NCBI RefSeq assembly: GCF_030149505.1
Contig: NZ_JASBRN010000012.1
Location: 62,001-126,000, forward strand
Origin: Nocardioides sp.
GTDB lineage: Bacteria > Actinomycetota > Actinomycetes > Propionibacteriales > Nocardioidaceae
Reading direction: 5' to 3'
Length of the DNA stretch: 64,000 nucleotides
Below are positions 1 to 64,000 of this stretch, piece after piece. The number at the start of each line of letters is the position of its first letter. Positions within the stretch are counted from its first letter, which is position 1. Made by a program: the position numbers and the translations under genes. The notes under the pieces are model-generated. The model did not search any database, was not told the origin of the DNA, and worked only from the letters and a program-made list of their open reading frames with translations.

Positions 1-656
1 AGCGCCTCGCCCCACTTCTCGTTGACCACCGCGTCGACGGCGTTCTCGATCTGCGGTGCCATCACGCCGAGGTGGATCGGCGGCACCTCGGTCGTGAGCG
101 GCACGAAGTCGTCCTCGTCCAGCGGCAGCCGCTTGGCCACCGCCTTGCCCACGGCCAGCTCACCGGCGGCGACCCGGTCCCAGATCTCCTGGTTCTGCGG
201 GAGCTGGCCGGGCGCGTAACGACGGTAGGTCGCCGGGTCCACGGCGGCGAGGTTCAGCACGCGGTTCTCGATCGAGACCTGCAGCAAGCTGAACCGTTCC
301 ACGGCCGCCACGCCCTCGATCGCCTCGATCGCGGCCACGGTCTCGTCGTCGATCGTGTCCTGCGCCTGCACGACGATGTCCGCGGTGCGCGGCAGGCTCT
401 TGAACCGCCCCGGCGGATCAACGGCGTACGCCGGGTCCAGGCCGACCACGCCCGGCTGCGCCGACGGCTGCGCCACGGCGTCCCCGCTGCCAGCGGCGCC
501 GTCCGACACCGGGGCCCGCGGGTCGTCGATGGCGGTCTCACCCGCGCTGCACGCGGCCAGCAGGACCGAGCCGACCACGGCCGAGGCGAGGGCAGTGCGC
601 AGCGCCACCGGACCGCGGAACCGGCCGGCGGTGGGTCCTGGTCGCCGCACGCGCAC
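1..656 (-). CDS. Putative secreted lipoprotein (partial, C-terminus beyond window start)
   Basis: Reverse-strand frame starting GTG at 656 gives VRVRRPGPTAGRFRGPVALRTALASAVVGSVLLAACSAG..., a lipobox-type signal; open to base 1. The plus-strand ORFs here are low-complexity. Confidence 0.65.
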   Translation of the reverse strand, partial: MRVRRPGPTAGRFRGPVALRTALASAVVGSVLLAACSAGETAIDDPRAPVSDGAAGSGDAVAQPSAQPGVVGLDPAYAVDPPGRFKSLPRTADIVVQAQDTIDDETVAAIEAIEGVAAVERFSLLQVSIENRVLNLAAVDPATYRRYAPGQLPQNQEIWDRVAAGELAVGKAVAKRLPLDEDDFVPLTTEVPPIHLGVMAPQIENAVDAVVNEKWGEA

Positions 657-757
657 GGTCCTCCCCTGGTCTGCCTGACATCCAGGGTAGGCGGCGGCGA
701 CGAACGCCACAGGTGATCGTCCGACCTGACCGCTCGCGCACGCCTAGGGTGGGCGCC

Positions 758-1609
758 GTGCCCGCCACCTCAGCCGACCGCCTGGTCGAGCACGTCGCCC
801 GCCTGGGCGAGGAGCACCCGCCCATCCCGCTGGACGCCGTCGACCTGACCGTGCGGGACCCGCTGGCCTTCGAGGCGCGGTTCGGGCACGTCCTCGACTA
901 CATGGCGCGCGTGGAGCTCGAGGTCGACCGCAACGTCCTCGAGCTCACCACGATGCTGCCGGACCCGCCCGAGGTGGACGTCTTCTTCTACCGCGACGTC
1001 TGGCAGCCGCAGGAGATCCAGCACGGCCGGATCCTCGACGCGCTGCAGGTGCGGCTGGGCCGCCAGCCCGCCGACGCCGACCTCGACTCGATCGGCACGA
1101 AGCTCAAGGTGCTGGGAGCGCTGGCGCACCTCGGGCCGTTCCAGGACGTGTGCCGGATGCTCTACTACGTGACCGGCATGGCCACCGAGCGCTCCGCGGT
1201 GCTGGCCTACAACCTGCTCCACGACGGTGTCCGCGAGATGGGCGAGACCGCCATCGCCGAGACCGTCATCGCGCCGATCAAGCGCCAGGAGCCCGGGCAC
1301 TACGCCTTCTACCAGCTCTCCGCCCGCGGCCTGTGGGCCGAGCTGGCGCCCTGGCAGCGCTTCCTCGTGCGGCTGATGAGGCGCCTCTCCTTCTCCCCGG
1401 TCGGCGCCAACAACCCCGAGCAGCTGGCCGACTTCGGCGACGTCATGCGCACCCTGCACATCGACGAGGACTCCGACTTCACCGCCCAGATCGCCCGGGT
1501 CGAGATGGAGCTGTTGTGGGCCCGCGACAAGGGGCTCCCCGTCCCGCCGTACGTCACCCGCGCCTTCACCGAGGCCCTCGAGCTCGCCCGGGCCCGCGCC
1601 GCCGCCTGA
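758..1609 (+). CDS. Hypothetical protein, possibly ferritin-like/helical (VPATSADRLVEHVARLGEEHPP...)
   Basis: Long ORF 713..1609 with normal composition; GTG at 758 preceded by TAGGGT seven bases upstream. Confidence 0.6.
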   Translation: MPATSADRLVEHVARLGEEHPPIPLDAVDLTVRDPLAFEARFGHVLDYMARVELEVDRNVLELTTMLPDPPEVDVFFYRDVWQPQEIQHGRILDALQVRLGRQPADADLDSIGTKLKVLGALAHLGPFQDVCRMLYYVTGMATERSAVLAYNLLHDGVREMGETAIAETVIAPIKRQEPGHYAFYQLSARGLWAELAPWQRFLVRLMRRLSFSPVGANNPEQLADFGDVMRTLHIDEDSDFTAQIARVEMELLWARDKGLPVPPYVTRAFTEALELARARAAA

Positions 1610-1616
1610 GCCGGGC

Positions 1617-1706
1617 AAGGTTCATCGGCCGGCCGACAGACCTTGCCCCCGGCCGATGGAAGGTCATCGTCCAACGGCAAGGTTCATCGGCCGGCCGATG
1701 AACCTT
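1617..1706. repeat. Two 28-bp palindromes between convergent genes (one perfect, one degenerate)
   Basis: 1679-1706 AAGGTTCATCGGCCGGCCGATGAACCTT is a perfect palindrome; 1617-1644 AAGGTTCATCGGCCGGCCGACAGACCTT is an imperfect copy. Confidence 0.85.
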
Positions 1707-1714
1707 CCGACGAC

Positions 1715-2284
1715 CTACCCCAGGACCCGGGCGGCGATCCAGGCGATCGACTCGGCGGTCTGCGCCGGGGGGGCCGAGGGCTGCATGACGTGGGAGAGGA
1801 CGACCCGCACGACCATGTCGATGGCGGCGTCGAGGTGCTCCCCGGCGATGGCCACGTCGTAGGGGACGATCCGCTCGGCGATGACGGCCTTGGCCGCGAC
1901 GAGCAGCGACTCGGCGTGCGTGGTGAGCAGCGGCAGCAGCTCGGTGTCGGCGCCGTGGGTGGCCGAGACGACCGCGTGCAGCAGGTCGTTGCCCTGGGCG
2001 TGCTCGAGGACGTGCTCGGCCGAGGTGCGGATCGCGGCGACCAGGTCCTCGGGGTGGGCGTCGAAGGCCTCGGTGACCACGCCGAGGAAGCGGTCGAGCT
2101 CGCGCAGGATCATCGCCTCGGCGAGACCGGGCTTGGTGCCGACCTCGTTGTAGACGGTCTGCCGGGAGACCCCGACGACCTCGGCGAGGCGGGCCATGGT
2201 GACCTGCGACCAGCCGACCTCGCCGGTCAGCCGCACGGCGGCGTCGACGACGCGCTCCCGCATCGTCGCCGCTCCCTCGCTCAC
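1715..2284 (-). CDS. TetR/AcrR family regulator (AlkX-like)
   Basis: N-terminal HTH (MRERVVDAAVRLTGEVGWSQVTMARLAEVVGVSRQTVYNEVGTKPGL); downstream of alkB and ferredoxin as in actinobacterial alk operons. Confidence 0.85.
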   Translation of the reverse strand: MSEGAATMRERVVDAAVRLTGEVGWSQVTMARLAEVVGVSRQTVYNEVGTKPGLAEAMILRELDRFLGVVTEAFDAHPEDLVAAIRTSAEHVLEHAQGNDLLHAVVSATHGADTELLPLLTTHAESLLVAAKAVIAERIVPYDVAIAGEHLDAAIDMVVRVVLSHVMQPSAPPAQTAESIAWIAARVLG

Positions 2285-2370
2285 GCGGCCCAGTCTAGGA
2301 ACTGGGTGGCTGAGCGTGAGCGAGGGCACGGCGTCGTACGGCGGGGCGGTGGTGGTGCGGGGTGCCCGGG

Positions 2371-2577
2371 TCAGTCGACCAGGCTCAGGGCCAGCACGGG
2401 GCAGGCCTGCGTGGCGGCGTGGACGTGCGCGCGGTCGGGCTCGGGGACGTCCTCGGAGAGGACGTGGACCATCTCCACGCCGTCGTCGTCCTCACGGACC
2501 TCGAAGTAGTCCGAGGCCATCGCCTCGCACATGCCGAGGCCCTCGCAGGTGCCGAGGTCGGCGATGATCCGCGGCAT
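2371..2577 (-). CDS. Ferredoxin (3Fe-4S/4Fe-4S single-cluster type)
   Basis: MPRIIADLGTCEGLGMCEAMASDYFEV...ATQACPVLALSLVD; Cys pattern of P450-type ferredoxins; start overlaps the alkB stop. Confidence 0.8.
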   Translation of the reverse strand: MPRIIADLGTCEGLGMCEAMASDYFEVREDDDGVEMVHVLSEDVPEPDRAHVHAATQACPVLALSLVD

Positions 2578-4028
2578 CAGGAGACCTCGCTCGGGCTCAG
2601 CGGGACGAAGTCGACCTTCTCGCGCACGCCGCAGTCGGGGCAGCACCAGTCGTCGGGGATGTCCTTCCAGGCGGTGCCGGCCGCGAAGCCCTCGAGCTCG
2701 TTGCCCACGGCGACCTCGTAGGTGTAGGAGCAGCCCGGGCAGCGAGCGGCCAGCACCTCGTCGGTCTGCGTGGCGGCGGCAGCCGCGGCAGCCACCTCGG
2801 CGGCGGTGGGGGCCAGCTCGCGGACCGGCGGCGGGTACTTCGCGAGGATCTTGTCGCGCTTGCGGGGGCTGAGGTTGGCCCGCGTCAGGTCGCCGTCGAA
2901 GTGGGCGAGCACCCGCTGGTCCATGACCCGGCGGAAGAGCGGCGGGACCAGGCTGAGCACGATCATGCCAGCGTACCCGGTGGGCAGCACGGGGCTCTCC
3001 TCGAAGTCGCGCAGCGTCTGGTAGCGACGGGTCGGGTTCGCGTGGTGGTCGCTGTGGCGCTGCAGGTGGTAGAGCAGCACGTTGGTGGCGATGTTGTTGG
3101 AGTTCCACGAGTGCGAGGGGTCGACCCGCTCGTAGCGCTGGCGCTCGCCGGAGCCGACCTTCTGGCGCAGCATCCCGTAGTGCTCCATGTAGTTGACGAC
3201 CTCGAGCAGCGAGAAGCCGATGACCGCCTGCACCACGAGGAAGGGCAGGATCGAGGGGCCGAGCCAGACCACCAGCGCACCCCAGAGCACGACCGACATC
3301 AGCCAGGCGTTGAGCACGTCGTTGCCGAGGTGGAACGGGTGGGTCTTCTTGCGCTGGTAGCGCTTGGCCTCCAGCTCCCAGGCGCTCTTGAGCGACCCGG
3401 CGACGGTGCGCGGCCAGAACTGGTAGAAGTTCTCGCCCATCCGGCTCGAGGCAGGGTCCTCGGGGGTGGCGACGCGGACGTGGTGGCCGCGGTTGTGCTC
3501 GATGTAGAAGTGGCCGTAGAAGACCTGCGCCAGCGCGATCTTGGCCAGCCAGCGCTCGTTGGCCTCGCGCTTGTGGCCCAGCTCGTGGGCGGTGTTGATG
3601 CCGATGCCGCCGATGCAACCGATGGAGATGGCCAGGCCCAGCTTGCCGAGGGTGCTGAGCTCCTCCATGCCGAAGGGCGTCCCGCCGGCGATGAGGTACA
3701 TCGCGGCGACGAACCCGGCGTACTGGATCGGCAGGAAGAGGTAGGTCACCCACCGGTAGTACTTGTCGTTCTCCAGCGCCTCGATCGCGTCGTCGGGCGG
3801 GTTGGAGCGGTCGAGACCCGCGACCAGGTCGATCGCGGGGACGACACCCAGGATCACGATCGGACCGATCCACAGCCACACGGTCCAGTCGGTGGCGGCG
3901 TACAGCCCGACGGCGAGGAACGCCAGGGAGGGCACCACCAGGCCGATCAGCCACAGGTAGCGCTTCGTGTCCTTCCAGGCCTCGGTCGACCCCGCGGGGA
4001 CCGTGCTGTTCGGGATCGTCTCGGACAT
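2577..4028 (-). CDS. alkB: Alkane 1-monooxygenase with fused C-terminal rubredoxin domain
   Basis: AlkB histidine motifs (HELGHK, EHNRGHH, LQRHSDHHANPTRRYQ) plus C-terminal rubredoxin CPGCSYTYEV...GTAWKDIPDDWCCPDCGVREKVDF. Confidence 0.93.
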   Translation of the reverse strand: MSETIPNSTVPAGSTEAWKDTKRYLWLIGLVVPSLAFLAVGLYAATDWTVWLWIGPIVILGVVPAIDLVAGLDRSNPPDDAIEALENDKYYRWVTYLFLPIQYAGFVAAMYLIAGGTPFGMEELSTLGKLGLAISIGCIGGIGINTAHELGHKREANERWLAKIALAQVFYGHFYIEHNRGHHVRVATPEDPASSRMGENFYQFWPRTVAGSLKSAWELEAKRYQRKKTHPFHLGNDVLNAWLMSVVLWGALVVWLGPSILPFLVVQAVIGFSLLEVVNYMEHYGMLRQKVGSGERQRYERVDPSHSWNSNNIATNVLLYHLQRHSDHHANPTRRYQTLRDFEESPVLPTGYAGMIVLSLVPPLFRRVMDQRVLAHFDGDLTRANLSPRKRDKILAKYPPPVRELAPTAAEVAAAAAAATQTDEVLAARCPGCSYTYEVAVGNELEGFAAGTAWKDIPDDWCCPDCGVREKVDFVPLSPSEVS

Positions 4029-4061
4029 CTCCACCTCCTGCGGTGACGGGTGTCACCTCAT

Positions 4062-4104
4062 CTGCTTGACAAGAAGATAGGGAATGTCAAGCAGGTTGAC
4101 AAGA
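4062..4104 (-). promoter_or_regulatory. alkB promoter with inverted-repeat operator
   Basis: CTGCTTGACA(4062-4071)-N13-TGTCAAGCAG(4085-4094), perfect 10-bp arms; on the minus strand a TTGTCA-N17-TATCTT promoter overlaps it. Confidence 0.65.
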
Positions 4105-4143
4105 GGTATGTGTTTGTAAATCTCTCCGTCGGCGGGCGACCCC

Positions 4144-4521
4144 TCACCGCTTCCGAGACGTACGCCGGGCCGCGTCGACGGCCCGCGCGGCCTGTTCTGC
4201 CAGCGCGGGGGCTCCCAGGCAGCGGAACCGCGCGACGTGGGTCGCCGTGCGCAGCCCCACCGACCGCTGCACCACGCCACCGCCCAGCTCGACCCCGGCC
4301 ACGTCGACCAGGTCCAGCGTGAGCGTGCCGGCTCCCGCTCCCACGCGGTGCGGGACGAAGGTGGCGTGCAGGGACGTGAGTGTCAGCCGGCCCTGCACCC
4401 ACACCGGTCCCCGGGCGAGCAGGAAGGCCTGGAGGGCCACGTCACTGCGGCTCGTGCCCGCGCCGCGCAGCGTCTCCACCAGCAGGTGGCCGGCGCGCGA
4501 GCCGAGGACCCCGTAGGACAT
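4144..4521 (-). CDS. Hypothetical protein, possibly GRAM/PH-like
   Basis: MSYGVLGSRAGHLLVETLRGAGTSRSDVALQAFLLARGPVWVQGRLTLTSLHATFVPHRVG..., in-frame C-terminal part of ORF 4144..5226. Confidence 0.6.
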   Translation of the reverse strand: MSYGVLGSRAGHLLVETLRGAGTSRSDVALQAFLLARGPVWVQGRLTLTSLHATFVPHRVGAGAGTLTLDLVDVAGVELGGGVVQRSVGLRTATHVARFRCLGAPALAEQAARAVDAARRTSRKR

Positions 4522-4651
4522 GGCACCAGGCTGCGCGCCCCACGGGCGGCCACCAGGGACCTTGGTCACTGGTCCAGCCCGCTGGTCTCGTGAAGATCCG
4601 TGCGGACGCAACGGTTGCCCCGACGGCACCCGCCGCGGTGGGATGGCCCCG

Positions 4652-5413
4652 ATGAGTGCGCTCCCCCTCGGCATCGACTTCGGTGGCACCGGCATCAAGG
4701 GTGCCCCCGTCGACCTCGACTCCGGTGACTTCGCGGTCGAGCGCGTCCGCATCCCTACTCCCCGGCCGGCCACGCCGGACGCGGTGGCAGCGGTCTTCGT
4801 CGAACTGCTCGCCGCGTTCCCCGAGGCCGGCGGCCCGGTCGGCGTCACGGTCCCCGGGATCGTCCGGCACGGCGTGGTCGGCTCCGCGGCCAACATCGAC
4901 GACTCCTGGGTCGGGGTCGACGCCGACGCGCTCTTCAGCGAGGCCACATCCCGCGAGGTGCACGTCGTCAACGACGCGGACGCCGCCGGCCTCGCCGAGG
5001 TGCGGTACGGCGCCGCCGCGGGCCGCCGTGGCCTGGTCATCCTCACGACCCTCGGCACCGGCATCGGCTCGGCGATGGTCCACGACGGGGTGCTCGTGCC
5101 CAACTCCGAGCTCGGCCACCTGCTGGTCGGCGGGGCGATCGGCGGGGCTGTCGCCGAGGAGCGGGCCTCCAACCGGGCCCGCGAGAGCGAGGACCTCTCG
5201 ATGGAGGAGTGGGCGGCCCGGCTCACGGACTACTACCGCCACCTCGAGCGGCTCTTCTCCCCCGACCTCTTCCTGGTCGGTGGCGGCATCAGCAAGCGGT
5301 CCGAGGAGTTCCTCCCGCTGCTGGAGATCGACACCGAGATCATCCCGGCGACCCTGCGCAACAAGGCGGGCGTCGTCGGGGCCGCGCTCCACGCCGTCCA
5401 CGCGGCCGGGTGA
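4652..5413 (+). CDS. ppgK: Polyphosphate glucokinase (ROK family)
   Basis: MSALPLGIDFGGTGIKGAPVDL...VPGIV...LTTLGTGIGSAMVHDGVLVPNSELGH. Confidence 0.9.
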   Translation: MSALPLGIDFGGTGIKGAPVDLDSGDFAVERVRIPTPRPATPDAVAAVFVELLAAFPEAGGPVGVTVPGIVRHGVVGSAANIDDSWVGVDADALFSEATSREVHVVNDADAAGLAEVRYGAAAGRRGLVILTTLGTGIGSAMVHDGVLVPNSELGHLLVGGAIGGAVAEERASNRARESEDLSMEEWAARLTDYYRHLERLFSPDLFLVGGGISKRSEEFLPLLEIDTEIIPATLRNKAGVVGAALHAVHAAG

Positions 5414-5418
5414 GACCG

Positions 5419-6117
5419 GTGCGCACGTCGGAGACCGAGGAGCCCCCGGGCCCTGACCCGCTCGTGCGCGACGACACCGTGCTCGACGAGAGCCCGCGGG
5501 CCGCCTCCCGTCCCGGTGCGCGACGCACCGTGCTGGTCGTGCTGCCGCTCCTGGTCGGGCTCGCGGTCACCGGCGGGATGGGCGGCCGGCTGCTCCTCGG
5601 GGAGACCGAGCCCGCCTCGGCGACCGGATCCGTGACCTGCTGGGACGGCGAGGAGGTCGATGCTCCCGAGCAGTGCGGGCGCCCGCGGGGCACCGACGGC
5701 CTCACCCGGGTGTTCCCCTCCTTCCGGCCCGACCAGCTCGAGTGCGTCGACGAGCTCGAGCGCAACCCGACCTACACCCGCCCGGCCATGTGGACCTGCA
5801 CGCAGAACGTCCGCGGTCGTCCCGTCGTGGTCACCTACAGCGAGGTCACCGCTCGGAAGCCGGCGGTGCGGTTCTTCGACGACCTCCACGGCGAGGACGC
5901 GCGCGGGGTGGTCCGGACCCTGCGCGGCGGCGCGACGGCGTACGTCTGGACGCCGCAGGCGACCGACGACGGCGCGTGGGAGGGCAGCCTGCTGCTGCGC
6001 GAGGGCCCGTACGCCGTCACGGTGCGCGCCGAGCTGCGCAGCGACGCCGCCCGCGCGCTGGAGCGGCAGGTGCTCGTCCGGACGCCCGAGGAGTGGCGCG
6101 CCGACCCGACGGAGTGA
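5419..6117 (+). CDS. Hypothetical single-pass membrane protein
   Basis: ORF with N-terminal TM (RRTVLVVLPLLVGLAVTGGMGG) and Cys-containing exterior domain. Confidence 0.65.
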   Translation: MRTSETEEPPGPDPLVRDDTVLDESPRAASRPGARRTVLVVLPLLVGLAVTGGMGGRLLLGETEPASATGSVTCWDGEEVDAPEQCGRPRGTDGLTRVFPSFRPDQLECVDELERNPTYTRPAMWTCTQNVRGRPVVVTYSEVTARKPAVRFFDDLHGEDARGVVRTLRGGATAYVWTPQATDDGAWEGSLLLREGPYAVTVRAELRSDAARALERQVLVRTPEEWRADPTE

Positions 6118-6135
6118 GCGTCGGCGGCGTGGAGC

Positions 6136-7578
6136 TCAGCCCTCCCGGATCGCGGTGGCCACCGCGGTCGGGACGTCGGGGTGGAAGACGCTGGGGATGA
6201 TGAAGTCGGGGTTGAGCTGGTCGTCGGTGACGACGCCGGCGATCGCGGCGGCTGCCCGCAGCATCATGTCGACGGAGACGTCGGTGGCGCGGGCGTCGAG
6301 CAGGCCGCGGAAGACGCCGGGGAAGGCGAGCACGTTGTTGATCTGGTTGGGGTAGTCCGAGCGGCCCGAGGCCACGACCGCGGCGTACCTCGCCGCGTCG
6401 GCGGGATCGACCTCCGGGTCGGGGTTGGCCAGGGCGAAGACGACCGGCTGCTCGGCCATGTCGGCGATCCACTCGGCCTGGAGCACGCCCGGGGCCGATA
6501 CGCCGATGAACACGTCGGCGCCGTCCAGCGCGGCCCGGAGGTCGCCGCGCACGCGGCGGGGGTTGGTGGCGGCGGCGAGCTGGGCCTTGGCCGGCGGCAG
6601 CGTCTCGTCGTCGGCCGACAGACAGCCCTCCTTGTCGAAGACCACGACGTCGGTGACCCCGGCGGCGATCATGAGCGTGACGATGGCGGTGCCCGCAGCA
6701 CCGGCACCTGCGACCACCGCGCGGACCGAGCCGAGCTCCTTCCCGACCACGCGCATTGCGTTGGTGAGGGCGGCCAGGACCACGATCGCGGTGCCGTGCT
6801 GGTCGTCGTGGAAGACCGGGATGTCGAGGGTCTCGCGCAGCCGGCGCTCGATCTCGAAGCAGCGCGGGGCGGCGATGTCCTCGAGGTTGATCCCGCCGAA
6901 CCCGGGGGCGATCAGCTGCACCGCGCGCACGATCTCGTCGGTGTCCTGGGAGTCCAGGCAGATCGGCCAGGCGTCGATGTCGGCGAACCGCTTGAAGAGC
7001 GCCGCCTTGCCCTCCATCACCGGCAGCGCCGCGCCGGGGCCGATGTTGCCGAGCCCGAGCACGGCCGAGCCGTCGGTCACGACCGCCACGGAGTTGCCCT
7101 TCACGGTCAGCCGGCGCACGTCCTCGGGGTGCTCGGCCAGCGCGAGGCTGACCCGCCCGACGCCGGGGGTGTAGGCCATCGACAGGTCGTCGCGGTTGCG
7201 CAGCGGCACCTTGGACGAGACCTCGATCTTGCCGCCGATGTGCAGCAGGAAAACCCGGTCGCTGGTCTTGTGCACCGTCACGCCGGGCTGCGCGGCGGCC
7301 GCCGCCTGCAGCCGCTCGGCGTGCTCGGCGTCGGCGGCCGAGCAGGTCACGTCGACGACGAGCCGCTCGTGGCTCGACTCCGCGACGTCGATGCCGGTGA
7401 CGATCCCGCCGACCTCCGAGATCGCGGTGGCCACCCGTCCGACCACGCCGTGGTCGGGCGCGGTGTGCAGGCGCATGGTGATGGAGTACGACGACGTGGT
7501 GGCTGCTCGGCCGGCGGTCGGGGTCACCTCGCCACTCTCCGCCGGGGTCGCGGTTACCGGCAAGTCACGCGTGACCAC
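6136..7578 (-). CDS. NAD-dependent malic enzyme with N-terminal ACT domain
   Basis: ...MAYTPGVGRVSLALAEHPEDVRRLTVKGNSVAVVTDGSAVLGLGNIGPGAALPVMEGKAALFKRFADIDAWPICLD; ACT-like N-terminus. Start codon uncertain. Confidence 0.88.
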   Translation of the reverse strand: MVTRDLPVTATPAESGEVTPTAGRAATTSSYSITMRLHTAPDHGVVGRVATAISEVGGIVTGIDVAESSHERLVVDVTCSAADAEHAERLQAAAAAQPGVTVHKTSDRVFLLHIGGKIEVSSKVPLRNRDDLSMAYTPGVGRVSLALAEHPEDVRRLTVKGNSVAVVTDGSAVLGLGNIGPGAALPVMEGKAALFKRFADIDAWPICLDSQDTDEIVRAVQLIAPGFGGINLEDIAAPRCFEIERRLRETLDIPVFHDDQHGTAIVVLAALTNAMRVVGKELGSVRAVVAGAGAAGTAIVTLMIAAGVTDVVVFDKEGCLSADDETLPPAKAQLAAATNPRRVRGDLRAALDGADVFIGVSAPGVLQAEWIADMAEQPVVFALANPDPEVDPADAARYAAVVASGRSDYPNQINNVLAFPGVFRGLLDARATDVSVDMMLRAAAAIAGVVTDDQLNPDFIIPSVFHPDVPTAVATAIREG

Positions 7579-7682
7579 TATGACCGGACCACTGGCGGCG
7601 CACCGAGCGTGGCCGGCCCGCCACACCCGGTCGGTCTGACGTCGCTGTGACCGCCCTCACATTTTTGCACCCTTGAACGCTT

Positions 7683-7697
7683 AGTGCAGAATGCACT
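7683..7697. promoter_or_regulatory. Probable TetR operator
   Basis: AGTGCA-GAA-TGCACT palindrome immediately at the 5' end of the TetR-MMPL operon, downstream of TTGAAC/TTGCAC -35-like hexamers. Confidence 0.55.
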
Positions 7698-8329
7698 CCA
7701 TGGCCATGAGTGCAGCACGCACCCTCGGGGGGCGGGTGCAGAAGCAGGAGCAGACGCGTCGCCGCATCGTGCGGTGCGCCCAGCGCCTGTGCCTGGAGGC
7801 CGGCTTCGACGGCTTCACCATGGACGAACTGGCCACACAGGCCGAGGTCTCGCGCCGCACCCTGTTCAACTACTTCCCGAGCAAGGTCGACGCCGTCCTC
7901 GGGGGCGGCGAGCCCCCTGACTTCTCATCCCCCGAACTCGCTCCGATCGCCGAGACCTTCCGTTCGGGCGGTCCGCACGGCCGGCTGGTCGACGACCTGG
8001 GCGAGCTCACACGGCAGCTACTCGCGTCGCAGACGATCGACCGCGAGGCGGCGCGATCGCGTCGCGATGTGCTGACCGCCTCGCCGCGGCTGATCACCGT
8101 CATCCACGAGCGCTTCGAGGAGGTCGCCGAGCAGATCGTCGGCCTGATCCTCGAACGCGAGGGCGCGGACTTCGGGACCGTGCGCGCCCGACTCGCGGTC
8201 GGCCAGCTCATCGCGGTCTTCGACGTCGCACTGGAGTCCTTCAGCCGGGGCGCCGCCGACGATCCGGAACTCGCTGAACTCTTCCTCGACCACGTCCGCT
8301 TGGCCGGAGATCTGTTCACCGCGCCTTGA
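7691..8329 (+). CDS. TetR/AcrR family regulator
   Basis: RRRIVRCAQRLCLEAGFDGFTMDELATQAEVSRRTLFNYFPSKVDAVLG; HTH signature. Confidence 0.88.
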   Translation: MHSMAMSAARTLGGRVQKQEQTRRRIVRCAQRLCLEAGFDGFTMDELATQAEVSRRTLFNYFPSKVDAVLGGGEPPDFSSPELAPIAETFRSGGPHGRLVDDLGELTRQLLASQTIDREAARSRRDVLTASPRLITVIHERFEEVAEQIVGLILEREGADFGTVRARLAVGQLIAVFDVALESFSRGAADDPELAELFLDHVRLAGDLFTAP

Positions 8330-8373
8330 ACCACCCGTCCACCTGCCGCTCGACCCTCACCTCAGGAGCTTCC

Positions 8374-10749
8374 ATGGCCACCCTGCTGCACCGTCTCGGC
8401 ACGACCGCCTTCCGGCGCTGGCGGCTCTTCCTCGCCGGCTGGTTGGCCCTGCTGATCGGACTCGGCGCCTTCGCGGCCGCCTTCTCCGAACCTTTGAGCG
8501 AAGAAGTAAGCATCCCTGGCATCCCGTCCGAGGAGGCGGCCGACCTCCAGGCCGAGCTGTTCCCCGGGGCCGAGAGCGCTTTCGATTCCACGGCCGTCAA
8601 CGTCGTGATCCAGGCTCCGCGCGGCGAGAGGCTGGACGACCGTAGGTGGCAGCGCGAGATCACCTCGCTCTCCGCGGCCATCGCGGACCTCCCTCAGCAG
8701 GCGCAGGACCCGATCATCGTGGGTCCCGTCGAGGGCGCCGCGCAGATCGAGGAGCAGCTCGTCGGGGCTGCCCGCAGCCAGGGCGGAGGCCCGGAGTCGA
8801 TCGAGCGCGCCCGGGCGAACGCGGCCGCGCTGTCCCCTCTCACCGACGACGGCCGCACCGGCATTCTGACGTTCGAGTGGGACGCCGACTCGCCGGTGGA
8901 GGTCGAGCCCACAACGATCGATGAGCTGGAGGAGGTCATGGCCGAGGCCCGTGAGTCGGGGCTTCGCGTGGAGGCCAACGGGCCCGGAGCCAGCCCGCTC
9001 TCCCCGCCCGAGGCGTCGTCGGAGGCGCTGGGCCTCGCTGTGGCCCTCATCGTCCTCGTCCTGACGTTCGGTTCGTTGATGGCGGCCGGAATGCCCCTGT
9101 TCAACGCCATCATCGGCGTCGCCATCGGCTTGGCCGGCGTCACCGGACTCACCGCCTTCTTGGACATCAACCAGTCCGCCACGATCCTCGCCACGATGAT
9201 CGGGATCGCCGTCGGTATCGACTACACCCTGTTCATCCTGGCCCGCTACCGCACCGAACTGCACCACACCGACGACCGGGAGGCCGCCGTCGGCGTAGCC
9301 GTCGGAACAGCCGGCTCGGCCGTCGTCTTCGCCGGCCTCACCGTGCTCATCGCGCTGTCCGCGCTGTCGGTGGTCAGGATCCCCTTCCTCACCGTCATGG
9401 GACTCGCCGCCGCCGCGACGGTGACCGTGGCGGTCCTCGTCGCACTCACGCTGCTGCCCGCACTCCTGGGCATGCTGGGCAAGCGCGCCTTCGGCGGTCG
9501 CGTCCGTCGCTACCAGCCGGCTCGGGAGGCAGATGGCCAGATCCTCAACAACGGTGTGCGTTGGGCCCGCCTCATCCGACGGGCACCGCTGGCCGTGATC
9601 GCGGTGACGGTCATCGGGCTCGCCTCCATCGCCATCCCGCTGAAGGACCTGCAGCTCGCCTTCCCCACCGACTCGACCGCTCCGGCCGACACCACCCAGC
9701 GCAAGGCGTCGGACCTCATCGCCGACGCCTTCGGGCCAGGACGCGAAGGCCCGCTCCTGGTGGTCGTGGACGCCCGGGACGTTGCCGAGCAGGAGCGTCA
9801 GACCGCCTTCCAGGAGGTCGCCGACTGGGCAGGCGGCCAGGACGGCGTGACCAACGCACAGGTGGTCGCGACCAACGCAGAAGTCACCCCTCGGGGCGAC
9901 GTCCGCAGTCCCGCCACCGGGGCCCTGGTCCAAGTCGTACCTGAGTTCGGCCCGGAGTCCTCCGAGGCGCAGGATCTGTTGGCCGACCTCAGGGAGGGTG
10001 AGGACGCGATCGAACAGGAGACCGGGACCGATACCGGCGTGACCGGCCTGACCGCGATCACCACCGACGTCTCGGACCGTCTCGGCGACGCGCTGCCGAT
10101 CTACCTCGCGATCGTCATCGGTCTCGCATTCATCCTGCTCATCCTCGTCTTCCGGTCCATCCTGGTCCCGCTCACGGCGACGCTGGGGTTCCTGCTCTCC
10201 GTCCTGGCCACCCTCGGGGCGACGGTGGCGGTGTTCAGCCAGGGCGCCTTCGGCCTCTTCGAGGGACAGCCGATCGTCAGCTTCATGCCTATCTTCCTGA
10301 TCGGTCTGGTCTTCGGTCTGGCGATGGACTACCAGGTCTTCCTGGTCACGCGCATGCGTGAGGCGCACGTGCATGGCAGGAGCACCGCCGAAGCGGTCAT
10401 CGACGGCTTCCGCAACTCGGCCCGGGTCGTCACCGCGGCCGCCACGATCATGATCGCCGTCTTCGCGGCCTTCATGCTGCAGGAGGACGCCATCATCAAG
10501 TCGATGGGCTTCGCTCTGGCGGCCGCGATCGTCTTCGACGCCTTCATCGTCCGGATGGCCCTGATCCCTGCGCTGCTCTTCCTGCTGGGTGAGAGGGCCT
10601 GGTGGATTCCCACGTGGCTGGACAAGATCCTGCCGAACGTCGACGTCGAGGGTGAGAAGCTGCAGCGCCCGCACCTGGCTGCCGGCGGCCACGCGCTGTC
10701 GGAGACCGACCTCGACGAGGCGGCCGACGACTCCGACGTGCTCGTCTGA
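8374..10749 (+). CDS. MMPL family RND transporter
   Basis: MATLLHRLGTTAFRRWRLFLAGW...GIAVGIDYTLFILARYRTEL...GLAMDYQVFLVTRMREAH; two MMPL domains. Confidence 0.92.
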   Translation: MATLLHRLGTTAFRRWRLFLAGWLALLIGLGAFAAAFSEPLSEEVSIPGIPSEEAADLQAELFPGAESAFDSTAVNVVIQAPRGERLDDRRWQREITSLSAAIADLPQQAQDPIIVGPVEGAAQIEEQLVGAARSQGGGPESIERARANAAALSPLTDDGRTGILTFEWDADSPVEVEPTTIDELEEVMAEARESGLRVEANGPGASPLSPPEASSEALGLAVALIVLVLTFGSLMAAGMPLFNAIIGVAIGLAGVTGLTAFLDINQSATILATMIGIAVGIDYTLFILARYRTELHHTDDREAAVGVAVGTAGSAVVFAGLTVLIALSALSVVRIPFLTVMGLAAAATVTVAVLVALTLLPALLGMLGKRAFGGRVRRYQPAREADGQILNNGVRWARLIRRAPLAVIAVTVIGLASIAIPLKDLQLAFPTDSTAPADTTQRKASDLIADAFGPGREGPLLVVVDARDVAEQERQTAFQEVADWAGGQDGVTNAQVVATNAEVTPRGDVRSPATGALVQVVPEFGPESSEAQDLLADLREGEDAIEQETGTDTGVTGLTAITTDVSDRLGDALPIYLAIVIGLAFILLILVFRSILVPLTATLGFLLSVLATLGATVAVFSQGAFGLFEGQPIVSFMPIFLIGLVFGLAMDYQVFLVTRMREAHVHGRSTAEAVIDGFRNSARVVTAAATIMIAVFAAFMLQEDAIIKSMGFALAAAIVFDAFIVRMALIPALLFLLGERAWWIPTWLDKILPNVDVEGEKLQRPHLAAGGHALSETDLDEAADDSDVLV

Positions 10750-10763
10750 GCCTCCACGCACCA

Positions 10764-10796
10764 GAGCCCGCCCCCGGTCCGACCGGGGGCGGGCTC
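10764..10796 (+). terminator. Strong GC hairpin after MMPL gene
   Basis: GAGCCCGCCCCCGGTCCGACCGGGGGCGGGCTC. Confidence 0.75.
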
Positions 10797-10822
10797 GTGC
10801 GTGTGGGGGTGCGCGCGGCGGC

Positions 10823-10882
10823 GTACTCCGAATCACCTGTGATACCCAGCTCGCGCTGAGCATCAGAAATGATTCGGACTAC
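10823..10882. repeat. Inverted repeat between convergent genes
   Basis: GTACTCCGAATCA (10823-10835) and TGATTCGGACTAC (10870-10882): 13-nt arms with one mismatch. Confidence 0.65.
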
Positions 10883-10889
10883 CCCGCGC

Positions 10890-11363
10890 TCAGACCTCCC
10901 GCGCGCCCAACCGGGCGAGCAGGTTGTCGGCGAACCGGTCGCCCATCTTCCCGACGACACCCTTCATCGTGGCGGTGACCGCCTTGGAGGAGAGCCGGGG
11001 CAGCGGGAGGTCGAGGCAGATCTCCAGGCTGGTGCGCAGCAGGGTGCCCTCGTCGTGCTCGGCCAGGTCGTACCACCCCTCGACCGCGGACCGCTCGGTG
11101 CGCCCAGCGGGCGGGTCGTGGGTGAACTCGATCCGGCTCGGCTCGTCGAAGTCCATCCGCTCGGTGAAGACCGGCGAGACCGACCTGCCCAGCACCTCGA
11201 TCCCGCCGAGCTCCCAGGTCCAGTGGTCCCCGTCGGCGGTGATCCGCCGGACGAAGGGGGTCATCTCCGCGATCGCGTCGGGGTCCTCGAGCAGCGCCCA
11301 GACCTCCTCGCGGCTCGCGGTGATGACCGCGCTGGCCTCGGTGCCGGCGGTGAAGCGGGTCAC
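10890..11363 (-). CDS. SRPBCC/polyketide-cyclase-like family protein
   Basis: VTRFTAGTEASAVITASREEVWALLEDPDAIAEMTPFVRRI... Confidence 0.78.
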   Translation of the reverse strand: MTRFTAGTEASAVITASREEVWALLEDPDAIAEMTPFVRRITADGDHWTWELGGIEVLGRSVSPVFTERMDFDEPSRIEFTHDPPAGRTERSAVEGWYDLAEHDEGTLLRTSLEICLDLPLPRLSSKAVTATMKGVVGKMGDRFADNLLARLGAREV

Positions 11364-11842
11364 GCGGCGAGGGCCTTCTCGATGTCGGCGGCGATCTTCT
11401 CGGGCTTGGTGGTGGGCGAGTAGCGGCCGAGGACCTGGCCGTCCTTGCCGAGGAGGTACTTGGTGAAGTTCCACTTGATCTTGCTGCCCAGCAGGCCGCC
11501 CTTCTCCGAGCGCAGCCACTGGTAGAGCGGGTGCGCCCCGTCGCCGTTGACCTCGATCTTGGAGAAGAGCGGGAAGGTCACGCCGAAGTTGCGCTCGCAG
11601 AAACCGGCGATCTCCGCGTCGTCGCCCGGCTCCTGGTGGCCGAACTGGTCGCACGGGAAGCCCAGCACGGTGAAGCCACGCGCGCTGTAGGTGTCGTGCA
11701 GCTGCTGGAGGCCCTGGTACTGCGGGGTGAAGCCGCACTGCGAGGCCGTGTTCACGACAAGGACCACCTGGCCCTTGTACTCCGAGAGGTCGATGTCGCG
11801 CCCGTCGATGGAGCGCGCGGAGAAGTCCTGGAGCGAGGTCAT
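11360..11842 (-). CDS. Glutathione peroxidase
   Basis: LVVNTASQCGFTPQYQGLQQLHDTY...VLGFPCDQFGHQEPG...IKWNFTKYLLGKDG. Confidence 0.93.
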   Translation of the reverse strand: MTSLQDFSARSIDGRDIDLSEYKGQVVLVVNTASQCGFTPQYQGLQQLHDTYSARGFTVLGFPCDQFGHQEPGDDAEIAGFCERNFGVTFPLFSKIEVNGDGAHPLYQWLRSEKGGLLGSKIKWNFTKYLLGKDGQVLGRYSPTTKPEKIAADIEKALAA

Positions 11843-11878
11843 GGCTCCGAGTCTGTCAGGGGAGGCCCAGCGCGACCC

Positions 11879-12556
11879 TCACCCGATCATGGTGCCGCGC
11901 ACCTCGACCGAGTGCTGGTACGACGCCGGGTTGGCGTGCCCGTCCAGCAGGACCCGCACGCGCCGGTCGGCCACCGCCAGCACCAGCTCGTCCTCGGTCA
12001 GCGACTCCACGTCCCCGCGCACGACGTAGTCATTGCCCTCGACCCGCTCCAGCAGCGGGCCCGGCGGCACCCGTCGCACGTCGGCGGTCGCCACCATCCG
12101 CAGCTCGGGGCGGGTCCGGCCGCGCAGCAGCAGCACGACGGCGACGAGGAGCAGCACCCCGGCGTTGACGACCAGCAGGGTCGCCTGCCCGGTGCCGCCC
12201 TGCTCGCCCTCGACCCGGTACGTCGCGGGGTCGTCCTCGAGCCAGGTGACCTCGACCTCCCCGGTGGCCACCGCGTCGTCGTACGCCGCGGGCTCGAGGG
12301 TGGCCGTGCGCGCGAGGAGACCGGCCTCGCCCGGCTCCTCGCCCTCGGCGGCGTCGTCCGGGGCGACCGCCTCGGTCACCGCCGGCGGCAGGGCGACGAC
12401 CACCTGCCCCTCCGGCATGCCCTCGGTCGAGGCGGCCACGCGCTCGGAGACGCCGTCGCGGTCCAACCGCTCCTGGGTCCACCACGAGCCGAGCGGGCCG
12501 AGGTTGACGACCACGACGAGCAGCAGCAGGAGCAGCAGGCGGGTTCGGCGGGACAC
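11879..12556 (-). CDS. Hypothetical two-TM membrane protein
   Basis: VSRRTRLLLLLLLVVVVNLGPLGSWWTQERLD...TLLVVNAGVLLLVAVVLLLRGR. Confidence 0.65.
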   Translation of the reverse strand: MSRRTRLLLLLLLVVVVNLGPLGSWWTQERLDRDGVSERVAASTEGMPEGQVVVALPPAVTEAVAPDDAAEGEEPGEAGLLARTATLEPAAYDDAVATGEVEVTWLEDDPATYRVEGEQGGTGQATLLVVNAGVLLLVAVVLLLRGRTRPELRMVATADVRRVPPGPLLERVEGNDYVVRGDVESLTEDELVLAVADRRVRVLLDGHANPASYQHSVEVRGTMIG

Positions 12557-12594
12557 GGCGACCAGTATCGGTCCCCACCGTGGGTCTCTCCCGC

Positions 12595-12740
12595 CCCGCC
12601 ACCGTCGGTCTCTGCCGGCGAGCGCCAGCGAGCCGTCGTCGAGACCGCCGTACCCCTCCGTGGTCGCCGACCACAGCCAGCTCACGCGGTCTCGACGACG
12701 CCCTCGCCCAGCGGCTCGGGCTGCTCGACCAACGGAGGAC
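12595..12740. repeat. Degenerate GGTCTCGAC...CTCGACCAAC repeat element
   Basis: GGTCTCGACGACGCCCTCGCCCAGCGGCTCGGGCTGCTCGACCAACGG resembles the 52631-52798 repeat ends; a neighbouring GTCGTCGAGACC block lies in opposite orientation. Confidence 0.4.
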
Positions 12741-13113
12741 CGACGCCCTCGCGGGGCGGGTCGAACCACGGGCGCGAGCGGTTGGCGACGTGGCACCCGC
12801 AGCCGTAGCGGCCGTACGCCGAGGTCAGCTCGCGCTCGGCGCCGCGGGTCCCGGTGGCGTTCGGGACCTCCAGCGGGGCGTCGACGGCCACGACCCCCCA
12901 CGGCCCGGGCAGCCCACCCAGCCAGGCGTCGAGCTCCTCGTCGGTGACGACGGTGCCCGAGCGCAGCAACCGGCCGTCGGCGTCGACCGCCGCCACCCCC
13001 GTGCGCGCGGTGGTGCCCCAGGCCAGGTCGATGCCCACGTGCAGCGTCGCCCCGGCGGGACCGACTGGACCGCCGGGGGCGGCGGCTGCGGGATCAGGCG
13101 AGGGAGGCGGCAC
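12682..13113 (-). CDS. DUF429-like (predicted RNase H-fold) protein, apparently C-terminally truncated
   Basis: LHVGIDLAWGTTARTGVAAVDADGRLL...GPWGVVAVDAPLEVPNATGTRGAERELTSAYGRYGCGCHVANRSR then a short unrelated tail. Confidence 0.55.
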   Translation of the reverse strand: MPPPSPDPAAAAPGGPVGPAGATLHVGIDLAWGTTARTGVAAVDADGRLLRSGTVVTDEELDAWLGGLPGPWGVVAVDAPLEVPNATGTRGAERELTSAYGRYGCGCHVANRSRPWFDPPREGVGPPLVEQPEPLGEGVVETA

Positions 13114-14077
13114 CCGTGGCCTCGGCGACGTAGGCGAGCAGTCGGGCGCGCAGGGCGGGGTCCTCGGCCCGCTGCCAGCCGAAGGTCGTGGGCCGCTGGC
13201 GCCGGTCGTGCCAGAAGTGGCCCGGCTGCGACGGGGGCCGGGTGGCGACCAACCAGACCGCGGTGTCGGCGCCGTCGGCGGGCGTGCGCTTCACGCGGCG
13301 CGTGAGGCGGTCGAAGCGGGGCAGGCTCTCGGTGACGCCGGGGGTGGTGGCCCAGCCGGGGTGCATCGACTCGACCAGCACCCCGGTCCCGCGCAGCTGC
13401 TCGGCCCACGCGTCGGCCATGACGACCTGCATCCGCTTGGTGCGGGCGTAGGCCTGCACCCCGTCGTACTCCCCGCGGCGGAACTCCACGTCGTCGGCGT
13501 CCTGCGCGTGCAGCGAGGCGCCGTACATCCCGCCGGAGCTCATCCAGACCACGCTCGCCGGGCCCGCGAGGAGCTGGTCCCGCAGGAGGGTGGTCATGAG
13601 GTGCGGGCCGAGGACGTGGCAGGCCAGCGAGAGCTCGTGGCCCTGCGGGCTCTCGGTGCGCTCGGGCGGCATGACGCCGGCGTTGTGCACCAGCCCGTGC
13701 AGCGCGTCGACGCGGCCGACCAGGTCGGTGCACCACGCGCGGACGGCGTCGAGGTCGGAGACATCGCAGACCTCCTCGACCACGTCGGCGTTCGGGACGG
13801 CCTGGCGCAGCTCCCTGGCGTACGCCGCGACCTTGTCGGCGTTGCGACCGAGCAGGTGCACGGTCGCGCCCAGGTCGAGGAAGGAGCGCGCCATCGCCTC
13901 GCCGATGCCCGACGTGGCCCCGGTGACCACGACGCGCCGGCCGGTCATCGACCCCGGGGCAGGGTCGGCGGGCCAGGTCGGCAGCCGGCGTCGTACGTCG
14001 GAGCCGACCGCGGTGTAGCCCAGCACCACCGAGCGGTCCAGGGCGCTGTCGACCAGTCGGGCGAGTGTCTGCTTCAC
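13094..14077 (-). CDS. Short-chain dehydrogenase/reductase
   Basis: RRVVVTGATSGIGEAMARSFLDLGATVHLLGRN...YARTKRMQ. Confidence 0.9.
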   Translation of the reverse strand: MKQTLARLVDSALDRSVVLGYTAVGSDVRRRLPTWPADPAPGSMTGRRVVVTGATSGIGEAMARSFLDLGATVHLLGRNADKVAAYARELRQAVPNADVVEEVCDVSDLDAVRAWCTDLVGRVDALHGLVHNAGVMPPERTESPQGHELSLACHVLGPHLMTTLLRDQLLAGPASVVWMSSGGMYGASLHAQDADDVEFRRGEYDGVQAYARTKRMQVVMADAWAEQLRGTGVLVESMHPGWATTPGVTESLPRFDRLTRRVKRTPADGADTAVWLVATRPPSQPGHFWHDRRQRPTTFGWQRAEDPALRARLLAYVAEATGAASLA

Positions 14078-14257
14078 GTCCCGAGCCTAGGCAGACGGCC
14101 GGCACCCGGTGGAGGGCCGGGCGGGGGGCGGAATAACCCGATGAGTTCGAGGGCTGGCCCAGGTCAGACTGTCCGTGGCCGCGCCCTCGCACGCCCGTCG
14201 ACGCCGGACCACCGGTCCCGCTCCCCTGCTCACCCGCTGCCTCGTCTGGAGCCCCGC

Positions 14258-15721
14258 ATGACCTCGCCCACCACAGCCGCCCCCGAGCGCGCCGACGCGC
14301 CCGTCGACTACGGCGTGCTGCGCTGGCTGGTCCTCGCGACCTTCATCGTGATCCTCAACGAGACGATCATGGTCAACGCGATCCCGCGGCTGATGGTGGA
14401 GTTCGACGTGACCGCGCGCTCGGCGCAGTGGCTCTCGACGGCGTTCCTGCTGACGATGGCGACGGTGATCCCGGTGACCGGCTGGTTCCTGCAGCGGGTG
14501 ACGACGCGCCAGGCGTTCACGCTCGCGATGCTGACCTTCTGCGCCGGCACCCTCGTCGCCGCGCTCGCGCCGGTCTTCTGGGTGCTGGTCGCGGGCCGGG
14601 TCGTGCAGGCGGCCGGCACCGCGGTGATGATGCCGCTGCTGATGACCACGATCATGAAGATCGTCCCCGTGCACGACCGTGGCCGGGTCATGGGCAACGT
14701 GACCCTGGCGATCTCGGTCGCCCCGGCGCTCGGCCCGGCCGTCTCCGGCGTGATCCTGGCGCTCACCTCGTGGCGCGGGCTCTTCCTCGTCGTCCTGCCG
14801 ATCGCGGTGCTCATCACCGTGGTCTCGCTGCGCCGCCTGCCCGACGTGGGCGAGCCGACCGCGGGCCGGGTGGACGTGGCGTCGGTCGTGCTGGCCGCAC
14901 TGGGCTTCGGCAGCCTGGTCTACGGACTCAGCGGCCTGGGCGAGGGCGCAGGCGGCTCGGTGCCCGCCGAGGTGCCGGCCGTGCTGGGCCTGCTGGTCGT
15001 CGGGCTCTTCGTCCACCGCCAGCTCCGGCTGCAGCGCACCGGCGAGCCGCTGCTCGACCTGCGCACGCTCTCCCACCGCACGTACGCCGTGTCGATCTCG
15101 CTCATGGCGGTGGCGTTCATGGCGATGCTGGCAGCGCTGATCCTGCTGCCGCTCTACCTGCAGGACGTCCGTGGCCTCTCGCCGCTGGCCACGGGGCTGG
15201 TCGTCGCGCCGGGCGGCATCCTCATGGGCCTGCTCGGCCCCCGCGTGGGCCGCGCCTTCGACCGGGTCGGCAGCCGCCCCCTGGTCGTGCCAGGCGCGGT
15301 CGGCATGGTCGTGGCGCTCGGCGCCCTGGCGATGCTGGGCGAGTCGACCCCGGTCGCATTCGTCGTGGGCGCGCACGTGCTGCTGATGGTGAGCCTGGCC
15401 GGCATCTTCACCCCGGTCTTCACCCTCGGCCTCGGTGCGCTGCCGCCGCACCTCTACTCCCACGGCAGCTCGCTGCTCGGCACCACGCAGCAGGTCGCGG
15501 GCGCGATCGGCACCGCGGTGTCGGTCACGATCCTCTCCAGCCGTGCGGCGGCCCTCGCCGAGGAGGGCGCCGGCGAGGCCGAGGCGCTCGTCGGCGGCTT
15601 GCAGTGGGCCTTCGGCCTGGGCGCGGTGATCGCCCTCGCGGTGGTCGGGCTCGCGCTCGTGCTGCCGCGGCACGCACCCGAGGACGCTCCCGAGGACGCC
15701 GAGGTCCCGGTCGGGCACTGA
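14258..15721 (+). CDS. MFS transporter, DHA2/EmrB-QacA type
   Basis: MTSPTTAAPERADAPVDYGVLRWLVLATFIVILNETIMVNAIPRLMVEFDVTARSAQWLSTAFLLTMATVIPVTGW. Confidence 0.92.
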   Translation: MTSPTTAAPERADAPVDYGVLRWLVLATFIVILNETIMVNAIPRLMVEFDVTARSAQWLSTAFLLTMATVIPVTGWFLQRVTTRQAFTLAMLTFCAGTLVAALAPVFWVLVAGRVVQAAGTAVMMPLLMTTIMKIVPVHDRGRVMGNVTLAISVAPALGPAVSGVILALTSWRGLFLVVLPIAVLITVVSLRRLPDVGEPTAGRVDVASVVLAALGFGSLVYGLSGLGEGAGGSVPAEVPAVLGLLVVGLFVHRQLRLQRTGEPLLDLRTLSHRTYAVSISLMAVAFMAMLAALILLPLYLQDVRGLSPLATGLVVAPGGILMGLLGPRVGRAFDRVGSRPLVVPGAVGMVVALGALAMLGESTPVAFVVGAHVLLMVSLAGIFTPVFTLGLGALPPHLYSHGSSLLGTTQQVAGAIGTAVSVTILSSRAAALAEEGAGEAEALVGGLQWAFGLGAVIALAVVGLALVLPRHAPEDAPEDAEVPVGH

Positions 15722-15736
15722 CCTGGGGCGCGCCGC

Positions 15737-16501
15737 TCAGCCTCCCGGCCGAGCGGCCTCCTCGGCCAGCCACTGCGCGAAGGGCGTGGTCGCGAGCGTG
15801 GCCGTCGGGTCGCCCTGCGCCGTGAGCGTCCCGTCGCGCATGCCGCGCCCCGCGGCGCCGGGCAAGCGCACGGCCACGACGCGGCGGCCCAGGGCCTTGA
15901 CCCGGGCGACCTCGCGCGCCATGTCCGGGACCGAGAGCACCTCCGGGCCGGCCAGGTCCGGCACCCGGCCGGAGGGTCCCTGCTCCACCAGGGCGACCAA
16001 CGCCTCCGCGACCTCGCGGGCTGCGACGGGCTGCGAGCGCATGACCGGCACCAGCGACCACGGCCCGACCCGTACGAACCCGAGTGCCTGCTCGCCGAAC
16101 TCGTGGAACTGCCCCGCCCGCAGCAGGCTCCACGGCTGGTCCGACTCGCGCAGCAACCGCTCCTGCAGCCGCTTCCCGGCGTAGTAGCCCGACGGCACGC
16201 CGTCGACCCCGATGATCGAGAGCGCGACGTGGTGGCCCACACCCGCCACGCGTTCGGCGTCGAGCAGGCCGCCGGTGACCGCGCCGAAGAACGCCTCCGC
16301 CCCGCGCCGGGACTGGGCCGTGGTGTTGGCGACGTCGACGATCACCTCGACACCCTCCAGTCGCTGCGGGAGCCCGGTCCCGGTCGTCAGGTCGACGCCC
16401 GTCGCGCGGGACAGCGGCACCACCTCGTGCCCCCGCTCACCAGCCACCGATACCACGTGCCGGCCCACCGTCCCCGTCGCACCCGCCACCGCGATCCGCA
16501 T
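15737..16501 (-). CDS. NAD(P)H-binding SDR (NmrA-like) protein
   Basis: MRIAVAGATGTVGRHVVSVAGERGHEVVPLSRATGVDL... Confidence 0.88.
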   Translation of the reverse strand: MRIAVAGATGTVGRHVVSVAGERGHEVVPLSRATGVDLTTGTGLPQRLEGVEVIVDVANTTAQSRRGAEAFFGAVTGGLLDAERVAGVGHHVALSIIGVDGVPSGYYAGKRLQERLLRESDQPWSLLRAGQFHEFGEQALGFVRVGPWSLVPVMRSQPVAAREVAEALVALVEQGPSGRVPDLAGPEVLSVPDMAREVARVKALGRRVVAVRLPGAAGRGMRDGTLTAQGDPTATLATTPFAQWLAEEAARPGG

Positions 16502-16600
16502 GGCGACATCCTGCAGGGACGACGTCCTGGGCGCGCGCATCTGGCGGTGACGAGCCGCTGGAGTCGGACGCCCTCGGCGTTCGGGGCAGACTGACGCCGA

Positions 16601-16640
16601 GCACGGAGCGGGACGGAGCCGGACGGAGCCGGACGGAGCG
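16601..16640 (+). repeat. 10-bp tandem repeat GGACGGAGCC abutting a start codon
   Basis: GCACGGAGCG GGACGGAGCC GGACGGAGCC GGACGGAGCG then gATG at 16642. Confidence 0.85.
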
Positions 16641-16641
16641 G

Positions 16642-16935
16642 ATGGAGGCGAGCGGCGACGTGGACGAGGAGTACGTCGAGGCGGTGCTGCGCGTGGTCGA
16701 CGCGGTTCAGCCCGGCCACGTGACGACGTACGGCGCCGTCGCGGCCGTCGTGGGTCGCGGCGGACCGCGCCAGGTCGGGACCGTCATGCGGCTGCACGGC
16801 GACCGGGTCGCGTGGTGGCGGGTGGTGCGTGCCGACGGCCGGCCCGCCGACTGCCACGGGGGCACGGCCGTGGAGTTGCTGCGCGCCGAGGGAGCCCCGG
16901 TGCGCTCCGACGGGCGCGTCGACGTACGCCGCTGA
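16642..16935 (+). CDS. MGMT-like/alkyltransferase-like (ATL) DNA-binding protein
   Basis: EEYVEAVLRVVDAVQPGHVTTYGAVAAVVGRGGPRQVGTVMRLHGDRVAWWRVVRADGRP; lacks the PCHR catalytic cysteine. Confidence 0.8.
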   Translation: MEASGDVDEEYVEAVLRVVDAVQPGHVTTYGAVAAVVGRGGPRQVGTVMRLHGDRVAWWRVVRADGRPADCHGGTAVELLRAEGAPVRSDGRVDVRR

Positions 16936-17046
16936 GTGCCGCGGCCGACGTGGCCGGGTCGGCGCGGCCACGTGGTGGACCGCTCGGTCGGGGGAGTCGT
17001 CCGCGCCGGGCTGTCGCGAGGCGGGAACGTTGCTATGGTCCGCGGC

Positions 17047-17214
17047 ATGACGCGGGTCCGGGAGCTGGAGACGGCGACAGCCGATCGCTCCTACCTGCCC
17101 TCGCACGTGCCCTCCGGGGCGGCGCTGCTCGCGCTGCGCCTGAGCGAGGAGGCGCGGGGGATCCGCGGCCTGGACCTGCTGCGTCGCAGCGTCGACCGCG
17201 CGCCTCCGGTCTGA
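17047..17214 (+). CDS. Small hypothetical protein (55 aa)
   Basis: MTRVRELETATADRSYLPSHVPSGAALLALRLSEEARGIRGLDLLRRSVDRAPPV; TATGGT 7 nt upstream and a hairpin downstream. Confidence 0.55.
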   Translation: MTRVRELETATADRSYLPSHVPSGAALLALRLSEEARGIRGLDLLRRSVDRAPPV

Positions 17215-17233
17215 TCCTCGAGCCCACCGTCCC

Positions 17234-17257
17234 CGGGTGCCTGCGTGGCGGCACCCG
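17234..17257 (+). terminator. Hairpin downstream of the 55-aa ORF
   Basis: CGGGTGCC-N8-GGCACCCG. Confidence 0.45.
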
Positions 17258-17300
17258 TCCCTGGGTGCACCCTGCACACCTTGCTCAAGGACCACCTCTG

Positions 17301-17810
17301 ATGCTCTCCTCACCCCTGCCGGCCCACAGCCGCAGCCAGACCCGTCAGTTCCCCGGCCACCACCCCGCGGGCGTCGTACCGACGGGAGCAGTCCGACCAC
17401 CAGCAGCCCGGGGAGCGCGCCCGTCCCCGACCCCGGCCCCCGGGCCGACGTGGCAGCTCCTCGCGCTCCCCCAGCTGCCCGGTGGCGCGCTCACACCGCG
17501 GACCCACCTGGAGCGGTTCCTGCTCGAGCTCGAGCAGGCGCGCCGGCGGCAGCTCGACCAGCTGCCCACCACCCCCCGCACCGTGGTCGCCGCGGCGCAC
17601 CGACGCGCGGTCGAGGACCTGCTCACGCAGGTGCGGGCCGCTCGGCTGCGGCTGCGGGCCGGGACCTACGGGCGCTGCACCCGCTGCAACGCCGCCATCG
17701 AGTCCGACCAGCTCAGCGTGGCACCCTGGCAGCCCACCTGCGGGGCCTGCGCCAGGCGCACACCGCCCGGCCCGGTCCGTCCCGGTGCCACAGGGGGCCT
17801 GATCGCATGA
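17301..17810 (+). CDS. DksA/TraR-type zinc-finger protein
   Basis: AVEDLLTQVRAARLRLRAGTYGRCTRCNAAIESDQLSVAPWQPTCGACARR. Confidence 0.8.
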   Translation: MLSSPLPAHSRSQTRQFPGHHPAGVVPTGAVRPPAARGARPSPTPAPGPTWQLLALPQLPGGALTPRTHLERFLLELEQARRRQLDQLPTTPRTVVAAAHRRAVEDLLTQVRAARLRLRAGTYGRCTRCNAAIESDQLSVAPWQPTCGACARRTPPGPVRPGATGGLIA

Positions 17811-17998
17811 GTGCGGTGCTGCGCCGCCTGGCGGCCCCGGCCCTCCTGGCGGCAGGCGTGCTGCTCACCGCCCTCCTCGGGGTCGGGCTCCTCGACGACG
17901 GTCCGGTCCGCATCGGGCTCGGCTGGGTGATCGCCCTGGTGGCGGGGGCCGCCGTGCACCGCACCGCCGTCGTCGCCGACGGACGCCGCGGTGGATGA
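17807..17998 (+). CDS. Small membrane protein
   Basis: MSAVLRRLAAPALLAAGVLLTALLGVGLL...; ATGA overlap with the upstream gene. Confidence 0.6.
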   Translation: MSAVLRRLAAPALLAAGVLLTALLGVGLLDDGPVRIGLGWVIALVAGAAVHRTAVVADGRRGG

Positions 17999-18027
17999 CC
18001 CGCCCGGGTCTCGGCGGGAGCACGACG

Positions 18028-18057
18028 AAGGCCCCGGGTCGGTGACCCGGGGCCTTT
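18028..18057 (+). terminator. Rho-independent-like terminator
   Basis: AAGGCCCCGGGTCGGTGACCCGGGGCCTTT. Confidence 0.85.
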
Positions 18058-18065
18058 CGCTCACG

Positions 18066-18149
18066 TGCGCGAGGGGGGAGTTGAACCCCCACGTCCTTTC
18101 GGACACACGGACCTGAACCGTGCGCGTCTGCCTATTCCGCCACTCGCGC
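18066..18149 (-). tRNA. tRNA-Leu(CAG)
   Basis: Reverse complement GCGCGAGTGGCGGAATAGGCAGACGCGCACGGTTCAGGTCCGTGTGTCC...GGGTTCAACTCCCCCCTCGCGCA; anticodon CAG, long variable arm. Confidence 0.95.
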
Positions 18150-18452
18150 GTGAAGCGTGTGGAGGTTATCCCAGTCGGGGGTGCAGACCCAAACCGCGGG
18201 AGGGAACCGGCTGCGGGGCCGAGGGCACCCGCCCCCCAGCACACCCCCGCCCGCCACGCGGGGTGACACCGCCGGGGCCGGGCTTCGTTACCATCGCACC
18301 CGACCCGGCGTCCGCCGACTGCTGCGTCCTGCCCGCGCACGTCACACCCGCGCGTGGGCGTGGGTCGGCGCTGCGGGGGGAAGACCCCGTCCGGACCAGC
18401 AGCACCCACCGGCACAGGACCCGGCACAGGACCCAGAGAGGAGGAGTCGGGC

Positions 18453-19160
18453 ATGAGCAGCCTCCAGCGCTTCGAACGACGCCTCGAGACGATGATCTCC
18501 GGGGCCTTCGCGCGCGCCTTCCGCTCCGCGGTCCAGCCCGTCGAGATCGCGGCCGCGCTGCAGCGCGAGTGCGACAACAACGCCCAGATCCTGTCGCGGC
18601 AGCGGCGCCTGGTGCCCAACGACTTCCACGTGGAGCTCGCGCAGAGCGACCTCGACCGGCTGGCGCCGTACGACACCGCGATGGCCGCGGAGCTGGAGAA
18701 GCAGGTCACCGAGCACGCCCAGACCAACGGCTACTCCTTCCCCGGCCCGGTCACCATCGAGTTCGAGGTCGCCGATGACCTCACCACCGGCCGCTTCCGC
18801 GTCCGCAGCCGCGCCACCGCCAAGGTGAGCAGCAACAGCACCCACACGCAGGTCGGCCGCGCACGCGCCGTCCTCGAGGTCAACGGCACCCAGCACCCGC
18901 TGCTGCCGCCGGGCGTCGTCGTGGGCCGCGGCACCGACGCCGACGTCCGGATCAACGACCCGGGCGTGAGCCGCCAGCACGTGGAGTTCCGGGTGGACGC
19001 CTCCGGCGAGCGGATCAAGGTCGACGTGCGCGACCTCGGCTCGACCAACGGGATGCTCGTGGACGGGCAGAAGATGAGCCGCTCGGTCGCCGACGACGGC
19101 ACCGAGGTCAAGATCGGCAACACCGTGCTGCGCGTGAGGCTGGTGCGCGACGATGTCTGA
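18453..19160 (+). CDS. fhaA: FHA domain protein with DUF3662 N-terminus
   Basis: MSSLQRFERRLETMISGAFARAFRSAVQPVEIAAALQREC...; C-terminal FHA; operon context. Confidence 0.95.
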   Translation: MSSLQRFERRLETMISGAFARAFRSAVQPVEIAAALQRECDNNAQILSRQRRLVPNDFHVELAQSDLDRLAPYDTAMAAELEKQVTEHAQTNGYSFPGPVTIEFEVADDLTTGRFRVRSRATAKVSSNSTHTQVGRARAVLEVNGTQHPLLPPGVVVGRGTDADVRINDPGVSRQHVEFRVDASGERIKVDVRDLGSTNGMLVDGQKMSRSVADDGTEVKIGNTVLRVRLVRDDV

Positions 19161-19626
19161 GCTGACCCTGCTGCTCATCCGGATCGCCTACCTCGCGGTC
19201 CTGTGGATCTTCGTCCTCTCCGCCATCTCCGTGATCCGCTCCGACATGTTCGGCGCCCGGGTCCCCGAGACCGCCCGCACCCCCGAGCCCCGCGGCCGCG
19301 AGCCCAAGGCCAAGGCCCCGTCCAAGCGCCGCGGCTCGCCCACCCACGTCCTGGTCACCGAGGGCGCCAACGCCGGCGAGCGCGCCGACCTCGCCGCTGC
19401 GCCCGTCCTCATCGGCCGCGGCTCCGACGCCGCGATCCGCCTCGACGACGACTACGTCTCCACCCGCCACGCCCGGATCGCCGCGTCCGGGGACCAGTGG
19501 TTCGTGGAGGACCTCGGCTCCACCAACGGCACCTACATCGGCACCGTGCGCATCACGCAGCCGACCACGATCACGCTCGGGACCCAGGTGCGGATCGGCA
19601 AGACGATCCTGGAGCTGCGCAAGTGA
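19153..19626 (+). CDS. fhaB: FHA domain protein
   Basis: N-terminal TM plus FHA (VLIGRGSDAAIRLDDDYVSTRHARI...LGSTNGTYIG). Confidence 0.95.
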   Translation: MSELTLLLIRIAYLAVLWIFVLSAISVIRSDMFGARVPETARTPEPRGREPKAKAPSKRRGSPTHVLVTEGANAGERADLAAAPVLIGRGSDAAIRLDDDYVSTRHARIAASGDQWFVEDLGSTNGTYIGTVRITQPTTITLGTQVRIGKTILELRK

Positions 19627-21047
19627 GCCAGCCCGGCAGCGGGAGCGACCCGACCAGCGCAGGCCCGGCGACGCTGCGGCTGCACTGGTCGGCGATCTCC
19701 GACGTCGGGCGGGTGCGCAAGGACAACCAGGACTCCGGGTACGCCGGGCCGTGGCTGCTCACCGTCTGCGACGGCGTCGGCGGCGCGATGCGCGGCGACA
19801 TCGCCTCCAGCGTGGCCGTCCAGCAGCTGCGCCGCCTCGACGAGGAGCCCCCGGGCCCGCTCGAGGCCGACGAGCTGCTCGGCCGCGTCGGCGGCGCGCT
19901 GCACCGCGCGCACGACCGGATCGGCGAGGTCGTCGACGAGGACCCCGCCCTCAACGGCACCAGCACCACCGCCACCGTCCTGCACTTCGACGGCCGCCAG
20001 GTCGGTGTCGGCCACGTCGGCGACAGCCGGGCCTACCTCCTGCGCGAGGGCGAGATCAGCAGGCTGACCAGCGACCACACCTTCGTGCAGAGCCTGGTCG
20101 ACGAGGGCCGGATCACCGAGGCCGAGTCGCGGGTGCACCCGCACCGCAACCTCATCCTCAAGGCGGTCGACGGCATCCACGAGGCCGAGCCCGATCTCTT
20201 CGTCGTGGCCCTGCAGTCCGGCGACCGGCTCCTCGTCTGCTCCGACGGCGCGACCGCCTCCCTCGACGACGACGACCTGCTCGCGATCCTCGGCGACGGC
20301 ACCCCCGACTACGCCGCCGTCGAGCTGGTCCGCCGTGCCCTCGACGCCGGCTCCACCGACAACGTCACCTGCCTGGTCGCCGACGTGCTCGACGAGGCCG
20401 CCGCCGCGGCACGCAGCGAGGAGCTCGCCGACCTCCAGCCGATGGTGGTCGGCGCGGCGACCGACGTACGCCGTCGCCCGCACCGGCACGCGCTGGGCAC
20501 CGGCCTGGGCTCCGGGCTGTTCCGCGGCCGCACCGACACCGGCGAGCTGCCGGCCGTCGACGCCGACCTCCCGCCCGACCTGCCCGCCGACGTCCACGCG
20601 ATCCCCAGCGACCCGGTCGACCCCGAGGCGGCGCGCTACGCTCCGCGGCCTCCGCGCCGCTTCGCCTGGGCCCGGCGGGCTCTCCTCGCCCTGGTGCTGG
20701 TCGGCCTGGGGTGGATGGGCGTGGCGGCGGCGTACACCTGGACCCAGCAGCAGTACTACGTCGGCGAGGTCGACGGCCAGGTCCAGATCTTCCGCGGCGT
20801 CGACCTCTCGCTCCCGGGCGTGGAGCTCTCCGAGCCCTACGAGTCCACCAACGTCACCCTCGACCGGCTGCCGGAGTTCGTGGCCGACGGGGTCCGCGAG
20901 GGCGTCGCCGCCGACGACCTCGAGGACGCCCGCACCATCGTGGAGAACCTCGCGCGGCAGATGAGCGCCGAGCCCACCGACGCCTCCGGCGACACCGGCT
21001 CCTCCGACACCGGCTCCTCAGGGTCGGCCCGACCCGAGGGCAGGTGA
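19623..21047 (+). CDS. pstP: PP2C Ser/Thr phosphatase
   Basis: LRLHWSAISDVGRVRKDNQDSGYAGPWLLTVCDGVGGAMRGDIAS...GDSRAYLLREGE; C-terminal TM. Confidence 0.95.
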   Translation: MSQPGSGSDPTSAGPATLRLHWSAISDVGRVRKDNQDSGYAGPWLLTVCDGVGGAMRGDIASSVAVQQLRRLDEEPPGPLEADELLGRVGGALHRAHDRIGEVVDEDPALNGTSTTATVLHFDGRQVGVGHVGDSRAYLLREGEISRLTSDHTFVQSLVDEGRITEAESRVHPHRNLILKAVDGIHEAEPDLFVVALQSGDRLLVCSDGATASLDDDDLLAILGDGTPDYAAVELVRRALDAGSTDNVTCLVADVLDEAAAAARSEELADLQPMVVGAATDVRRRPHRHALGTGLGSGLFRGRTDTGELPAVDADLPPDLPADVHAIPSDPVDPEAARYAPRPPRRFAWARRALLALVLVGLGWMGVAAAYTWTQQQYYVGEVDGQVQIFRGVDLSLPGVELSEPYESTNVTLDRLPEFVADGVREGVAADDLEDARTIVENLARQMSAEPTDASGDTGSSDTGSSGSARPEGR

Positions 21048-22453
21048 GCGGCATGTCGCAGACGACCGGCAACCCGATCCTCGGTTTCGTGCACCGTCGC
21101 CGCCGCGGCGCGGAGCTCTTCCTGCTGGTGCTGGCCCTGGCCGTCGGCATCGGTGCCTACGCCGCCGTCGGGGTCGGCGTCGAGGGCGCCGTCCCCACCG
21201 ACCTCATCGGGTACGGCGGGTGGCTGGCCGCCCTCGTGGTCGGCGCGCACATCGTCGTACGCCTCGTCGCGCCGTACGCCGACCCGGTGCTGCTGCCCGT
21301 CGTGGCCGCCCTCAACGGGCTCGGCCTGGCCGTGATCCACCGACTCGACCTCACCGAGGACACCGGCTTCGCCGCCCAGCAGCTGGTGTGGATGACGATC
21401 GGCGTCGCGCTCTTCGTCGGCACCCTGGTGCTGCTGCGCGACCACCGCATCCTCACCCGCTTCACCTACACATCGGGCCTGGCCGCGATCGTCCTGCTGC
21501 TCATGCCGATGCTGCCGCTGATCGGCAACGAGGTCCGCGGCGCCCGCATCTGGGTGCGCCTGGGCCCGGTCGGCATGCAGCCCGGCGAGGTCGCCAAGGT
21601 GCTGCTCGTCATCGCCTTCGCCGGCTACCTCGTGTTGCACCGCGACGCGCTGGCGCTGGCCGGGCGCCGGCTGCTCTTCGTCGACCTGCCCCGCGGGCGC
21701 GACCTGGGGCCGATCCTCGGCATGTGGCTGATCAGCCTCGGCATCCTGGTCTTCCAGCGCGACCTCGGCTCCAGCCTGCTCTTCTTCGGGCTCTTCCTCT
21801 TCATGCTGTACGTCGCCACCGAGCGCGCCGGGTGGCTCGTCGTCGGCGGGGGGCTCTTCCTCGGCGGCGCCCTGGTGGCCTGGCAGCTCTTCAGCCACGT
21901 GCAGACCCGGGTGAACGTGTGGCTGAACCCGTTCGACTACTACGGCCCCGGCACCAACGACTCCGCCTTCCAGCCGGTCGAGGCGACCTTCGGGATGGCC
22001 TGGGGCGGGCTGCTGGGCCGCGGCTTCGGCGGCGGCGACCCGGGGCGGGTGCCGTTCGCGGAGTCCGACTTCATCATGGCCGCCATCGGCGAGGAGCTCG
22101 GGCTGACCGGGATGATGGCCGTCCTGGTGCTCTACGGGCTGATCGTCGAGCGCGGCCTGCGGGCGGCGCTGATCTCCCGCGACGGCTTCGGCAAGCTGCT
22201 GGCCACCGGCCTGGCCTCGGTCTTCGCGCTGCAGGTCTTCGTGGTCATCGGTGGGGTGACGGGGCTGATCCCGCTCACCGGCCTCACCACGCCCTTCCTG
22301 TCGTACGGCGGGTCGTCGCTGGTCGCGAACTGGGTGATCATCGCGCTGCTGCTGCGCGTCTCCGACCTGGCCCGCCGCCCGGTCCCCGAGCTCACCACCG
22401 CCGACGACGACGCCGGTGACCAGGACACCCAGGTGATCCGGGTGGCTCGATGA
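21044..22453 (+). CDS. rodA: FtsW/RodA/SpoVE family protein
   Basis: VFQRDLGSSLLFFGLFLFMLYVATER...FIMAAIGEELGLTGMM...TTPFLSYGGSSLVANW. Confidence 0.95.
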   Translation: MSGMSQTTGNPILGFVHRRRRGAELFLLVLALAVGIGAYAAVGVGVEGAVPTDLIGYGGWLAALVVGAHIVVRLVAPYADPVLLPVVAALNGLGLAVIHRLDLTEDTGFAAQQLVWMTIGVALFVGTLVLLRDHRILTRFTYTSGLAAIVLLLMPMLPLIGNEVRGARIWVRLGPVGMQPGEVAKVLLVIAFAGYLVLHRDALALAGRRLLFVDLPRGRDLGPILGMWLISLGILVFQRDLGSSLLFFGLFLFMLYVATERAGWLVVGGGLFLGGALVAWQLFSHVQTRVNVWLNPFDYYGPGTNDSAFQPVEATFGMAWGGLLGRGFGGGDPGRVPFAESDFIMAAIGEELGLTGMMAVLVLYGLIVERGLRAALISRDGFGKLLATGLASVFALQVFVVIGGVTGLIPLTGLTTPFLSYGGSSLVANWVIIALLLRVSDLARRPVPELTTADDDAGDQDTQVIRVAR

Positions 22454-23952
22454 ACAAGCCGATCCGCACCATCTCGGTGGCCTTCCTCGTCCTCTTCCTG
22501 GCACTGATGGCCAACGTGACCTATCTGCAGTACTGGCGCGCCGACTCCCTCGCCGACGACGGGCGCAACCGTCGTGCCGTCGACGAGGCCTTCTCCCAGC
22601 CGCGCGGAGCGATCCTCGTGGGCCGGGAGCCGGTCGCGGAGTCGGTGCCGTCCGACGACCGCTTCGAGTACCAGCGGACCTACCCGCAGCCGCTCGCCTA
22701 CGCGCACATCACCGGTTGGTACAACTACTTCAACGCCCAGTCCGGCGCCTGCAGCACCTGCCAGCGACGGATCGAGCAGACCCAGGACGACCTGCTGAGC
22801 GGCGAGGACGACCGGCTCTTCGTCACCCGCCTCGTCGACCTGCTCAGCAACGAGACCTCCGAGGGCGGCAACGTCGCCCTCACCCTCGACCCCGTGGCCC
22901 AGCGCGCCGCCTTCGACGGCCTGCGCGAGGTGCTCGGCCCCGAGGGCCAGGGCGCGGTCGTGGCCCTCGAGCCGCGCACCGGCAAGGTGCTGGCGATGGT
23001 CTCCCTGCCGACCTTCGACCCCAACCGGCTGGCCAGCCACGACCTCTCCGTGGTCAGCAGTGCGGGGGAGGAGCTCGAAGAGGACCCGGCACAGCCCTTG
23101 CTCAACCGCGCCATCCAGACCACGCTGCCCCCGGGCTCGACGTTCAAGGTCGTGACGGCGGCCGCAGCGATCGAGAACGGCCTCTACGAGGTGGGTGACG
23201 ACGTCCCCGGCGGGCCCACCTTCCAGCTGCCGCAGACCACCGGCGACACCGGCCTCATCGACAACCAGGGCCGCTCCTGCGGGGCGAGCACCGTCCCCTT
23301 CGCCCAGGCCATGGCCCAGTCCTGCAACACCACGTTCGCGCGGCTGGCCATCGAGGTCGGCGCGGAGCGGATGGAGGAGCAGGCCGAGGCGTTCGGCTTC
23401 AACCAGGAGTACTTCGACGACCTGCTCCCCCAGGCGGTCTCCCGCTTTCCCGAGGAGATGAACGAGCCGCAGACCGGGCAGTCGGGCATCGGCCAGTTCG
23501 ACGTCGCCGCGACCCCGCTGCAGATGGCGATGGTCGTCGCCGGCATCGCCAACGGCGGCACGGTCATGAAGCCCTACCTCGTCGACGAGGTGCAGAGCCC
23601 GGAGTTCGAGCAGATCGAGCAGACCGACCCCGAGGCACTCTCCGAGGCGGTCTCCTCCTCGACGGCCTCCCAGCTCACCGACCTGCTCGTCGCGACCGTC
23701 GACGAGGGCACCGCCAGCCCGGCGGCGATCCCCGGCGTGCAGGTGGCCGGCAAGACCGGCACGGCCCAGAGCGGCCAGGACGACGTGCCGCCGTACGCCT
23801 GGTTCGTCTCCTTCGCCCCGGCCGACGACCCCGAGGTCGCCGTCGCGGTGATGATCCAGGAGGCGCCGGGCATCGAGCGCGGCGAGATCGCGGGCGGCCT
23901 GCTGGGCGGCCCGATCGCGAAGGCCATCATGAAAGCGGTGATCAACCGGTGA
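22450..23952 (+). CDS. pbpA: Penicillin-binding protein (transpeptidase)
   Basis: PGSTFKVVTAAAAIENG, SCNTTFARLA, AGKTGTAQSG motifs. Confidence 0.95.
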   Translation: MNKPIRTISVAFLVLFLALMANVTYLQYWRADSLADDGRNRRAVDEAFSQPRGAILVGREPVAESVPSDDRFEYQRTYPQPLAYAHITGWYNYFNAQSGACSTCQRRIEQTQDDLLSGEDDRLFVTRLVDLLSNETSEGGNVALTLDPVAQRAAFDGLREVLGPEGQGAVVALEPRTGKVLAMVSLPTFDPNRLASHDLSVVSSAGEELEEDPAQPLLNRAIQTTLPPGSTFKVVTAAAAIENGLYEVGDDVPGGPTFQLPQTTGDTGLIDNQGRSCGASTVPFAQAMAQSCNTTFARLAIEVGAERMEEQAEAFGFNQEYFDDLLPQAVSRFPEEMNEPQTGQSGIGQFDVAATPLQMAMVVAGIANGGTVMKPYLVDEVQSPEFEQIEQTDPEALSEAVSSSTASQLTDLLVATVDEGTASPAAIPGVQVAGKTGTAQSGQDDVPPYAWFVSFAPADDPEVAVAVMIQEAPGIERGEIAGGLLGGPIAKAIMKAVINR

Positions 23953-25532
23953 CCCCGCCCGACAGCCCGTCCGACAGCTCGCTCGGTGGTGCCGGTGAGT
24001 TCGCCGACGACGCCCGGCGCTACCTCCTCGAGTCCCGGATCGCCACCGGCGGCATGGGCGAGGTCTGGCGCGCCCGCGACACCACCCTGGGCCGCACCGT
24101 CGCGGTCAAGGTGCTCAAGCGCGAGTACGCCGACGACGCCACGTTCCGCAGCCGGTTCGAGACCGAGGCCCGGCACGCCGCCTCGCTGCACCACCCCGGC
24201 ATCGCCGCGGTCTTCGACTTCGGCGAGGCGCAGTCCGTCGACGGGTCGGGTGTCCCCCGGCCCTACCTCGTCATGGAGCTCGTCGAGGGCCAGCCGTTGT
24301 CCGCGCTGCTGCGCCCCGGCTCGCCCATGGACCCCGGTGCGGCCGCCGCCCTCATGGCCCAGGCCGCGGACGCCATCGCCGCCGCACACGCCGCCGGGAT
24401 CGTCCACCGCGACGTGAAGCCGGCGAACCTGCTCGTCACCCCCGACCGGCAGGTCAAGGTCACCGACTTCGGCATCGCCAGGGCCGCCGACAGCGTCAGC
24501 CTCACCCAGACCGGCCAGGTCATGGGCACCCCGCAGTACCTCTCGCCCGAGCAGGCGCGCGGCAGCACCGCCACCGAGGCCTCCGACGTCTACTCCCTCG
24601 GGGTCGTGGCCTACGAGTGCCTGGCCGGACGGCGCCCCTTCGACGCCGGCTCCCCGGTCGCGACCGCGCTCGCGCACCTCAACCAGGAGCCGCCCGCCCT
24701 CCCCGACAGCGTCCCCGCCCCCCTCGCAGCGGTCGTCATGCGCGCCCTGGCCAAGGACCCGGCCGAGCGGTACGCCGGGGCCGGAGCCCTCGCCGCCGCC
24801 CTGCGCGACCCGGCAGGCTCGGGTGCGCCCGGCGGCGCGGCCGCCGCGGGTGCCGCCGGGGCCGGCGCCGCTGCCGCGGCGGACGCGCCGACCTCCGTCG
24901 TACCTCCGGTGGGGCCGCCGCTGGGAGCCACCGACGACCCGGCCACCGCCGTGCTGCCCGGTCTCGGCGCGGCCGCCGCTCCTGCGACCGCGGCGACCGG
25001 CACCGTGCCGGCCGCGCATCAGCAGGACCGCAAGGCCTTCCCGTGGGCGACCCTGCTGCTGGTGGTCGCACTGGTGTCCGTGGTCGTGCTCGTCGTGGTG
25101 CTGCTGCTCACCTCCGACGGTGACGAGGAGCCCGAGGAGGACCCGACGCGGACGCCCCCGAGGTCGCAGAGCCAGGAGCCGACCGAGGAGCCGACCACCC
25201 CGTCGGCGCCGGCGACGGTGGAGATCACCGAGTCCGACTACACCGGGCGCGACTACCGCGAGGTGCAGGAGCGGCTCTCCGACCTGGGGCTGAGCCCGGT
25301 CCTCAACGAGCTGAGCAACGACGGCAACCAGGAGCCGGGCATCGTCGACGGCGTCAACCCGACCGGCACACTGACCGAGGGCGACCAGATCACCATCTCC
25401 TACTGGGGCCCACGGCCCGAGACGCCGACGCCCACCCCGACCCCCAGCGAGGCCACTCCCTCGCCCGCTCCGTCAGAGAGCAGCTCGGACGCAGCGCTGC
25501 TCTCCGAGTCCAGCGAGGAGGCGCAGCAGTGA
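23949..25532 (+). CDS. pknA: Ser/Thr protein kinase with one PASTA-like extracellular domain
   Basis: Kinase motifs (VAVKVLKREY, HRDVKPANLL, DFGIARA) plus TM and YREVQERLSDLGLSPVL PASTA-like segment. Confidence 0.92.
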   Translation: MTPPDSPSDSSLGGAGEFADDARRYLLESRIATGGMGEVWRARDTTLGRTVAVKVLKREYADDATFRSRFETEARHAASLHHPGIAAVFDFGEAQSVDGSGVPRPYLVMELVEGQPLSALLRPGSPMDPGAAAALMAQAADAIAAAHAAGIVHRDVKPANLLVTPDRQVKVTDFGIARAADSVSLTQTGQVMGTPQYLSPEQARGSTATEASDVYSLGVVAYECLAGRRPFDAGSPVATALAHLNQEPPALPDSVPAPLAAVVMRALAKDPAERYAGAGALAAALRDPAGSGAPGGAAAAGAAGAGAAAAADAPTSVVPPVGPPLGATDDPATAVLPGLGAAAAPATAATGTVPAAHQQDRKAFPWATLLLVVALVSVVVLVVVLLLTSDGDEEPEEDPTRTPPRSQSQEPTEEPTTPSAPATVEITESDYTGRDYREVQERLSDLGLSPVLNELSNDGNQEPGIVDGVNPTGTLTEGDQITISYWGPRPETPTPTPTPSEATPSPAPSESSSDAALLSESSEEAQQ

Positions 25533-27346
25533 GCGAGACGGTCGGCGGACGCTACGAGCTCGGTGAGCTGCTGGGCCGCGGCGGCATGGCCGAGGTCCGC
25601 AAGGGCACCGACACGCGGCTGGGTCGCGTGGTCGCGGTCAAGCGGCTGCGCACGGACCTGGCCAGCGACGCGACCTTCCAGGCGCGCTTCCGCCGGGAGG
25701 CGCAGTCCTCGGCCTCGCTCAACCACCCCGCGATCGTGGCCGTCTACGACACCGGCGAGGAGCCGGGCGCCGACGGCAGCGGCATCGCCCAGCCCTACAT
25801 CGTGATGGAGTACGTCGCCGGGCGGACGCTGCGCGACATCCTGCGCGAGGGGCGCAAGATCCTGCCCGAGCGGGCCCTGGAGATCACCAGCGGCGTGCTG
25901 TCGGCCCTGGACTACTCCCACCGCGCGGGGATCATCCACCGCGACATCAAGCCGGGCAACGTCATGCTCACGCCGAGCGGCGACGTCAAGGTGATGGACT
26001 TCGGGATCGCCCGGGCGATCTCGGACGCCTCCTCCACGATGACCCAGACCGCGGCCGTGGTCGGCACCGCGCAGTACCTCTCCCCCGAGCAGGCCCGCGG
26101 CGAGACCGTCGACTCCCGCTCCGACGTCTACTCCGCCGGCTGCCTGCTCTACGAGCTGCTCACCGGCCGACCGCCCTTCATCGGCGACTCCCCGGTGGCG
26201 GTCGCCTACCAGCACGTGCGGGAGCAGGCAGCGCCGCCCAGCGACCACGACACCGACCTGCCGCCCGAGCTCGACGCCATCGTCATGAAGTCGCTCGCCA
26301 AGCGGGTCGAGGACCGCTACCAGTCCGCCGCCGCCATGCGCAGCGACATCGAGCGCTACCTCGCCGGCCGACCCGTGCAGGCCGCCGCCGTGCCGCCGGT
26401 CGTCCCCGGTCCCGCGACCGGCGCGACCCAGGTCGCGGGTCGTCCGATCGCCGCCCCCGTGGCCGGTCCGCCCGTCCCGCAGGCCGAGGACGAGCGCCGC
26501 ACCCCCGTGGGCTTCCTCGTGCTGCTGGGGCTGCTCGTGATCGGCCTGGTCGTCGCCGGCGCCCTGCTGTGGCCGCGGCTGTTCCCCGCCGCTCCCGACG
26601 AGAGGGCGGTCCCCGACGTGGTGGGCCGCTCCGAGAGCCAGGCCCGCCGGTTGCTGGGCGAGGCCGGCTTCGAGGTCGCCCCCACCGAGTTCGAGACCTC
26701 CGACCGCCCCGCCGGACGCGTGATCGACCAGGACCCCAGCGGCGACAGCTTCGTGGCCCCGGGCTCGGTCGTGACGATCACGGTCAGCAGCGGGCCGCCG
26801 GAGGTGGCCGTGCCGAACGTGACCAGCCAGCTGCTCGGGCAAGCCAAGGCCACCCTGGAGGCGCAGGGGTTCGAGGTCGAGGTCGTGCGCTCCGACACCG
26901 ACGACCCGCGCAACCAGGTGCTCTCCCAGGCCCCCGAGGCCGGGGCCGAGGTCGCCGAGGGCAGCACCGTCACCCTCACCGTCAGCGACGGGCCCGAGGA
27001 GGTGCCCGACGTGCGGGGCCAGCAGCAGGCGGCCGCCGAGCGGGCGATCCGCGACGCGGGCTTCAACCCCGTGGTCCGCGAGGACCCGACGTCGACCGAG
27101 CCCGCGGGCACCGTGGTGGACCAGGCCCCGGCCGGCGGCTCGACGCAGCCGCAGGGCACCGACATCCAGCTCTTCGTCTCGACCTTCGTCGAGCCGACCG
27201 AGGAGCCGTCGGAGGACCCCACCGACGACCCGACCGACCTGCCGACCGACGAGCCGTCGCCGACCGAGTCCCCCTCGGCGCTGCTCGGGGGCGGCCGGGG
27301 GCCCAGCAGCTCGTCCTCCCCGGCCGCTCGGCGGCGTACGCGCTGA
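25529..27346 (+). CDS. pknB: Ser/Thr protein kinase with PASTA repeats
   Basis: Kinase domain, TM, then about four PASTA units (VPDVVGRSESQARRLL..., VPNVTSQLLGQAKATL..., VPDVRGQQQAAAERAI...). Confidence 0.95.
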   Translation: MSETVGGRYELGELLGRGGMAEVRKGTDTRLGRVVAVKRLRTDLASDATFQARFRREAQSSASLNHPAIVAVYDTGEEPGADGSGIAQPYIVMEYVAGRTLRDILREGRKILPERALEITSGVLSALDYSHRAGIIHRDIKPGNVMLTPSGDVKVMDFGIARAISDASSTMTQTAAVVGTAQYLSPEQARGETVDSRSDVYSAGCLLYELLTGRPPFIGDSPVAVAYQHVREQAAPPSDHDTDLPPELDAIVMKSLAKRVEDRYQSAAAMRSDIERYLAGRPVQAAAVPPVVPGPATGATQVAGRPIAAPVAGPPVPQAEDERRTPVGFLVLLGLLVIGLVVAGALLWPRLFPAAPDERAVPDVVGRSESQARRLLGEAGFEVAPTEFETSDRPAGRVIDQDPSGDSFVAPGSVVTITVSSGPPEVAVPNVTSQLLGQAKATLEAQGFEVEVVRSDTDDPRNQVLSQAPEAGAEVAEGSTVTLTVSDGPEEVPDVRGQQQAAAERAIRDAGFNPVVREDPTSTEPAGTVVDQAPAGGSTQPQGTDIQLFVSTFVEPTEEPSEDPTDDPTDLPTDEPSPTESPSALLGGGRGPSSSSSPAARRRTR

Positions 27347-27383
27347 CGCCTGGGCCCGAGACCCGGCGACCACCGCCGACCGG

Positions 27384-28232
27384 CTACGCGAGCGGCTCGG
27401 CGTAGGACAGGTCGAGCAGGCCGTCGTACGCCGGTGCCTCGACCTCCTCCTCGACGCTCATCTCCCAGCCGATCTGGATGTCCTCGGTCAGCGACTGCTG
27501 GCGGTAGAACGAGAGGTAGGGGTCGCCGTCCACCGACGCGGCCAGCACCTCAGGGTCCCCGACCGCCTCGATGACGTAGGGCTGCGGGTAGGGGACGCCC
27601 TGGAGCGTGACCGAGTTGGCCTCGCACTTGATGCCGGTGGTGGAGACGATCCGCTGGCCCTGGACGGTCACGGCGCTGGCGCCGCCGCGCCACATCGCGT
27701 TGACGACGGCCTGGATGTCCTGCTGGTGGACGATGAGGAACTTCAGCGGCTGGGTGGTGTCCTCGGCCTGCAGAGGGGAGTCCGCGAGCACGATCCGGAC
27801 CCCCTCGCCCTCGCGGGGGGTCAGGCCCGAGGGGTCGCGCAGCTCCTCGACGCGCGCCTGGACGCGCTGCACGTCGCGGCTGCCGACCTGGGCGCTCAGG
27901 TCGCTGACCTGGCCGGTGAGGTCCTCGACGCGCGCGCGCAGCTCCTCGTAGGCCTTGGCCTCGGCCTGCACCAGCGAGGCGAGGTCGGTGTAGCGCCCGG
28001 CCCGGAGGTCGGTGCCCTCGCTGTTGACCGCGCTCACGGCGAAGAGCGAGCCGCTGAGCAGCACCATCAGCGGCGTACCCACCCGCCAGGGGCTGCGGGG
28101 ACGAGCCGGCGTCGCGTCACCGCTGCGGGCCCGGCGCAGCGCCCGGAGCGCGCGCGCGGGCGCACCGCCCCGAGGCGCCTCGGGGCTCTCCCCCGGGCCC
28201 GCGGGCGGCCTCACGTCGGTTCCCGTGCTCAT
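27384..28232 (-). CDS. DUF881 family membrane protein
   Basis: Coiled coil then GEGVRIVLADSPLQ...LKFLIVHQQDIQAVVNAMWRGGASAVTVQGQRIVSTTGIKCEANSVTLQG. Confidence 0.88.
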   Translation of the reverse strand: MSTGTDVRPPAGPGESPEAPRGGAPARALRALRRARSGDATPARPRSPWRVGTPLMVLLSGSLFAVSAVNSEGTDLRAGRYTDLASLVQAEAKAYEELRARVEDLTGQVSDLSAQVGSRDVQRVQARVEELRDPSGLTPREGEGVRIVLADSPLQAEDTTQPLKFLIVHQQDIQAVVNAMWRGGASAVTVQGQRIVSTTGIKCEANSVTLQGVPYPQPYVIEAVGDPEVLAASVDGDPYLSFYRQQSLTEDIQIGWEMSVEEEVEAPAYDGLLDLSYAEPLA

Positions 28233-28338
28233 GCCCACTAGGGTAGGCGCCTGGGCCAGCCCGCCCGGCCCCCGCACGTGCACCGCAGTCGGTGCGGTGC
28301 GGCCCCGCCTGACCCGGAACCTCGAGGAGCACCCTGCC

Positions 28339-28794
28339 GTGAAGGACATCGACCCCTTCGACGACCGAGTCCGAGGTCCCGTGCTGTCGGTGCGGTTCGG
28401 CATCTCGCTGCTGCTGATCGCCCTCGGCATCGCGTGGATCGTCTACTACTACGTCGCGGTGCGCCCCGACCCCACGGTGCTCGACGCCACCGCGGGCTCC
28501 CCCGCCTTCATGGCCGACCTGGTCCGGTGGAACTACGTCATCGGCTTCGGCCTGTTCTTCCTCGGCCTGGCCGTCGCCGCGCACCCCTCGACCCCGCTGG
28601 GCCGGGGCCGGGGCGTGGTCGTCGGCATGCTGGGCTGCTTCGTCCTCGGCCTGCTGTGGATCTGCACGTTCTACGTGCTGGCCGACGGCACGCTCAACGA
28701 CGTACCGATCATGAACGACCTGCAGCAGTCCAACCTGTTCGTCGGCATCGCCTTCATGGCGGTCGGCTTCACCTACGCCACGCGGTGGGAGTGA
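28339..28794 (+). CDS. CrgA-like cell division protein, apparently internally duplicated
   Basis: LGIAWIVYYYVAV...LVRWNYVIGFGLFFLGLAVAAH and LGLLWICTFYVLA...QSNLFVGIAFMAVGFTYATRWE resemble two CrgA units; adjacent to the pknB/DUF881 locus. Confidence 0.75.
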   Translation: MKDIDPFDDRVRGPVLSVRFGISLLLIALGIAWIVYYYVAVRPDPTVLDATAGSPAFMADLVRWNYVIGFGLFFLGLAVAAHPSTPLGRGRGVVVGMLGCFVLGLLWICTFYVLADGTLNDVPIMNDLQQSNLFVGIAFMAVGFTYATRWE

Positions 28795-28834
28795 GCAGCA
28801 GTCGCGACCCTGGCCGGCTAATCATCGTCGGATA

Positions 28835-28863
28835 TTGCCTATAGGTTGTAGGTCCCGTACGGT
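28835..28863 (+). promoter_or_regulatory. Leaderless promoter for the FBP-domain gene
   Basis: TTGCCT-N17-TACGGT, then 7 nt to GTG at 28871. Confidence 0.6.
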
Positions 28864-28870
28864 CGAGCAC

Positions 28871-29356
28871 GTGGAGCCCCTCACCGAGCGCGAGATCCGT
28901 GCGTCCTTCGTCAACTGCACCCGCGGCGAGGTGTCGCGTCTCGCCGTCCCGCCGGTGGACGAGGTGGCCTGGTCCGGGCTCGACTTCCTCGGCTGGGTCG
29001 ACCCGAAGGCCCCGCAGCAAGCGGCAGTGGTGGTGCCGCACGACGGCACCGTGATCGGGATCAAGCTGCGTCGCAACACCCCCAGTGGCGCCGGTCGGCG
29101 GATGTGCTCGTGGTGCTGCACCGTGCACCCGGGCAGCGGGGTGTCGCTGATGGTGGCCAACCGCGCGGGCCGCGCCGGACGTGAGGGCAACACGACCGGC
29201 GTCGACGTCTGCGCGGACCTGCGCTGCTCCGACTACGCCCGCGGGCGCGCCGTCCCGGCAGCGGCAGACGTGGTTCGCGAGACGATCTCCCCGCAGCAGC
29301 GCTCCGACCGGCTGCGACGCAACCTCGCGACCTTCGTGCGTCGGACCCTGCGGTGA
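28871..29356 (+). CDS. FBP (EF-G-binding-like treble-clef) domain protein
   Basis: PLTEREIRASFVNCTRGEVSRLAVP...RRMCSWCCTVHPGSGVSLMVANRAGRAGREGNTTGVDVCADLRCSDY. Confidence 0.82.
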   Translation: MEPLTEREIRASFVNCTRGEVSRLAVPPVDEVAWSGLDFLGWVDPKAPQQAAVVVPHDGTVIGIKLRRNTPSGAGRRMCSWCCTVHPGSGVSLMVANRAGRAGREGNTTGVDVCADLRCSDYARGRAVPAAADVVRETISPQQRSDRLRRNLATFVRRTLR

Positions 29357-29928
29357 GTCGCGTCGGGCTGTCCCGGTCCGTGGTGCTCGACACCGCCGCC
29401 CGCCTGGCCGACCGGGACGGGCTCGGGGCGCTCACCGTCAGCGCGGTCGCCAGGGAGCTGGGGGTCCGGGCACCCAGCCTCTACTCCCACGTCCAGAACG
29501 CCGAGGACCTGCGCGCCGGCGTCAGCGCCGTCGCCCTGACCGAGCTCGCCGACCGGGTCGACCGGGCGCTCGCCGGCCTCGCCGGCCGGGACGCCCTCGG
29601 CGCCCTGGCCGACACCCACCGGCGCTACGCCCGCGAGCACCCCGGACGGTACGCCGCGGCCGGGGTGCTCGACCCCGCCTCGTCGCACGACCTGGTCCAG
29701 GTCGGCCGCCGGCACGCGGAGCAGTTGCTCGCGGTCCTGCGCGGGTACGCCGTCCCGCCCGAGGACCGGGTCCACGCCGTACGCCTGGTCGCCAGCGTCG
29801 TGCGGGGGTTCGTCGATCTCGAGGTCGGAGGCGCTCTCGCCGGCAGCGAGCCCCCCGCCGCGGAGTCCTGGCCGCGCGTGCTGGAACGGCTCGACCACGC
29901 CCTGCGGACCTGGGAGGCGCACCCGTGA
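29353..29928 (+). CDS. TetR/AcrR family regulator
   Basis: LSRSVVLDTAARLADRDGLGALTVSAVARELGVRAPSLYSHVQNAEDLRAGV. Confidence 0.88.
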   Translation: MSRVGLSRSVVLDTAARLADRDGLGALTVSAVARELGVRAPSLYSHVQNAEDLRAGVSAVALTELADRVDRALAGLAGRDALGALADTHRRYAREHPGRYAAAGVLDPASSHDLVQVGRRHAEQLLAVLRGYAVPPEDRVHAVRLVASVVRGFVDLEVGGALAGSEPPAAESWPRVLERLDHALRTWEAHP

Positions 29929-30650
29929 CCGCGCCCCCGGGACCGGCCCCCGAGGACAGGGCCGCCGAGGACAGGGCCGCCGAGGACGCTCTCCCCGTGC
30001 GACGCCGCGTCGTGGTCGTCGACGACGACGGCGTGGTGCGCTCGGGACTCGCGCTGATGTTGCGCGGCGTCGCGGACCTGGAGGTCGTGGGTGAGGCCGC
30101 GGACGGTCGCGCAGCGGTCCGGGTCGTGGAGGAGCAGCGACCCGACGTCGTGCTCATGGACATCCGGATGCCGCGGATGGACGGTCTCGAGGCCACCCGG
30201 GTGGTCATGGCACGGCCGCGACCCCCGCGGGTCCTCATCCTGACCACGTTCGAGGCGGACGCGTACGTGCTCGAGGCGCTGGCGGCCGGAGCCGACGGGT
30301 TCCTGCTCAAGGACACCGAGCCGGCCGGCATCGTGGACGCGGTCCGGAGGGTCGCGGCGGGGGAGCCGACGCTCTCCGCGTCGGTGATGCGGACCGTGCT
30401 CTCCACGCTGCGCGAGGACGGCCGCCGCGAGCGGACCCGCCAGGCGCGCCGCCGCCTCGACCGCCTCACCGAGCGCGAGCTCGAGATCGCCCTCGAGGTC
30501 GCGCGGGGGGCCGGCAACAACGAGATCGCCCGTCGTCTCCACCTCTCGGTCACCACGGTCAAGGGACACATCGCCCAGCTCTTCGCCAAGCTCGACGCGG
30601 TCAACCGGGTGCAGGTCGCGATCTGCGTGCACGACGCCGGCCTCGACTAG
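29925..30650 (+). CDS. LuxR/NarL-family response regulator
   Basis: RRRVVVVDDDGVVRSGLALMLRGVADLEVVGEA...DVVLMDIRMPRMDG...LTERELEIALEVARGAGNNEIARRLHLSVTTVKGHI. Confidence 0.93.
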   Translation: MTAPPGPAPEDRAAEDRAAEDALPVRRRVVVVDDDGVVRSGLALMLRGVADLEVVGEAADGRAAVRVVEEQRPDVVLMDIRMPRMDGLEATRVVMARPRPPRVLILTTFEADAYVLEALAAGADGFLLKDTEPAGIVDAVRRVAAGEPTLSASVMRTVLSTLREDGRRERTRQARRRLDRLTERELEIALEVARGAGNNEIARRLHLSVTTVKGHIAQLFAKLDAVNRVQVAICVHDAGLD

Positions 30651-30693
30651 CTCGCGCGACCCCGGGCCCACCCGGCCGGGCGCAGCACCGCGG

Positions 30694-31851
30694 TCAGACG
30701 GTCCACGGGACCCACACGCGCAGCACGAACTCTCCGTGCTCCGGGCCGTGGTCCAGGGTGCCGCCGGCCAGGTGGACCCGCTCGGTCAGCCCGACCAGGC
30801 CCAGCCCGGAGCCGGGCGTGGACGTCGGGCCGAAGCCGAGGCCGTTGCGCAGCACCAGCGTCAGTCCGGACGCGGGGGTGCCCTCGACCTCGACATGGAC
30901 CTCCGCGTCAGGGGCGTGCTTGCGGGCGTTCGTGAGCCCCTCCTGGAGGACCCGGTACGCCGTGCGCCCGACGCCGGCCGGGACCCGTTCGCGCGTGCCG
31001 TCCGCCAGCCCGTCGGCGAGCACGACCCGCATGCCGGTGGCGCGGGCCTCGGCGACCAAGTCCGGCAGGTCGGCGTACGCCGGCTGCGGCGTGTGCGGGA
31101 CCTCGCTGTCGCCCCGCAGCACGCCCAGCACGTCGCGGAGGTCGCCCAGCGCGTCGTGCGCGGAGGCCCGGATCCGCTCGGCACCGGCACGGACCTCCTC
31201 GTCCTCGACCTGCTCGCCGTACCCCAGGGCCCCGGCCTGCACGGCGATCTGGGTGATCCGGTGCGCCAGCACGTCGTGCATCTCCCGCGCGATGCGCGTG
31301 CGCTCCTCCCAGCGCGCACGGCTGACGCGCAGGTCGCGCTCGGCCTCGGCCACCTCGGCCCGGCGCCGCAGCGTCCACATCAGCTCCCGGCGCGATCCGA
31401 GGAACATGCCCCACGCGATCGTGGCCGAGACGAAGACGGCGTCGATGGGGACGCTCAGCCAGCGAGGGTCCAGCTGCGCCGACGGGTGCAGCGAGATCCA
31501 CACCTCACCGCTGGCCACGCTCAGCAGCCCGGCCGCCACGATCCGCCCCCGCCGGCGGCTCGTGGCCAGCGAGACCAGGGCCAGGACGGAAGCGCCGCCC
31601 GCCACCGCGCTGAAGGCCGCCAGGCAGATGGTCGCGAGGGCCACGCGCAGCGGTGCGCGCCGGCGGAACCAGACCAGGCCGAAGGCAACCAGGCCCAGCG
31701 CCAGGTCCCGCCAGCGCTCGGCCGGCTCCTGGTCGGGGAACACGGTCAGCCACGCGGTGAGGCTGAAGAGCCCGGCCACCGCCAACCGCCACGCCTGGCC
31801 ACTCCACCCCAGCGCGGGCTCCGCCGGGGCCGGGTCGTGCGCTCGGGTCAT
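30694..31851 (-). CDS. Sensor histidine kinase (HisKA_3 type)
   Basis: EERTRIAREMHDVLAHRITQIAVQAGAL...RTAYRVLQEGLTNARKHAP...GSGLGLVGLTERV. Confidence 0.93.
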   Translation of the reverse strand: MTRAHDPAPAEPALGWSGQAWRLAVAGLFSLTAWLTVFPDQEPAERWRDLALGLVAFGLVWFRRRAPLRVALATICLAAFSAVAGGASVLALVSLATSRRRGRIVAAGLLSVASGEVWISLHPSAQLDPRWLSVPIDAVFVSATIAWGMFLGSRRELMWTLRRRAEVAEAERDLRVSRARWEERTRIAREMHDVLAHRITQIAVQAGALGYGEQVEDEEVRAGAERIRASAHDALGDLRDVLGVLRGDSEVPHTPQPAYADLPDLVAEARATGMRVVLADGLADGTRERVPAGVGRTAYRVLQEGLTNARKHAPDAEVHVEVEGTPASGLTLVLRNGLGFGPTSTPGSGLGLVGLTERVHLAGGTLDHGPEHGEFVLRVWVPWTV

Positions 31852-31982
31852 GCTGCGACCCTAGGCGCCGACCGGCGGCCCGCGGACCCTGCCGGAGGTC
31901 GGCCCACCCCCTACCAAAGGACTGCCCAGGACGGGCTCGAGGTGCCGTGTGCGGCGTCCGGCGCCACGCCAGGCTGGAGCGC

Positions 31983-32930
31983 ATGATCGACGTCAGAGAA
32001 CTCACCCGCAGCTACGGCGCACACCGAGCGGTGGACGGCATCAGCTTCACCACCCGCCCCGGCCGGGTCACCGGCTTCCTCGGTCCCAACGGTGCCGGCA
32101 AGAGCACGGCGATGCGCATGATCATCGGCCTCACCGCCCCGACCAGCGGCACCGCCACCATCGGTGGCGTCGCCTACCAGGACATCGTCAACCCCGGGCG
32201 CCACGTCGGGGTCCTCCTCGACGCCGGCGCGCAGCACGACGGGCGGACCGGTCGGGAGATCCTCACGATCGGGGCGCAGACCATGAGGCTCCCCCGGTCG
32301 CGCGTGGACGAGATGCTCGCCACCGTCTCCCTGTCCGACGAAGAGGCCCACCGCCGCTTCCGGGACTACTCGCTGGGCATGAAGCAGCGACTGGGCATCG
32401 CCCACGCGCTGCTCGGCGACCCGGCCGTGCTCATCCTCGACGAGCCCGCCAACGGGCTCGACCCGGCCGGTATCCGCTGGATGCGCGACCTCCTGAAAGG
32501 CTACGCCCGCCGCGGCGGCACCGTGCTCCTGTCCAGCCACCTGCTCCACGAGGTCGAGCTGGTCGCCGACGACCTGGTCCTCATCGGCCGCGGGCGGATC
32601 GTCGCCCAGGGGGACCTGGCCAGCCTCGGCTCCGGCGACGGCCGCGGGGCCGCGCTGGTCACGGCGCAGGACAACGACGCCCTCGCCGCGGCCCTGGCCC
32701 GAGAGGGCCTGCGCAGCGAGCCCGAGGGGACCGGCCTGCGCGTCCACGCCGGCACCGCCGACGTCGGCCGGGTCGCGGCCGAGCACCGCCTGGTGCTCAC
32801 CGACCTGCGCAGCGGCGCCCAGGGACTCGAGGACCTCTTCCTCGAGCTCACCGCCTCCACCCAGCGCGAGGCCCCGTCGACCACCGACGGCCACGCCACC
32901 ACCTCCACGACGAAGGGAGCTCCCCGATGA
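31983..32930 (+). CDS. ABC transporter ATP-binding protein
   Basis: FLGPNGAGKSTAMRMIIGLTAPTSG...YSLGMKQRLGIAHALLGDPAVLILDEPANGLDPAGI. Confidence 0.95.
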   Translation: MIDVRELTRSYGAHRAVDGISFTTRPGRVTGFLGPNGAGKSTAMRMIIGLTAPTSGTATIGGVAYQDIVNPGRHVGVLLDAGAQHDGRTGREILTIGAQTMRLPRSRVDEMLATVSLSDEEAHRRFRDYSLGMKQRLGIAHALLGDPAVLILDEPANGLDPAGIRWMRDLLKGYARRGGTVLLSSHLLHEVELVADDLVLIGRGRIVAQGDLASLGSGDGRGAALVTAQDNDALAAALAREGLRSEPEGTGLRVHAGTADVGRVAAEHRLVLTDLRSGAQGLEDLFLELTASTQREAPSTTDGHATTSTTKGAPR

Positions 32931-33757
32931 GCACCGGTCCCACCTCAGCCACCGCTGCCAGCACGCCGAGCGGCAGCGCCGGCACCACCGCCACCCTGCC
33001 GCGCCTGGACTCCTCCGGCACCCCGGCGGTCGGCCTCTCGACGCTGGTCCCCGTGGAGCTGCGCAAGGCCGTGGACACCCGGGCCGGCCGGTGGCTGGTC
33101 GCCGCGATCCTGGCCCTGACCGCCGCGGCCGTCGCCCTGGTGGTGGCCGTCAGCGACGACGGCGAGCGCACCATGGCGGACCTGCTGTCCTTCGCCGCGA
33201 CGCCGCAGGGCCTCCTGCTGCCGGTCCTGGGCATCCTGCTCGTCACGGGCGAGTGGTCCCAACGCACCGCCCTGGTGACCTTCGCTCTGACGCCCTCGCG
33301 GTCGCAGGTGGTCTCGGCCAAGCTCCTGGCCGCGCTGCTGCTGGCGCTCGCCGCGGTCGTGGGTGCGATCCTCGCGGCCGCGACGGCCACCGCCGTGAGC
33401 GGGACCGAGGACGGCTTCGCCGACGTCGGCGTGACGACGATCCTGCTCTTCGCCGCCCTGCAGCTGCTCAACGTGGTGATGGGGGTCGCCTTCGGACTCC
33501 TCCTGCTCCGCACGCCGACGGCCATCAGCGTGTTCTTCATCCTGCCCGCCGTGTCCTCGATCCTCTTCACCACGGTGCCGGCGCTCGCCGACCTGGCCCC
33601 GTGGCTGGACATCCAGACCGCGCAGATGCCGTTGGCCAACGGCGACTTCTCCCTGACCGGGGAGCAGCTGGGCCAGGTCGCGGTGACGGGCCTGCTGTGG
33701 GTCGGGCTGCCGCTGCTGGCCGGTTGGTGGCGCGCCACCCGGGCCGAGGTGAAGTGA
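32927..33757 (+). CDS. ABC transporter permease (ABC-2 type)
   Basis: Multi-TM ORF coupled to the ATPase gene (ATGA overlap). Confidence 0.88.
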   Translation: MSTGPTSATAASTPSGSAGTTATLPRLDSSGTPAVGLSTLVPVELRKAVDTRAGRWLVAAILALTAAAVALVVAVSDDGERTMADLLSFAATPQGLLLPVLGILLVTGEWSQRTALVTFALTPSRSQVVSAKLLAALLLALAAVVGAILAAATATAVSGTEDGFADVGVTTILLFAALQLLNVVMGVAFGLLLLRTPTAISVFFILPAVSSILFTTVPALADLAPWLDIQTAQMPLANGDFSLTGEQLGQVAVTGLLWVGLPLLAGWWRATRAEVK

Positions 33758-34764
33758 TGGCCCACCACCGCGGGTCCCCCGCCCGGCACCACGCCATCGG
33801 GCGCCGCCGCTTCCGTCGTACGGCGCTGGCGACCGCCGTGGGCATCGGTCTGGCCCTGACCGGCTGCTCGGCCGCCGGCGACGGGGGCGGGTCGCGCGCC
33901 GCCGACGGCACGGCCGCGTCCACGCCCCTCTCCACGACCGCCTCCACGACCGCCGGGGCTTGCGTGAGCGAGCAGGACCTCGCGGCCCGCTTCGGTCGGC
34001 TGGAGGCGGAGCGCGATGTCCGCGTCGGCGTCCACCTCCTCGACACCGGGACGGGGGTCGAGCTCTCCCACCGGGGCGGGGAACGGTTCGCGTTCGCCTC
34101 GACGATCAAGGCGCTCGCCGCCGCGGTGGTGCTCGACCGGCTCTCGACCCGGGAGCTGGGGCGCCGGTTGCGGTGGACCGAGGACGAGCTCGTGCCCTAC
34201 TCCCCGGTCACCGAGCAGCACGTCGCCGACGGGCTCACGGTGCGGGAGGTGCTCGACGCGGCGGTCACGGTCAGCGACAACACCGCGGCCAACCTGCTGC
34301 TGGACGTCCTGGGGGGTCCGCAGGTCCTGGACCGGGCGCTGGACGAGGTCGGCGACACCACGACCCTCGTGGTGCGCCGCGAGCCCGAGCTGAACGACTA
34401 CGCCCCGGACGACACGCGGGACACCACGACCCCGCGGGCGCTCGCCGAGAGCCTGGCTGCCTTCGCGATCGGAGGGGAGCTCGCGGCGGCCGACGAACGC
34501 GCGCTGAGGTCGCTGCTGTGGCGCAACACCACGGGCGACGACCTCGTCCGGGCGGTCGTCCCCGACGGCTGGCGCGTCGGCGACAAGACCGGCACCGCGT
34601 CGTACGGCACCCGCAACGACGTCGCCGTCCTCACCCCGCCCGGGCGTGAACCGCTCGTCCTGGCGGTGATGACGCGCCACGCCGACCCGGACGCCGAGCC
34701 CGACGACACCGCCGTCGCGGAGGCGGCGCGGATCGCCCTCGAGGGGCTCTGCCTCGGCGGGTAG
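33757..34764 (+). CDS. Class A beta-lactamase (lipoprotein/secreted)
   Basis: Signal GIGLALTGCSA; active-site FASTIKAL (SxxK), VSDNTAAN (SDN), GDKTGTASYG (KTG). Confidence 0.92.
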   Translation: MAHHRGSPARHHAIGRRRFRRTALATAVGIGLALTGCSAAGDGGGSRAADGTAASTPLSTTASTTAGACVSEQDLAARFGRLEAERDVRVGVHLLDTGTGVELSHRGGERFAFASTIKALAAAVVLDRLSTRELGRRLRWTEDELVPYSPVTEQHVADGLTVREVLDAAVTVSDNTAANLLLDVLGGPQVLDRALDEVGDTTTLVVRREPELNDYAPDDTRDTTTPRALAESLAAFAIGGELAAADERALRSLLWRNTTGDDLVRAVVPDGWRVGDKTGTASYGTRNDVAVLTPPGREPLVLAVMTRHADPDAEPDDTAVAEAARIALEGLCLGG

Positions 34765-34819
34765 CAGCGGTCCGGCCGGTCGGTCCCGGCAGGCCTGCGG
34801 CCAGGGAGGTTCTGCACAG

Positions 34820-34885
34820 CTGGGGACAGTCCTGTGGACGAACTACACGCGTGTAGTTATCCCCAGTTCTCTCCACACCTGTGCA
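34820..34885. promoter_or_regulatory. DnaA-box-like cluster with an 18-bp palindrome
   Basis: TGTGGACGA (34833-34841), AACTACACGCGTGTAGTT (34841-34858), TTATCCCCA (34857-34865), then TCTCCACACCTGTGCAC. Confidence 0.5.
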
Positions 34886-34974
34886 CTCACCGCGGCTGGT
34901 CGCGGCCGCTCACCCGGGGCGGCGCGCGTGAGGTTCAGCGGCGCTCCGGGTGGACCTCACGGTGACGGGGACGG

Positions 34975-35880
34975 TCAGGCCGTCGCGAGCCGAGCGAGCA
35001 TCGCCAGCGCGAGCACGAGACCGACGAGCACCAGCCCGCCGACCTGGTACGCCGTGCGGCGCTTGCCTCGGGGGGCGTAGACCAGCAGCGCGGCGACCAC
35101 GAGGCCGCCCGCGAAGCCGCCGAGGTGGCCCTGCCAGGAGATGTTGGGGAAGGCGAAGGTGATGAAGAGGTTCACCGCGAGCAGCACGCCGATCTGGCGC
35201 AGGTCGCCGCCGGTCTTAAGGACACAGATCGTTAAGGCGGCCAAGAGTCCATAGACGGCTCCAGATGCGCCAAGCGTCGGCTGAAATTCGTAGGACAACC
35301 ACAGGATCGCCGCCGACCCCGACAGCAGGCACATGAAATAGAGAGCAAGGAAACGAGCGCGTCCGAAGACTTGCTCCAACTGCGGGCCCAGGATCCAAAT
35401 TGCAAGCATGTTGAACGCGATATGTACGAAACTGATGTGCGCAAAGCCAGAGGTCAGCACTTGCCAGTAAGCACCGTCCGTAAAGCCAGAGATAAAGCCT
35501 CCAGCAGGACAGGATTGCTCGGACTGAGCAAAGTCCGGCAAGCAGTAGCCACGAGCTCTCAACGCGATCAAATCAACGAGCCGACTGCCACCACCGCCGG
35601 TGAGCGCGATCGCGAGCCACACGCCGACGTTGACCGCGATCAGCCCGATGGAGGTCGCGCTGGCGTCGCTGGGCCGCATGCCGCCGTACGTCGTGCGGCC
35701 CGAGCGGGTCTGCTTCGCCCCCTGGGCGACGCAGTCGGGGCACTGGAATCCCACGGCGGCGTCGCGCATGCAGTCGGGGCAGATGGGCCGCTCGCAGCGC
35801 TGGCAGCGGATGTGGGACTCCCGACCGGGGTGCCGGTAGCAGACAGGCACCCCGGTCTCGGGAGTCGGAGGCTGGCTCAC
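34975..35880 (-). CDS. Rhomboid family intramembrane serine protease with N-terminal zinc ribbon
   Basis: CYRHPGRESHIRCQRCERPICPDCMRDAAVGFQCPDC...HIAFNMLAIWILGPQLEQVFGR...GASGAVYGLLAA...QGHLGGFAGG. Confidence 0.93.
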   Translation of the reverse strand: MSQPPTPETGVPVCYRHPGRESHIRCQRCERPICPDCMRDAAVGFQCPDCVAQGAKQTRSGRTTYGGMRPSDASATSIGLIAVNVGVWLAIALTGGGGSRLVDLIALRARGYCLPDFAQSEQSCPAGGFISGFTDGAYWQVLTSGFAHISFVHIAFNMLAIWILGPQLEQVFGRARFLALYFMCLLSGSAAILWLSYEFQPTLGASGAVYGLLAALTICVLKTGGDLRQIGVLLAVNLFITFAFPNISWQGHLGGFAGGLVVAALLVYAPRGKRRTAYQVGGLVLVGLVLALAMLARLATA

Positions 35881-36389
35881 GCCTCCTTGATCTCCACGGA
35901 CTCGAAGACCACGGGCTCGACCGGGCGGTCGCCCGGACCGGTCTTGGTGGCGGCGATCGCGTCGACGACGTCGCGCGAGGCCTGGTCGGCGACCTCGCCG
36001 AAGATCGTGTGCTTGAAGTTCAGCCACGTGGTCGCACCCACGGTGATGAAGAACTGCGAGCCGTTGGTGCCCGGGCCGGCGTTGGCCATGGCGAGCAGGT
36101 AGGGCTTGTCGAAGGTGAGCTCGGGGTGCGGCTCGTCCTTGAAGGTGTAGCCCGGGCCGCCGGTGCCGGTGCCGAGCGGGCAGCCGCCCTGGATCATGAA
36201 GCCCGCGATGACGCGGTGGAAGCCCAGGCCGTCGTAGAACGGGCCGCTGCGGCCGTTGCCGGCGTCGTAGGACTTCTCGCCGGTCGCGAGGCCGATGAAG
36301 TTGGCGACCGTCTCGGGCGCGTGGTTCGGGAAGAGGTTGAGGGTGATGTCGCCTCGGTTGGTCTTGAGGACGGCCTGCGGTTCAGCCAT
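35877..36389 (-). CDS. ppiA: Peptidyl-prolyl cis-trans isomerase (cyclophilin)
   Basis: LKTNRGDITLNLFPNHAPETVANF...FHRVIAGFMIQGGCPLGTGTGGPGYTFKDE...NGSQFFIT. Confidence 0.95.
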   Translation of the reverse strand: MAEPQAVLKTNRGDITLNLFPNHAPETVANFIGLATGEKSYDAGNGRSGPFYDGLGFHRVIAGFMIQGGCPLGTGTGGPGYTFKDEPHPELTFDKPYLLAMANAGPGTNGSQFFITVGATTWLNFKHTIFGEVADQASRDVVDAIAATKTGPGDRPVEPVVFESVEIKEA

Positions 36390-36411
36390 GACTGCCTTTC
36401 ACGCGTTCGGG

Positions 36412-36427
36412 GTACACCGGGGTGTAC
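36412..36427. promoter_or_regulatory. 16-bp palindrome upstream of ppiA
   Basis: GTACACC-GG-GGTGTAC. Confidence 0.45.
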
Positions 36428-36622
36428 GACGGGGATCCGTCGTGCGCGACGATCCTCGCACGCGCGACAAGCATCCTTCCGGGGACCCGGGTGGGTCACC
36501 GAGCACCTCCGGCACGCCTGTCCCCACCGGCTTCCAGGGGGGCTCCCACCGGGTGAGCGACCTGGTGGGGTGGGGGAGCGCGTGGTCAGATGGACCGGAA
36601 CGGCACGAACCGAGGAGAGGAA

Positions 36623-37375
36623 GTGACGCGGATGCGTCTGCGCAGGAAGAAGTCCTTCATCGAGCAGGCCGGGGACTACGTGGAGTCGGTGGTCGACACC
36701 GTCCGTCCCCAGGTGGAGGCTGCCCTGACCGAGGCCCGGGAGAAGGCCGGTCCCGCGATCGCCGACGCCCGCACCAAGGCGACCCCCTACCTCCTCGAGG
36801 CCCGTGACAAGGCCGTCGAGCTCGGCAGCGAGGCCCGCGAGAAGGCCGGCCCTGCGCTGGCCGACGCCCGCCGCAAGGCCGCGCCGTACGTCGCCTCCGG
36901 CACCGCCCTCGCCGCCGCGAAGGGCCACGAGCTCGGTGACCGCGCGAGCGTCACCCTCGACGACGCGCGCGCCGCGGTCTCGGAGAAGGTCTCCGGCAAG
37001 GTCGCCGACCTCAAGGGCGAGCAGCCCACGAAGGGCTCCAAGCTGAAGAAGCTGGTGCTCATCGGCGGCCTCGCCGGTGTCGTGGCCCTCGTGGCCCGCA
37101 AGCTCCAGGGCGGCCAGGACTCCTCCGCGTGGCAGTCCTCCTACGTGCCCTCCCCGCCGCCGAAGGCGCCGGCCGCCACCCCGACCTCGGCGGCGGCCAC
37201 CCCGTCGGCCCCGATGGCCGGCTCGGCCACCGCCGCCGGCAGCGAGAGCGACGACACCGGCGGCTCCTCGCCCGACGAGGCGCTGGCCGACAGCGCCGAG
37301 GGTGCGCACGAGGTCACCACCCCGGACGACCCGGCGACCACCGTCGACCTCGACGGCGGGGCGCACAAGAAGTAG
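36623..37375 (+). CDS. Actinobacterial helical-repeat membrane protein
   Basis: EAREKAGPAIADARTKATPY repeated as EAREKAGPALADARRKAAPY; TM KKLVLIGGLAGVVALVAR. Confidence 0.7.
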   Translation: MTRMRLRRKKSFIEQAGDYVESVVDTVRPQVEAALTEAREKAGPAIADARTKATPYLLEARDKAVELGSEAREKAGPALADARRKAAPYVASGTALAAAKGHELGDRASVTLDDARAAVSEKVSGKVADLKGEQPTKGSKLKKLVLIGGLAGVVALVARKLQGGQDSSAWQSSYVPSPPPKAPAATPTSAAATPSAPMAGSATAAGSESDDTGGSSPDEALADSAEGAHEVTTPDDPATTVDLDGGAHKK

Positions 37376-37410
37376 CAGCCGCCGGCACCAACCACAGCAC
37401 CTCTCGCCGA

Positions 37411-37437
37411 GCCGGCGGGTCCACCCGGACCCGCCGG
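37411..37437. terminator. Bidirectional hairpin between convergent genes
   Basis: CCGGCGGGTCC-ACCC-GGACCCGCCGG. Confidence 0.8.
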
Positions 37438-37446
37438 TTCGTCGCG

Positions 37447-38466
37447 TCAGGTACGACGGCGGCGGCGAGGTGGGATGTCCTCGGGCCTGTGCGTCTCGAC
37501 CCAGTCGTCGATCCGGGCCCACCAGTCGAAGAGCCACTCGATCCGGGCGTCGCGGTCGGTGGGGATCTCCGCGCGCGGCACCTGCCACCACTTCATGGTG
37601 ATCCGCTTGTCCATCGGCAGCTCGCGCCACAGGTCGCCGACCGTCATCACGTGGTCGAGCCCGGTGTGGGCGACCAGCACGACGTCGGCGTCCGGTGCCG
37701 CGTCGAGGGCTGCGAGCAGCCCGCCGGGCCGGGGCGCCAGCACGTGCACCATCTCCTCGGCCCGCCGCGCCATCGCGTGCAGCCCGAGCTTGTCCAGCCG
37801 CTCGATCGCACGGCTGCGGCGCGCGTCGGTGAAGTTGCCCCCCTCGGGGAAGATCACGAACGCGTCGTCCTCGTCCAGCCCGGTGGCCAGCGCGGCGATC
37901 TCGGCCTCGAGGTCCGTCCCGCGGTCAGGGGTGATGAACCGCGCGGGGATCCGGTGCAGCAGCGTGTCGATGACCGGGTCCCAGGCCAGCGTCGCCTTGA
38001 GCACGACCCGGGGCTCGCGGCTGTACCACGCCATCAGCGTGTGGATCAGGGTGAAGGAGTCGCCGGGGCCGGCGTGCCGGCAGCAGACCAGGATCGGCAC
38101 GCCGGGGTGCGCGTCGGGCGCCGAGCCCTGGCTCACGACCTCCAGGTGCAGCACCCGACGCGCCTCGGAGAAGAGCAGGGCCATCACGCCCTGCACCAGG
38201 TCGTAGTGGATGCCCTCGAAGTACGGCGTGCGGATCCGCCGCCCGAAGCCGGAGGCCAGCCACAGGCCCAGGAGGACGAGCAGCAGCACCGCCTCCATCG
38301 TCAGGTAGAGCACGACCATCCACAGCAGCCGGGGTGCGCGCCAGCGACCGGGCAGGAAGGGCGAGGCCGCCGCGGCCCCGAGCACCCACAGCGGCAGCGT
38401 GGTCCACACGAGCACGGTGAGGGCCAGCACCAGCGGCACGCTCACCGCCCGCCGCAGCACCCTCAC
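37447..38466 (-). CDS. 1-acyl-sn-glycerol-3-phosphate acyltransferase-like protein
   Basis: ILVCCRHAGPGDSF (HX4D) ... FVIFPEGGNFT; TM N-terminus. Confidence 0.82.
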   Translation of the reverse strand: MRVLRRAVSVPLVLALTVLVWTTLPLWVLGAAAASPFLPGRWRAPRLLWMVVLYLTMEAVLLLVLLGLWLASGFGRRIRTPYFEGIHYDLVQGVMALLFSEARRVLHLEVVSQGSAPDAHPGVPILVCCRHAGPGDSFTLIHTLMAWYSREPRVVLKATLAWDPVIDTLLHRIPARFITPDRGTDLEAEIAALATGLDEDDAFVIFPEGGNFTDARRSRAIERLDKLGLHAMARRAEEMVHVLAPRPGGLLAALDAAPDADVVLVAHTGLDHVMTVGDLWRELPMDKRITMKWWQVPRAEIPTDRDARIEWLFDWWARIDDWVETHRPEDIPPRRRRRT

Positions 38467-38630
38467 CTGGACCTCACCGCCCCATCACACCACCTGCGGC
38501 ACCGCGCGACCCGCACTCACGCCCGCAGCGGGCTGCTGGTCCGGTCGCACCGGCGCGTCCTGCGGGGAGTCGCGCCCGCCGTGCGAGGCACTGTGCACCG
38601 GGGCGCGGCGCCGGACGTACGGCGCGGACG

Positions 38631-39467
38631 TCACAGCCCCTGGGCCTCGAGGTACGCAGCACCCGCCTCCCGGCTGAGCCGGATCTTCTCGGCCACGGCG
38701 CGGAAGTCGCGCCCCGCGAAGACCGAGTCGTCCCGCCCGGAGGTGCCGCCCGCGGGGAGCACGTGGGCCTCGACGTCCTCGGGCAGCTCGTCGAGCTCCC
38801 GGTGCAGCCGGTGCCGGCGCGCGACCTCGAAGGAGACGCGCGCGACGTCCCAGGGCCGCCGGGGCGGGCGCAGCGGCCGGTCGATCCGGCCCACCTGGAG
38901 CACGAAGATCCGGGTGGCGCCGAGCTGGTGAGCCCGCGCGACGGGGACGGAGTTCACGATGCCGCCGTCGAGGTAGTGCTCCCCGTCGATCCGCTTCGGG
39001 GGCAGCAACCCGGGCACGGCGGCGCTCGCGACCACCGCGTCGACGACGTCCCCGGAGTCGAACCAGTGCTCCGCGGCCCGCTCGATGTTGGCCGCACAGA
39101 CCTGGAGCGGCACCGCGAGGTCGGCGAAGGTCACCTCCCCGAGCTCCTCCCGCAGCCGGGTCGCCAGCGGGCGCGCCGACCACACGTGGGTGCCGGTCAC
39201 GACGGCCCGCCGGACCGCGCGCAGCGGGTTGTCGCCGTACACCTCCTTGGAGGAGGCCGCGACGCCCTGCCACAGGTCGGTGAGCCGGTCCACGACGCCG
39301 GGGTGCGGGTCCTGGGCGACGAAGGCGCCGTTGAGCGCGCCGACGCTGGTGCCGAGGACCAGGTCCGGGGTGATGCCGCGGTCGAGCAGGGCACCGAGCA
39401 TGCCGACCTCGACCGCGCCGAGCGCGCCTCCGCCACCGAGGACGAAGGCGGTGCGGGGCGCGGTCAC
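38631..39467 (-). CDS. Patatin-like phospholipase
   Basis: AFVLGGGGALGAVEVGMLGALLDRGI, GTSVGALNG, DGGIVNSVPV. Confidence 0.93.
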   Translation of the reverse strand: MTAPRTAFVLGGGGALGAVEVGMLGALLDRGITPDLVLGTSVGALNGAFVAQDPHPGVVDRLTDLWQGVAASSKEVYGDNPLRAVRRAVVTGTHVWSARPLATRLREELGEVTFADLAVPLQVCAANIERAAEHWFDSGDVVDAVVASAAVPGLLPPKRIDGEHYLDGGIVNSVPVARAHQLGATRIFVLQVGRIDRPLRPPRRPWDVARVSFEVARRHRLHRELDELPEDVEAHVLPAGGTSGRDDSVFAGRDFRAVAEKIRLSREAGAAYLEAQGL

Positions 39468-39492
39468 GGTCGACGGGGTGAGGACGGGGGCG

Positions 39493-39921
39493 TCAGCCGG
39501 CGGCGGGCGCGGTCGGCCCTGTCGGCCCGGTCGACCCGGCGTCGGCCCAGGCCTCGGCGCGCACGCGACGGGTGGCGCGGTGCTCGGCCCAGAAGCTCAG
39601 CAGCGGCACGGTGCCGCTGACCAGCGTGACGGCGGTGAACGGGATGTCCCAGTCGGCCCGGCGCGAGAGCCAGAAGGCGCTGAACAGGAAGATCATGTAG
39701 AGCCAGCCGTGGGCGACCCCGAGGTACGCGGAGATGTTGGAGCCCAGCTCCCAGCCGGCACCGGTGTCCTTGGCCAGCCAGGGTGCGTCGGAGACGAGGT
39801 AGCCGTAGTGCAGCGGCAGGCCGACCAGGCACAGCACCACCAGCAGGACGCCCACGATGGCGGCCATGGTGCGGTAGGCCCGCAGCGGGGTGCGGAGGTC
39901 GTCGGGGAGCTCGTGCGTCAC
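39493..39921 (-). CDS. DUF3817 family membrane protein
   Basis: YRTMAAIVGVLLVVLCLVGLPLHY...AHGWLYMIFLFSAFWLSRRADW. Confidence 0.85.
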   Translation of the reverse strand: MTHELPDDLRTPLRAYRTMAAIVGVLLVVLCLVGLPLHYGYLVSDAPWLAKDTGAGWELGSNISAYLGVAHGWLYMIFLFSAFWLSRRADWDIPFTAVTLVSGTVPLLSFWAEHRATRRVRAEAWADAGSTGPTGPTAPAAG

Positions 39922-40706
39922 GTGCCCGACGGTACCGGGGTGTCCGACGCCGGCTCCTCGGCCGCGTCCTCCTCGTCGCGGCGGCGGGTGACGTCGCGCA
40001 CGTAGCGCCACCACACGAAGGCCGCGAAGGCCGCGAAGACCACCCACTCCAGGGCGTAGAGCAGGTTGCGCAAGCCGGTGCCGCCCGCCGGCGGGGGTAG
40101 CTCCTCGAGGTCGGCGGGCGCCAGGGTGGCGGCCGCCTCGAGCGGGTCGGTGCGCTCCTGGTCGAGCACGGCGTAGGCGCCGTAGAGGTCCTGGTCGACG
40201 TGCTGGATCAGGTCGGCGGTGCGGACCTGCGGGACGACGTCGTCGGTGCGGTCGATGTCGGCCTCGCCGGTGCCGTCGGTGGGCTGCAGCCACGCGGTGA
40301 CCGCTCCAGGGCCGGTCGGCGCGGCCGGGGCTTCCTCGACCGTGGGCGACCAGCCGAGCACGACGGGGAGCGCCGGGTCGGTGGCGGCACCCACGGCCAG
40401 CGGGGTCACCACCCAGAACCCGTCGCGCCCCTCGTGCTCGCGCCCGGAGACGTAGACGGTGCCCTCGGGGAGCCAGCTGCCCTCCACGAGCACCGGCTGG
40501 CCGACGTACTCACCCGGGAACGGGTCGTCGGGACCCATCGCCTCGGCGAGCGGGATCGGCTCGACCTGCGTCAGGTCGACGGCCTCGGCGTCGCGTCGCG
40601 CCTGGTAGGAGTCCCACTGCCACCAGCCCAGCCCGCTCGCCGCGGCCACCATGAGCAGCGCGAGCAGGTGCGCGCCCCAGTATCTGGGGGCGAGGATGGA
40701 GGGCAC
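39918..40706 (-). CDS. SURF1 family protein
   Basis: VPSILAPRYWGAHLLALLMVAAASGLGWWQWDSYQARR...GREHEGRDGFWVVTPL; C-terminal TM. Confidence 0.88.
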   Translation of the reverse strand: MPSILAPRYWGAHLLALLMVAAASGLGWWQWDSYQARRDAEAVDLTQVEPIPLAEAMGPDDPFPGEYVGQPVLVEGSWLPEGTVYVSGREHEGRDGFWVVTPLAVGAATDPALPVVLGWSPTVEEAPAAPTGPGAVTAWLQPTDGTGEADIDRTDDVVPQVRTADLIQHVDQDLYGAYAVLDQERTDPLEAAATLAPADLEELPPPAGGTGLRNLLYALEWVVFAAFAAFVWWRYVRDVTRRRDEEDAAEEPASDTPVPSGT

Positions 40707-40761
40707 GCCTCCAGGGTACCGGCGCGGCCGAAGCCCGCTCGCAGCGGTGACTCCTGCCAAT

Positions 40762-40803
40762 TGGTCTGACCACTTGACCTCTGCCAGTCGCCCTGACTAC
40801 CGT
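40762..40803 (+). promoter_or_regulatory. FadR-type operator plus leaderless promoter
   Basis: TGGTCTGACCA (40762-40772), TTGACC (40774-40779)-N18-TACCGT (40798-40803), ATG at 40811. Confidence 0.7.
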
Positions 40804-40810
40804 CGATCTC

Positions 40811-41542
40811 ATGCCGCTGACCCCGGTGACCCGCCGCTCGGTGCCCGACGAGGTCTTCGACCAGGTCCTGGCCGAGGTCGTCGACGGCGGCCTCGCGCCC
40901 GGTGAGCAGCTGCCCAGCGAGCGCCGCCTGGCCGAGGTCCTCGGCGTCTCCCGGCCAGCCGTGCGCGAGGCCCTGCAGCGGATGGCCGCCACCCGACTGG
41001 TCGAGGTCCGCCAGGGCGAGGCCACGACCGTCCGCGACTTCAAGAGGTACGCCGGCCTCGACCTGCTCCCCCGCCTGCTGGTCCGTGCGGGGGGTCTGGA
41101 CACCGCCGTGGCCCGCAGCGTGCTGGAGGCGCGGCTGGCCGTGGGCCCGGCCGTCGCGGCGCTCGCCGCCGAGCGGGGTGGCCCCACGCTGGCCGCGATG
41201 CTGGACGAGGTCGTGGACCGGCTCAGTGCCACCGACGACGACGTCGAGCGCCAGGCGCACGCCCTCGAGCTGTGGGACCAGGTCGTGGACGCCGCCGACT
41301 CGATGGTCTTCCGGCTGATGTTCAACAGCCTGCGCGCGGCGTACGAGCCCGCGCTGGAGGCGCTCGCGCCCGTGATGGCCCTCGAGGTCGGCCAGGTCGA
41401 GGCCTACCGGCTGCTCGTCGCCGCGATCGCCAGTGGCGACCCCGAGGTCGCCCGGGCCGCTGCCGACCGGGTCCTGCGACCCGCCACCGACACGATCCTG
41501 GGCGCGCTCGGCGCCCTCGACCCGACAGGAGACGTCCGATGA
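40811..41542 (+). CDS. FadR/GntR family transcriptional regulator
   Basis: VFDQVLAEVVDGGLAPGEQLPSERRLAEVLGVSRPAVREALQRMAATRLVEVRQGEAT. Confidence 0.92.
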   Translation: MPLTPVTRRSVPDEVFDQVLAEVVDGGLAPGEQLPSERRLAEVLGVSRPAVREALQRMAATRLVEVRQGEATTVRDFKRYAGLDLLPRLLVRAGGLDTAVARSVLEARLAVGPAVAALAAERGGPTLAAMLDEVVDRLSATDDDVERQAHALELWDQVVDAADSMVFRLMFNSLRAAYEPALEALAPVMALEVGQVEAYRLLVAAIASGDPEVARAAADRVLRPATDTILGALGALDPTGDVR

Positions 41543-42267
41543 CCCGTGTCGACCCTCGCATCGAGGCGGAAGCAGCTGCCCAGGTGGCGGCGGACGAGGC
41601 CCGGATCACCGGGCAGGCACGCCGCCGTCAGGCGCTGCCGCTCTTCGGGGCCTTCCGCCAGTTCTGGCGCCACCCCAGCCCGCCGGTCATCACCGCGGCG
41701 CTGGTCGTGGCGGTCACCGGGCGGGTCCTCTCCGGCGCGGGCACCTGGTGGGAGCTGCTCGTGCCCGCCGTCCTGCTCGGGCTCTTCCCGCTGCTGGAGT
41801 GGACGGTCCACGTGGTGGTGCTGCACTGGAGGCCGCGCAGCATCGGTCGCCTGGTCATCGACCCGCACCTGGCCCGCGAGCACCGCGCGCACCACGCGGA
41901 CCCGCGCGACCTGCCGCTGGTCTTCATCCCGTTCCGCTCGCTCGTCGGGATGATCGTGTCCCTCGCCCTGCTGTCGTGGTGGCTGGCGCCGAGCGCGACC
42001 TGGGGCTGGACGGTGCTGGTGACGACGTACGCCGTCGCGCTCGGCTACGAGTGGACCCACTACCTCGTGCACAGCGACTACAAGCCGCGCACCCGCGTCT
42101 ACCGCGCCATCTGGCGCAACCACCGGCTGCACCACTACAAGAACGAGCACTACTGGTTCGCCGTCGTCACCGCCGGCACCGCCGACCGGCTCCTCGGCAC
42201 CTACCCCGACCCCGGCACCGTCCGCTCCTCGCCGACCGTCAAGGCGCTGCACTCCCAGGACGCCTGA
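41539..42267 (+). CDS. Sterol desaturase/fatty acid hydroxylase family protein
   Basis: LEWTVHVVVLHW...LAREHRAHHADP...YEWTHYLVHSDYKP...RNHRLHHYKNEHYWFAV histidine clusters. Confidence 0.9.
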   Translation: MTRVDPRIEAEAAAQVAADEARITGQARRRQALPLFGAFRQFWRHPSPPVITAALVVAVTGRVLSGAGTWWELLVPAVLLGLFPLLEWTVHVVVLHWRPRSIGRLVIDPHLAREHRAHHADPRDLPLVFIPFRSLVGMIVSLALLSWWLAPSATWGWTVLVTTYAVALGYEWTHYLVHSDYKPRTRVYRAIWRNHRLHHYKNEHYWFAVVTAGTADRLLGTYPDPGTVRSSPTVKALHSQDA

Positions 42268-42287
42268 GCCCGCCCGGTCGCTCGCTC

Positions 42288-42415
42288 ACTCGGCACGCAT
42301 TCGAGCGTGACTCGGCGCGGATTCGAGAGTGAGTCGGCGCGCGACGACTCGGCCTCGAATCGGTGCCGAGTCACGCTCGAACCGGTGACGAGTCACCGTC
42401 GAACCAGCGCCGAGT
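42288..42415. repeat. Mixed-orientation array of about 22-bp units
   Basis: Units ACTCGGCACGCATTCGAGCGTG, ACTCGGCGCGGATTCGAGAGTG forward; CTCGAATCGGTGCCGAGTCACG, CTCGAACCGGTGACGAGTCACC, GTCGAACCAGCGCCGAGTGGC reverse. Confidence 0.8.
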
Positions 42416-42425
42416 GGCGGGAGGG

Positions 42426-43391
42426 TCAGTCGGCGCAGGCGGCGAAGGGGAGGCCGCGGCGCAGGGTGAGCTCGGCGGCGGCGACGGGGTCGACGAGGCG
42501 GTAGCCGATGCGCCCGGTGCCGGGATCGGCGACGCCGCCCTCGAAGGCGCGCGCCACGTCGGGGGAGGACTCGGCCAGCTCGACCCGGGCGAAGAGGTCG
42601 TCGCGGTCCTCACCGAGGCGGATGGTGGCCAGCGTCCCCTCCAGGTTCACGGCGTACGCCGTCAGCGGCTCGAGCCCGGCCGCCCCGTCCGGCGCGGGGA
42701 CGCAGCCGCGCTCGACGTAGGTGCCGACGGCCGGGCCGGTGACGAGCATCCCCGTCGCGTCGTCGGACGCCCAGGACTCACCCACCTCGACGTCGACCGC
42801 GGCCCCGGAGAGCACGAGGCCGTCGTCCACGTCGACCACCGCGTCGGCCAGCGGACCGACCCCGGCCTCGACGGCCTCCTCGACCGCGCGCGGGTCGATG
42901 ATCGGGTGCAGGCCGAGGATCCAGCCGACCTCCTGGCCCTCGGCGTCGAAGAGCCGGGCCTCCCAGCCGACGTCCTCCTGGGTGAAGCTGTGGTCACGGA
43001 GCAGCTGCGGGCCCACGGGACGCAGCAGTCCGTCGGAGAGGATCGCGGTCTCGCGCTGGGCGCGGTCCCAGAAGGCCGCGCGTTCACGGGCGGGCAGGTC
43101 GCTCGAGAGCTCGAGCAGCCCCAGCTGAGTGGCGGCCCGGTCGAAGTCGGTGACGGTCACCGCGGTGACATCCAGCGGGACGTGAGGGAGCGCGCGCTGA
43201 GCCGGGGTCACCGAGTCGGCACTCACCGACTGGGTCGCGACGGGTCCGGGGGGCTCGACGCCCTGCGGGGGTGCGTCGTCGCCGCTGCACCCGGTCAGGG
43301 CGGCGCCCAGGGCGAGCACGACGACGCCGACGGCCACCCGGCCGCCGACCCTGCTCGGACGAGTCACACGCACGGGCAGAGAGTGTGCCAC
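42426..43391 (-). CDS. Putative lipoprotein
   Basis: VGVVVLALGAALTGCSGDD lipobox; no recognised domain. Confidence 0.75.
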   Translation of the reverse strand: MAHSLPVRVTRPSRVGGRVAVGVVVLALGAALTGCSGDDAPPQGVEPPGPVATQSVSADSVTPAQRALPHVPLDVTAVTVTDFDRAATQLGLLELSSDLPARERAAFWDRAQRETAILSDGLLRPVGPQLLRDHSFTQEDVGWEARLFDAEGQEVGWILGLHPIIDPRAVEEAVEAGVGPLADAVVDVDDGLVLSGAAVDVEVGESWASDDATGMLVTGPAVGTYVERGCVPAPDGAAGLEPLTAYAVNLEGTLATIRLGEDRDDLFARVELAESSPDVARAFEGGVADPGTGRIGYRLVDPVAAAELTLRRGLPFAACAD

Positions 43392-43457
43392 CCCGGGGAC
43401 CTCCGGATCGTGACTTCTGCCCGACCGAGACAGCCGTCCCGGTCGGTCGCCGCCGAC

Positions 43458-43507
43458 GGGACGTCATGCGCGCTGCATCGAGGGACCTCCCGCCCGCATG
43501 ACGTCCC
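43458..43507 (-). terminator. Long inverted repeat downstream of HMG-CoA reductase gene
   Basis: GGGACGTCATGCG (43458-43470) ... CGCATGACGTCCC (43495-43507), perfect 13-bp arms. Confidence 0.6.
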
Positions 43508-43526
43508 GAGCGGGCGGGGCTGGGCC

Positions 43527-44699
43527 CTAGGGACGGTTGCGCCCCAGGTCGTCGTGCGCCTGCACCCACTCCTCGGCCACGACGGCCGAGCCCAGGGACA
43601 GCTCCCCGGCCAGGACCGTCGCGGCAATGATCTCGGCCAGCTTCAGCACCCCGCCGCTGCCGTAGCAGCCGAGCAGCTCCAGGCACTCGCGCTGCGTGGC
43701 CAGGCCCGTGCCGCCGCCGTACGTCGCCACGATGAGGGAGGGCAGGGTGACGGAGGCGTAGAAGTCGCCGTTGGGCAGCAGCTCGGAGAAGCCGTAGAGC
43801 GCGGAGGACTCCGCCACGTTGGCGACGTCCTGCCCGGTAGCGATGAAGATCGCGGTGATGCCGTTGGCGGAGTGGTTGCCGTTGTTGTTGGTCACGCTCA
43901 TGATCGAGCCGAGCTGCCCGCGCATCCGCGCGGCGTAGAGCTGGTCGGTCGAGACGTGCATCTGCTCCTCGACCAGCGCCGCGGGCAGGGTGATCTCGGC
44001 GACGACCCGCTTGCCGCGGGTGTGGAGCATGTTGACCACCGACGTCTTCTTGTCGGTGGCGAACTGCCCCTCGAGCAGGAAGTGCAGCTCGCCCGGGTAG
44101 TGCTGCTTGATCCACGCGCACGCCGCGAAGGTCGCCTTGCCGGTGAGGTTCTGCCCCGCGGCGTCACCGGTGGAGTAGTTGAACCGGGTGTAGAGCAGCT
44201 TCGAGGCGCCGAACGTCTGGATGTCGAGCAGCTTGCCGGTGCCGGTCGTCGCCTCGGCCGCGGCCGCGATCTCGGGCACGTGCTGGTCCAGCCACACCTT
44301 GAAGTCCCGCGCCTCCCGGGCGCTGGCGAAGCTGAAGACCGGGGCGCGCTGCATCCGGTCGTCCAGGACCGTCGTGGTGATGCCGCCGGCGGCGCGGCAC
44401 AGCTTCATCCCGCGGCTGTACGACGCCACGAGGGTCCCCTCGGTGGTGGCGAGCGGCACGAGGAACTCGCCGGTCGCGTGCTCGCCGTTGACCAGCAGCG
44501 GACCGGCCAGCCCGATCGGCACCTGCGCGACGCCGAGGAAGTTCTCGATGTTGCCCGGCAGCGTGCTCGGCTCCAGGGAGTACGACGACACGTGCTCGAG
44601 CCGGGCAGCGGTCTGCTCCTCGGCGTAGGTCCTGCGCGCCGCGATGGCCTGCGCCCCGTAGTCATCGTCGCGGTCGCGGGGGATCGTGGGCAGCGTCAC
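43527..44699 (-). CDS. Hydroxymethylglutaryl-CoA reductase
   Basis: NIENFLGVAQVPIGLAGPLLVNGEHATGEFLVPLATTEGTLVASYSRGMKLCRAAGG...GMKLCRA, VTNNNGNHSANGITAIFIATGQD. Confidence 0.9.
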   Translation of the reverse strand: MTLPTIPRDRDDDYGAQAIAARRTYAEEQTAARLEHVSSYSLEPSTLPGNIENFLGVAQVPIGLAGPLLVNGEHATGEFLVPLATTEGTLVASYSRGMKLCRAAGGITTTVLDDRMQRAPVFSFASAREARDFKVWLDQHVPEIAAAAEATTGTGKLLDIQTFGASKLLYTRFNYSTGDAAGQNLTGKATFAACAWIKQHYPGELHFLLEGQFATDKKTSVVNMLHTRGKRVVAEITLPAALVEEQMHVSTDQLYAARMRGQLGSIMSVTNNNGNHSANGITAIFIATGQDVANVAESSALYGFSELLPNGDFYASVTLPSLIVATYGGGTGLATQRECLELLGCYGSGGVLKLAEIIAATVLAGELSLGSAVVAEEWVQAHDDLGRNRP

Positions 44700-44766
44700 G
44701 AGCAGCGAGCCTAGTGACGCGCTCCCGCTCCGGCGTCACCGCGACGCGCGGTTCTACGATCGGTCC

Positions 44767-46239
44767 GTGCCCACCCCCGACCACGGCCTCGGCGGCCCGG
44801 ACGGTCCTGACCAGCCCGACGACTCCGCCGCAGTGCTGCGGCAGTTCGCCGCGATGGTGGCCGCGTCCGACCTGGCCGAGCTGCGAGGCCTCGGGAGCCT
44901 CTCGGGTGCCGACCCGCTCGCCCGGCGCACCACCAACCCGCACCTGCGCCGACCGCGGCGTGCGACCCCGGTCGTCCTGCGGGTCCGGGTCGACCTGGCC
45001 GGCGCGACCCCGCCGATCTGGCGACGACTCGCGCTGCGCTCGGACCTGACGCTCGCGGCCGTCCACGACGTGCTGCAGGCGGCGTACGACTGGGCGGGCG
45101 GGCACCTGCACCGTTTCGCGATCGGAGGCGACTGCTTCGACCCTCGGGCCGAGTGGTTCCTGTGCCCCTTCGACGCCGTGGAGGGCGACGACCTGGGGAC
45201 GCCCGACTCCGAGGTCACCCTCGACGAGGTGCTGGTCGAGCCGGGGGACGTCCTGCACTACGTCTACGACTACGGCGACGAGTGGGACCTGGTGCTGGTG
45301 CTCGAGGAGGTCGCGTCCGTCGGGACGACGACACCGCCCGCGGCGTGCCTCGACGGCGAGCGCGCCGCCCCGCCCGAGGACTGCGGCGGGCTGCGGGACG
45401 CCGCCGAGCTCGCCGGCCTGCTCGAGGACCCGACCGCCTTCGACACTGCCGGGGTCGACCGGCTGGTCGCAGCGAGCACCGCGCTGCTGGCGCTGAGGCC
45501 GGACCTCGCCGAGCTGCTCGGCAGGCTGCGTGCCACGCCGGTCGGACCGGAGCTGCTCGCCCGCGTCGCCGAGGTCGCAGGCGTCACCGGACCACCCTCA
45601 GGGGGCGACGCCCCCGACGAGGCCACCCTGCTCTCCCACCTGTCCGGCCACCGGTGGTTCCTGGAGCGCGCCCGGGACGGAGGGCTGCCGCTCACACCCG
45701 CCGGCTACCTCCGGCCGGTCGACGTGGCGGCCGCCGCGGCGGTCCTGCCCTCGTGCTCCCACTGGCTGGGCAAGGCCAACCGTGAGGACCTCACGTGGCC
45801 TGTGCGCGAGCTGCGCGCCGGGCTCCAGCGCATGCGGCTGCTGCGCAAGCACCGGGGCCATCTCGTGCTCACCCCCGCCGGTCGCCGCGCCGTCGTCGAC
45901 CCCTCGGCCCTGTGGGAGCACCTGCGGCTGCACCTGGTGTCGGGGTCCGTGGACACCTTCGAGGTGCAGGCCCGTCTGCTCGCCCTGCTGTACGTCGCCT
46001 CGGAGCCGCGCGGCCACCACGAGCAGCGCCTGGCCGACGCCCTGACGTGGCTGGGCTGGCGCGAACGCGGCACGCACCCCATCGGCCCGGACGCCGCCGC
46101 CTGGGCGATCTCCGAGGTCACGAGCGCGCTGACGGAGGTGGCGGTGCGGGACGAGGACCCGGCGCGGGCGGGACGGTCGTCGCGTCGGCTCTCGCCCGTG
46201 GCCGTCGAGCTGGCCCGCGCGGCGCTGGCGCCCTGGTGA
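44767..46239 (+). CDS. Plasmid pRiA4b ORF-3-like family protein
   Basis: VLRVRVDLAGATPPIWRRLALRSDLTLAAVHDVLQAAYDWAGGHLHRFAIGG...YDYGDEWDLVLVLEEV. Confidence 0.85.
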   Translation: MPTPDHGLGGPDGPDQPDDSAAVLRQFAAMVAASDLAELRGLGSLSGADPLARRTTNPHLRRPRRATPVVLRVRVDLAGATPPIWRRLALRSDLTLAAVHDVLQAAYDWAGGHLHRFAIGGDCFDPRAEWFLCPFDAVEGDDLGTPDSEVTLDEVLVEPGDVLHYVYDYGDEWDLVLVLEEVASVGTTTPPAACLDGERAAPPEDCGGLRDAAELAGLLEDPTAFDTAGVDRLVAASTALLALRPDLAELLGRLRATPVGPELLARVAEVAGVTGPPSGGDAPDEATLLSHLSGHRWFLERARDGGLPLTPAGYLRPVDVAAAAAVLPSCSHWLGKANREDLTWPVRELRAGLQRMRLLRKHRGHLVLTPAGRRAVVDPSALWEHLRLHLVSGSVDTFEVQARLLALLYVASEPRGHHEQRLADALTWLGWRERGTHPIGPDAAAWAISEVTSALTEVAVRDEDPARAGRSSRRLSPVAVELARAALAPW

Positions 46240-46253
46240 GGCTGGGTGTCACC

Positions 46254-46277
46254 GAGTCGGTGAGTCGGTGAGTCGGT
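46254..46277. repeat. 8-bp tandem repeat (GAGTCGGT)x3 at tRNA-Ala 3' flank
   Basis: GAGTCGGTGAGTCGGTGAGTCGGT read directly. Confidence 0.8.
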
Positions 46278-46349
46278 GGAGCCTAGGGGACTCGAACCCC
46301 TAACCCCCTGCTTGCAAAGCAGGTGCGCTACCAATTGCGCCAAGGCCCC
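46277..46349 (-). tRNA. tRNA-Ala(TGC)
   Basis: Reverse complement GGGGCCTTGGCGCAATTGGTAGCGCACCTGCTTTGCAAGCAGGGGGTTAGGGGTTCGAGTCCCCTAGGCTCCA; G3:U70 pair. Confidence 0.96.
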
Positions 46350-46397
46350 GGGTGCACGGCGGCGTACGCCGTGCGGGTGGTGCTGGTGGACCGAGGG

Positions 46398-46520
46398 TCA
46401 GCTGTTGACCGGGTCGGTGGCCTGGGCCCAGAGGGCCTGCTCGGCCTTGGACTCCTCGAGCTTGCGCCGGGCGACGAGCGCGCCGCCGACGGCGAGCAGG
46501 ACCATGACGATCTTCTTCAC
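46398..46520 (-). CDS. DLW-39 family small protein (40 aa)
   Basis: GTG at 46520: [40 protein letters not shown]; absent from the ORF track because of length. Confidence 0.8.
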
Positions 46521-46580
46521 GGGGGTCTCCTCGATGTCTCTCCGGGACCCGACCCGTGGGGGCCGAGGCCCGGGGTGGAG

Positions 46581-46654
46581 TGGGCCTAACAGGACTTGAA
46601 CCTGTGACCTCTTCCTTATCAGGGAAGCGCTCTAACCGTCTGAGCTATAGGCCC
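46581..46654 (-). tRNA. tRNA-Ile(GAT)
   Basis: Reverse complement GGGCCTATAGCTCAGACGGTTAGAGCGCTTCCCTGATAAGGAAGAGGTCACAGGTTCAAGTCCTGTTAGGCCCA. Confidence 0.97.
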
Positions 46655-46740
46655 GCAGCCGGCGGACCGGCGGCAGCCCGGCGCGAGCGCCGGACCGAGG
46701 GGGACACTACAACAGGGCGCGGCGGCCCCCCAAAACGGGT

Positions 46741-46760
46741 CCTGCGCCGGGCGGCGCAGG
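46741..46760 (-). terminator. Terminator after the gyrA-DUF3566 transcript
   Basis: CCTGCGCC-GGGC-GGCGCAGG with T-containing tail (ACCCGTTTTGG) on the minus strand. Confidence 0.75.
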
Positions 46761-47324
46761 TCAGTTGTCCTCGGCGAGGGTGACCTCAACGCCGCCGAGC
46801 AGCGCGGCGGACATGTTGTAGAGGAACGCCGTCAGCGTGGCGACCGCGGTCAGGATGATGACGTCGATCGCGGCCACGAGCATGGTGAAGCCGAGGACGC
46901 GCGAGGTGCCGATGTAGTTCTCGATGTCGAACTCCGAGGCGGAGTCCTCGCCGACGATGTCGGTGACGGTGGCGTTGATCGACTCCCAGACGCCGGCCCG
47001 GTCCAGCACGGTCCACACCATCAGCACCGAGACCACGGTGACGATGCCGAAGGCGATCGAGAGCAGGAACGAGGTCTTCATGACCGACCAGGGGTCGACC
47101 CTGGTCAGGCGCAGCCTCGCCCGGCGGGGGGCGCGGCCCGCGGCGGCGCCGGCCGGCGTCGCCGCGGCCGGGGCGGCGTCCTTGTTGGCCTGGTGCTCGT
47201 CACCGGCGCGGGTCAGCCGCTCCTTGACCCGGTCGGCGAGCGCCGGTCGGGTCACGGTGTCCTCCGGTCCGCGGGCGGGCACCGGACGCGTGGTCCGCTG
47301 CTCGGTGGATCGGTCCGTCATCAC
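46761..47324 (-). CDS. DUF3566 domain membrane protein
   Basis: [53 protein letters not shown]; downstream of gyrA. Confidence 0.92.
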
Positions 47325-50068
47325 TCGTCCTCAGTGTCGGATGCCTCGGGGTCGGATGCCTCGGTGCCGGGGGCGTCGGCCTCGATTGTTGCACTGGCGT
47401 CCGCAGGAGCCTCCCCCTGCGAGGACGCCTCCACACCCTCGGCGCCCGGCTCGGCGCCCGACTCGGTGCCCTCCTCGGACTCCTCCTCGTCCTCGGCCGC
47501 CTCGACCGAGCGGGCGACCACCGCGACGGTGTCGTTCTTCTTGGGCGTCACGAACTTCACGCCCTGGGTGGAGCGGCCGGTCGGGCGGAAGGCCTCGTCG
47601 ATGGGGCTGCGCACGACCTGGCCGGAGGCGGTGATGGAGAGGACCTCGTCACCGTCCTCGACGATGAAGGCGCCCACGAGTCCGCCGCGGTCGGCGTTGG
47701 TGAGCGCCATCGCCTTGATGCCGAGACCGCCGCGCGACTGCAGGCGGTACTCCGAGATGCGGGTGCGCTTGGCGAAGCCGCCGTCGGTGATGGTGAAGAC
47801 GTACTGCGGCTTCACCTCGGCCACCTGCTCGGCGGTCGCCTCGACGGCTGCGGACTCCTCGTCGTGCTCGGCGAGACCGGCTGCCTCCTCGGCCGCGACC
47901 TGGGTGGCGCGGATGACCGACATCGACAGCAGCGAGTCACCCTCGCGGAACTTCATGCCCGTCACGCCCGACGTGGCTCGGCCCATCGGGCGCAGCTGGG
48001 TGTCGTCGGCGCGGAACCGGATCGCCTGGCCCAGCCGCGAGACCAGCAGGACGTCGTCCTCGCCGTGCACCAGCTCTGCGCCGATCAGCTCGTCGTCCTC
48101 CTCGCGGAAGTTGATCGCGATGACGCCGGCCTGGCGGGGGGAGTTGTAGTCGGCGAGGCGGGTCTTCTTGACCAGGCCGTTGCGGGTGGCGAGCAGGAGG
48201 TACGGCGCCTGCTCGTAGTCGCGGATCGCCAGGACCTGCGCGATCGACTCGTCGGGCTGGAAGGAGAGCAGCCCGGCCACGTGCCCGCCCTTGGCGTCGC
48301 GTGCCGCCTCCGGGAGGTTGTAGGCCTTGGTGCGGTAGACCCGTCCGGCGGTGGTGAAGAAGAGCAGCCAGTGGTGGTTGGTCGTGGCGATGAAGTGCTC
48401 GACCACGTCGTCGCCGCGCAGGGTCGCGCCGCGCACGCCCTTCCCGCCGCGCTTCTGGGTGCGGTACTGCGCGCGCTGGGTGCGCTTGGCGTACCCGCCG
48501 CGGGTGATCGAGACGACCAGCTCCTCGTCGGGGATGAGGTCCTCCATCGAGAGGTCCCCGTCGGCGGCGATGATCTGGGTGCGGCGCTCGTTGCCGTACT
48601 TCTCCACGACCTCGCCGAGCTCGTCGACGATGATCTGGCGCTGCCGCTCGGGCTTGGCCAGGATGTCCTCGTAGTCGGCGATCTCGGTCTCGATCTTGGC
48701 CAGCTCGTCGACGATCTTCTGCCGCTCGAGGGCCGCGAGGCGGCGCAGCTGCATGTCGAGGATGGCGGTGGCTTGGACCTCGTCGATGTCGAGCAGGTCC
48801 ATCAGGCCCTGGCGCGCGTCGTCGACGTCAGGGGAGCGGCGGATCAACGCGATGACCTCGTCGAGGGCGTCGAGCGCCTTCACCAGGCCGCGGTAGATGT
48901 GGGCGCGCTTCTCGGCCTCGCGCAGCAGGAACTGGGTACGCCGGACGATGACGTCGATCTGGTGGGTGACCCAGTTGCTGATGAACTGGTCGATCGTCAG
49001 GGTGCGCGGCACCCCGTCGACCAGGGCCAGCATGTTCGCGCTGAAGTTGGTCTGCAGCTCGGTGTGCTTGAGCAGGTTGTTGAGCACGACCCGCGCCACC
49101 GCGTCGCGCTTGAGCACGACCACGAGGCGCTGGCCGGTGCGGTCGGAGGTGTCGTCGCGGACGTCGCGGATGCCCTGCACGCGGCCGGAGTCGGCGAGCT
49201 CGGCGATCTTCAGCGCCAGGTTGTCCGGGTTGACCATGTAGGGCAGCTCGGTGATGACCAGGCAGGTGTTGCCGCGGGCGTCCTCGTCGACCTCGATGAC
49301 CGCGCGCTGGGTGATCGAGCCGCGACCGGTGCGGTAGGCCTGCTCGGTGCCGGCGTTGCCCACGATGAGCGCGCCGTTGGGGAAGTCGGGGCCCTTGATC
49401 CGCTCGACGAGCGCGTCCTGCAGCTCCTCGCGGGTGGCGTCGGGGTGCTGCAGCGCCCAGGTGGCGCCGGCGGCGATCTCACGCAGGTTGTGCGGCGGGA
49501 TGTTCGTGGCCATGCCGACCGCGATGCCGGCCGAGCCGTTGACCAGCAGGTTGGGGAAGCGTGAGGGCAGCACGACGGGCTCGGCGGACCGGCCGTCGTA
49601 GTTGGGCTGGAAGTCGACGGTCTCCTTCTCGATGTCGCGGACCATCTCCATGGCCAGCGGCGCCATCCGGCACTCGGTGTACCGCATCGCCGCGGCCGAG
49701 TCGTTGCCGGGCGAGCCGAAGTTGCCTTGGCCCTGGACCAGCGGGGCGCGCATGACCCACGGCTGCGCGAGGCGCACGAGGGTGTCGTAGATCGCGGTGT
49801 CGCCGTGGGGGTGGTACTGACCCATGACGTCGCCGACGACGCGGCTGCACTTGGAGAAGCCGCGGTCGGGGCGGTAGCCGCCGTCGTACATCGCGTAGAG
49901 CACGCGCCGGTGCACCGGCTTGAGCCCGTCGCGCACGTCGGGCAGCGCCCGGCCGACGATGACGGCCATCGCGTAGTCGATGTAGGCGCGCTGCATGGAG
50001 GTCTGCAGCTCGACCGGCTCGATCCGGCCGCCGGTGGGAGCGCCGCCGTCGGTGGGGGTCTGCGTCAC
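47321..50068 (-). CDS. gyrA: DNA gyrase subunit A
   Basis: [36 protein letters not shown]...[20 protein letters not shown]; GyrA C-terminal repeats. Confidence 0.98.
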
Positions 50069-50266
50069 GTGTCTGTGGCTTTCTGGTCAGTTCTACGCGG
50101 TTCTAGCAATTGCCGTAGATGTCAGTAGATGGCGGTAGGCAGGAGGCGCGAGGTGCGTGCGCCCGCAAGGCGGAGGAGCGAAGGCGACCTTGAGAGCGAA
50201 GCGGTCGTCGAGCGACCTGCCCGGGATCGGTGGGGCGCGGCGGGCGTGCGTGCATCGCGTCTCCTG

Positions 50267-52477
<2,211 letters not shown>

Positions 52478-52507
52478 TCACCACGGCCCCGCGATGGCCC
52501 CTCAGCG

Positions 52508-52529
52508 GCTCCTGGAGGCCTCCAGGAGC
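52508..52529. repeat. Perfect 22-bp palindrome upstream of gyrB
   Basis: GCTCCTGGAGGCCTCCAGGAGC. Confidence 0.8.
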
Positions 52530-52630
52530 GCCTCGCAGGGGTCGGGACAAGGGTCCGTACGCCGGAGGGCCGGCCAGGTCGGCTGCTGCGCGCTCGTGCG
52601 CCCGACCTCGAGCCCCCTGGCCAGCTGACC

Positions 52631-52798
52631 GGTCTCGACCCGCGGGTCACGGCTTGCAGGCTCAGCCGTGCCGCTCGCTCGACCACCACCAGCGATTCCG
52701 CTGACGCGTCCTCGGTCTCGACACGCGGGTCACGGCTTCGCAGGCTCAGCCGTGCCGCTCGCTCGACCACCGATCGACGAGTCCGCTGGCGCGTCCTC
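52631..52798. repeat. Tandem duplication of an 83-85 bp hairpin-containing repeat
   Basis: GGTCTCGACNCGCGGGTCACGGCTT(C)GCAGGCTCAGCCGTGCCGCTCGCTCGACCACC...CCGCTGRCGCGTCCTC occurs at 52631 and 52714. Confidence 0.88.
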
Positions 52799-52799
52799 G

Positions 52800-53423
52800 T
52801 CACCCGTAGGTGTCGCGGGGCCCGCGCCCGTCCCGCACCGACCGGGGGCCCTTGCGCCAGGTGGGCAGGTGCGGGCCGAGGACCTCGATCACGGTGACCG
52901 TGCCCGCGCCCAGGTCCTCGTTGAGCCGGCGCACCAACTGCGGGGCGAGCAGCGTGAGCTGGGTGGCCCAGGCGGTGGAGTCGGTGCGCACGACCAGGCG
53001 GCCGTCGGCGAACGTCTCCGGGGTGCAGTGCGCCGCGACCTCGTCCCCGACCAGCTCCGGCCAGCGCGCGAAGACACCGCGCACCCGGAGGTCCAGGGCC
53101 CAGCCGTGGTCGGCGACGAGGCGGGCCAGCGTGCTGTCGAGCAGCTGCGGGTCCCGGTCGTCGCCCGGCGCGGGGCGAGGAGCGTCGCCGCCCTGGCGCC
53201 GCCTGCGCTTCGGCCGCCGGATGCCACCCGCGGACGCCCCGGCCACGGCCTTCGCCGTGCGGCGAGCCAGGTCCAGCCCGTCGTCGGAGTGCGGGAGGTC
53301 CGTGGCCGGCAGGTCGTCCAGGTCCGGGCCGTGGTCGCGCTCGGGGGGCAGGGCGGACCGGCCCGGGGGGCCCTCGGGCGACCCGTGGTCCGGGTCCGGC
53401 GTCGTGGGGTGCTCAGTCGTCAC
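52800..53423 (-). CDS. DciA/DUF721 family protein
   Basis: [74 protein letters not shown]; recF neighbour. Confidence 0.9.
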
Positions 53424-54666
53424 GGGTGACCTGGCCTCCCGCGACGAGGAACCGGACGCCCCGGAGCGCGGCAGGCACGTCCTCGGGGACCGCGGCGGTG
53501 ACGAGCACCTGCTCCGCGCCGGCCACCAGTGCCGCCAGCTGCTCGCGCCGCTGCGAGTCCAGCTCGGCGAAGACGTCGTCGAGCACGAGGATCGGGTCGT
53601 CGCCCTCGGAGCGCAGCAGGTCGTACGACGCCAGCCGCAGGGCGAGCGCGAAGGACCACGACTCCCCGTGCGAGGCGTAGCCCTTCACCGGCAGCCGGAC
53701 CGCGACCGCCCCGGTCTGCTCGCCGGTCTGCTCGCCGGTCTGCTCACCCGTGTCACCGTCCCCGTCCACCGGTCCGGGCGGCTCCGTGGCAGCGACCTCC
53801 GCGGGTCCGAGGGTGAGCAGCAGCTCGTCGCGGTGCGGCCCGACCAGGGACAGCCCACGGTCGAGCTCGTCCCGACGTCGCGCCTCGACCTCCACCAGCA
53901 GGCGCTCGGCGAGGTCGTCCACCCCGAGCTCCCAGGCGCGGTCGGGCAGCTCCAGGCTCGGGCGGTACTCCACGTCGGCGGCGTCGCGTCCGGCCCCCTG
54001 CGCCACGGCGGCGTACGCCGCGACGACGTACGGACGCAGCGCCTCGACCAGTCGCAGCCGCTCGGAGAGCAGCTCCGCACCGGTGCGGGCCAGGTGGGAG
54101 TCCCAGACCGACAGCGTCGCGAGCGCGCCCTCGGCGGACGTGCTGCCGCGGCGGGCGGCGCCGGCGGTCTTCAGCAGCGTGTTGCGCTGGCGCAGGATCC
54201 GGTCGTAGTCGGACCGCACGCCCGCCAGGCGCGGGGCGCGCAGCACCAGGAGGTCGTCGAGGAACTTCCTCCGGTCCGAGGGGTCGCCCTTGACCAGGGT
54301 GAGGTCGTCAGGGGCGAAGACCACGGTGCGCACGAGGCCGACCAGCTCGCGCGCCCGGGGGAGCGGGGAGCGGTTGACCTTGGCCCGGTTGCTGCGACCG
54401 GGGTTGATCTCCACCTCCAGGACCGCGGTGCGGCCGTCGCGCACCACGGCGGCCCGCACGACGGCCCGCTCGGCCCCGGCACGCACCAGCGGGGCGTCGC
54501 TGGCGACCCGGTGCGAGCTGAGCCGGGAGAGGTAGTCGATCGCCTCGACCAGGTTGGTCTTGCCCTGGCCGTTGCGACCCACGAAGGCGGTGACGCCCGG
54601 CTCGAGCGGGACCTCCGCGGTGGGGTAGGAGCGGAAGTCGTGCAGCGTCAGGTGCGAGACGTGCAC
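53413..54666 (-). CDS. recF: DNA replication/repair protein RecF
   Basis: [47 protein letters not shown]...[15 protein letters not shown]. Confidence 0.97.
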
Positions 54667-54667
54667 G

Positions 54668-55579
54668 TCACGCCAGGTCGGGTTCCGGGCCGGGCTCCCC
54701 GCCGGAGGCGGCCTGGGTCGCGTGCCCGCCGAACTGGTTGCGCATCGCCGCGACCGCCTTCATCGCGGGGGAGTCCTCCTGGCGGGAGACGAACCGGGCG
54801 TAGAGCGCCGCCGTGATGGCGGGGGTCGCGACGGCGTTCTCGATGCCGGCCTCGACGGTCCAACGTCCCTCGCCGGAGTCGTCGGCGTAGCCGCGGATCG
54901 ACGCCAGGCCCGGGTCCTCGTCGAGCGCGGCCACCAGCAGGTCGAGCAGCCAGGAGCGGATGACGGTCCCCTCGCGCCAGGAGCGGAAGACCTCGGTGGT
55001 GTTGTCGACGACGTCGACGGCCTGGAGCAGCTCCCAGCCCTCGGCGTAGGACTGCATGACGGCGTACTCGATGCCGTTGTGGACCATCTTGGAGAAGTGG
55101 CCGGCGCCCACCTTGCCGGCGTGGACGGCGCCCAGCTCGCCCTCGGGCTTGAGGGCGTCGAGGGCCGGCTGGACCTTGGCGACGTCCTCGGCGGTGCCGC
55201 CGTACATCAGGGCGTACCCGTTCTCCAGGCCCCAGACCCCGCCGGACACCCCGCAGTCGACGAAGCCGATGCCCTTCTCGGCGAGCATCGCCGCGTGTGC
55301 CTGGTCGTCGGTCCAGCGCGAGTTGCCGCCGTCGACGACGAGGTCGCCCTCGCCGAGCAGCTCGCCGAGCCGCTCGATGGTCTCGTGGGTGGGAGCGCCG
55401 GAGGGCACCATCACCCACACGACCTTGGGGGAGGGCAGCGCCTCGACCAGCGCCTCGAGGGAGTCGACGTCCCGCTTGTCGGGGTCGTGGTCGAAGCCCA
55501 CGACCGTGTGTCCGGCGTTGCGCAGGCGGGTGCGCATGTTGCCGCCCATCTTCCCGAGTCCGACGAGTCCGATATCCAT
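54668..55579 (-). CDS. gnd: 6-phosphogluconate dehydrogenase (decarboxylating)
   Basis: [35 protein letters not shown]...[11 protein letters not shown]...[18 protein letters not shown]. Confidence 0.95.
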
Positions 55580-55681
55580 ACCGAGCAGCCTAGGACCCGT
55601 ACGAGCGATGGGGGTCCGTCAGGCGGGTGAGGGGCTGGCCGGTGTGGTGTGAGCGTGCCCAGGCGGGATGCTCGGGCGCGC

Positions 55682-56818
55682 TCAGGAGAGCAGGCGGCGG
55701 GGCATGAGGAGGTAGCGGAACCCCGGGTCGCTGTCGTCGTCGGTCACGCCCGAGATCACCACGGGCTTCGAGGCCTGGGTGAAGGCGAGCTGGACCGTGG
55801 GCTGGTCGATGGCGGTGAGCCCGTCGAGCAGGAACTGGGGGTTGAAGCCGGTGGTCAGGTCGTCGCCGGTCACGACGGCCTCGACCGACTCCGAGGCCTG
55901 GGCCTCGTCGCCGGAGCCCGCGTCGAGGGTGAGCACACCGTCCGAGAAGGCGAGCTGGACGGCGGTGTTGCGCTCGGCCACGAGCGAGACGCGCTTGACC
56001 GACTCCACCAGCGCGGCCTTGTCGACCGTGGCCAGCGTGAGGTGCTCGGAGGGGAAGAGGCTGCGGACCTTGGGGAACTCCCCGTCGAGCAGGCGCGTGG
56101 TCGTACGACGCATGCCGCCGGGTCCTGCGCCCTCGAAGCCGATCAGGCCGTCGCCCGCCCCGCTCGCGCTGAGCGCGATGGCGATCTCGGCGCCGGCGGT
56201 CAGCGACTTGGCGGTGTCGGCGAGGACCTTGGCCGGCACGAGCGCGGCGAGGGTCTCGTCGGGGGTGCGCGGGTCCCAGGTGAGCTCGCGCTGGGAGAGC
56301 CGGAAGCGGTCGGTGGCCAGCAGCGAGATCGTGGAGCCGTCGATCTCGAGTCGGACGCCGGTGAGCACGGGCAGCATGTCGTCGCGTCCCGCGGCGGTGA
56401 CCGCCTGGGCGACGGCGTGGCTGAAGAGCTCGCTGGGGACGGTGCCGGTGGCCTGGGGCATGGCGGGCAGCGTGGGGTACTCCTCGACCGGCATGGTCTG
56501 GAGGCTGAAGCGAGCCGAGCCACAGGTGAGCTGGACCCGGGCGCCGTCGAGCGTCATCTCGACCGGCTTGGCGGGGAGGCTGCGGCAGATGTCGGCGAGC
56601 AGCCGGCCGCTGACCAGGGCACGCCCCGGGTCGTGGACGTCGGCGTGCAGGGTCGCGCGTGCGGAGGTCTCGTAGTCGAAGCTGGACAGGACCAGCCCCT
56701 GGTCGTCGGCCTCGATGAGCAGGCCGGCGAGGACGGGGACGCTCGGTCGCACGGGCAGGTTGCGTGCCGCCCAGGCGACGGCATCGGCCAGCACGTCTCG
56801 TTCGACGCGGAACTTCAC
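55682..56818 (-). CDS. dnaN: DNA polymerase III beta sliding clamp
   Basis: VKFRVERDVLADAVAWAARNLPVRPSVPVLAGLLIEADDQGLVLSSFDYETSARATL. Confidence 0.97.
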   Translation of the reverse strand: MKFRVERDVLADAVAWAARNLPVRPSVPVLAGLLIEADDQGLVLSSFDYETSARATLHADVHDPGRALVSGRLLADICRSLPAKPVEMTLDGARVQLTCGSARFSLQTMPVEEYPTLPAMPQATGTVPSELFSHAVAQAVTAAGRDDMLPVLTGVRLEIDGSTISLLATDRFRLSQRELTWDPRTPDETLAALVPAKVLADTAKSLTAGAEIAIALSASGAGDGLIGFEGAGPGGMRRTTTRLLDGEFPKVRSLFPSEHLTLATVDKAALVESVKRVSLVAERNTAVQLAFSDGVLTLDAGSGDEAQASESVEAVVTGDDLTTGFNPQFLLDGLTAIDQPTVQLAFTQASKPVVISGVTDDDSDPGFRYLLMPRRLLS

Positions 56819-57253
56819 GGTGTCAGTCCTTCGGCAGGAGGGGCGCGGGGCCGGGCAGGGGGAGCCGGGCGTGGGGCACGGCAGGGGACCCGGGGTGACG
56901 GGGAGTCGCATCCTGCCACGCGCCCCCACCGGAGGGGAGCGCTGGTGGGTTTTCCCCAGGGAGGGGCCCGGGAGGAGTTCCACGGGGAATCGGGATGGTC
57001 AAGGGTCCAGAGGAGTCATAGGAGCTGTGGACTCTGTGGACGATCGGCGTTCGTGCAGGTCGTGCGGAGGAAAGCGAGTGCACAGGGGGTGGGGAGGAGT
57101 GGTGTGGTTCCGGGCCCCGGCCTGTGCAGTGGGGAAGGGGTCGTGGACGGGACGCGATCCGGTCCACAGATCCTCCCCGTGTAATTCGGGGTGGATCCGC
57201 TCGTCGTCCACAGGCACGGACGACACGTTCCGGGCCAGGACGAGTCGACCCGT
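56819..57253. other. Putative oriC region (dnaN-dnaA intergenic)
   Basis: DnaA-box-like 9-mers TGTGGACTC (57026), TGTGGACGA (57035), CGGTCCACA (57160), TCGTCCACA (57204), in the usual actinobacterial dnaA-dnaN origin location. Confidence 0.75.
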
Positions 57254-58741
57254 TCAGGCCTGGCGTGCCTGCATCTTCACGCGGTTCGTCAGCTCGGAGA
57301 CCTGGTTGAAGACGGCCCGGCGCTCGGCGAGCAGCTGGTTGATCTTGCGGTCGGCGTACATCACCGTCGTGTGGTCGCGGTTGCCGAACTGCGCGCCGAT
57401 CTTGGGCAGCGAGAGGTCGGTGAGCTCGCGGCACAGGTACATCGCGATCTGGCGTGCCATCACGAGGTGCCGACCGCGGCTGGGGCCCGTCAGCTCGTCG
57501 ATGGTCAGCCCGAAGTAGGCCGCCGTCTGGGCGATGATCAGCCCGGCGGTGATCTCGGGCTCGCCCCCCTCGGGGATCAGGTCCTTGAGCACGATCTCGG
57601 CCAGGGTCATGTCGACCTCCTGGCGGTTGAGGTTGGCGAAGGCGGTGACGCGGATCAGCGCCCCCTCGAGCTCGCGGATGTTGGTCTGGATCTTGGAGGC
57701 GATGAACTCCAGGACGTCCGGGGGCGCGGTCAGCCGGTCCATCGCGGCCTTCTTGCGCAGGATGGCGATGCGGGTCTCGAGGTCGGGCGGCTGGACGTCG
57801 GTGATCAGTCCCCACTCGAACCGGTTGCGCAGCCGGTCCTCCAGGGCCTCGAGGCGCTTGGGCGCCCGGTCGGAGGTCAGCACGATCTGCTTGTTGGCGT
57901 TGTGGAGGGTGTTGAAGGTGTGGAAGAACTCCTCCTGCGTCTGGGTCTTCCCCTCCAGGAACTGGATGTCGTCGATCAGCAGCACGTCGACGTCGCGGTA
58001 GCGGCGCTTGAAGCGGTCCTGGCGGTCGTCGCGGATCGCGTTGATGAACTCGTTGGTGAACTCCTCGCTCGAGACGTAGCGCACCTTGGCGCCGTTGTAG
58101 AGCGAACGGACGTAGTGACCGATGGCGTGGAGCAGGTGGGTCTTGCCCAGCCCGGAGTCGCCGTAGACGAGCAGGGGGTTGTAGGCCTTGCCCGGTGCCT
58201 CGGCGACCGCGACGGCGGCCGCGTGGGGGAAGCGGTTGGACGAGCCGATGACGAAGGTCTCGAAGGTGTACTTGGGGTTGAGCCGGGTCTCCAGGGCGTT
58301 CGGGCGTACGCCGTTGTCGACCGGTGCGGGGGGCTCGGGCGGGCTCGGGGTCATCTCGCGCCGGGGTGCGGGGGGCACGGGGCCGAGGTCGGGTGCCGGG
58401 GCAGCGGCGAGCGATGGCGCCTCCTCGTCACTGCCGATCGCCGAGTCGACAGGGCTATAAGTCGACATATCGCTTTCAGCAGCGGCGTCCTCGAGTGCCG
58501 GGTTCACCGTCACGGCGATCCGGATCTCCTGGCCGAAGCGCACCGACAACGCGTCCTCGAGCTGCGCGCGCAGCCGCCCTTCCAGCTGGTGGCGGGTGAA
58601 GTCGTTGGGGACGGCGATGATCGCGGTGTGCCCGTGCAGGGTGATCGGCTCGCTGGCTCGCAGCCACGCGCGTTGGTTGGGCTGGAGGTCCGCGACCACG
58701 CCGTGCCAGGCGGAGGCGAGGTCCGAGAGGTTGTCGTCCAC
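57254..58741 (-). CDS. dnaA: Chromosomal replication initiator DnaA
   Basis: [57 protein letters not shown]...[13 protein letters not shown]. Confidence 0.98.
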
Positions 58742-59107
58742 GGTGGGGGTGCTCCGCCCTGCCCCGGTCGGAGGGGTCCCTCACGGGTCCGGGGAGCTGC
58801 TCGTCTGGTGGGTTGTCGGTCGGTCTCGCGCCACGGCCGCGGCCGGTGTCTCCACCGCGTGCGCTGCTGTGCCGCGCTCATGTTCCACAAGTTGATCCAC
58901 AGGCTGTGAACCCGGGTCGGGGGATACGGCCCGTCGTGGCTCCGGTGCCCGTGCCGGATCGGTCTCCATCGCTGTCGTCGCAGGTCAGAGCCGGTGGATC
59001 GACCTGGGCGGGCCCGTCGGCACTGACGGAGCGGTGGTGCCCGAACGTGGCGCGGACGCGGGGCCGCGAGAGGGGGAACCTAACCCGGCGCCCGGGGGCG
59101 CGCAACC

Positions 59108-59119
59108 AGTTCTCCACAG
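59108..59119. promoter_or_regulatory. AGTTCTCCACAG motif in the dnaA-rpmH gap
   Basis: Identical 12-mer to two copies in the parA 5' coding region. Confidence 0.5.
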
Positions 59120-59167
59120 GCTGCGGGTCGGCAGGAGCGGCCTGTGCCCGGTGGCGTCGCCGAGGGT

Positions 59168-59197
59168 TTGACCCTCCGTCGCGCGCCCGCGTACCGT
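59168..59197 (+). promoter_or_regulatory. Candidate rpmH promoter
   Basis: TTGACC-N18-TACCGT. Confidence 0.45.
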
Positions 59198-59419
59198 TGG
59201 CCGGTCATCCGAGGAGATCTGTGTGTCGACGGGTGCCGCATGTCCATGACCGTCCAGGCAGCCGCCGGGGCGACGTGGGTGAGCGGTGCCGGCCGAAGGT
59301 CGCGTACCGGTGGTGCCTGCGGGCGCCCCGGTCGGCACAGCCGATCACAGGGTGGGAGGTCCGGCGCCGCCGGGCCCGACGCAGACGTCCAGCAGAACCC
59401 TCCGCGAGAGAGAGCAGTC

Positions 59420-59557
59420 GTGAGCAAGCGCACGTACCAGCCCAACAACCGCCGCCGTCACAAGGTGCACGGTTTCCGTCTCCGCATGCGCACCCGCGCG
59501 GGGCGCGCGATCCTCAACCAGCGGCGCCGCAAGGGCCGCAAGTCGATCGCGGTCTGA
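59420..59557 (+). CDS. rpmH: 50S ribosomal protein L34
   Basis: [45 protein letters not shown]. Confidence 0.98.
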
Positions 59558-59582
59558 GCCGACCGACGCCTCGCACCGCCAC

Positions 59583-59918
59583 GTGCTCCCCGCTGAGCAC
59601 CGGCTCGACGACGCCGGACTGTTCCGGCTCGCGACCCGCAGGGGGACGCGTCGCTCCTCGCCCACGCTGGTGACCCACCTGCTGCAGCGCGAGGGCGACG
59701 CTCCCCCGCTCGTCGGGTTCGTCGTCAGCAGGGCGGTGGGCAACGCCGTCGTCCGCAACCGTGTGAAGCGCCGTCTTCGCCACCTGGCCCGGGAGCACGT
59801 GTCCTCGCTCCCGGGCTCTTGCGTGCTCGTGGTGCGGGCACTGCCGTCCTCCGCGCAGGCATCCAGCGCCGCGCTGGCGGCGGACCTGTCCGGCTGCCTC
59901 ACGAGGATGGCGGCGTGA
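59583..59918 (+). CDS. rnpA: Ribonuclease P protein component
   Basis: [29 protein letters not shown]; between rpmH and yidD. Confidence 0.95.
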
Positions 59919-60220
59919 AGGACCCCCTGCGGTTGCTGCTCATCGGCTTCCTGCGCGTCTACCGGAGGGTGGTCAGCCCGCTCTACGGCCAGGTCTGCCG
60001 CTACCACCCCAGCTGCTCGGCATACGCCCTGGAGGCGGTCACCGTGCACGGCAGCCTGCGAGGCAGCTGGCTGGCGGTGCGGCGGCTCGGCCGGTGCCAC
60101 CCCTGGTCCGACGGCGGCTACGACCCGGTGCCCCCTCGCCACCCGGAGGGCACCATGGACGTCGACACCCCGCCCCACCCCACCCCATCCCCGCACGTCC
60201 GCCCCACACAAGGAGTCTGA
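59915..60220 (+). CDS. yidD: Membrane protein insertion efficiency factor
   Basis: [55 protein letters not shown]. Confidence 0.96.
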
Positions 60221-60223
60221 TCC

Positions 60224-61249
60224 GTGGGAACCATCGGTGACATCTTCGGCTTCCTGGCCGCACCGCTCTACTACGCCATCTCCGGCGTCATGCTCCTCTG
60301 GCACGAGCTCTTCACCCTGCTCGGCCTGGACGAGAACGGGGGCCTCGGGTGGGCCCTGTCGATCATCGGGCTGACGCTGGTCATCCGCGCGGCGCTGATC
60401 CCGCTCTTCGTGCGTCAGATCAAGGCCAGCCGCAACATGCAGCTGATCCAGCCGAAGGTCCGCGAGCTGCAGAAGAAGTACGGCCACGACCGGGAGCGTC
60501 TCGCGCAGGAGACGATGAAGCTCTACAAGGACTCGGGCACCAACCCGTTCGCGTCCTGCCTGCCGATCCTGCTGCAGATGCCGATCTTCTTCACGCTGTT
60601 CAGCCTGCTGAACAACGCCTCGAAGGAGGTGGGCCGGGGGTTCCTGACCGATGAGCGAGCCCGCAACTTCGGGGAGTCCGAGCTCTTCGGTCGGATCCCC
60701 ATCGCGGACAGCTTCTGGGGCTCCGGCATCTGGCGCGAGGGAGGCGGTGACGCCGCCGTCATGGTGCTCGCGCTGTTCCTCGTGCTCGCCATGACCGCCA
60801 CCACGTTCTTCACGCAGCGCCAGCTGATGAGCAAGAACATGCCGGCCGACGCGCTGTCCGGCCCGTACGCGCAGCAGCAGAAGCTGCTGCTCTACGTCCT
60901 CCCGGTCGCCTTTGGGCTCGGTGGCGTGGCCTTCCCGATCGGCGTCCTCCTCTACTGGACGACCTCGAACCTGTGGACGATGGGCCAGCAGTTCTACGTG
61001 ATCCGCAACAACCCCGCTCCGGGCACCCCGGCCGCCAAGGCCAAGGAGGAGCGCGACCGGGCCAAGGCCCTCAAGCGTGGTGAGGTCGTGGCCGAGGTCG
61101 AGCCCGAGGTCGTGGAGGAGCGCCGTCCGGTCCGCCGTGAGCAGCCCCAGCGGCAGCCGCGGGCCGCCCGGAAGAAGGCCGCCCCCGCGAAGGGGGCTCC
61201 TGCCCGGAACCAGACCCAGAAGAACCAGAAGAAGGGAGGCGGCTCGTGA
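60224..61249 (+). CDS. yidC: Membrane protein insertase
   Basis: LSIIGLTLVIRAALIPLFVRQIKASRNMQLIQPKVRELQKKYGHD. Confidence 0.96.
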   Translation: MGTIGDIFGFLAAPLYYAISGVMLLWHELFTLLGLDENGGLGWALSIIGLTLVIRAALIPLFVRQIKASRNMQLIQPKVRELQKKYGHDRERLAQETMKLYKDSGTNPFASCLPILLQMPIFFTLFSLLNNASKEVGRGFLTDERARNFGESELFGRIPIADSFWGSGIWREGGGDAAVMVLALFLVLAMTATTFFTQRQLMSKNMPADALSGPYAQQQKLLLYVLPVAFGLGGVAFPIGVLLYWTTSNLWTMGQQFYVIRNNPAPGTPAAKAKEERDRAKALKRGEVVAEVEPEVVEERRPVRREQPQRQPRAARKKAAPAKGAPARNQTQKNQKKGGGS

Positions 61250-61779
61250 GCGAGTCGACCCAGACCTCCGACGCCGTGCAGTCCGCGGACGTCGAGCAGG
61301 ACCAGCCCGTGGTGAGCAACCGCGTCCAGGCGCTCGAGAACGAGGGCGAGATCGCGGCCGACTACCTCGAGGAGCTGCTCGACATCGCCGACCTCGACGG
61401 TGACCTCGACATGGACGTCGAGGGGGACCGTGCTGCGGTGTCCATCGTGGGTGCGGACCTCTCCCAGCTCGTGGGACGCGACGGTGAGGTGCTGGAGGCA
61501 CTCCAGGAGCTGACCCGGCTGGCCGTGTACCGCGAGACCGGTGAGCGGTCCCGGTTGATGCTCGACATCTCCGGCTTCCGCGCCGAGCGGCGTGCCGAGC
61601 TGGAGAAGGTGGCCGCTGACGCGGTGGCTCAGGTGCGGGAGCGCGGCGAGCGGGTCTCGCTGGAGCCGATGTCGCCGTTCGAGCGCAAGGTCGTCCACGA
61701 CGCGGTGGCCCAGGCCGGCCTCGTGTCGGAGTCCGAGGGCGTGGAGCCCCGGCGGTTCGTGGTGATCCTCCCTGAGTGA
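61246..61779 (+). CDS. Jag/KhpB family RNA-binding protein (KH-R3H)
   Basis: GRDGEVLEALQELTRLAVYRETGERSRLMLDISGFRAERRAELEKVAADAVAQVRERGERVSLEPMSPFERKVVHDAV. Confidence 0.94.
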   Translation: MSESTQTSDAVQSADVEQDQPVVSNRVQALENEGEIAADYLEELLDIADLDGDLDMDVEGDRAAVSIVGADLSQLVGRDGEVLEALQELTRLAVYRETGERSRLMLDISGFRAERRAELEKVAADAVAQVRERGERVSLEPMSPFERKVVHDAVAQAGLVSESEGVEPRRFVVILPE

Positions 61780-61800
61780 CGCGCTGCCCGACCCGGGCGC

Positions 61801-61816
61801 TGTTTCACGTGAAACA
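61801..61816. promoter_or_regulatory. parS site
   Basis: TGTTTCACGTGAAACA, perfect consensus. Confidence 0.97.
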
Positions 61817-61831
61817 CCCCCCACGCCCGAG

Positions 61832-62542
61832 GTGGCGCGGGGGGTGTTCCCGCCTGAGCGGCTCCCGCTCGTCGAGCGGTACGTCGGCTGGCTGGCCGGC
61901 GCCGGGACCGAGCGGGGCCTCATCGGCCCGCGGGAGGTGCCGCGGCTGTGGGACCGGCATGTCCTGAACTCTGCCGTGCTCGGCGAGTGGATCCCTCCAG
62001 GTGCCCGGGTCGCCGACATCGGGAGCGGGGCCGGTCTGCCCGGTCTCGTGCTGGCGCTGGTGCGCCCCGACCTGGAGGTGACCCTGGTCGAGCCGCTGCT
62101 GCGCCGCGCGACCTTCCTGCAGGAGGTGGTCTCCGACCTCGACGTCCCGGTGCGGGTCGTGCGGGCCAGGGCGGAGGAGCTGCACGGAGTCGAGTCCTTC
62201 GACGTCGTGACCTCACGGGCCGTCGCTCCTCTCGACCGACTGGCCGGTTGGTGCATGCCCTTGGTTGCTGCTGGCGGTGCGATGGTGGCGCTCAAGGGGT
62301 CGAGCGCCTCCGACGAGGTGGAGCAGCACCGCGACGAGCTCCGACGGCACGGGACCGGTGATCCCGAGGTGCGAGCCCTGGGGGCGGACGTCCTGGAGTC
62401 CCCCACCTGGGCGGTCCGGGTTTCCTGGGTCGGCGAGCCGCAGGTATCTTGGCGCATCGCCCGGGACGCTCGTCCTCGTGGTCAGCGAGCACAGCGTCGT
62501 CCCGGCCCCGGCGGACGTCGACGCGGGAAGGGCACCCGGTGA
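61832..62542 (+). CDS. rsmG: 16S rRNA (guanine(527)-N7)-methyltransferase
   Basis: VLGEWIPPGARVADIGSGAGLPGLVLALVRPDLEVTLVEPLLRRATFLQEV. Start uncertain. Confidence 0.93.
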   Translation: MARGVFPPERLPLVERYVGWLAGAGTERGLIGPREVPRLWDRHVLNSAVLGEWIPPGARVADIGSGAGLPGLVLALVRPDLEVTLVEPLLRRATFLQEVVSDLDVPVRVVRARAEELHGVESFDVVTSRAVAPLDRLAGWCMPLVAAGGAMVALKGSSASDEVEQHRDELRRHGTGDPEVRALGADVLESPTWAVRVSWVGEPQVSWRIARDARPRGQRAQRRPGPGGRRRGKGTR

Positions 62543-63657
62543 CCGGAGAGGGTCCTGTGCCGAGCGGGGACACGGATCCTCGTGCCGAGTTTTCCACCGG
62601 TCGTCCCACGCTCGACCAGCCGAGTTCTCCACAGATCGAGGAAAGTTCTCCACAGGTGTCTGTTTCACGTGAAACATCCGGCGAAGCCGGCAACAGCGGC
62701 GGAGGCGGGCCGTTCGCGGTGCGCACGGCGGCAGAGCTCGCCGAGATGGAGCCGGTCGAGAGCGACGACCTCACGCCCCTGGCTCGCGCGACGGAGTTCT
62801 CCTTGTCGCTGCGCAGCAGTGCTGCCCGGCGCTCCCCCTCTCCCCGGCCCGTGGCCACCCGCGTCTTCGTGGTCGCCAACCAGAAGGGCGGGGTCGGCAA
62901 GACCACCTCGACGGTCAACGTCGCGGCAGGACTCGCGTCCCTCGGGCAGCGCGTGCTCGTGATCGACCTGGACCCGCAGGGCAACGCCTCCACGGCGCTC
63001 AACATCGAGCACCGGCGCGGCGTCCCCTCGACGTACGACGCGCTGGTCGACGGCGTGCCCCTCACCGACGTCGTGGCGCCGTGCCCGGACGTCGACGGGC
63101 TCTGGGTGGTCCCGGCGACCATCGACCTGGCCGGCGCCGAGATCGAGCTGGTCTCGGTGGTCGCCCGCGAGGGCCGGCTCCGCAAGGCGATCCAGGGGCA
63201 CCCGTGGGTCGGGACCGCCGAGGCCGTGGGCGAGGACCGCTTCGACTACGTCCTCATCGACTGCCCGCCGTCGCTGGGCCTGCTGACGCTCAACGCGCTC
63301 GTGGCCGGCGAGGAGATGCTCATCCCGATCCAGGCCGAGTACTACGCGCTCGAGGGCCTGGGCCAGCTGCTCGAGACCGTCGACATGGTCCGGGCGCACC
63401 TCAACCCGTCCCTGGCGGTCTCCACCATCCTGCTGACGATGTACGACGCGCGCACCCGGCTCGCTGCCGGTGTCGCCGAGGAGGTGCGCGACCACTTCGG
63501 GGACCAGGTGCTCCGCACCGCCATCCCCCGCTCGGTGCGGGTGTCCGAGGCGCCGTCGTACGCCCAGACAGTGATGACCTACGACCCGGGGTCCCCGGGA
63601 GCGCTGTCCTACCTCGAGGCAGCGCGGGAGATCGCCGAGCGAGGAGCCCCCCAGTGA
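62539..63657 (+). CDS. parA: Chromosome partitioning ATPase ParA
   Basis: RVFVVANQKGGVGKTTSTVNVAAGLASLGQRVLVIDLDPQGNASTALNI; GTG at 62539 overlaps the rsmG stop. Confidence 0.96.
   Translation: MTGEGPVPSGDTDPRAEFSTGRPTLDQPSSPQIEESSPQVSVSRETSGEAGNSGGGGPFAVRTAAELAEMEPVESDDLTPLARATEFSLSLRSSAARRSPSPRPVATRVFVVANQKGGVGKTTSTVNVAAGLASLGQRVLVIDLDPQGNASTALNIEHRRGVPSTYDALVDGVPLTDVVAPCPDVDGLWVVPATIDLAGAEIELVSVVAREGRLRKAIQGHPWVGTAEAVGEDRFDYVLIDCPPSLGLLTLNALVAGEEMLIPIQAEYYALEGLGQLLETVDMVRAHLNPSLAVSTILLTMYDARTRLAAGVAEEVRDHFGDQVLRTAIPRSVRVSEAPSYAQTVMTYDPGSPGALSYLEAAREIAERGAPQ
62588..62655. repeat. AGTTCTCCACAG repeats within the parA 5' coding region
   Basis: AGTTTTCCACCG (62588), AGTTCTCCACAG (62623-62634), AGTTCTCCACAG (62644-62655). 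Confidence 0.75.
62661..62676. promoter_or_regulatory. parS site inside parA coding sequence
   Basis: TGTTTCACGTGAAACA, perfect consensus. Confidence 0.97.
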
Positions 63658-64000
63658 ACGCACGTCCGGCTCCGCGCCGCGGTCTGGGCCGCGGTCTCGG
63701 CTCGCTGATCCCCACCGCTCCGCCCGAGGCGACCGCCGCGACCTCGGCTCCCGGCTCCGCTGCGGATGGGAACGCGGGTGCGGGGGACCCGGGTGCTCCG
63801 GGCGCTGGGGCGGTACCCGCCGACCGGACCGGCTCCGACGCTCCGTCGGGCGACGCCGCCGACGCGGTCGACCTGGCTCCCGTGGACGGCGCCTACTTCG
63901 CCGAGGTCCCGATCGGCCAGATCGTCCCCAATGCCGTCCAGCCGCGCCACGTCTTCGACGAGGAGGCGATGGCCGAGCTGGTGCACTCCATCCGTGAGGT
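63654..64000 (+). CDS. parB: Chromosome partitioning protein ParB (partial, runs off window)
   Basis: [22 protein letters not shown]...[36 protein letters not shown]. Confidence 0.94.
   Translation, partial: [115 protein letters not shown]

Follow-up and report, generated by a model that had tools for sequence, protein, structure and literature searches.

The window analysed here is a stretch of 64,000 nt from a Nocardioides sp. genome. It contains a non-coding gap between two genes that both point inward: a β-lactamase gene on the + strand that ends at 34764, and a rhomboid protease gene on the − strand (34975–35850, PF01694). Pfam profiles identify genes of the window as β-lactamase2, rhomboid, cyclophilin ppiA, DnaA and DnaN, and the dnaA–dnaN gap lies 22 kb from the element described below. 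This confirms the original prediction of a site about 22 kb from oriC in the gap between the β-lactamase and rhomboid genes. In most relatives, the rhomboid gene adjoins the element on its 3' side, and crgA is the usual other convergent neighbor. Here, crgA (28339–28791, + strand, PF06781) has moved about 6 kb off. A block of this size (28791–34764) coding for a histidine kinase, an ABC transporter and the class A β-lactamase separates it from the element, while the two are neighbors in relatives.

The element spans positions 34810–34888. It contains a perfect 18-bp palindrome (AACTACACGCGTGTAGTT, 34841–34858) with a class-wide core, YNACACNNGTGTNR, that is kept in relatives. The palindrome is flanked by 9-mers that resemble DnaA boxes, scored against the relaxed consensus T[TC]NTCC[AC]CA. 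Two of these fit the consensus fully: the left inner box (TCGTCCACA on the − strand, TGTGGACGA on the + strand, 34833–34841) and the right inner box (TTATCCCCA, 34857–34865, + strand). The inner box abuts the palindrome, and the first TT of the right inner box is common to both. Three more 9-mers match at 8/9. The left middle one (CTGTCCCCA on the − strand, TGGGGACAG on the + strand, 34821–34829) stands 2 bp head-to-head from the outer box and 3 bp in tandem from the inner box. The left outer one (TTCTGCACA, 34810–34818, + strand) is weak in this genome, and its position agrees with a conserved outer box at about −39/−40 from the palindrome center. The third is the right middle 9-mer (CTCTCCACA, 34869–34877, + strand). 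At the right outer position (TGTGCACTC, 34880–34888, − strand) the sequence is degenerate with no recognizable box, and only relatives carry a box there. The whole is nearly two-fold symmetric, with 26-nt inverted arms that are 77% complementary. The original prediction also quoted a CTGGGGA arm (34820–34826), a TCCCCAG arm (34860–34866) and the motif TCTCCACACCTGTGCAC (34870–34886). All of its motifs, including the palindrome and the 9-mers, are present where it placed them. It was also right that the element shares a 9-mer with the origin region: TCGTCCACA recurs in the dnaA–dnaN gap at 57035 (− strand) and 57204 (+ strand).

By itself, the DnaA-box density of the window is only mildly unusual. 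We counted 14 relaxed boxes against 4.4 expected from shuffled sequences, and the strict form TTRTCCACA does not occur in the 64 kb. Beyond dnaA, two identical 9-mers (TTCTCCACA, + strand) lie 21 bp apart at 62625–62654. If up to three mismatches over 16 bp are allowed, the palindrome has one occurrence in the 64 kb where 0.09 are expected, and its exact form is a single copy in the 4.17-Mb genome. Since box density in a single window is only mildly raised, the case for this element rests on comparison across genomes.

Among 59 relatives, 29 contain the palindrome with at most two mismatches, and the control read backwards gave no match. These matches fall into two classes. In type A (13 loci), 9-mers resembling TGTGGATAA and TTATCCACA surround the palindrome. 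Twelve of these loci lie 3' of the rhomboid gene, in most cases with the C-terminus of crgA opposite; the remaining one (L027) has crgA on one side and a pknB-like gene on the other. Type B has the form AACTACA-N4-TGTAGTT, lies near the starts of other genes and is devoid of DnaA boxes. Several of these genes code for secreted wall-active proteins with an Rv2525c-like domain and a peptidoglycan-binding domain. From 12 type A elements we built a sequence-only model, R1, which recovers the element at 34811–34883 (− strand) with 70.5 bits and E = 4.5e-21, the window being one of the 12 model sequences. R1 matches 149 of 150 genus genomes at E ≤ 0.1; this count contains the 12 training loci by construction, may include other sites among the weak matches and was inspected at part of the loci. 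The second-best match in the Nocardioides sp. genome has E = 0.008. The element is also retained where crgA sits kilobases away.

Across the class, 194 of 297 genomes have an R1 match at E ≤ 0.1. We opened 60 of these loci, and all but a handful adjoin ppiA, rhomboid, crgA or the sortase-like neighbor of crgA. The exceptions include a site upstream of dnaA (L106) and a site in a whiB promoter (L167). A position-blind pattern consisting of two tandem boxes, one opposed box and one palindrome half was scanned over 85,462 species. The 56 matching stretches are all actinobacterial by title, among them Corynebacterium, Mycobacterium, Gordonia, Rhodococcus, Micrococcus, Jiangella and Microbacteriaceae. 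When the neighboring genes were searched with profiles, 51 of the 56 turned out to have rhomboid, ppiA or crgA at a distance of up to 1.4 kb. The other five (L230, L232, L240, L251 and L258) have the full triad and palindrome and none of these three genes in the fetched locus; they represent additional or relocated copies of the module in Mycolicibacterium, Gordonia, Mycobacterium, Propionicimonas and a Propionibacteriaceae bin. Viral contigs gave no match to the same pattern, and we rejected the idea of a virus-borne copy.

An unbiased sample of 45 families, one genome each, was selected through crgA and independently of the element; crgA was located by profile, and boxes were counted in the 700 bp 3' of this gene. 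These regions contain 4.77 boxes per 700 bp, compared to 1.60 on the upstream side of crgA and 1.56 when the sequence is reversed. A non-coding cluster outside oriC with three or more DnaA boxes within 60 bp was found in 31 of the 45 families and in none of the reversed controls. The 14 families with no such cluster within 700 bp of crgA reflect either displaced genes or real loss; the Nocardioides sp. genome itself is among these negatives because its crgA is displaced. In this sample the box triad is kept more widely than the palindrome. The element is also kept in genomes of 1.3–1.5 Mb. In 39 genomes with both features on one contig, the distance to dnaA, computed by hand, ranges from 9 to 56 kb. 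Judging from these sequence comparisons, the element is not a chance occurrence. The syntenic conservation of palindrome and boxes, on which the original prediction had staked itself, is clearly seen in the genus and in the class.

The arrangement of the boxes was described on 157 deduplicated elements, which were selected for a palindrome together with two or more boxes; the following counts are therefore descriptive. An inner box on the minus strand at −16/−17 from the palindrome center is present in 118 of 157 elements, and an outer box on the plus strand at −39/−40 in 96 of 157. The middle box occurs at −26/−27 on the plus strand or at −28 to −30 on the minus strand. A mirror set lies to the right of the palindrome, with a box at +30/31 in 52 of 157 elements. 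Adjacent boxes are spaced 1–2 bp head-to-head or 3–4 bp in tandem, and other arrangements are rare. On average an element contains 4.14 boxes, versus 0.64 in reversed elements. The recurring unit is a triad in which up to three 9-mers follow each other at intervals of roughly one helical turn, one in opposite orientation to its neighbor and the others in tandem. In elements of the genus this triad is duplicated mirror-wise across the palindrome.

The palindrome also occurs elsewhere. Of 24 small genomes (1.2–2.2 Mb) from one family, f29, 20 contain exact WTACACNNGTGTAW, mostly once. At the 20 loci opened, five copies belong to the rhomboid-side element, and about 13–14 lie just upstream of a WhiB-family gene, where they overlap a promoter-like −10. 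In other families, whiB promoters retain the palindrome or one half of it. Such promoter copies come without the DnaA-box triad. Across the class (L197–L222), whiB promoters share TTGAC-N17-TGTAAT and a conserved GTGT-containing segment downstream. In the own genome of the window, a weaker site precedes nrdR–nrdJ, the genes for NrdR and a class II ribonucleotide reductase (L284, about 1500–1545; C1:2047–2075). There, the DnaA-like box TGTGGATAA is fused with the degenerate palindrome CTACATCCGTGTAA and with CTACTAGATGTAG, which resembles an NrdR box. Palindromes resembling AACTACA-N4-TGTAGTT (L002, 1501–1518; L287 and L288, about 1503–1518; C6:52545, C14:31004, C28:11746) precede secreted or wall-active genes; the TGTGAC/GTTACC repeats that come after them are possible MtrA sites.

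This distribution suggests that a protein dimer binds the palindrome and acts at several targets. We compared it to the sites of known regulators. The core does not show the familiar NrdR-box pattern when judged by eye. MtrA was rejected since its known sites are direct repeats, which occur near the promoter copies and are absent from the element. The WhiA motif GACAC occurs in some palindrome halves only. BldD and BldM of Streptomyces recognize palindromic sites with TNAC/GTNA-type halves, and the palindrome half in the genus Nocardioides is CTAC. The spacing differs, however: the palindrome has TNAC-N6-GTNA while the BldD box is TNAC-N5-GTNA, and the BldM Group I site TCACcCgnncGgGTGA places N8 between TCAC and GTGA. 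The gene whiB is a target of both BldD and BldM (PMC4151990, PMC4125116).

Several known systems invite comparison. Read from sequence, the E. coli DARS1 and DARS2 cores have the order box I(+) N5 II(−) N3 III(−). Like the frequent forms of the triad, they set one box against a tandem pair, and the spacing of the three boxes is fixed. In contrast to the DARS cores with 5 bp head-to-head and 3 bp in tandem, the element has 1–2 and 3–4 bp. DARS2 requires accessory-protein sites (PMC5742627); DARS1 and DARS2 have IHF and Fis sites where the element has its abutting palindrome, and their neighbors differ. The locus datA is also a non-coding DnaA-box cluster with one accessory-protein site, and its dosage counters re-initiation. 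Its essential boxes all share one direction and it uses an IHF site (PMC5742627), whereas the boxes of the element are opposed. The topology thus recalls the E. coli DARS core, and the position recalls origin-proximal brakes such as datA and the S. coelicolor clusters. That DnaA-box clusters lie near oriC, in Streptomyces included, is already known. In genomes of one family (f22), which we take to be Streptomyces, a box cluster lies in the rhomboid–crgA gap about 22–23 kb from dnaA, but the palindrome is degenerate. The crgA-linked locus may be one of the origin-proximal clusters published for S. coelicolor (Smulczyk-Krawczyszyn et al. 2006, J Bacteriol 188:6184, as cited in PMC4585315 and PMC5742627). 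The names of these clusters would fit such an identity. A search of open papers returned nothing on the palindrome sequence or on crgA, rhomboid, intergenic and DnaA together. In the same open papers we found no description of the class-wide crgA-side position, the fixed triad geometry or the abutting palindrome.

We propose that the element serves to control DnaA from a place near the origin and that the actinobacterial class has conserved it as such a site, and we estimate the probability of this reading at about 0.6. The phasing of the boxes, their strict orientation and their retention in streamlined genomes argue for assembly of DnaA. DnaA would bind cooperatively to the phased boxes, the palindrome would be occupied by a dimeric partner that shapes or gates the DnaA complex, and the joint complex would alter the amount or the nucleotide state of free DnaA. 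As with datA, initiation-competent DnaA could be lowered and untimely re-initiation blocked. Lowering would be the most likely effect because replication reaches the element shortly after it has started. In S. coelicolor and B. subtilis, clusters of DnaA boxes close to oriC hold back untimely initiation (PMC4585315, PMC5742627). Because of these precedents and the proximity to oriC, we rank titration or inactivation over reactivation. Several observations count against control of DnaA: the boxes TTCTGCACA, CTGTCCCCA and CTCTCCACA in the window are degenerate, 14 of the 45 families have no three-box cluster, the essential datA boxes are not opposed, and proximity to oriC could have been inherited along with the gene cluster. 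The main variant of the DnaA-control idea is a DARS-like reactivation, in which the triad promotes release of ADP from DnaA, regenerates ATP-DnaA and raises the initiation potential. The shared topology of one box opposed to a tandem pair, the tandem gap of 3–4 bp and the uniform box direction in datA (PMC5742627) speak for this variant. Nevertheless we consider it rather unlikely, given the shorter head-to-head gap and an origin-proximal place that suits a brake better than a reactivator.

Other readings dispense with control of DnaA. The palindrome could be the operator of a transcription factor for the neighboring genes, with the TCCACA repeats as part of its site or incidental, as its recurrence in the whiB promoters of the small f29 genomes and before secreted or wall-hydrolase genes of the genus would suggest. 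Yet the neighboring genes meet with their 3' ends at a gap devoid of promoter-like sites, the promoter copies lack the triad, and the triad is kept more widely than the palindrome, which makes an operator alone improbable. Still less probable is a structural or segregation site at which DnaA and a palindrome-binding protein organize or position the origin region and leave DnaA unregulated. The unique, origin-proximal location between convergent genes in nearly all genus genomes would fit such a role, but the sequence is unlike the parS consensus TGTTTCACGTGAAACA. A transcription terminator or structured RNA between the convergent genes is very improbable. Both strands of the window do fold better than shuffled sequences (z = −2.3 and −4.3); in other families, however, folding is ordinary (z about −1.1 in L183 and L262), none of 11 predicted pairs shows compensatory change, and Rfam has no family above the gathering score for the element. 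No terminator-like or promoter-like site was found in the β-lactamase/rhomboid gap, which has no GC hairpin followed by a T-run; the lack of a T-run had been noted in the original prediction. These results together disfavor RNA, terminator and promoter readings.

The original prediction had left open a DnaA-regulatory locus, datA- or DARS-like, or the operator of a further factor. Anatomy and conservation support it in part, with box triads that abut a palindrome recurring in promoters, and the two readings are probably true at once. More tentatively, the element may be an ancestral actinobacterial replication checkpoint, in which a fixed DnaA-box triad is fused to the operator of a whiB-acting cell-cycle transcription factor and would couple DnaA activity near oriC to division and wall-remodelling genes. 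Little is understood of how actinobacteria, among them mycobacteria and corynebacteria, keep DnaA in check, and the accessory factors of E. coli cannot simply be transferred to them. A short element at one place in most families and in streamlined genomes offers a single defined target for the study of DnaA control, and the palindrome provides a bait for a partner protein that may link replication to division. Since its arrangement recurs next to the same genes in most actinobacterial families, the element has the look of an ancient switch for adjusting DnaA.
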